Positions 1-22,868 of a DNA stretch of 22,868 nucleotides are shown piece by piece. Within the stretch, counting starts at the first letter, position 1; each line of letters begins with the position of its first letter. The stretch is from IMG/VR virus record IMGVR_UViG_3300031658_000143, positions 1-22,868 of that record; one strand, given 5' to 3'. The notes under the pieces were generated by a model. The model was not told the origin of the DNA. It searched no databases and saw nothing but the letters and a program-made list of their open reading frames with translations. A program made the position numbers and the translations under genes. The DNA is from a virus.

Positions 1-849
1 TGGTCTTGGACAGGAGTTGATGGATCAGAAAGTACATTATCAGCTTTAAGAGGGCCAAATCTATTAGGAGCTGAAATGATTTTAGATTTTCCTGTAGAAG
101 ATTACGAACCTTTATCTGCACAAGAAATTAAAGATATGAACGAGGGATTAGGTACTACAAATCTTAATGAATCTGAAATATGGAATGTTATATCTGGACT
201 TGAAGAAAGCATTAATGAAAAATTAAATGTAGAAACAGGTGGTGCAGTAACAAGTGTAGAACTTACAGAAAATTTTGAGATTGTAGTTACAACATCTAAA
301 ACTGCAACTGTTAAAGAAACTGCTAAAGTACAAGAGGTAGTTCAAGTAATGAACAAAACTAAAGCTGTTGAAACATTAAAGAAAGAAGTTATTGCAGAAG
401 TTATTAAAGAAACTAAACAAGAAACAGTTAAGAATAGTTCTAAAAAAGAATCTAGTTCTATAGTTGCTAAAAAAGAAACTAAAACTAATGTTATTAAAAA
501 AGAAGTAAAAGAAACTACTAAACCTAAATTAAAAGTAATTATGGCAAAGATAGATGCTAAAGTAAAAAACCCTGTAAAGAACTTACAACTTAAAAACTTA
601 ATTAAAATAGATGCTATGACAGAAGATCAAAAATCTTTAGATATATATTCTAATACTGTATTTTATATATCAAAAGATATATATTTAGATCAACTTAATA
701 TGATGGACAATAGATTAATATATAGTAAGGTTAATCTTGCAAGTTATAGTGATAATGATATTATAGGTATTAAGGCAAGAAAAATAGGTATATTAAATTG
801 GGAAAAAAATAAATTACTATTAGAATTAAAGGACTTAAAAAATGGTTAA
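1..849 (+). CDS. Lys/Glu/Thr-rich protein of unknown function, probably partial at its 5' end
   Basis: I do not recognise this protein. The frame is open to the first base of the window, and the 25 codons before the first ATG (position 76) use the same A/T-ended codons as the genes here and encode a plausible sequence (WSWTGVDGSESTLSALRG...), so the gene probably begins upstream. An alternative start at 76 has an AGGAG at 66-70 and would give 257 residues. From that ATG, residues 1-60 are acidic and residues 75-150 are a low-complexity stretch of K, E, T and V with repeated KET/KKE units, probably a helical or extended linker. The last ~90 residues look globular and rich in Y, I, D and N. It overlaps the next gene by 8 bases. 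The position before the terminase would suit a small terminase or late structural protein, but nothing in the sequence shows either. Confidence 0.75.
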   Translation, partial: WSWTGVDGSESTLSALRGPNLLGAEMILDFPVEDYEPLSAQEIKDMNEGLGTTNLNESEIWNVISGLEESINEKLNVETGGAVTSVELTENFEIVVTTSKTATVKETAKVQEVVQVMNKTKAVETLKKEVIAEVIKETKQETVKNSSKKESSSIVAKKETKTNVIKKEVKETTKPKLKVIMAKIDAKVKNPVKNLQLKNLIKIDAMTEDQKSLDIYSNTVFYISKDIYLDQLNMMDNRLIYSKVNLASYSDNDIIGIKARKIGILNWEKNKLLLELKDLKNG

Positions 850-1162
850 AAATATTCAAAAAAATCTAACAAACATTGTTGTCATTATTGGACTTATAGG
901 TAGTATAGGTGCTGGGTTTATTAAGTACGGAGAAGTTATGACTAAAATAGATGTATTAGAAAACGCATCTAAAAGTATTGATATAGATTACTCAACACAA
1001 ATAGCTGTACTAGAAAATAAAGTTAAAACATTAGAATCTAAAAAAAGTGTAGATGTATCTGGACTTAATACTCAAATTAAGATTAATGAAACTGAAATCA
1101 AATTACTAAAAAATATAATAGAAGAAATAAAGATTAATTCTAGCAATCCATTATCAAACTAA
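842..1162 (+). CDS. Small single-pass membrane protein with coiled coil (inner-membrane spanin or holin candidate)
   Basis: This 106-residue protein has a short N-terminal segment (MVKNIQKN), one hydrophobic helix at about residues 10-28 (TNIVVIIGLIGSIGAGFI), and a charged remainder with a coiled-coil-like pattern at about 50-98. Such a layout (N-terminal anchor, long periplasmic helix) is that of an i-spanin (Rz-like), and some class II holins are also this small. In T7 the spanin and holin genes lie beside the terminase genes, and this gene ends directly at the terminase start (TAA followed by ATG), which supports a lysis role by position. No outer-membrane spanin lipobox protein and no endolysin is visible in the window, so the lysis assignment is inference. 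The start overlaps the previous gene by 8 bases, suggesting translational coupling. Confidence 0.7.
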   Translation: MVKNIQKNLTNIVVIIGLIGSIGAGFIKYGEVMTKIDVLENASKSIDIDYSTQIAVLENKVKTLESKKSVDVSGLNTQIKINETEIKLLKNIIEEIKINSSNPLSN

Positions 1163-2581
1163 ATGGAAGACCTTTTAGAACAAGCTGTACATATAGCAAA
1201 AGAATTAGAGAGGAGAGAATCTACTAATCGTTTAGAACGATATGCTCCTTACGACTATCAGAAGAAATTTCATAATGCTAAAGCAACACAAAGATTGTTA
1301 ATGGCAGGAAACAGAGTTGGTAAATCTTTTAGTGGGGCAATGGAAGTTGCATATCATACAACAGGAAAATACCCTGATTGGTGGGAAGGCAGAAAATTTG
1401 ATAGACCAGTTCGTGTATGGGTTGGTGGAGTTTCAAATGAAACCACAAGGGATGTTTGTCAAAAAGAACTTACTGGTCAGCCAGATGATCCATCTGCGTT
1501 TGGCACAGGCTCTATTCCTTTAAAAGATATTGGAAACACAGTTAGAAAAGCTGGTGTACCTAATGCATTAAGTTCATTGGTAGTAAAACATAAATCTGGT
1601 GGATATTCTAGAATAGGTTTTAAATCTTATGATATGGGTAAAGAAAAATGGATGGGTGAAGCAGTAGATGTTGTTTGGCTAGATGAAGAACCACCACAAG
1701 CAATCTATTCACAATCACTTACAAGAACAGCCGATAAAGGTGGAATAGTATATATGACATTTACTCCAGAAAGCGGTATGACAGAAACAGTAGCACAGTT
1801 TGTAAATAATTTAAGAGAAGGTCAAGCATTAATTACAGCAGGTTGGGATGATGCACCACATATGACTAAATCAGTTAGAGAGCAAATCTTATCTGCATTA
1901 CCACCACACGAAAGAAAAATGAGAGAAAGAGGAATACCACAATTAGGGTCTGGTTTAGTATTCCCGATAGCAGAAGAAGATATCTTATGCGACCCTATAG
2001 ATATACCTACTCATTGGCCTAGATTGTGTGGAATAGATTTTGGATGGGATCACCCTACTGCTGTTGTTTGGATAACGTGGGATAGAGATACTGATATTGT
2101 TTATATTTATGATTGTTATGCTATGAGGCAAGAAACAGTACCTGTTCATGCATCTGCTATTAATGGTAGAGGTAAATGGATTCCTGTAGTATGGCCTATG
2201 GATGGAAGACAAGCAGATAAAGGCTCGGGTAAAAATCTTACAGATCAATATAAAAAAGAAAGTGTTAATATGTTAAGAGATCATTTCAGTAATCCACCTT
2301 CAAATGGAATGAAAGAAGGAAGTGGTGGAAACTCTGTAGAAGCAGGTATTATGGAGATATTAACAAGAATGCAAACTAAAAGGTTGAAAATCTTTAGAAA
2401 TCAAAGTAAACTGTTGGAAGAATTAAGGATGTATCATAGAAAAGATGGTAAGATAGTTCCTGCACATGATGATGTAATATCTGCAATGAGATATTGTGTA
2501 ATGTCATTAAGAAAAGCAAGAATTAAAAACTATCAGCCTATGCAGCTACATACTGATTCTGAATTTAACGTGTTTAACTAA
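1163..2581 (+). CDS. terL: Terminase large subunit
   Basis: This is the ATP-driven DNA packaging motor and headful or site-specific nuclease, acting at the portal vertex of the prohead. The 472-residue length is normal. The N-terminal ATPase domain has Walker A AGNRVGKS (residues 48-55), Walker B ending VVWLDEE (170-176, catalytic Glu in the DEE) and a coupling motif TFTPESG (199-205). The C-terminal RNase H-like nuclease domain shows acidic residues in GIDFGWDH (D292), WPMDG (D347) and HDDVISAMRY (D436/D437). The start codon follows the upstream stop directly in the same frame and has no Shine-Dalgarno sequence, so translation probably depends on ribosomes finishing the upstream gene. No small terminase subunit is recognisable upstream within the window. 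Confidence 0.96.
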   Translation: MEDLLEQAVHIAKELERRESTNRLERYAPYDYQKKFHNAKATQRLLMAGNRVGKSFSGAMEVAYHTTGKYPDWWEGRKFDRPVRVWVGGVSNETTRDVCQKELTGQPDDPSAFGTGSIPLKDIGNTVRKAGVPNALSSLVVKHKSGGYSRIGFKSYDMGKEKWMGEAVDVVWLDEEPPQAIYSQSLTRTADKGGIVYMTFTPESGMTETVAQFVNNLREGQALITAGWDDAPHMTKSVREQILSALPPHERKMRERGIPQLGSGLVFPIAEEDILCDPIDIPTHWPRLCGIDFGWDHPTAVVWITWDRDTDIVYIYDCYAMRQETVPVHASAINGRGKWIPVVWPMDGRQADKGSGKNLTDQYKKESVNMLRDHFSNPPSNGMKEGSGGNSVEAGIMEILTRMQTKRLKIFRNQSKLLEELRMYHRKDGKIVPAHDDVISAMRYCVMSLRKARIKNYQPMQLHTDSEFNVFN

Positions 2582-2590
2582 AAAGGATTT

Positions 2591-2836
2591 ATGGGCGGAT
2601 TTATAAGATCAATAACAAGAATGTTTAGTCAACCATCTTCACCAGTACAAGTAGTAACACCTGTACAAGCAGCACCTGTTGCAGCAACAGCAAAAGATAA
2701 ATCTAGACAAACTTTAGCATCTGGTGGATATGGTAGTTCTAGTGTTTTAACAAGTCAACAAGGAATAGAAGACGAAGCTAATGTTTCTAAAACTGTTCTT
2801 GGTGGAACTGTTCAAAAAAGACCAAAAAAAGTTTAA
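2591..2836 (+). CDS. Small phage protein with YG..LTS..G..DEA.....LGG motif (copy 1)
   Basis: This 81-residue protein has an AAGGA ribosome site 5 bases before the ATG. The first 40 residues are Ala/Val/Pro/Gln-rich and probably disordered. The C-terminal part (residues 46-72) carries the pattern YGSSSVLTSQQGIEDEA...TVLGG, followed by a basic tail KRPKKV. The same pattern occurs in the gene at 3281-3496, and short proteins ending in such LTS/LTG...LLGG motifs are common beside portal and terminase genes of podoviruses. Their function is not established; a minor virion or head-assembly component is plausible. The stop codon directly abuts the GTG start of the acetyltransferase gene, in the same frame. 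Confidence 0.8.
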   Translation: MGGFIRSITRMFSQPSSPVQVVTPVQAAPVAATAKDKSRQTLASGGYGSSSVLTSQQGIEDEANVSKTVLGGTVQKRPKKV

Positions 2837-3265
2837 GTGATTGAAACAGTTACTGACGACAGTTGGCGAAAGCCAATTGGTGAGTATCTAAAAAAGAAAT
2901 GTCATATTTCTGCTGATATAGGCGATCAATTTTCATACATAGGATTTATAGAAAATAATAAAATATTAGGTGGTTTTCTATTTACAGATTTTGATGGTCA
3001 TAATATTTATGTCCATTTAGCTATAGAAAGTCCTAGATTATTTAATAGAAAGCATATAAGATATGTTTTTGACTATGGTTTTAAACAAATTGGTTGTGGA
3101 AGAATGACTGCTGTTTGTAGAAATGGCTTTAAACGCAATGAAAGAATTTTGTCTGGAACTGGTTGGACTAAAGAAGGTGTCGTAAGAAAAATTATGAAAA
3201 TAGATAATAATTTTGTTGATGCAGCTCTTTATGGTATGTTAAAAGAAGAATGTAAATGGATTTAA
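2837..3265 (+). CDS. GNAT-type N-acetyltransferase-like protein
   Basis: This 142-residue protein has the size and strand/helix pattern of the GCN5-related acetyltransferase fold: an N-terminal helix region, strands around 33-60 (SYIGFIENN, ILGGFLFTDFD), a strand at 66-71 (NIYVHLAI) before the region where the acetyl-CoA loop would lie, then the helix-strand pair KHIRYVFDYGFKQIGCGRMTAVC and a C-terminal NERILSGTGWTKEGVVRK segment that matches the usual GNAT ending (a residue number, then GF/GW..EG..R). GNAT proteins in this location are frequent in podoviruses, and the substrate is unknown. The classical R/Q-x-x-G-x-G/A loop is not obvious. The start is GTG, chosen because it directly follows the preceding TAA and no ATG occurs before residue ~94. 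There is no clear ribosome site, so reinitiation after the upstream gene is likely. Confidence 0.8.
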   Translation: MIETVTDDSWRKPIGEYLKKKCHISADIGDQFSYIGFIENNKILGGFLFTDFDGHNIYVHLAIESPRLFNRKHIRYVFDYGFKQIGCGRMTAVCRNGFKRNERILSGTGWTKEGVVRKIMKIDNNFVDAALYGMLKEECKWI

Positions 3266-3280
3266 AATAAAGGAATAATT

Positions 3281-3496
3281 ATGGGCGGAAAAGCAGCAGC
3301 AGTACCAATGCCACCAGCAGTAGATACATCAGTTCAAGATAAACTAGATGCATCAGAAGCTAAATTAGCAAGTGAAACATCAAAAGCTATGGGTGTAAAA
3401 AGAAAAGGCCAATATGGAACTATTCTTACATCTGGAAAAGGTGTAGATGACGAAGCAGATACATCTAGTTCATTATTAGGTGGAAAAAAATATTAA
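3281..3496 (+). CDS. Small phage protein with YG..LTS..G..DEA.....LGG motif (copy 2)
   Basis: This 71-residue protein starts MGGKAAAVPMPP and has an AAGGA ribosome site 6 bases before the ATG. A short helical middle (KLDASEAKLASETSKAMG) precedes the motif at residues 43-68: GQYGTILTSGKGVDDEAD followed by LLGGKKY. It shares the initial MGG and the C-terminal motif with the 81-residue protein at 2591-2836, on the other side of the acetyltransferase gene, so the two are probably diverged paralogues. It immediately precedes the portal gene. The function is unknown; a small head or connector-associated protein fits the location, but nothing in the sequence proves it. Confidence 0.8.
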   Translation: MGGKAAAVPMPPAVDTSVQDKLDASEAKLASETSKAMGVKRKGQYGTILTSGKGVDDEADTSSSLLGGKKY

Positions 3497-3503
3497 ATAA
3501 CTT

Positions 3504-5165
3504 ATGGCAACATTTGAGTATATTAAAAAAAGATGTGCTAATTTAGAATCTGTTAGAGCAACTTGGGAAGATCATTGGCAAGAAATATTAGATTATGTAA
3601 TGCCAAGAAAAGCAGACGTTACCTTTGTTCGTTCTAAAGGTGAAAAAAGAACCGAAGTATTATATGATAGTACAGCAATAACTGCAAATAATTTATTAGC
3701 AGCAAGTTTACAAGGTACACTTACATCAGCATCATTACCTTGGTTTCATTTAAAATTAAGAGATACAGAAACAAATCAAAATAGAGATGTTCAATTGTGG
3801 TTAGAAGATTCTGCTAAAAGAATGTATGAGATTTTTAATGAATCTAATTTTAATACAGAAGTACATGAATTATATTTAGATTTAGTTTCAATAGGTACAG
3901 GTGCAATATTTGTAGAAGAAGGAAGTAAAGGATTTGATAAAGAAGGAATACATTTTAATTGTTTACATATAGCTGAATATTTTATCCAAGAAAATATTAA
4001 TGGTAAAGTAGATACACTTTATAGAAAATATAAACTAACAGCCAGACAAGCAATACAAGAATTTGGTGAAGAAAATGTTGGTGAAAAAATATTAGAATCT
4101 GTAAAAGAAAAACCAGACAAAGAATTTAATTTTATACACGCAGTTGAACCAACAGAAGATTATGAAAGAGCAGTAGGTAAATCAAATACAAAATTACCAG
4201 TACATAGTTGTCATGTTTGCACAGAAGATAAAATGGTTGTTCGTACTGGTGGTTATAACGAATTTCCATATTTAGTTCCAAGATGGTCTAAAGCAACAGG
4301 TGAAATTTTTGGAAGATCACCAAGTTATAACGCATTACCAGATATTAAAACTTTAAACAAAGCAGTTGAAATAGGATTAAAAGCATGGGCAAAAGCTATT
4401 GATCCACCATTACTTGTTCAAGATGATGGTGTAATTGGTAGAGTAAGAATGACACCTGCTGGTATTACAGTTGTTAGACATGATGGTGCTATTAAACCAT
4501 TACAGATAGGTTCTAATTGGCAAATAACTGATATGAAAGAAAATCAGTTAAGAACATCTATTAGACAAGCATATTATTCAGATCAATTACAATTACAAGA
4601 TGGCCCACAAATGACGGCTACAGAAGTACAAGTTAGATATGAATTAATGCAAAGATTACTTGGGCCAACTTTAGGAAGATTTCAAAGTGAATTTTTAAAC
4701 CCATTAATTGAAAGAACATTTGGTATCATGTTAAGAGCTGGTGCATTGTTACCAGAACCAGAGATTATCCAAGGACAAAAAATAGATGTAGAATATGTTG
4801 GGCCACTTGCTCGTTCTCAAAGAATGGAAGAATCAGTTGCTATTGATAGACTATATGAATTAGCAATGAATGTAGTACAAGTTGATCCTTCAATTATGGA
4901 TAATATAAACCATGATGAAGCAATAAGATTAAGAGGTGATTTATTAGGTGTTCCTAAAATTATTTTAAGAGCAAGAGATGAAGTTGAAGAATTGAGAGAA
5001 CAAAGACAACAAGCACAACAAGCACAACAACAAGCTGAACAGCAACAACAACAAGCACAAGCTGCTTTAACACAAGGTCAAGCTATGTCACAATTAGGTT
5101 CTCCAGAAGCACAAGAAGGTATGGCACAAGCTGAACAGGCAGCACAAGAAGAAGGTCTGATTTAA
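3504..5165 (+). CDS. Portal protein (podovirus head-tail connector)
   Basis: This is the dodecameric ring at the unique capsid vertex through which DNA is packaged and ejected, and to which the tail attaches. The 553-residue length and the N-terminal signature (helical start, W..HW..I..YV.PR, then LYDSTA..A...LAASLQGTLTS...PWF) are those of the T7-type head-to-tail connector family. The core includes the EG.R...P-like segment in the long middle (FGRSPSYNALPDIKTLNK) and helices in the 360-420 region. Residues ~500-529 are a glutamine/alanine tract, and the tail to 553 stays Q/A/E-rich. T7-type portals also carry a flexible C-terminus. There is no strong Shine-Dalgarno sequence. The stop shares one base with the next ATG (TAATG). 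Confidence 0.95.
   Translation: MATFEYIKKRCANLESVRATWEDHWQEILDYVMPRKADVTFVRSKGEKRTEVLYDSTAITANNLLAASLQGTLTSASLPWFHLKLRDTETNQNRDVQLWLEDSAKRMYEIFNESNFNTEVHELYLDLVSIGTGAIFVEEGSKGFDKEGIHFNCLHIAEYFIQENINGKVDTLYRKYKLTARQAIQEFGEENVGEKILESVKEKPDKEFNFIHAVEPTEDYERAVGKSNTKLPVHSCHVCTEDKMVVRTGGYNEFPYLVPRWSKATGEIFGRSPSYNALPDIKTLNKAVEIGLKAWAKAIDPPLLVQDDGVIGRVRMTPAGITVVRHDGAIKPLQIGSNWQITDMKENQLRTSIRQAYYSDQLQLQDGPQMTATEVQVRYELMQRLLGPTLGRFQSEFLNPLIERTFGIMLRAGALLPEPEIIQGQKIDVEYVGPLARSQRMEESVAIDRLYELAMNVVQVDPSIMDNINHDEAIRLRGDLLGVPKIILRARDEVEELREQRQQAQQAQQQAEQQQQQAQAALTQGQAMSQLGSPEAQEGMAQAEQAAQEEGLI
4999..5075 (+). repeat. CAA/GCA codon tract in the portal gene
   Basis: This is a low-complexity stretch of CAA with interspersed GCA and GCT codons, which encodes a Gln/Ala tract near the portal C-terminus (residues ~500-524). 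It is a simple-sequence region likely to vary in length among relatives. No separate function is visible. Confidence 0.7.
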
Positions 5166-5383
5166 TGGCTGATAGTGATGACGAGCTTAAACAATTAAAA
5201 CAAGATTATCAAATTACATTTTCATCTAAAGAAGGTGAAAGAGTATTAGCAGATATAACATCTGCTTATTATCATAGAGGATCATATACAAAAAATGACC
5301 CCCATGAAACTTCACACCGAGAAGGTCAAAGATCGGTAATAATAAGAATAATCAATCTAATGAAGGAAGATAAAAATGGCTGA
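5165..5383 (+). CDS. Bbp19-like small phage protein
   Basis: This 72-residue protein has the pattern of the small Bbp19-type family encoded between portal and scaffold in many podoviruses: a short acidic N-terminus, F.S.EGERVL.DI...Y (residues 19-36), a variable loop, then H.EGQRSVIIRIINLM. The function is not established; it is conserved with the head-assembly genes and is presumed to act in assembly or as a minor structural protein. It shares one base with the portal stop codon and overlaps the scaffold start by 8 bases, so the three genes are translationally linked. The family assignment rests on the motif pattern recognised by eye. Confidence 0.7.
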   Translation: MADSDDELKQLKQDYQITFSSKEGERVLADITSAYYHRGSYTKNDPHETSHREGQRSVIIRIINLMKEDKNG

Positions 5384-6200
5384 TGAACAAACGACCACTA
5401 ACGATAATCCAGTAGAAAATACAGTACAAGAAAGTACAATTTTAGGATCGGGAAGTGACAATCAAGACTGGAGATCGTCATTACCAGATGATCTTAAAAA
5501 TGATGCTACTTTACAAAACTTTAAAGATGTAGAAAGTCTTGCTAAAACAGTAGTACACCAACAAAAAGTATTAGGTAGTAGAATACCTATACCTAAAACT
5601 GATGAAGAAAGATCAGAACTTTATACTAAATTAGGAAGACCAGAATCTGGAGAAGCATATGAATTTACTATTCCAGAAACTCATAAAAGTCATTTTAATG
5701 AAGACCAAGTAAAAGAGTTTAGAAATGTTGCACATCAAATAGGTCTAAACAACGATCAAACAAAAGCATTAATAGACTTTCAAGTTAAATCTGTTGACCA
5801 TGAATTAGAAAGACAATCAACTGATTTGAATGTAACAAAACAAGCTACGGAAGATACACTAAAAAAAGAATGGGGATATGATTATGATAAACAAGTTAGG
5901 AATGCACAAAGAGCATTACAAGTTTATGGTAATGAAGAACTTAATGAATTAATGAATACAGAGGCAGGTAATATACCAGCAGTTGTTAAATTATTTGCTA
6001 GATTAGGTTCAGAAGTAACAGAAGACATGGCTAAAAATACACAAAATAATAGTCTAGCTACTTCACCATTAGATGCACAATCTGAAATAGATAGTATCTT
6101 TAGTAATGCTACCGATCCCTACCATGATAATATGCATAAAGATCATACGAATAGAGTTGAGTATATGCGTCAATTACATGAAAAAAGGTTTGGCAAATAG
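5376..6200 (+). CDS. Capsid scaffolding protein
   Basis: This protein directs assembly of the procapsid and is then lost or cleaved from the head. At 274 residues it is acidic and hydrophilic, with a disordered Thr/Asn/Glu-rich N-terminus (1-30), a DWRSSLPDDLK...TLQNFKDVESLAK segment (31-60) and a conserved P..D.ERSELY.KLGRPE....YEF segment (75-100). The last two features are typical of podovirus scaffolds, as is the largely helical remainder. It lies between the portal side and the major capsid gene, as expected. Its start has a GGAAG ribosome site within the end of the previous gene. The -35 element of the capsid promoter lies in its last codons. Confidence 0.9.
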   Translation: MADEQTTTNDNPVENTVQESTILGSGSDNQDWRSSLPDDLKNDATLQNFKDVESLAKTVVHQQKVLGSRIPIPKTDEERSELYTKLGRPESGEAYEFTIPETHKSHFNEDQVKEFRNVAHQIGLNNDQTKALIDFQVKSVDHELERQSTDLNVTKQATEDTLKKEWGYDYDKQVRNAQRALQVYGNEELNELMNTEAGNIPAVVKLFARLGSEVTEDMAKNTQNNSLATSPLDAQSEIDSIFSNATDPYHDNMHKDHTNRVEYMRQLHEKRFGK

Positions 6201-6218
6201 TTAAAAGTTTGTTATAAT
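6190..6218 (+). promoter_or_regulatory. Near-consensus sigma70 promoter for the capsid genes
   Basis: The -35 hexamer TTGGCA (6190-6195, five of six consensus bases) and the -10 hexamer TATAAT (6213-6218, six of six) are separated by exactly 17 bases. The -35 lies in the last codons of the scaffold gene and the predicted start point is near 6225, in the only sizeable untranslated gap of the window. The fit is unusually good, but the region is AT-rich and the promoter has not been shown to work. It implies use of a host-type RNA polymerase. Confidence 0.7.
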
Positions 6219-6402
6219 TATACAATCTAATTCGCCCATTTTTGGACAACGGAGAAGTAGCCATGATTGGCTTTAAACTTCCGATCTGATCGTATCGTTT
6301 ACGATAAGGTTTCCCGCAAGGACAAAGACCGATAATATGGAATATGGATTAGTATAATTATATCATTCCCACTATTCTTTACTTTTAAAAAAAGGACAAA
6401 AA
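6219..6402 (+). promoter_or_regulatory. Structured 5' leader of the major capsid gene
   Basis: This is about 180 bases without a long ORF and visibly richer in G and C than the neighbouring genes. Three local pairings can be drawn: GAAG 6254-6257 with CTTC 6278-6281 enclosing AGCC 6259-6262 with GGCT 6269-6272; TATCG with CGATA around 6293-6306 (loop TTTA); and a weaker GGTTTCC/GGA...ACC arm near 6308-6330. An eight-codon ORF with its own ribosome site lies inside the first hairpin. The 3' part has a 7-base tandem repeat ATATGGA (6335-6348), a second copy of the palindrome TATAATTATA (6353-6362; first copy 6213-6222), and the capsid ribosome site AAAGGAC. It could be a translational control element, an mRNA-stabilising leader or a small RNA. 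Confidence 0.5.
6263..6289 (+). other. Candidate leader peptide ORF (8 codons) upstream of the capsid gene
   Basis: The ORF encodes MIGFKLPI and is preceded by GGAG at 6251-6254, 8 bases from the ATG, which is a better ribosome site than many real genes here have. The ATG falls in the loop of a short AGCC/GGCT hairpin, and the ribosome site can pair with CTTCC at 6278-6282. This is the arrangement expected of a small regulatory upstream ORF, but an ORF this short can arise by chance. Confidence 0.3.
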
Positions 6403-7263
6403 ATGTCAACACAAATAACAACGGCTTTTGTAGAACAATACAAAAGTAATGTGTTTCATTTGGCTCAACAAAAAGGTTCTAGATTAAGAGGTGCGGTTAA
6501 AACTGAAACGGTTACAGGGAAAGCACACTTTTTTGAAAGAATTGGGTCAACTGCGGCACAATTAAGAACGTCACGACACTCCGATACTCCAAGAGTAGAT
6601 ACTCCGCATAGTAGAAGAAAAGTGACAATGAACGACTACGACTGGGCAGATTTAATTGATAATGAAGATAAAGTAAGAATGCTTATATCTCCACAATCTG
6701 AATATGCACAGGCTGGAGCATACGCAATGGGTAGAGCTATGGATGACGCAATTATTGCGGCAGCTACTGGCAATGCACTTGGCGGAGTTGCAGGTGGAAC
6801 TTCAATAGCTTTACCAGCGGGTCAAAAAGTGGCTCATGGTTCTGCTGGATTATCAGTAGCAAAAATTATTTCTGCTAAAGAAATTTTAGATGCAGCTGAA
6901 ACTAATCCAGATGAAATGAAATGTATAGTATGTTCAGCAAGTCAGATTTCTGATTTGTTAGCAATTACACAAATTACTTCTTCTGATTACAATTCAGTAA
7001 AAGCACTAGTACAAGGTCAAATTGACACATTTATGGGCTTCAAGTTTATTAGAACACAAAGACTTGGAACAGATAGTGATGGTAATAGACAAGTATTAGC
7101 ATTCAATCAATCTGCATTAGGACTAGCAGTTGGATCAGATATATCTACAAAGATATCTGAAAGAGCTGATAAGAACTATGCAACACAAGTATTTTTATCT
7201 ATGACAATCGGAGCTACGAGAGTAGAAGACGAAAAAGTAGTTGAAATTGCTTGTACAGAGTAA
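6403..7263 (+). CDS. Major capsid protein
   Basis: This forms the icosahedral shell. The 286-residue length, the position after the scaffold and the sequence pattern fit the HK97-fold major capsid family of HMO-2011-like and related podoviruses: N-terminal helix (ITTAFVEQYKSNVFHLAQQ), an F.E.IG-like segment (ARRIAMS-type position: HFFERIGSTAAQ), then P.V.TPHSRR.V.M.DYDWADLID..D..RM, and the spine helix AGAYAMGRAMDDAIIAAATG. The second half has the A-domain pattern (SVAKIISAKEILDAAE.NPDE..CIV.A.QI.DLL) and a C-terminal V.LSMTIGATRVEDEKVVEI strand. There is an AAAGGAC ribosome site before the ATG. It has its own promoter and leader upstream. It shows no frameshift site of the T7 gene 10 type at its end (TAA followed directly by TAG). 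Confidence 0.93.
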   Translation: MSTQITTAFVEQYKSNVFHLAQQKGSRLRGAVKTETVTGKAHFFERIGSTAAQLRTSRHSDTPRVDTPHSRRKVTMNDYDWADLIDNEDKVRMLISPQSEYAQAGAYAMGRAMDDAIIAAATGNALGGVAGGTSIALPAGQKVAHGSAGLSVAKIISAKEILDAAETNPDEMKCIVCSASQISDLLAITQITSSDYNSVKALVQGQIDTFMGFKFIRTQRLGTDSDGNRQVLAFNQSALGLAVGSDISTKISERADKNYATQVFLSMTIGATRVEDEKVVEIACTE

Positions 7264-7278
7264 TAGGAGTATATAGAT

Positions 7279-7770
7279 ATGGCTGTAACAACACAAAATA
7301 GTGCCGAGTACACTAATAGAATAGCTACTCCTCTTGTAACTGCTGATGCTGTTAATGATAAGGGTAAGTTAAGAACTTTAACTTTTACTCACAATCAAGA
7401 CGGTGTTGGTGATGCAGGATCAATTGTCGTGCTGGGAAAACTTCCAGCAGGAAAAGTTAAAATCATAGGCGGTTTATCTAGATTTTATTGTAACTGGACT
7501 GCTGGTTCAAATACAATGGATATTGGATGGGAAGCATATACTGATGCAGACGGAGCAGCGGTTGCTGTTGATGTTGATGGTATGGTTGATAACTTGGACA
7601 TTGATACTGCTGGTTACTTTACAATGGAAGGCAATACTGCTGCAACTAAATTGCTTGGTGGTAATGCTACTTTCTCTAGTAAAGAAGGAGTTGTCATTAC
7701 TGCAAAGTCAATTGGGGCTTTAGCAGATGATGATGATCTAGCTGGTGTAATCACTTACATAGTAGATTAA
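7279..7770 (+). CDS. Capsid-associated (decoration-type) protein
   Basis: This 163-residue protein is beta-rich, with short strands separated by Gly/Asp/Asn turns and almost no long helices. Segments include LRTLTFTHNQ, GSIVVLGKLPAGKVKII and FYCNWTAGSNTMDIGWEAYTD. The acidic character, the size and the position directly after the major capsid gene in the same short transcription unit (TAGGAG ribosome site 8 bases before the ATG, terminator just behind) are typical of head decoration or cement proteins. I do not recognise a named family beyond the structural-protein neighbours of this phage type, so decoration is an inference from context and composition. Confidence 0.72.
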   Translation: MAVTTQNSAEYTNRIATPLVTADAVNDKGKLRTLTFTHNQDGVGDAGSIVVLGKLPAGKVKIIGGLSRFYCNWTAGSNTMDIGWEAYTDADGAAVAVDVDGMVDNLDIDTAGYFTMEGNTAATKLLGGNATFSSKEGVVITAKSIGALADDDDLAGVITYIVD

Positions 7771-7784
7771 TAACAACAATTATT

Positions 7785-7812
7785 AAGGGCGGGATTATAC
7801 TCGCCCTTTTTA
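7785..7812 (+). terminator. Intrinsic terminator after the capsid genes
   Basis: The arms AAGGGCGGG (7785-7793) and CTCGCCCTT (7800-7808) form a nine-pair stem with one G-U pair and a six-base loop, and a run of five T follows (7807-7811). In such AT-rich DNA this GC-rich hairpin with a T-tract stands out. It would end or attenuate the capsid transcript before the tail genes. Confidence 0.85.
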
Positions 7813-7827
7813 TAATATAAAAAAATT

Positions 7828-8409
7828 ATGGCTACAGAAGTATCAATTTGCTCAAATGCATTAAGAAGATTAGGTGATAATCCTATTACATCTTTGACAG
7901 ACGATACTGAAAGAGCAAGACTTTGTAATTCATTTTACGCAGATGCAAGAGATGCAGTATTAAGATTACATCCTTGGAATTTTGCAATCACAAGAACATC
8001 ATTAGCACAACTATCAGATACACCATCATATGGTTTTGCATATCAATATTCATTACCAACTAGCCCTTATTGTTTAAGAGTTTTAGCAATGGAATATGAA
8101 GACTATATTTTTAAAGTAGAAAATTATTCTACACAAGGTAGAGTATTATTAACAGATCAAAGTTCTGCAAAGATTTTATATGTAGCAAAAATTACAGATA
8201 CAACACAATTTGATGCATTATTTGTTGATGTACTAACTGCAAAATTAGCATTAGACTTATGTTATCCAATAACTAATAGTGTATCTTTACAAGATAAAAT
8301 GCAAAAACTTTACCAACTAAAACTTTCTGATGCAAGAAGTATAGATGGACAAGAAGGCTTTATTGATGACCTTGTTTCTGATACTTTTACTGACTTTAGG
8401 AAGGCTTAA
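7828..8409 (+). CDS. Tail tubular protein A (T7 gp11-like adaptor)
   Basis: This is the ring that joins the portal to the tail nozzle in short-tailed phages. The 193-residue length matches the gp11 family (about 190-200). The N-terminal pattern is the family hallmark: VSICSNALRRLGDNPITSL.D..E.ARLC...Y..ARD..LR.HPWNFA..R. It is followed by YQYSLP....CLRVL and a central beta section, then the helical end (LTAKLALDLCYPIT...KMQKLYQLKLSDARSIDGQEG). The first gene after the capsid terminator, it has no clear Shine-Dalgarno sequence. Its stop shares one base with the start of the nozzle gene (TAATG). Confidence 0.93.
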   Translation: MATEVSICSNALRRLGDNPITSLTDDTERARLCNSFYADARDAVLRLHPWNFAITRTSLAQLSDTPSYGFAYQYSLPTSPYCLRVLAMEYEDYIFKVENYSTQGRVLLTDQSSAKILYVAKITDTTQFDALFVDVLTAKLALDLCYPITNSVSLQDKMQKLYQLKLSDARSIDGQEGFIDDLVSDTFTDFRKA

Positions 8410-10874
8410 TGGCTAGAGTACATCCTTTCCAAACCAACTTTACTGCTGGAGAATTAACACCTAAACTTGCTGGTCAAGTTGATTTTAAAAAATATAGCAA
8501 TGGTGTAGAAACACTTGAAAACATGACAGTATTTCCACAAGGTGGAGTGTCAAGAAGAAACGGAAGTAGATTTGTTTGTGAGGTAAAAGATTCAACTGCA
8601 ATTACTAGATTAATTTCTTTTGAGTTTAATATTACACAAGCATATGTTTTAGAATTTGGAAACAATTATATAAGATTTTTAAAAGATAACGGACAAATAA
8701 CAGAAACAGCAAAGACTATAACAGCTATTACTAAAGCTAATCCTGCTGTAGTTACATCAAATGGACATGGTTTTTCTAATGGAGATCATGTTTGGATTGC
8801 AAGTGTAGTAGGAATGACTAGACTTAATGGAAGAAGATTTGTAGTTGCAAGTACGGCAACTAATACATTTGCATTAACAGGTGAAAATAGCACAAGTTAT
8901 GATGCTTATAGTTCTGGTGGAACTGCATCTAAAACATATGAAATAGCAACAACATATACATCAGCAGAATTAAGTGAATTACAATTTACACAATCAGCAG
9001 ATGTTATGTATATTGTACATCCAAATCATCCCCCTGCAAAATTATCAAGAACAGGTCATACTACTTGGTCTTTAGATGATGTTGCTTTTACTAATGGCCC
9101 ATATTTAGATGTAAATACAACAGCAACAACTTTAACACCTTCTAGTGCATCTACTGGATCAAGAAATATAACTGCATCAGCTGTAACAGGTATTAATGGT
9201 GGAGTTGGTTGGTTAGCAACAGATGTAGGTAGAGAAATATCTATGAATAGTGGTAAAGCAACTATTACAGCTAGAACAAGTGCAACAATAGCAGTAGCAA
9301 CAGTTACAACAGCTTTTACAAATGCTAATGCAATTACAGATTGGTCTTTAGGAGCATGGTCTGCAACAACAGGTTATCCTAGAACAGTATCATTTTTTGA
9401 ACAAAGATTAGTATTTGGTGGGTCATCAAGTTATCCACAAACTATATGGGCAAGTGAATCTGGTTTATATGAAGAATTTGATGTAGGAGATGGAAGTGCA
9501 GCAGATGCATTTATTTATACAATAGCAGCCAACAAAGTAAATGTTATTAGGTGGTTAGCACCTGCTAGAGATTTAATCGTAGGTACTGTTGGTGGTGAAT
9601 TTAAAGTTGGAAGACCTGCTGGTGAGCCTCTAAAGCCCGACAATGTTAATATTGCACAACAAACTACATATGGCGGATATACAACACAACCAATTCAAGT
9701 AGGTAGTGAAGTTTTATTTGTACAAAGACAACAAAGAAAAGTTAGATCATTTGCATATCGTTTTGAAGATGATGCATATCAAGCACCAGATATGACATTA
9801 CTTGCAGAACATATAACAGATACAGGAATTGTTGATGTTGATTACGCACAAGAGCCAGATTCTATTTATTGGGCTGCAAGAACTGATGGAACATTATTAG
9901 GAATGACATACCATAGAGAAGAAGATGTAATTGCATGGCATAGACATATTTTTGGTGGTTCTAATAAATTTATATTTAATGGTGCAACTGGAGTTCTTGA
10001 TTATCTTAATGATGCTAATTTTAATGGATATATTACTATATCATCACATGGATTATCTACAGGAGATGAAGTAACTTATAGTGCTGGTGGTGGAACTAAA
10101 ATACCAGAATTAACAGAAGGTGGAACATATTATGTTTATGCTAGAGATGCTAATACATTAGAACTAGCAGATACTTATGCACAAGCAGTAGATAGAACAA
10201 TTAAAAGAATATCAGATGGTGTTGGTGCAAGTCATTCTTTATCAACAAAAACTAAAGTAAAAAGTATAACTTCAATAAATGAATCACTTGAAAACCAAGT
10301 TTGGATAATATGCGAAAGAAGAATTAATGATACAAAAAAACAATATATAGAATATCTAGACCCAACATTAAATATGGATTGTACATTATCTGCATTAGTA
10401 AATAATGGATTGACAGTAGTAACAGGACTAAACCATCTTGAAGGGGAATCTGTACAAGTATTGGTAGGAGATGCAGTATTTCCAAATCAAACAGTTACAG
10501 GGGGCAGTATTAGTGTTACACTACCTACATCAGCAAGTTTTAAAAGTATTGAAATTGGCCTTGGTTATACATCTAAAATTAAAACTATGAGAATTGAATC
10601 GGGATCACAAGCAGGTACTGCACAAGCAAGGAAAAAAAGATATAATGAAGTTGTGGTAAGATTATATAAAAGTGTAGGTTTAACTGTTAATGGAGATCAA
10701 ATACCTTTTAGATCATCTTCTACACCAATGGGGCAAGATATAGCAGAATTTACTGGAGATAAAAGAGTAAGTAATCTAGGATGGAATAGAGATGGTCAAA
10801 TAGAAATTGAACAAACACAACCACTACCTATGACAGTTTTAGGTATAACAGGAACATTAGTAACAAGTGATTAA
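8409..10874 (+). CDS. Tail tubular protein B (T7 gp12-like nozzle) with two FCCH-like modules
   Basis: This hexameric nozzle closes the short tail and channels DNA. The 821-residue length is close to T7 gp12 (about 790). The N-terminus (F.TNFTAGELTPKLAGQVDF..Y..G...LENM.VFPQGGVSRR.G..FV) is diagnostic of this family in marine podoviruses. Two inserts resemble the FCCH beta module often annotated in phage tail proteins. One is at about 100-172 (ITAITKANPAVVTSNGHGFSNGD then GRRFVVASTATNTFALTG), the other at about 535-612 (ITISSHGLSTGDEVTY then GGTYYVYARDANTLELAD). Between them lies the core with RTVSFFEQRLVFGG and LIVGTVGGEFKVG, and the end is beta-rich. It overlaps the next gene only if that gene used GTG at 10867. 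Confidence 0.93.
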   Translation: MARVHPFQTNFTAGELTPKLAGQVDFKKYSNGVETLENMTVFPQGGVSRRNGSRFVCEVKDSTAITRLISFEFNITQAYVLEFGNNYIRFLKDNGQITETAKTITAITKANPAVVTSNGHGFSNGDHVWIASVVGMTRLNGRRFVVASTATNTFALTGENSTSYDAYSSGGTASKTYEIATTYTSAELSELQFTQSADVMYIVHPNHPPAKLSRTGHTTWSLDDVAFTNGPYLDVNTTATTLTPSSASTGSRNITASAVTGINGGVGWLATDVGREISMNSGKATITARTSATIAVATVTTAFTNANAITDWSLGAWSATTGYPRTVSFFEQRLVFGGSSSYPQTIWASESGLYEEFDVGDGSAADAFIYTIAANKVNVIRWLAPARDLIVGTVGGEFKVGRPAGEPLKPDNVNIAQQTTYGGYTTQPIQVGSEVLFVQRQQRKVRSFAYRFEDDAYQAPDMTLLAEHITDTGIVDVDYAQEPDSIYWAARTDGTLLGMTYHREEDVIAWHRHIFGGSNKFIFNGATGVLDYLNDANFNGYITISSHGLSTGDEVTYSAGGGTKIPELTEGGTYYVYARDANTLELADTYAQAVDRTIKRISDGVGASHSLSTKTKVKSITSINESLENQVWIICERRINDTKKQYIEYLDPTLNMDCTLSALVNNGLTVVTGLNHLEGESVQVLVGDAVFPNQTVTGGSISVTLPTSASFKSIEIGLGYTSKIKTMRIESGSQAGTAQARKKRYNEVVVRLYKSVGLTVNGDQIPFRSSSTPMGQDIAEFTGDKRVSNLGWNRDGQIEIEQTQPLPMTVLGITGTLVTSD

Positions 10875-10875
10875 T

Positions 10876-11445
10876 ATGAATAATAAAATAATAGAAGCTA
10901 AAAAATTATTAGAACAATATGCACCTAAAGGTGAATTTCTTGCATACATTAATAAAGATGAAGAACAAATATTAAAAAATTTAGGTGGTTCTGGAGAAAA
11001 AGTTAAAGAAACAGGAATACCATCTTTTAATCCAATGTACATAATTGCAGGAATGATGGTTGCAAGTACAGCAATGTCTTACATGGGAAGCCTTCAACAG
11101 TCTAAACAAATGAAAGCAGCTGCGGCATGGGATAAATACCATTTAAATATTAAAAAAACACAAGATACTATTATGGCTAATAAAAGAGCTGCAAAATTAT
11201 TAAGTGAAAAAAGAGCTGCTATTGGTGCAAGAGGTGTGCAATTTACAGGTTCAACTTTAATGGAACAAGAAAGTGTTATAGAAAATTTAGAAGAAACTTT
11301 ATTTTGGGTAAACAAAGGTGTAGAAATGGATGTAAGAACTATGGATATCAGATTGGCAGGAGCATTAGCAAAAGAATCTTGGGAAAGAAAAACTAATTTA
11401 CTAACTGGTATAACTAATAGTTATCAAGCAAGTAGAACAACATAA
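10876..11445 (+). CDS. Internal virion protein, gp14-like, with N-terminal LAYIN...GGSG motif
   Basis: This small ejection protein is likely to enter the host envelope with the DNA. I chose ATG 10876 (189 residues); an in-frame GTG at 10867 would overlap the previous gene and add three residues. Residues ~18-51 carry KGEFLAYIN..E..IL.NLGGSGE.V..TGIPSF, a motif seen widely in small phage virion proteins. A hydrophobic segment follows at ~53-71 (NPMYIIAGMMVASTAMSYMG). The rest is an Ala/Lys-rich helix set with RGVQFTGSTLMEQESVIENLEE, typical of the first internal core protein of podoviruses. Its position after the nozzle and before two larger helical proteins matches the T7 gp14 slot. Confidence 0.85.
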   Translation: MNNKIIEAKKLLEQYAPKGEFLAYINKDEEQILKNLGGSGEKVKETGIPSFNPMYIIAGMMVASTAMSYMGSLQQSKQMKAAAAWDKYHLNIKKTQDTIMANKRAAKLLSEKRAAIGARGVQFTGSTLMEQESVIENLEETLFWVNKGVEMDVRTMDIRLAGALAKESWERKTNLLTGITNSYQASRTT

Positions 11446-11447
11446 AT

Positions 11448-11639
11448 ATGTTTAAAATTAAAGTGTGGGATGGTGATACAATGATATTTGAAGGATATAG
11501 TAAAAGAGTACCAAAAACAGATGAAGAATTTAAAGCATGGACTTTAACTAAAGATGGAAACGCAACAGAACAAAGAGAGTTTAGTCCAGCACAATATAGA
11601 ATAACTTACGAGGAAGTAAATGGCAATAAAAATACCTAG
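11448..11639 (+). CDS. Short protein of unknown function within the ejection-protein cluster
   Basis: This 63-residue protein is hydrophilic with a mixed strand and helix pattern (FKIKVWDGDTMIFEGYSKRVP, then DEEFKAWTLTKDG, then FSPAQYRITYEEV). I recognise no family. It starts two bases after the stop of the internal protein and overlaps the next gene by 20 bases, and its last codons carry that gene's ribosome site (GAGGAAG). The tight fit between two virion genes and normal codon use argue that it is real. A small virion protein or chaperone for the internal proteins is possible, with no direct evidence. Confidence 0.7.
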   Translation: MFKIKVWDGDTMIFEGYSKRVPKTDEEFKAWTLTKDGNATEQREFSPAQYRITYEEVNGNKNT

Positions 11640-13488
11640 AAGTGAAAAAACAATACCTTCTGTTGGTAATAGAGGTAGTAGTATTTTACAAGCAGCACAA
11701 AGCAATAAAATTAATTATAGTGGGTTTACTAATGAATTAAATAATATTGCACAAACTATTAAATCTCATAACGAAAAAATAGAAGATGCTAGAAGAAAAA
11801 ACAAAACTACAAAACATAATTCTATTATGGCTAATGATGTTATAGATTTTACAGAAGAAATTTCTATTGGTAAATTTAATGATGCAACACAAACTTATGA
11901 TGCATATACAAAAAATGAAATAGATAAAAAGCAAAAAAAATTTGATACAAAAATGCTTGGTAAATATAAAGATAATATATTTAAAAATGACCCTGCATGG
12001 GAAGAATTTGAATCTTACTTTTATGGTAATTTAACTGATGCAAATTCTAGTGCATTCCAAGTAACAAAGCAAAAAATATTAGCTGATACCGCTATAGCTT
12101 ACCAATCATTTAAAACAACACAAGATACAACTATAAGCAAAGTTCCTGCAAATGAAGCTATGTGGGGAAAAATGGAATTTTATATTGAACAAGAAAAACA
12201 AATGTTTTCTACTGCAAAAAATGCAGGTGTTGCAAATATAGATTTAAACGCAAATATAAATTCTATTACTCAAAGATTTTTAGTTAAAGCTATTGAAGGT
12301 ACACATAAAATAGTTTTAGAAAATGGTGAAAATGGACATGATTGGACTGCTATTAGAAAAGAAATAAATAATAAAGAAACAGACTATTATGGAAGAACAT
12401 TAACAACTGACGAAAGAACAGGTTTATTAGGATATGTTAAAGAAAAAGCTACAGAACAAACTTTCTTTGAAAATAAATGGGTATCTAATAATAATAATAC
12501 TATATTTAACAAGAACATAAAAAGTATCACAGATGGTATTATGACAATAAGTGATATAAAAGGTTTGGATTTTAGACAATTAGATGGTGAGAAACTTAAA
12601 AATGGACTTATAGATATAGCGACTAAAGTACAATTAGGTGAATATGGAGATGAATCTAATATTGCTAATTTTTTAGAGATTAGAGAAAAAATACTTACTG
12701 GTGAAATTACATCATTAACAGAGTATATAACTTTAAAGTCTGATTTAGAGTATGATCCAAGTCAAAGTATTTTAGAAAGAGTAGGTACATCTATTGGTAA
12801 TACTGATTTTGAGAGATTAAATACTGCTTTACAAAATAAAGATAATAAAAGATGGGGTAAAGAATACCAACAACTTCAAAAATTAATATCAGCATTTCAG
12901 CCACAAATTGAAGGTATAATGAAAAAATACGATTTGAATGCACCTGTTCGTGTTTATGAATTAGAAAGTGAATTAGAAAATGAATTCTTTACACAGCTTA
13001 AAGAAGGTAAAACTTCTAATGAATTACTTGATCCAAAAAGTAAATATTTTATATTAAAGCCAGACTTATTGCAAAAATATGTTTTAAGTGTTTCTGAACA
13101 AGCAAAAGAAGTTGCACAACAAATGAGTTCAAACAAATCAACTGGTATATATGAAGGGCCAGTTTGGGAAGATTATAAAAAACAATATGATAATGATTTT
13201 ACAGCATTTAGAAATGGTGTTGAAATGCAAGATTATCTAAAATCTTCATCTGGAATATCATACATTAAAAACCAAAAAGCAGTTGATCTTAAAATAGAAA
13301 AAAATGTTGAAGTTATTAAAGGATTAAAAACTAAAGATACTAAAACAGAAGCATTTACAACATTAGGTATAAAACAAAAAGATGTTAAGCAAATGACTAT
13401 AGACCTTAAAAAACTTAATTCAGCAGACTTTACAAGTAAATACAAAGTAATGAAAGAGCAGTTTAAAAAAGCAAATAGTGGTAAATAA
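11620..13488 (+). CDS. Internal virion protein, gp15-like helical ejection protein
   Basis: This 622-residue protein is almost wholly helical and charged, with few Cys or Pro residues, as expected for the middle core protein of the ejectosome (T7 gp15 is about 750 residues). The N-terminus (IKIPRSEKTIPSVG, then ILQAAQSNKINYSGFTNELNNIAQTI) is typical of internal core proteins of marine podoviruses. A long Lys/Asn/Glu-rich body follows, with a DNNKRWGKEYQQLQKLISAFQP segment near residue 410 and a Lys-rich tail. The start has a good GAGGAAG ribosome site 4 bases upstream, inside the preceding gene. The assignment comes from the N-terminal pattern, composition, size and its place between the gp14-like and giant ejection proteins. 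Confidence 0.82.
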   Translation: MAIKIPRSEKTIPSVGNRGSSILQAAQSNKINYSGFTNELNNIAQTIKSHNEKIEDARRKNKTTKHNSIMANDVIDFTEEISIGKFNDATQTYDAYTKNEIDKKQKKFDTKMLGKYKDNIFKNDPAWEEFESYFYGNLTDANSSAFQVTKQKILADTAIAYQSFKTTQDTTISKVPANEAMWGKMEFYIEQEKQMFSTAKNAGVANIDLNANINSITQRFLVKAIEGTHKIVLENGENGHDWTAIRKEINNKETDYYGRTLTTDERTGLLGYVKEKATEQTFFENKWVSNNNNTIFNKNIKSITDGIMTISDIKGLDFRQLDGEKLKNGLIDIATKVQLGEYGDESNIANFLEIREKILTGEITSLTEYITLKSDLEYDPSQSILERVGTSIGNTDFERLNTALQNKDNKRWGKEYQQLQKLISAFQPQIEGIMKKYDLNAPVRVYELESELENEFFTQLKEGKTSNELLDPKSKYFILKPDLLQKYVLSVSEQAKEVAQQMSSNKSTGIYEGPVWEDYKKQYDNDFTAFRNGVEMQDYLKSSSGISYIKNQKAVDLKIEKNVEVIKGLKTKDTKTEAFTTLGIKQKDVKQMTIDLKKLNSADFTSKYKVMKEQFKKANSGK

Positions 13489-13504
13489 ATTTAAAGAATA
13501 AACA

Positions 13505-16500
13505 ATGGCAGATTTATTAAATGAAGATTTACTTATGGAAGCCTCTGGCTTTACAGAAGATACAGAGGGTTATGGTAAATATAAAGAAAAAGAATATAAT
13601 CTTTTAAAAGATGCTGGTGTATCAGATGAGGAACTGCAAGGTATAAAATTTGAAAGCAACGCATTAAAATCAACAAATCAAGGATGGTGGAAAAATGCCA
13701 TAGATGGAGTTGGAGATTGGGCAGTAGGTGATGATGCAGATTGGGACACTTATTGGGAAAGAGGTTTAGGTAAATCTAATATAAATCTTGCAACACAATT
13801 TCATTCAAGTGGAAAATATGGATATGATTGGCAAAAAGCCATGGAAGCAGAGCCAGAAGACACAGGTGCATTAGAAAGAGCATTTGAAACTGTAGTAGGT
13901 CTAGGTGCAGACTTGCCAACATTTATAGCAGGTGGTGCAGCAGGAAAGGTATTAACAGGTGGTAGTGCATTTGGTACAGGTTTTGGTGCAGGTTTTGTAA
14001 ATGACAGTATTAAAGGTATGTATGTAGAGGCTTTAAATAGAGGTGAAGTTAATAGCTTTAGTGAATGGTGGGATATATTTTTAAAACATGGAGTTGCAGA
14101 AGGTGTTAAGGGTGGATTAGTAGTAGGATCAATGTCAGTAGCACCATTAGCATTAGGTGCAATGAAAATACCAACAAACTATATAACTAAAAATATGTCT
14201 AGATGGGTTGCCCTTACAGGTGTTGGTGCAATGTTAGATGGAGAATTACCCTCAAAAGAAACAATGGTCAATAATGCTCTTATACTTGGTGCATTTGGTA
14301 TTGTAGAACCAAAAGCAGCGAAGATGGTAAATGATAGTAGTTTAAAAAATAAAACAGATACTAATACAATAGTAGATCAAACTATCAAAAATATTCAAAT
14401 GAAGGAAGATGCAGGTAGTAAAAATATTAAGACATATAGAAAAGATAGAAAAATAACAGAATTAGAAATTACAGTAATTAAAAAAGAATTAGTAGAATTA
14501 AACAAACTAGATACTCTATCAAAACCTAAAGTTGTTGAAAATAAAGCTAAAGAAATAGAAAGACTTGAAGCAGAAGTTAAACTTTTAAAAGATAAGATAT
14601 TAAAACCTGCTAAAAATTTAACTGAATCTGTAAAAGATATCAATTTAACAAAATTAAAAATAGCAGAAAAAGAATTAGCAGAAGCTAAAGATGGAAATTT
14701 AATAGAAAAAGGTCAAGTTGAAGCATTTACCGAAGGACAAAAAATTAAATTAGAAAAAGAAACAAAAGAGCTATCTGATAAAATACAAGAAGCACAAGTT
14801 GAATTTAATATTATTAAAGGAAAAAAGAAGAATGGTGAAATGTTTAATGAGGATAGATATATAGAACTAAAAAATTTAATTAAAAAGAATGCTAATAAAA
14901 TTATAGAGAATAATAAATTACTAAATAAAGATAAACGAATTTTAGAACTAGAAGAACAATTAGCTGATAGAGGTGAAACAGTTACAAGGATAGTAGAACA
15001 AGATAAAAGTATTAATAGATCGTCTGATAAAGATGTAAATGCTATAATGGATAAAGTAGCACTTGGTAAAATGAAAGTTAATAATAATTTTAAATCTTAC
15101 GCAGCTAATTTAGTTACATCTATGATTGATAGATTATACCCTATTTTAGAAGCTGTAAAAGAAGCTAAAGATAGAGGTGTTAAAGTAGGTAAATTAGATG
15201 TTTATAAACAAATGCGTTTATCTGTAGGAAATATTGGTAAAGGATTTCATTTTATTAAACACGCAACATTTGATTTTAGAACTTTAAAAGATAATGGAAA
15301 GGGATTAACTGTAATATTAAAAGATGTTATTAAAACACCAGATAAATACAGAGATTTTAATGCTTTCTCTATTGCTAAAAGAGCATTAGAAAAATTTGCA
15401 CAAGGTATAGAAACTGGCTTTTCTTCTTCTAAATCAGAAAGAGCAGGTTTAAAAAGAGTAATAGAAAAATTTGAAAAAGAATTCGGACAAACTCATAAAG
15501 AGTTACAAGAATATCAACAAAGAGTTTTAGTATATTTAAAAGATTCTGGATTATTATCAGCAGAATTATTTGAAAGAGTATTAGAATTAAATAAAGATTT
15601 TGTTCCATTACATAAAGTTATGGATGCAAGTATTAAAGCTGATTCATTAGGAAATATAGTTAAAAATCCAATAAGAAAAATTAAAGACAGTATTTTAGAA
15701 AAAGATAAACCAGTTATTGATCCAATAGAGAACATGATGTTGAATACAATTCATTTTATTAGTATGGCTGAAAAAAATGCTATAAATAAATCATTTATTA
15801 ATATGGCATTAGAAGCACAGAAAGCTAAAAACAAAAATCCAGAACTTGATTTGTTTGCTGACATAAAAGAAATAAAAGACCTTAAACCTGTAAAAGTAAG
15901 TAAAGAAGAATTAAAAGATATTATTATAGATAATAAAGGTACAACAGCAAATTTAGAACATGGTATGACTATCTTTAGACAGAATGGTTCATTTGTAGAT
16001 AAAACAAAAATAGCCGTATATGAAAATGGTAAACCAAAAATATATGAAGTAGGAAAAGATTTTGCAGATGCTTTAAAAGATGCAAACTGGTTTCAAACAC
16101 AAGCATGGGCAAGAATACTTGCTGCACCCACAAGAACATTAAGAGCAGGTGCCACACTTGACCCTGCATTTATTCTTAAAAACTTTGGTAGAGATACATT
16201 TTTTGCATCTGTATTTTCTAAAAATAGTTTTGTACCTTTCTGGACTTCTATGAAGGGAATCTTTATGCAATTTGGTGATAAAGGCCATAAATCTACAGAA
16301 GTATATAAACAGTTTATGAAATCTGGTGGTATGCAATCTACATTATTATCATTTGATAGAAGTTATTTTAAAGATGGACAAATGTTATCAGAATTAACAG
16401 GTAGAAAATTACACAATACAATTAATCCTAAAAGTTGGTTAGAAACATTAAGGGTATTTTCAGAAATGGTTGAAACAGGTTCAAGACTTGGGGATTTTAA

Positions 16501-17755
16501 AATGACTATAAAAAGACTTGAAAAAGAAAATGCTAAATTACCAGAAGGCAGTAAAATGTCTGAAAGAGAATTATTAGAATTAGCAGGTTTTGAAGCTAGA
16601 GATTTAACTGTAGATTTTAGAAAAATGGGAACAGCAATGCAAGGGCTTAATATGATTAATGCATTTTTTAATGCAAGGGTACAAGGACTAGTTAAAATAA
16701 AAGAAGGTCTTGCTGATCCTAAAACAAGAAATAAAGTAATGTTAAATGGTATTAGAAATATTACTGCACCTTCATTATTAATTTGGTATAGTAATAAAGA
16801 TAGTCAAGTTTATAAAGATTTACCTCAATGGCAAAAAGACTTAAATTGGATTATAATAACTAAAGAAGGTACGGAAGATCAAATAGTATGGAGAATACCT
16901 AAACCTTTTGAAATAGGTTGGATTTTTGGTACTTTGCCAGAAAGAATATTAGATGGTATATATAATTCAGATGGTGGTAAAGATTTAATTAATTCTTCTA
17001 AACAATTTAGTTACGATTTTATAAAATCTTTAGGCCCAGTACCAGAATTTATGAAGCCTTTTATGGAAGATTATGCTAATGAAAGTATGTTTTTTCAAAG
17101 ACCAATAGTTCCTTATGCTTTAGAAAGACTATTACCAGAATATCAATATTCAGAATACACAAGTGAAACTGCAAAATTAATTGCTAGTGTATTTGAAAAA
17201 TTAAGACCAGAAGAAGCAACAGAATTGTTTGGCCCAAGTTTAGATAGTCCTGCTAAAGTAGAAAATTATATAAGAGCATGGACAGGTGGATTAGGTAAAT
17301 ATACATTAGATGTATTAGATTATGCTTTAAAAAAAACAGGTGTAACAACACCAGTTAAAAAACCTTGGTCAGATAATTGGATTAAAAATTTAGCTGATAT
17401 GCCTATAATAGCCTCATTTGTTATTAGAAATCCAAGTGCTTCATCAGAACATATTACTAAATTTTGGAAACTATGGATGCCTGTTCAACAAAAACTTGCA
17501 ACATATAACTATTTAATGAGCCAAAATAAACCAGAAGAAGGTGTGAAAATCTTTAATAAAATTGACCCAAATAAATTAACTTTAGAAACTACAGCTGGAG
17601 TTATCAAGGGTATTGGTGATTCAATAGATATGATATATAAGAATAATGAAATTGACCCAAATGAAAAAAGACAGTTAATAGATGGATGGTATCTAGATAT
17701 AATTGGAATGGCAAAAGAATCTTTAAAAATACAGAAAGAATTAAAAAATAAGTAA
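13505..17755 (+). CDS. Giant ejection protein (gp16-like) with coiled coil and LPD38-like region
   Basis: At 1416 residues this is the largest protein in the window and fits the T7 gp16 slot (about 1300 residues), the last internal protein of the DNA-ejection apparatus. Residues 1-120 are acidic and Trp-rich. Residues ~120-275 are Gly/Ala-rich and hydrophobic (ETVVGLGADLPTFIAGGAAG, VKGGLVVGSMSVAPLALGAM), able to insert in membranes. Residues ~298-490 are a Lys/Glu coiled coil. From ~850 to 1150 the pattern (LAAPTRTLRAGATLDPAFILKNFGRD near 872-897, then NAFFNARVQGL near 1055) matches the LPD38-type region of phage and plasmid polyvalent proteins. No lytic transglycosylase or peptidase motif is visible, unlike T7 gp16. 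The ribosome site is weak. Confidence 0.85.
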   Translation: MADLLNEDLLMEASGFTEDTEGYGKYKEKEYNLLKDAGVSDEELQGIKFESNALKSTNQGWWKNAIDGVGDWAVGDDADWDTYWERGLGKSNINLATQFHSSGKYGYDWQKAMEAEPEDTGALERAFETVVGLGADLPTFIAGGAAGKVLTGGSAFGTGFGAGFVNDSIKGMYVEALNRGEVNSFSEWWDIFLKHGVAEGVKGGLVVGSMSVAPLALGAMKIPTNYITKNMSRWVALTGVGAMLDGELPSKETMVNNALILGAFGIVEPKAAKMVNDSSLKNKTDTNTIVDQTIKNIQMKEDAGSKNIKTYRKDRKITELEITVIKKELVELNKLDTLSKPKVVENKAKEIERLEAEVKLLKDKILKPAKNLTESVKDINLTKLKIAEKELAEAKDGNLIEKGQVEAFTEGQKIKLEKETKELSDKIQEAQVEFNIIKGKKKNGEMFNEDRYIELKNLIKKNANKIIENNKLLNKDKRILELEEQLADRGETVTRIVEQDKSINRSSDKDVNAIMDKVALGKMKVNNNFKSYAANLVTSMIDRLYPILEAVKEAKDRGVKVGKLDVYKQMRLSVGNIGKGFHFIKHATFDFRTLKDNGKGLTVILKDVIKTPDKYRDFNAFSIAKRALEKFAQGIETGFSSSKSERAGLKRVIEKFEKEFGQTHKELQEYQQRVLVYLKDSGLLSAELFERVLELNKDFVPLHKVMDASIKADSLGNIVKNPIRKIKDSILEKDKPVIDPIENMMLNTIHFISMAEKNAINKSFINMALEAQKAKNKNPELDLFADIKEIKDLKPVKVSKEELKDIIIDNKGTTANLEHGMTIFRQNGSFVDKTKIAVYENGKPKIYEVGKDFADALKDANWFQTQAWARILAAPTRTLRAGATLDPAFILKNFGRDTFFASVFSKNSFVPFWTSMKGIFMQFGDKGHKSTEVYKQFMKSGGMQSTLLSFDRSYFKDGQMLSELTGRKLHNTINPKSWLETLRVFSEMVETGSRLGDFKMTIKRLEKENAKLPEGSKMSERELLELAGFEARDLTVDFRKMGTAMQGLNMINAFFNARVQGLVKIKEGLADPKTRNKVMLNGIRNITAPSLLIWYSNKDSQVYKDLPQWQKDLNWIIITKEGTEDQIVWRIPKPFEIGWIFGTLPERILDGIYNSDGGKDLINSSKQFSYDFIKSLGPVPEFMKPFMEDYANESMFFQRPIVPYALERLLPEYQYSEYTSETAKLIASVFEKLRPEEATELFGPSLDSPAKVENYIRAWTGGLGKYTLDVLDYALKKTGVTTPVKKPWSDNWIKNLADMPIIASFVIRNPSASSEHITKFWKLWMPVQQKLATYNYLMSQNKPEEGVKIFNKIDPNKLTLETTAGVIKGIGDSIDMIYKNNEIDPNEKRQLIDGWYLDIIGMAKESLKIQKELKNK

Positions 17756-17803
17756 ACTTTATATTTAAAGTATGATAAAGTAATGGTAAAATAGGCAAAA
17801 TTT

Positions 17804-19690
17804 ATGACAATTAGCACAACAATAATTAAGAACAGCTATTCTGGTGATGCCAGTAATGATACATTTGCGTATCAATTTAAGATATCTACTACGGCAGATA
17901 TGGAAGTTATTATACGTTCTGCGGCAGGTGCTGAAACTGTTAAAACTTTAACTACTCATTATACAGTAACTGGTGCAGGAACTGCATCTGGTGGTAATGT
18001 AGTATTTGAATCTGGTGCAATACCTTCTGCAACTGAAACAGTTATTTTAAGAAGATCAACTACACAAACACAAGCATTAGATTTAGTAGAAAATGATCCA
18101 TTTACTGCTGATAGTGTTGAGAGTGCATTTGATAAAAATTTAGCTTTAGTACAAGAATTACAAGAAGAATCTAATAGATCATTAAAAATTTCAAGAACAA
18201 ATACTATGACAAGTACCGAGTTTACAAATTCGGCAACTGATAGAGCAAGTAAAGTTTTAGCCTTTGATGCTGATGGAGAACTTTCAGTTACACAAGAACT
18301 TGGAACTTATGAAGGAACTTCTGCAACAACTACAACAGCAGCTTTTGTTTTAAGAGATTTAGTTAAAGGTTCAACTACTGCTCAACTAAATAATATTTAT
18401 ATTTGTATTAAAGCATCACCTATTGGTACAGCTTTAACTAATACAACTTATTGGGTTTTAATTGTAGATGCTGTTAGTGCAGCAACATCTGCTACAACTG
18501 CAACAACTAAAGCAGCAGCAGCAGCATCATCTGCAACAGCCGCAGCAGCATCTGAAACAGCAGCTGAAACAGCAGAAACAAATGCTGAAACTGCAGAAAC
18601 AAATGCAGCAGCTTCTTATGATAGTTTTGATGATAGATATTTAGGATCAAAAAGTTCAGCACCAAGTGTTGATAATGATGGTGGAAGTTTATTAACTGGA
18701 GCATTATATTTTAATACATCTGATAATACAATGTATAGTTATACAGGCTCTGCATGGGTATCTTTAAAACCAAGTTCTGCTGAACAGACAGCTATTAATG
18801 CTTTAGGTGCAAGTGCAGTAGTAACTGATATGGGTATTTTAGCAACTACAGATATAGTAGCTGACATGGCTATACTTGGAACAAGTGATGTAGTTGCAGA
18901 TATGGCAATTCTTGCAACAAGTGATGTTGTAACTGATATGAATACTTTAGGAACTGCGGCTATTGTTACTGATATGGATTTACTAGCAACATCAGCAAAT
19001 GTAACTGCAATGGGTGTATTAGGAACTGCTGCAGTAGTTGAAGATATGGGAATTTTAGGAACGTCTGCAAATGTTACAGCTATGTCAACTGTTTCATCTA
19101 ATGTAGATGGTGTAAATAGTTTTGCAGAAAGATATAGAGTAACATCTGGAGATCCAGGTTCTTCACTTAATGCAGGAGATTTAAATTATAATACTTCAAG
19201 TAATGCTTTAAAATATTACAATGGAAGTGCTTGGTCATCAATTGGTGTAAATACAGATGAAAGTGCAAAAGTATCAGCTAATGATAGTACAGCTGGTTTT
19301 TTAAACGGAAAACTTGTAGCTGGAAATAAAATTACTTTTACAGAAAATAATAATGGATCAAATGAAACTTTAACTATAGCTGCTTTAGGTGGTATAGAAT
19401 GGCAATCAGTAATTACAGGTGCAACAGTTAATGTAACTGCTGGTAAAGGATATTTTGTAAATACAGCAAGTAATGCTTGTACTGCAACTTTACCATCTTC
19501 TCCAAGTTTAGGAGAAGAAATAAGATTTATAGATTACGGAGCAACTTTTGATACTAATGCTTTAACAATTGCTAGAAATGGAAAATATATTCAAGGTGCA
19601 AATAGTGATTTAGTTGTTTCAACTGAACGAGCAGCTTTTGGATTAGTCTTTGTAGATAATACTCAAGGATGGTTACTAACAGAAAAATAG
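17804..19690 (+). CDS. Tail fibre protein with T7 gp17-type N-terminus and tandem repeats
   Basis: This trimeric fibre attaches to the tail and contacts the host surface. Residues 1-135 match the T7 gp17 N-terminal anchor (YSGDASNDTFAYQFKI, then Y.V.G.GT..GG.V.F, then VILRR.T..TQ.L, DPFTADSVESAFDK). An Ala/Thr/Glu-rich, coiled-coil-like stretch (225-270) precedes module 1 at 278-320 (RY.GSKS..P......G.LYFNTSDN.MY.YTGSAW). Eight 12-residue repeats follow (340-435), then a related module 2 (443-481). The C-terminal domain (~530-628: GYFVNTASNACTATLPSSPS.G..I.F.DY, ending VDNTQGWLLTEK) is of a type common in marine phage fibres. There is no visible endosialidase-like or chaperone domain. Confidence 0.92.
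   Translation: MTISTTIIKNSYSGDASNDTFAYQFKISTTADMEVIIRSAAGAETVKTLTTHYTVTGAGTASGGNVVFESGAIPSATETVILRRSTTQTQALDLVENDPFTADSVESAFDKNLALVQELQEESNRSLKISRTNTMTSTEFTNSATDRASKVLAFDADGELSVTQELGTYEGTSATTTTAAFVLRDLVKGSTTAQLNNIYICIKASPIGTALTNTTYWVLIVDAVSAATSATTATTKAAAAASSATAAAASETAAETAETNAETAETNAAASYDSFDDRYLGSKSSAPSVDNDGGSLLTGALYFNTSDNTMYSYTGSAWVSLKPSSAEQTAINALGASAVVTDMGILATTDIVADMAILGTSDVVADMAILATSDVVTDMNTLGTAAIVTDMDLLATSANVTAMGVLGTAAVVEDMGILGTSANVTAMSTVSSNVDGVNSFAERYRVTSGDPGSSLNAGDLNYNTSSNALKYYNGSAWSSIGVNTDESAKVSANDSTAGFLNGKLVAGNKITFTENNNGSNETLTIAALGGIEWQSVITGATVNVTAGKGYFVNTASNACTATLPSSPSLGEEIRFIDYGATFDTNALTIARNGKYIQGANSDLVVSTERAAFGLVFVDNTQGWLLTEK
18821..19108 (+). repeat. Eight tandem 36-bp repeats encoding 12-residue units in the tail fibre
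   Basis: In-frame degenerate repeats with the consensus V(T/A)DM-x-(I/L)L-(A/G)T-(S/A)-x-(V/I/N), for example VTDMGILATTDI, VADMAILGTSDV and VADMAILATSDV. Seven units fit well and the eighth (VTAMSTVSSNVD) is worn. The constant 12-residue period and alternating hydrophobic positions suggest a regular trimeric shaft, beta-spiral or coiled. Confidence 0.85.
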
Positions 19691-19701
19691 GATAAAAAAT
19701 T

Positions 19702-21123
19702 ATGACAACATATAAATCAATTAAATACAATTTTAATGGAACAGAACTTGGTGGAATTGCTGTTAGTCCAACAGTAAGTTCAATTAGTCCATCATCAAAA
19801 ACAGCTGCACAATTAGCTGCTGGAACTACTATTGCTATAACTGGTACTGGTTTTGTATCTGGTGCTGGAGTTAATTTTATTCATGCAAATGGAACACAAG
19901 TTGCTTCTCCAACTGTTGTTGTTAATTCTGCAACTTCAATAACTGCTACAGTACCATCTTCAATGGCTGATACAAATTCAGATCCTATTGATGTTCAAGT
20001 TACTGGTAATGCAGTTGGTCAAAAAGATAATCTTTTATCTATTGATGATAACCCAATTTTTAATACAGCAGCAGGAACTTTAGGAACTATAACTGATGGA
20101 GTAAGAGGTGCTGGTGCTTATACTATATCTCCAGTAACTGCAGTAGATCCAGAAGGTGTTAGTGTTACTTATTCTAAAACAGCAGGATCTTTTCCTGGTG
20201 GAATGTCTTTAAATAGTAGTACTGGTGCTTTAACTGGAGCAATTACTGCTGTTGGTTCAAATACAACTTACACATTTACAATTAGAGCAACTGCTGGATC
20301 ACAAACATCTGATAGACAATTTACAATAGTTGTTTCTGCTCCAACAATTACCGAATTTAAAACAGCAGGAGCAGGATCACACACACCTAGTTTTTCTGGT
20401 GCAATGGCAGTATTAGCTATTGCTGCTGGTGGTGGTGGAGATAGTGGGCCAGCTGGTGGTCACAATGGTGGTGGTGGTGGAGGTGGATTAATTTTACATC
20501 CATCTTATTCTGTTTCATCTGGATCAGCTATACCTTTTTTTATAGGTAGTGGAACAAGTAGTGGTACTGGAGAAAATTCTACATGGGGTGCAAACAACGG
20601 AACTGCAGTTACTACAGCAACTATTTTAACTGCTTTAGGTGGAGGCTCATCTAATACTGGAGATGGTGGTTCTGGTGGTGGTCGATCTCACTCAAGTGGT
20701 ACTCCAGGACAGGCTATACAAACAAATTCAAACACAATTTCTCCACATAGTAGGACTTATGGTTTTGGAAATAATGGTGGTACTGCAACTTATTCTAATC
20801 CATCTCATCCATCTGGTGGAGGAGGTGGTGCAGGTGCTGTCGGTGGTAATGCTTCTGGTGGTAATCAAGCTGGAAATGGTGGTGCTGGAAAAGATGTAAC
20901 TTCTACTTTTGGAAGTGGAGTACACAACTCTGGTATTTTTGCTGGAGGGGGTGGTGGAGGAACTCACCAAGCAGGTCATTCTGGAGCTGCAGGATCTGGA
21001 GGTGCTGGACATGGAACAACAACTGGTAATTCTAACATTGGTCAAAATGGAACTGCTAATACTGGTGGTGGTGCAGGAGCAGATGCTTTAGGTGGAAGTG
21101 GAATTATTATAATTAAATATTAG
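19702..21123 (+). CDS. Tail fibre or adhesin with Ig-like domains and glycine-rich tip
   Basis: A 473-residue probable receptor-binding protein. Residues ~22-115 resemble an IPT/TIG Ig-like domain (PTVSSISPSSKTAAQLAAGT, ITGTGFVSGAGVNFI). Residues ~117-212 resemble a cadherin or He_PIG-type domain (TISPVTAVDPEGVSVTYS...GMSLNSSTGALTG, YTFTIRATAG). Residues ~217-473 are the glycine-rich domain that opens TEFKTAGAGSHTPSFSGAMA and ends GGSGIIIIKY, with long GGGGGG runs. This C-terminal type recurs in phage adhesins and may fold as packed polyglycine-II helices, as in the gp38 adhesins of T4-like phages. It has an AGGA ribosome site 9 bases before the ATG and directly follows the main fibre gene, so it is probably a distal tip or branched second fibre. 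Confidence 0.85.
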   Translation: MTTYKSIKYNFNGTELGGIAVSPTVSSISPSSKTAAQLAAGTTIAITGTGFVSGAGVNFIHANGTQVASPTVVVNSATSITATVPSSMADTNSDPIDVQVTGNAVGQKDNLLSIDDNPIFNTAAGTLGTITDGVRGAGAYTISPVTAVDPEGVSVTYSKTAGSFPGGMSLNSSTGALTGAITAVGSNTTYTFTIRATAGSQTSDRQFTIVVSAPTITEFKTAGAGSHTPSFSGAMAVLAIAAGGGGDSGPAGGHNGGGGGGGLILHPSYSVSSGSAIPFFIGSGTSSGTGENSTWGANNGTAVTTATILTALGGGSSNTGDGGSGGGRSHSSGTPGQAIQTNSNTISPHSRTYGFGNNGGTATYSNPSHPSGGGGGAGAVGGNASGGNQAGNGGAGKDVTSTFGSGVHNSGIFAGGGGGGTHQAGHSGAAGSGGAGHGTTTGNSNIGQNGTANTGGGAGADALGGSGIIIIKY

Positions 21124-21132
21124 GAAACGATT

Positions 21133-21312
21133 ATGAATTTACAAGAATATTATATTATTAAAGAAGAAGCAATATCTAGTGATAAACATAATACATTACT
21201 AGAAAAAGAAGTCGTTGTATTAAACCCAAATGGAGATGAAGAAACTATTGCTTTAGGAGCAGTTGCATCTTTTATAGAAATGGGCTATACAATGCGAGAT
21301 GCTGATTTTTAA
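21133..21312 (+). CDS. Small acidic protein of unknown function
   Basis: This 59-residue protein (starts MNLQEYYIIKEEA, ends YTMRDADF) has an AGGA ribosome site 7 bases before the ATG. It is acidic, with a helical start, a strand-rich middle (KEVVVLNPNGDEETIALG) and a short amphipathic C-terminal helix. I recognise no family. Normal codon use, the ribosome site and the 14-base overlap with the next gene make it credible. It is the first gene of the accessory cluster after the adhesins, and could be a small assembly factor for them or belong to the cluster. Confidence 0.7.
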   Translation: MNLQEYYIIKEEAISSDKHNTLLEKEVVVLNPNGDEETIALGAVASFIEMGYTMRDADF

Positions 21313-22030
21313 AAGAAAACCTAAGGTTACTTTTTGGGCTAGTACTAAAGGTTTTAAAGATATTATAAAACCAGAAAAAGCAAATAAATATATTCCTAAA
21401 TGGTTTAAACACGCAAAACAATCAGAAGTACCTAATAATTCAAATGTAAAAAATTGTATAGGTTTTACTGACTATTTTAAAATGGGTTATGTAATTCCTT
21501 TATGGTGTGATTTAAATATTACAATTAATGAGTTAGGTAATATAGGTTGGCAAAGTCCACATAGTTATTATCAATTTGATTTTCATCACCCTTTTCAATT
21601 ACAAAATTTAGTACCAGAACATGAAAAAGATAAAATAGCAGTTGTAATAAAAACACATTGTCCTTATCACGCAAAAGTAACAAAAGGATATTCTTTATTA
21701 CAATTACCAATGACTTATTGGTATGAAAAAGATTGGACAGTTGCTTCTGGAATATTTCCTAGTTCTATATATCCAGAATTAAATCAACAAATAATAATTT
21801 ACAAAAGTTTTTTTGATAATTTAAAACCACATAATGGTATTAGATCAAGAGTAATTCCTAAAGGAACTCCATTAGCTCAATACATGATTATTCCAAATGA
21901 ATATGATGGAGAGGTAATTGAAGAAACTAAAGAACTGGCAGAATATAGATATAAAACTAATTTAAATGTTAATACTACTTTTCAAAAAAAATTTCCTGAT
22001 ATGTTAAAATGCCCTTATGTTAAAAGATAA
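21299..22030 (+). CDS. Conserved-type phage protein of unknown function (DUF6065-like pattern)
   Basis: This 243-residue protein starts LIFKRKPKVTFWASTKGF and has a PKWFKHAKQ segment near residue 33. It then shows C(I)GFTDYFKMGYVIPLWCDLNI (residues ~53-74), a Trp/His-rich middle with QFDFHHPFQLQ, and GYSLLQLPM...W (about 130-142). The end has the pattern IRSRVIPKGTPLAQYMIIPNE. This order (CxxF...GY.IPL..D, then GYS.L..P, then I..GTP..Q..) matches a protein family that recurs in marine phages and bacteria and has no established function. I relate it tentatively to DUF6065. It is soluble, with no membrane segment. It overlaps the gene before and the gene after by 14 bases each, so translation is coupled. 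Confidence 0.75.
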   Translation: MLIFKRKPKVTFWASTKGFKDIIKPEKANKYIPKWFKHAKQSEVPNNSNVKNCIGFTDYFKMGYVIPLWCDLNITINELGNIGWQSPHSYYQFDFHHPFQLQNLVPEHEKDKIAVVIKTHCPYHAKVTKGYSLLQLPMTYWYEKDWTVASGIFPSSIYPELNQQIIIYKSFFDNLKPHNGIRSRVIPKGTPLAQYMIIPNEYDGEVIEETKELAEYRYKTNLNVNTTFQKKFPDMLKCPYVKR

Positions 22031-22499
22031 TTTTTTAGACAAAGAAAGTTTTACAAAACTTTATAATACAGTAACAAGTCCATTCATGCCTTACTTTATT
22101 CAGAATGGTTGTGCTTTTGAAAGTGATAATAGACCATTATTAACACATAAGATAATAGATTTAGATCAAAAAATACATAGTGGTACTTATGATATTATTG
22201 CTAAACCTATTTTAGAAAAATTAAATGCTTTTAAAATTTTAAGATTAAAAATTAATTGTTATCCTAACTCTGGTAAAGTTATAAAGTCTGGGTGGCATTT
22301 TGATTTACCTAATAAACATAAAGTGTGTTTATTAAATGTTAATACAAATAATGGTTACACAGATTTTAAAAATAAAGATTTAACTGTAGGAAGTTCAAAA
22401 GAAAATACTGCTTTATTGTTTGATGGCAAAGAAAAACATAGATCAATTTCTCAAACAGATACATTGTGGAGATTTAATATTAATATAAATTATGAGTAG
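22017..22499 (+). CDS. Probable 2-oxoglutarate/Fe(II)-dependent oxygenase, small form
   Basis: This 160-residue protein carries the facial-triad pattern of the double-stranded beta-helix oxygenases. GWHFD gives HxD at H94 and D96, and H141 lies in FDGKEKHRSI. R152 in WRFNINI sits 11 residues after that His, where the 2-oxoglutarate carboxylate is usually bound. The strands between (KVCLLNVNTNNGYTDF, then ENTALLFDGK) match the core of prolyl-4-hydroxylase-like and phage oxygenases. Such enzymes use O2 and 2-oxoglutarate to hydroxylate a protein, nucleotide, sugar or small molecule; the substrate here is unknown. The length is short but enough for the core. It overlaps its neighbours by 14 and 8 bases. 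Confidence 0.75.
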   Translation: MLKDNFLDKESFTKLYNTVTSPFMPYFIQNGCAFESDNRPLLTHKIIDLDQKIHSGTYDIIAKPILEKLNAFKILRLKINCYPNSGKVIKSGWHFDLPNKHKVCLLNVNTNNGYTDFKNKDLTVGSSKENTALLFDGKEKHRSISQTDTLWRFNININYE

Positions 22500-22868
22500 T
22501 TTAGATAATTATTTTGCTACACCAATGTATTCTGATGATAGTTATTTATTATCAATAGATAATATAAATTTACTTAAAAAAGAATTTAAAGATAATACTA
22601 TTAATGCTGGTGGTAATTATACAAGTAAAAATACAACAGTATTAAACAATCCAAATCTAAAAAATTTCAAAGATTATATTGAATCTCAATTAGATCATTA
22701 CTGGCATAATGTTCTTGAATATACAGATGATACTAAATTAGTAATCACTCAAAGCTGGATAAACTTTAACACTAAAGATACCTTTCATCATATTCATCAA
22801 CATAGTAATTCTATTATATCTGGAGTATTTTATATAGAAAATCCAACTCCTATTATTTTTGATAGACC
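22492..22868 (+). CDS. Second 2-oxoglutarate/Fe(II) oxygenase-family protein, cut by the window end
   Basis: An open frame from the ATG at 22492 runs off the right edge after 125 codons. It begins MSSLDNYFATPMYSDDS, a typical start of the phage oxygenase family in which the N-terminus names a metabolite-like site (F.TP.Y). It reaches the metal-binding region at residues ~88-115: SWINFNTKDTFHHIHQHSNS followed by IISGVFYIENP. The H.H.NS..SGVFY signature is that of the family with the 2OG-FeII_Oxy_5/TIGR02466 pattern. The start overlaps the previous gene by 8 bases. The C-terminal half, which should carry the distal His and the Arg, lies outside the window. Confidence 0.8.
   Translation, partial: MSSLDNYFATPMYSDDSYLLSIDNINLLKKEFKDNTINAGGNYTSKNTTVLNNPNLKNFKDYIESQLDHYWHNVLEYTDDTKLVITQSWINFNTKDTFHHIHQHSNSIISGVFYIENPTPIIFDR

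Follow-up and report, generated by a model that had tools for sequence, protein, structure and literature searches.

What is encoded in the single long gap of a pelagiphage gene map, and does it act on the capsid gene that follows? SAR11 are the most abundant bacteria of the ocean, and few viruses of the sea are as abundant as the HTVC010P-type pelagiphages. The window, i.e. the whole 22,868-base stretch analyzed here (IMG/VR record IMGVR_UViG_3300031658_000143), is a fragment of an HTVC010P-type pelagiphage, a SAR11 podovirus. Its capsid shares 80% identity with the Baldr capsid (Pelagibacter phage EXVC032P) and 54–60% with those of HTVC010P-type pelagiphages; 5' of it lie a capsid-assembly/protease-like gene and the gene for the head-tail connector (portal), and 3' of it the tail genes. 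By gene prediction, the 202-nt gap at the capsid-assembly/capsid junction (6201–6402) is the window's sole intergenic stretch longer than 60 nt, as the initial annotation had noted; its further remark that the stretch is less AT-rich than its surroundings holds for the core of the element described below (6226–6334, GC 0.43), whereas the gap as a whole is about average (0.325). As a separate observation on the records used, the genome records of Baldr (L082, OQ414636.1) and Hodr (L089, OQ414635.1) carry each other's locus tags, Baldr genes being tagged EXVC031PHodr and vice versa.

For comparison, 80 viral loci with capsids 75–94% identical were taken first and further loci were added via divergent queries; a covariance model, R1, was built from 13 sequences. 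The features of the window are collected in Table 1. In window-type relatives, the leader elements follow a common order, consisting of a CCC-loop-GGAYAA segment within a stem (P1), a hairpin followed by UUAAA (P2), an optional hairpin (P3) and a second CCC-loop-GGAYAA segment within a GGUUU/AAACC-like stem (P4); in a few relatives the bulge is a variant one or the first module is weaker. The register of these segments was fixed by relative L306, in which the inner pair beside the P4 loop is swapped from C-G to G-C, so that the first C of CCC must remain unpaired opposite AYAA; the module is thus a C/AYAA internal loop present in both P1 and P4. An additional spacer hairpin, P5, was seen by eye in most of the 33 relatives with a long spacer, its stem varying between GGAAUA/UAUUC, GGAUA/UAUC and GGGAUA/UAUCC.

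Table 1. Features of the capsid leader and its surroundings (positions refer to the window unless a locus is named)
Feature	Position	Strand	Description and basis
Extended -10 element TGTTATAAT	6210–6218	+	TATAAT/TATTAT-type -10 with TG; predicted start ~6225
Conserved structured leader RNA (core)	6226–6334	+	Covariance model R1, pair counts, tree-based test
Hairpin P1	6231–6253	+	UUCG/CGGA stem, C/ACAA internal loop (6235; 6246–6249), CC/GG, variable loop
Hairpin P2, AGCC/GGCU	6259–6272	+	Loop 6263–6268, then UUAAA 6273–6277; four pairs with two-sided changes
Pseudoknot, P2 loop with triplet before CG	6265–6281	+	Loop/triplet complementarity
Optional hairpin P3	6289–6305	+	Six pairs with two-sided changes; 6291/6303 at E = 0.000; missing from shorter variants
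Hairpin P4, GGUUU/AGACC stem	6308–6330	+	Second C/AYAA module (6313; 6322–6325); three stem pairs with two-sided changes
Optional spacer hairpin P5 (GGAAUA/UAUUCU)	6339–6378	+	By eye on sequence alignment
Likely Shine-Dalgarno AGGA of capsid gene	6393–6396	+	Placement ahead of ATG 6403
Major capsid gene, preceded by leader RNA	6403–7263	+	PHROG 3437 major head protein, E = 6e-93
Intrinsic terminator ending the unit of capsid and next gene	7785–7808	+	Terminator scan; strong
Second leader RNA, HTVC010P	L083 2361–2464		Covariation; also L085, L086, L090, L412 and other HTVC010P-type leaders

We analyzed whether the paired positions change together across relatives. In the model-fitted alignment (n = 55 sequences), 97.3% of cells were paired, 18 pairs showed two-sided changes, double-change cells numbered 185 (44 ± 6 in shuffled controls and at most 22 with slid partners) and the covariation score was 0.415 (0.138 shuffled, at most 0.076 slid), all figures from a structural alignment (A4) which was fitted to the model and is biased in favour of the structure. 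A tree-based null, in which the changes of each column were placed randomly on the tree, was therefore also run. Under this null, six pairs reached E ≤ 0.05, five of them within P1, P2 or P3, and most other helix pairs ranked high; all four lower pairs of P1 had changed on both sides, three of them at E = 0.000. Similarly, P1 and P3 pairs led again when a sequence-only alignment was used (E 0.007 to ~0.15). G-U pairs outnumbered A-C combinations by 54 to 2, which argues that it is the plus strand that folds, as RNA, and compensatory changes on the mRNA strand, as found here, are what a cis-acting structured leader would in general be expected to display. Single-sequence fold energies were mildly low (z -1.45 for the window, mean z -0.7 for the family core) and barely under those of shuffles on both strands, so that the case rests on the comparative evidence. 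Taken together, this evidence indicates that 6226–6334 is a real, strand-specific structured RNA with a conserved fold. Covariation and conservation in relatives had been set beforehand as the test by which the annotated hairpins could fail; the outcome favours these hairpins, and the idea of a cis-acting RNA gains support from a conserved, covarying fold upstream of the capsid gene.

Beyond the hairpins, the P2 loop appears to pair downstream. A first, cruder scan, diluted by over-extended P2 stems, had given a weak signal (3.06 versus 2.90; 47 of 5000). The test was then re-defined, with P2 fixed at 4 bp and its loop compared with the triplet that precedes CG, after the pattern had been noticed, which means that the hypothesis was shaped on the same sequences. 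In this form, the last three P2-loop bases were complementary to the triplet in 13 of the 21 distinct combinations, compared with 5.9 ± 1.6 upon re-pairing (0 of 20,000 as good), in counts that include related, non-independent sequences. Nine pair types were encountered, e.g. GAU/AUC, GUG/CAC, GUU/AAC, GCA/UGC and GGU/ACC, and short variants devoid of P3 displayed longer loop complements, e.g. UAUGU/ACAUA; the window itself forms two of the three pairs only (G6265-C6281 and A6266-U6280). As judged from these compensatory combinations, P2 with its A-rich linker and downstream loop pairing is an H-type pseudoknot.

With regard to transcription, 89 of 109 leaders carry a -10 hexamer 15–18 nt 5' of the first CCC, mostly with an extended TG, and in 54 of the 109 the distance is exactly 16 nt; given this position, transcription would be expected to start at the first hairpin. 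In the window, TTGGCA (6190–6195) and TATAAT (6213–6218) are separated by a 17-nt spacer, with a TG at 6210–6211. Promoter-like matches within the window were not in excess of expectation (56 versus 58.6 from shuffled sequence). No -35 was conserved across the leaders of relatives (n = 109), and TTGGCA, which is the end of the coding sequence of the upstream gene, was rejected as a -35 box. Of the promoter that had been ascribed to the capsid gene, the extended -10, whose distance hardly varies among relatives, was thus retained and the -35 was not. These observations support a host-type, extended -10 promoter as the one that would drive the capsid gene, and HTVC010P-type phages are described as having no RNA polymerase of their own and as depending on the host enzyme (PMC10504331). 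A start ~7 nt past the -10 would make P1 the 5'-terminal element of the transcript, in agreement with the annotated structured leader starting near 6225. The leader RNA ends 21–75 nt before the capsid ATG across relatives, and a terminator scan found no terminator between the two in the window. In the most divergent relatives (L062, L079 and L080), a GC-rich hairpin (e.g. GCAAGCGC...GCGCTTG) was observed in place of the usual -10 spacing, which suggests that their promoter differs.

The element is tightly confined in its distribution. R1 matched at the capsid leader in the window-type relatives tested, weakly in the most divergent ones, with one site per complete genome. A pattern scan of the collection yielded at least 111 capsid-linked sites, and the nine other matches were unrelated chance matches in GC-rich coding sequence. 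Among the matches listed, genuine copies were found only upstream of this capsid family; such constant placement within the 5' UTR of a single gene family, downstream of a promoter, is in general characteristic of a cis-acting leader. The Manatee Spring, Alteromonas ZP6 and Hodr relatives gave no R1 match, and no convincing copy was obtained from 289 sampled alphaproteobacterial genomes, which were searched with stricter filters; since Pelagibacterales could not be selected as a group, absence from the host is a sampled one. Candidate host or prophage copies were discarded, the 46 genome matches to the P4 pattern being due to chance except for phage contig L238, and the alphaproteobacterial match L416 lying antisense within a transporter gene, without P4. 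L238 (NHDJ01000148.1) is assigned to a Verrucomicrobia MAG of marine origin (TMED56), has both leader and capsid, and is probably a pelagiphage contig that was mistakenly binned. Separately, two overlapping R1 matches were observed in the L078 record (G005 16613–16758), which may reflect a partial leader duplication or an alternative alignment.

HTVC010P, Greip, Lederberg, Skadi and their relatives carry another conserved, covarying leader at the same place upstream of the capsid gene. In this second family, 98.5% of cells were paired and 54 double changes were counted, compared with 15 in shuffled controls; the corresponding model, R2, matches its members at 96–122 bits. R1 and R2 generally fail to recognize each other's families, with weak bridging matches in L102 (R1 17.0, R2 22.4 bits) and L035 (R1 18.5, R2 18.7 bits). 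Common to both leaders are the order of elements, a hairpin followed in the second leader by UUUAAA, and a 3' hairpin whose C stands, in the second leader, opposite AKAA. On these grounds, the two leader families likely share descent. In some phages the second leader overlaps in part the end of a small gene that precedes it; where this gene is missing (L349, L353 and L365), an inverted repeat (AATCCCTTG...AAGGGATT) is found 5' of the second leader and could represent a promoter or a terminator.

Since the shape has been kept while the letters changed, the folded RNA probably controls how much capsid protein is made. The reading that we favour, and consider rather probable, is that this cis-acting structured 5' leader controls the translation or the lifetime of the capsid mRNA, most likely via a bound factor. 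Host RNA polymerase would initiate at the extended -10 promoter and first transcribe a compact RNA comprising P1, the P2 pseudoknot, the optional P3 and P4, with the C/AYAA module occurring twice; this leader would then set the translation efficiency or the lifetime of the capsid message in late infection. The unpaired module letters (C, AYAA and UUAAA) are almost invariant across relatives, as is seen for single-stranded letters in factor-binding RNAs. The factor would more probably be a protein than a metabolite, and the twofold occurrence of the module points to two sites or a dimer. The comparison establishes the RNA, its strand, its fold and its constant association with the promoter and with the capsid gene; the transcription start, the bound factor and the effect on translation are what we infer. 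As the module is repeated, a bound factor should be directly searchable by pull-down.

The initial annotation had singled out an eight-codon mini-ORF (MIGFKLPI), whose GGAG (6251–6254) and ATG (6263, in a hairpin loop) are indeed present in the window and would suit control by a leader peptide. The ribosome site (GGA) of this ORF is the 3' arm of P1, and the conserved small ORF by which a leader-peptide attenuator is generally recognized was not found: peptide, start position, frame and Shine-Dalgarno sequence all vary, and the ATG is missing in 28 of 85 distinct relatives. A regulatory role of the ORF therefore did not hold up, and we regard leader-peptide control as extremely improbable. The proposed pairing of its ribosome site with CTTCC (6278–6282) is likewise unconserved, CTTCC overlapping instead the 3' strand of the covarying pseudoknot. 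Equally improbable is a DNA element (a packaging, origin or recombination site) that is palindromic by chance, which would fit a non-coding, conserved stretch and is disfavoured by the G-U excess, i.e. by a plus strand read as RNA, and by a promoter directly upstream. That a small trans-acting RNA is processed from the late transcript, as the compact conserved fold might suggest, seems very unlikely in view of the strict linkage to the capsid ATG and of the missing terminator behind the RNA.

The main rival to a factor-bound leader is a purely protective 5' structure, in which the leader would constitutively cap the transcript against 5'-end-dependent decay (ompA-like) and keep the ribosome site clear, with neither ligand nor switch. 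P1 starts a few nucleotides past the predicted start, and a promoter of its own serves the capsid unit, which in some phages also ends in a terminator, all of which would suit such a role; the near-invariant unpaired C, the AYAA occurring twice, UUAAA and the covarying pseudoknot nevertheless exceed the needs of a protective stem, and we take this alternative to be unlikely, if a serious one. Processive antitermination of the HK022 put type, with the nascent leader binding RNA polymerase and passing terminators into the tail genes, would agree with a leader at the very start of a late host-polymerase transcript and with the terminator-like hairpin that the window and some relatives have past the capsid unit. 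Such sites are found within 900 nt 3' of the capsid gene in just 20 of 78 relatives, compared with 1 of 78 shuffled, and put RNA consists of two adjacent stem-loops, the likeness being one of general description; the antitermination reading is improbable, slightly more so than a metabolite riboswitch that would sense the state of the infected cell and gate capsid translation. For the latter speak the H-type pseudoknot with an A-rich linker and the invariant internal loops, which resemble small riboswitch folds, and the use of riboswitches by SAR11 itself (paper cited in PMC12753301). Against it, no Rfam riboswitch matched, no copy precedes any metabolic gene among the matches listed, and none of those in the 289 sampled alphaproteobacterial genomes was convincing.

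Returning to a factor-bound leader that sets capsid output, such a leader might act by exposing the ribosome site of the capsid gene; once P1 and P4 are open, their conserved CCC strands could mask this site. The predicted unpaired probability of this site is 0.27 with the real leader, 0.33 with shuffled leaders and 0.40 with P1 and P4 forced; in these predictions, the CCC strand of P1 or P4 is frequently the partner, and the masking differs between relatives. These folding predictions are suggestive only, and point weakly to masking of the ribosome site by the leader. More tentatively, and with less confidence than for cis control itself, we propose a new class of factor-binding leader in which an H-type pseudoknot between two C/AYAA copies tunes the capsid output of SAR11 tailed phages, the HTVC010P-type leader being a homologue diverged nearly beyond sequence recognition. 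If true, this RNA would date back as far as the capsid lineage does and would occur widely in the ocean. Late-gene control in those HTVC010P-type phages that lack an RNA polymerase of their own is little known, and an RNA on the capsid message offers a concrete handle.

How does the leader compare with known RNAs? Rfam 15 gave no match at the gathering threshold for the window and 16 related loci and chance matches only in a relaxed search, which bears out the earlier statement that no described RNA family has this form. The glutamine riboswitches (glnA RF01739 and Downstream-peptide RF01704) are alike in being marine, short and followed by a small ORF, and the letters ACGGAGAAGUAG in the 3' arm of P1 recall the glnA core; these letters are unconserved, neither model matched at E up to 10, and a glutamine riboswitch was rejected. 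The preQ1-I and SAM-II riboswitches are H-type pseudoknots, in which a hairpin loop pairs downstream across an A-rich linker; the leader differs from them in its flanking hairpins with the repeated C/AYAA module, its capsid context and the lack of an Rfam match. HK022 put RNA is structured and likewise lies 5'-terminally in a phage transcript that the host polymerase synthesizes, whereas the present leader belongs to a late capsid transcript, has a pseudoknot and is not generally followed by terminators.

Closer in setting are the rpsB, rpsL and ffh motifs of Candidatus Pelagibacter ubique, which (PMC2704228) are similarly GC-rich intergenic RNAs of an AT-rich SAR11 genome and likely cis-regulatory; they belong to host ribosomal and SRP genes in other contexts, and those in Rfam gave no match. 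No such element is described in the available parts of the papers on SAR11 and marine structured RNAs (PMC2704228, PMC2864571), a comparison that does not extend to the 224 RNAs of Weinberg 2017 or to Ocean-VI (2010 set, without an Rfam model); the paper on Skadi, an HTVC010P-type relative, reports no terminators or riboswitches (PMC10504331), and we found no literature report of a structured leader on the capsid gene of a dsDNA phage. The cyanophage manA, wcaG and PhotoRC-II RNAs (PMC2864571) are likewise conserved and structured, possibly lie in the 5' UTRs of marine phage genes and have a largely unknown function; in T4-like cyanophages they stand ahead of host-like genes for metabolism or photosynthesis. 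In contrast, the leader described here matches none of their Rfam models and precedes the structural capsid gene of a SAR11 podovirus, an unusual target given that structured leaders of marine phages have so far been tied to metabolic genes.

Follow-up and report, generated by a model that had tools for sequence, protein, structure and literature searches.

The window analysed here, 22,868 nt, is the whole of virus record IMGVR_UViG_3300031658_000143, itself a genome fragment, and derives from a phage with a T7-like podovirus backbone. It ends in a cassette of four overlapping plus-strand genes behind a tail adhesin: a small ORF of 59 aa at the adhesin/cassette junction (gene 1, 21133-21312), gene 2 of 243 aa (21299-22030; phrog_7084, dUTPase-fold, DUF6065-related), gene 3 of 160 aa (22017-22499; a compact 2-oxoglutarate (2OG)-Fe(II) oxygenase, phrog_274) and gene 4, 125 aa and open at the contig end (22492-22868; a 2OG-Fe(II) oxygenase of the PF13759/TIGR02466 type). 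The overlaps of 14, 14 and 8 nt reported in the first-pass annotation are exact, as calculated from the ORF coordinates. The 14 nt overlap of genes 2 and 3 is also present in three related contigs, L001, L039 and L040, in all of which a P4H gene and a halogenase gene likewise overlap by 20 nt. As these lengths are kept across contigs, the overlaps are conserved and not a product of chance, which supports translation of the cassette genes as one unit. The probable internal virion protein of the window, 1416 aa long, is encoded at 13505-17755 and matches the Large polyvalent protein associated domain LPD38 (E 4e-36).

The adhesin (19702..21123, plus strand) consists, by Pfam, of Ig-type repeats (PF05345) and a C-terminal glycine-rich domain (PF21722; residues 229-473, 20386..21123), in which the motifs TYGFGNNGG and HPSGGGGGAG occupy invariant positions of the adhesin alignment. 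It is preceded on the same strand by a tail-fibre gene (17804-19690), whose C-terminal ∼100 aa (19388..19690) form the left edge of an exchanged module. DNA similarity between the window and L001 begins at 19375 and runs to 22868, with 67% identity over 3.57 kb, and tail-fibre residues 529-628 are 59–63% identical to L001 and L040 and 56% to L039. Homologues of gene 1, 51–58 aa in length, occupy the equivalent place in L001, L039, L040 and L041, so that the small ORF is conserved at the junction in five contigs, the window included. In another subgroup (L155, L171, L179, L185 and L196) a different small ORF of ∼70 aa, with conserved GAWGSF and HFWPS motifs, replaces gene 1 and lies 16 nt behind the adhesin; a halogenase is found downstream in four of these five loci within the available sequence. 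As gene 1 is conserved only in the close group of the window and this other ORF stands at its place elsewhere, the reading of gene 1 as a RiPP precursor is unsupported as a general rule.

The nearest isolate by backbone is the Pelagibacter phage Baldr, with which the portal, capsid, scaffold and tail-tube proteins share 72–88% identity, a value which drops to 42% for the tail-fibre protein and about 36% for the Ig part of the adhesin. The Baldr adhesin is without the glycine-rich domain and no cassette is found behind it. The combination of adhesin and cassette occurs in four different backbones, the T7-like podovirus of the window, L001 with a lambda-J-type tail, L041 with T4-like head closure and sheath stabiliser proteins, and L040 with phrog_3287 and phrog_10775, and the module from the last 100 tail-fibre residues to gene 4 matches contigs of these other backbones. 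Adhesin identity to the window is 61, 54, 52 and 51% in L001, L039, L040 and L041, respectively, thus 51–61% across five contigs with different backbones, and gene 2 identity is 66, 49, 46 and 41% in the same order. Adhesin and cassette diverge together. Co-occurrence of the cassette in related genomes, which had been set beforehand as a refutation test, was thus found, with the genes in the same order at 41–66% identity. Jointly with the overall explanation developed below, we consider with moderate confidence that the window locus represents the left portion of a receptor-binding module that can be exchanged between phages.

The first-pass annotation had assigned both neighbouring proteins at the right end to the 2OG oxygenases, an assignment borne out by the analysis of each gene. 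In gene 3 the HxD...H...R pattern is present as the metal-binding HxD motif (H94 and D96, 22296..22304), the distal H141 of the metal triad (22437-22439) and R152, the Arg for 2OG (22470-22472), all on the plus strand. H94, H141 and R152 are aligned in 32/32 gene-3 homologues and D96 in 29/32, the other three having a gap in the alignment at this position; PF13640 is matched by 23 of the 32 family members and PF03013 by none. The AlphaFold2 model (pLDDT 92) has the double-stranded beta-helix fold, the feature which, alongside the metal triad, had been proposed for a structural check. It superimposes on PHD2 and other 2OG enzymes with Z 14–16 over 135–153 residues (rmsd 2.3–3.0), the best match, PHD2-like and extending over the whole length, having Z 16.0 and rmsd 2.4 over 153 residues. 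By motif, family and modelled fold, gene 3 belongs to the 2OG-Fe(II) oxygenases, and Fe(II)- and 2OG-dependent catalysis is predicted for its product.

This identification conflicts with the PHROG match of gene 3, phrog_274, which is labelled 'DNA endonuclease V'. DenV-type endonuclease V was considered and rejected for gene 3, which has no PF03013 match, matches 2OG families and has a 2OG fold. T4 DenV matches PF03013 and phrog_1183, a family apart from phrog_274; it is to phrog_274 that the genes called 'denV' in P-SSM7 and S-SM1 (T4-GC 100) belong. The phrog_274 label is therefore wrong, and the mislabelling is wide: relatives of gene 3 occur in 203 phage records, many labelled denV or DNA endonuclease V, and the cyanophage 'denV' of phrog_274/T4-GC100 is an oxygenase, so that claims of UV repair resting on that label need revision. 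Cyanophage examples carrying the label are L117:2989-3471 and L118:2995-3483. The distinction between phrog_274 and phrog_1183 is relevant to a disagreement between published accounts, in which denV was listed in 13 of 16 cyanophages in 2010 (PMC3037559) and a second paper states that no cyanophage has denV (PMC2984593). A separate pyrimidine dimer glycosylase, ORF91, has been reported in S-CREM1 (PMC9964418).

Gene 4 matches PF13759 at 29.7 bits (cut-off 27) although it is cut by the contig end, and TIGR02466 with E 7e-10 at 39.1 bits against a cut-off of 62.5, a score to be read for a truncated copy. Full-length homologues in L039 (69.5) and L040 (63.2) exceed this cut-off and that in L001 (60.6) falls just below it. 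The H.H.NS..SGVFY signature previously noted in gene 4 is present; the family carries HxH in place of HxD, the two positions being found in 139/140 and 138/140 members. The window copy contains the HxH and stops before the distal His and the Arg, both of which are present in the full-length L001 copy.

Gene 2 had been described as a conserved protein of unknown function. Conservation was upheld; the second part was not, as gene 2 is a dUTPase-fold, DUF6065-related protein. It matches phrog_7084 (E 5e-31), and its confident structure model (pLDDT 91) finds dUTPases as best matches (Z about 10–11, best 11.1), with about 2.5 Å over 115 residues in the tightest alignments. Gene 2 itself does not match DUF6065 (PF19541), which is matched by 9 of 60 aligned relatives (best E 1.8e-27). 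The position of the catalytic Asp of dUTPase motif III is Pro154 in the window and Asp in 31/60 relatives. Replacement of the catalytic Asp by Pro makes dUTPase activity unlikely, and gene 2, as judged from its residues and model, is probably not a dUTPase despite its fold. A genome scan for gene-2 relatives gave three matches, of which only that in Mesorhizobium was recovered by the gene-2 profile as an open gene; this lone relative (L121:7926-8681) matches DUF6065 and its surroundings are uninformative. Gene-2 relatives are also frequently arranged in tandem, with two to four copies, in loci L049-L061; there they follow a protein with 28–38% Gly, and the profiles built here detected no oxygenases.

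The two oxygenases had been interpreted as a coupled pair. This did not hold: because the record is a 22.9-kb fragment, the apparent pair is just the truncated left end of a longer cluster, which in relatives includes one or more further oxygenases and a VirX1-like halogenase. To the right of the region shared with the window, L001 encodes a full TIGR02466 gene, a PF13640 oxygenase of the P4H type, which also matches PKHD-type models, and a flavin-dependent halogenase, followed downstream by an endolysin, probably M15-type. The halogenase (PF04820, E 4e-112) contains GxGxxG, WxWxIP and the catalytic Lys and Glu, and its closest solved structure is VirX1 (E 1e-113), an enzyme reported to have a large, accessible active site and to accept many small aromatics (PMC8407142). 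The order adhesin, small ORF, gene 2, 2OG oxygenase, TIGR02466, P4H and halogenase is found in L001 and L039; both L039 and L040 have the L001 gene series plus a second P4H-like gene, and in L040, where small ORF and adhesin are present, gene 2 is preceded by two additional genes. L041 covers only the adhesin to gene 3, where the contig ends, and L038 begins inside the cassette. In the window phage, a P4H and a VirX1-like halogenase are predicted to the right of 22868. A 17-mer search for an extension of the window contig found no continuation, and the loci recovered were reused as controls; scans with gene 1, gene 4 or the L001 halogenase as single proteins added nothing.

Related enzymes are also clustered in cyanophages, where Syn9 gp42, annotated as a halogenase, overlaps gp43, a gene-2 homologue. 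In both Syn9 and Syn10 it is the second halogenase gene that has this overlap with the gene-2 homologue, and 2OG proteins, two gene-3 homologues among them, are encoded in a row behind it; a JmjC protein is also encoded in this cluster (gp41-gp54). The Syn9 gp42 translation agrees with the VirX1 chain over the stretches displayed for both, and the halogenase gene overlapping the gene-2 homologue appears to be the gene of VirX1. Up to a dozen divergent oxygenases are found within one cluster. Three tandem gene-3 relatives lie behind a halogenase and a gene-2 relative at L109:8737-10491. Genes of the oxygenase clusters also carry the labels 'ferrochelatase' and 'minor coat protein' (L029 gp46 and gp52, L034:10126-10707 and L151:4395-5054); L151:4395-5054 matches both phrog_3531 (ferrochelatase) and PF13640, and L029 gp52 matches DUF6445.

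The association between adhesin and cassette was examined in reverse, by scanning viral sequences with a DNA motif of the adhesin glycine-rich domain and not with the enzymes. A cassette enzyme was found within 3 kb downstream in 43 of the 64 adhesin loci having at least 1.5 kb of downstream sequence. Among 70 non-redundant adhesins scored with iterated profiles, cassette enzymes accounted for 104/215 ORFs at positions +1 to +4 compared to 1/167 at −1 to −4, and for 1/173 ORFs in 23 control contigs; the profiles were built here from few seeds and some loci are fragments. With loci collapsed to 30 nucleotide clusters the values were 39/115 downstream and 1/69 (p 1.7e-8); the p-values overstate certainty because independence of the ORFs is incomplete and because the motif, derived from cassette-bearing adhesins, is biased towards them. 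The direction of the association and the number of arrangements, 33 distinct ones behind the 70 adhesins, are the stronger points. The position of the cassette behind receptor-binding genes, to which attention had been drawn from the window alone, thus reflects a strong and one-directional association. Single oxygenases also occur directly behind such adhesins, before unrelated phage genes (L136 and L151).

Isolates with related Ig-type adhesins follow a similar pattern. In Mosig the adhesin ends in a glycine-rich C-terminus and is followed, two genes further on, by five 2OG genes, and Baldr, Eistla, HTVC022P, HTVC104P and Gjalp have adhesin C-termini that are not glycine-rich and no 2OG genes behind them. 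MedDCM-S42-C7 and Melnitz-3 carry glycine-rich adhesins without enzymes, and no enzymes were detected behind 16 of 52 glycine-rich adhesins. The isolate comparison indicates that the cassette is optional but, where present, goes with glycine-rich adhesins. Some of the cyanophage copies (S-B64, HTVC008M and S-RIM4) are located at a distance from tail genes, and a role on tails therefore need not extend to every member. No residue was clearly tied to enzyme content when the composition of adhesins with and without enzymes was compared; Pro was slightly higher with enzymes (6.4% versus 4.5%, p 0.01 before correction), which is suggestive only, and Tyr was lower.

Combined, these results lead us to propose, at a level of confidence neither high nor low, that the locus is an exchangeable glycine-rich adhesin module which carries its own hydroxylating, and sometimes halogenating, enzymes, the probable substrates being the adhesin or other tail proteins. 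The cassette genes would be made late, together with the adhesin; the oxygenases would hydroxylate residues of the glycine-rich domain or of a partner tail protein before assembly; and the halogenase, where present, would halogenate residues of the same proteins. Such modification could alter the stability or receptor binding of the modified tail protein, and the dUTPase-fold gene 2 product may be a non-catalytic binding or scaffold subunit. Modification of tail proteins is supported by the fold of gene 3, closest to peptidyl hydroxylases such as PHD2, and by the large, accessible active site of VirX1 (PMC8407142). A broader version is put forward only tentatively: marine phages would carry self-modifying adhesins, a swappable glycine-rich receptor-binding protein being packaged with its own hydroxylases with or without a halogenase; VirX1 would have a tail protein of phages as its natural substrate; and many of the '2OG AMGs' of cyanophages would be enzymes of virion maturation and not of metabolism.

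The enzymes could instead be auxiliary metabolic genes that make or modify host small molecules, by drawing down 2-oxoglutarate to tune nitrogen signalling or by producing halogenated metabolites, with their place behind the adhesin incidental. Metabolic roles have been published, in terms of 2OG/NtcA (PMC3037559), antibiotic protection by PrnA (PMC2984593; PMC9964418) and reprogramming of host metabolism (PMC9602691), and the acceptance of many small aromatics by VirX1 (PMC8407142) agrees with them. However, this does not predict a one-sided association with glycine-rich adhesins, the joint absence of cassette and glycine-rich domain in Baldr or the presence of up to a dozen divergent oxygenases in one cluster, and we regard it as rather improbable. 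Tail-fibre regions are exchange hotspots, and adjacency to the adhesin may therefore reflect insertion; a hotspot behind receptor-binding genes carrying the cassette without a working link to the adhesin, to which we give slightly less weight, would account for the mosaic composition, with its 33 architectures, and for the glycine-rich adhesins that are not followed by enzymes. A general hotspot should, however, gather many gene types and do so behind other adhesin types also, whereas the five related isolates whose adhesins are not glycine-rich have no such enzymes.

The cassette might also change a component of the host envelope, through late receptor exclusion or modification of a glycan precursor, a reading favoured by its place next to host-recognition genes and by the ability of 2OG enzymes to use lipids and sugars as substrates. 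We consider this unlikely, since the window-type cassettes showed no glycosyl- or acyltransferase and gene 3 comes closest in fold to peptidyl hydroxylases, although a fold does not by itself determine the substrate. A role in DNA repair or nucleotide chemistry, with gene 3 a DenV-type endonuclease V and gene 2 a dUTPase, follows the PHROG and GenBank labels and the dUTPase-like fold of gene 2; it is largely refuted by residues and folds, given the separate family of T4 DenV (PF03013/phrog_1183), the 2OG fold of the phrog_274 family and the missing catalytic Asp in gene 2, and is very improbable.

2OG oxygenases are among the commonest accessory genes of cyanophages, a single genome holding as many as 24 (PMC9602691), and their reading as metabolic genes is currently accepted without tests. 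The strong directional link to one adhesin type offers a concrete, testable substrate class for them, and the movement of a cassette together with its adhesin between unrelated phages points to chemical modification by phages of their own receptor-binding proteins. The open-access literature covered gives no natural role for VirX1 and yielded no paper on glycine-rich phage adhesins accompanied by oxygenases.

Several known systems resemble the cassette in part. T4 DenV shares only an annotation name, in PHROG and GenBank, with gene 3, the families being unrelated. PHD2/EGLN1, PiuC/YbiX and bacterial P4H are like gene 3 in fold and in the HxD...H...R motif (Z up to 16) but only 9–18% identical to it. 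The Syn9/Syn10 cluster shares the halogenase with an overlapping gene-2 homologue, TIGR02466, P4H and two gene-3 homologues, and lies behind genes annotated as tail-fibre assembly. It differs in being much larger, in belonging to 177-kb T4-like myoviruses of cyanobacteria, in a gene 2 of only about 24% identity and in a changed order with the halogenase first. Phages modify their own virion proteins with their own enzymes, for example by glycosylation; the cassette would be alike if its enzymes act on the phage's own tail proteins, but the modifications proposed here are hydroxylation and halogenation instead.
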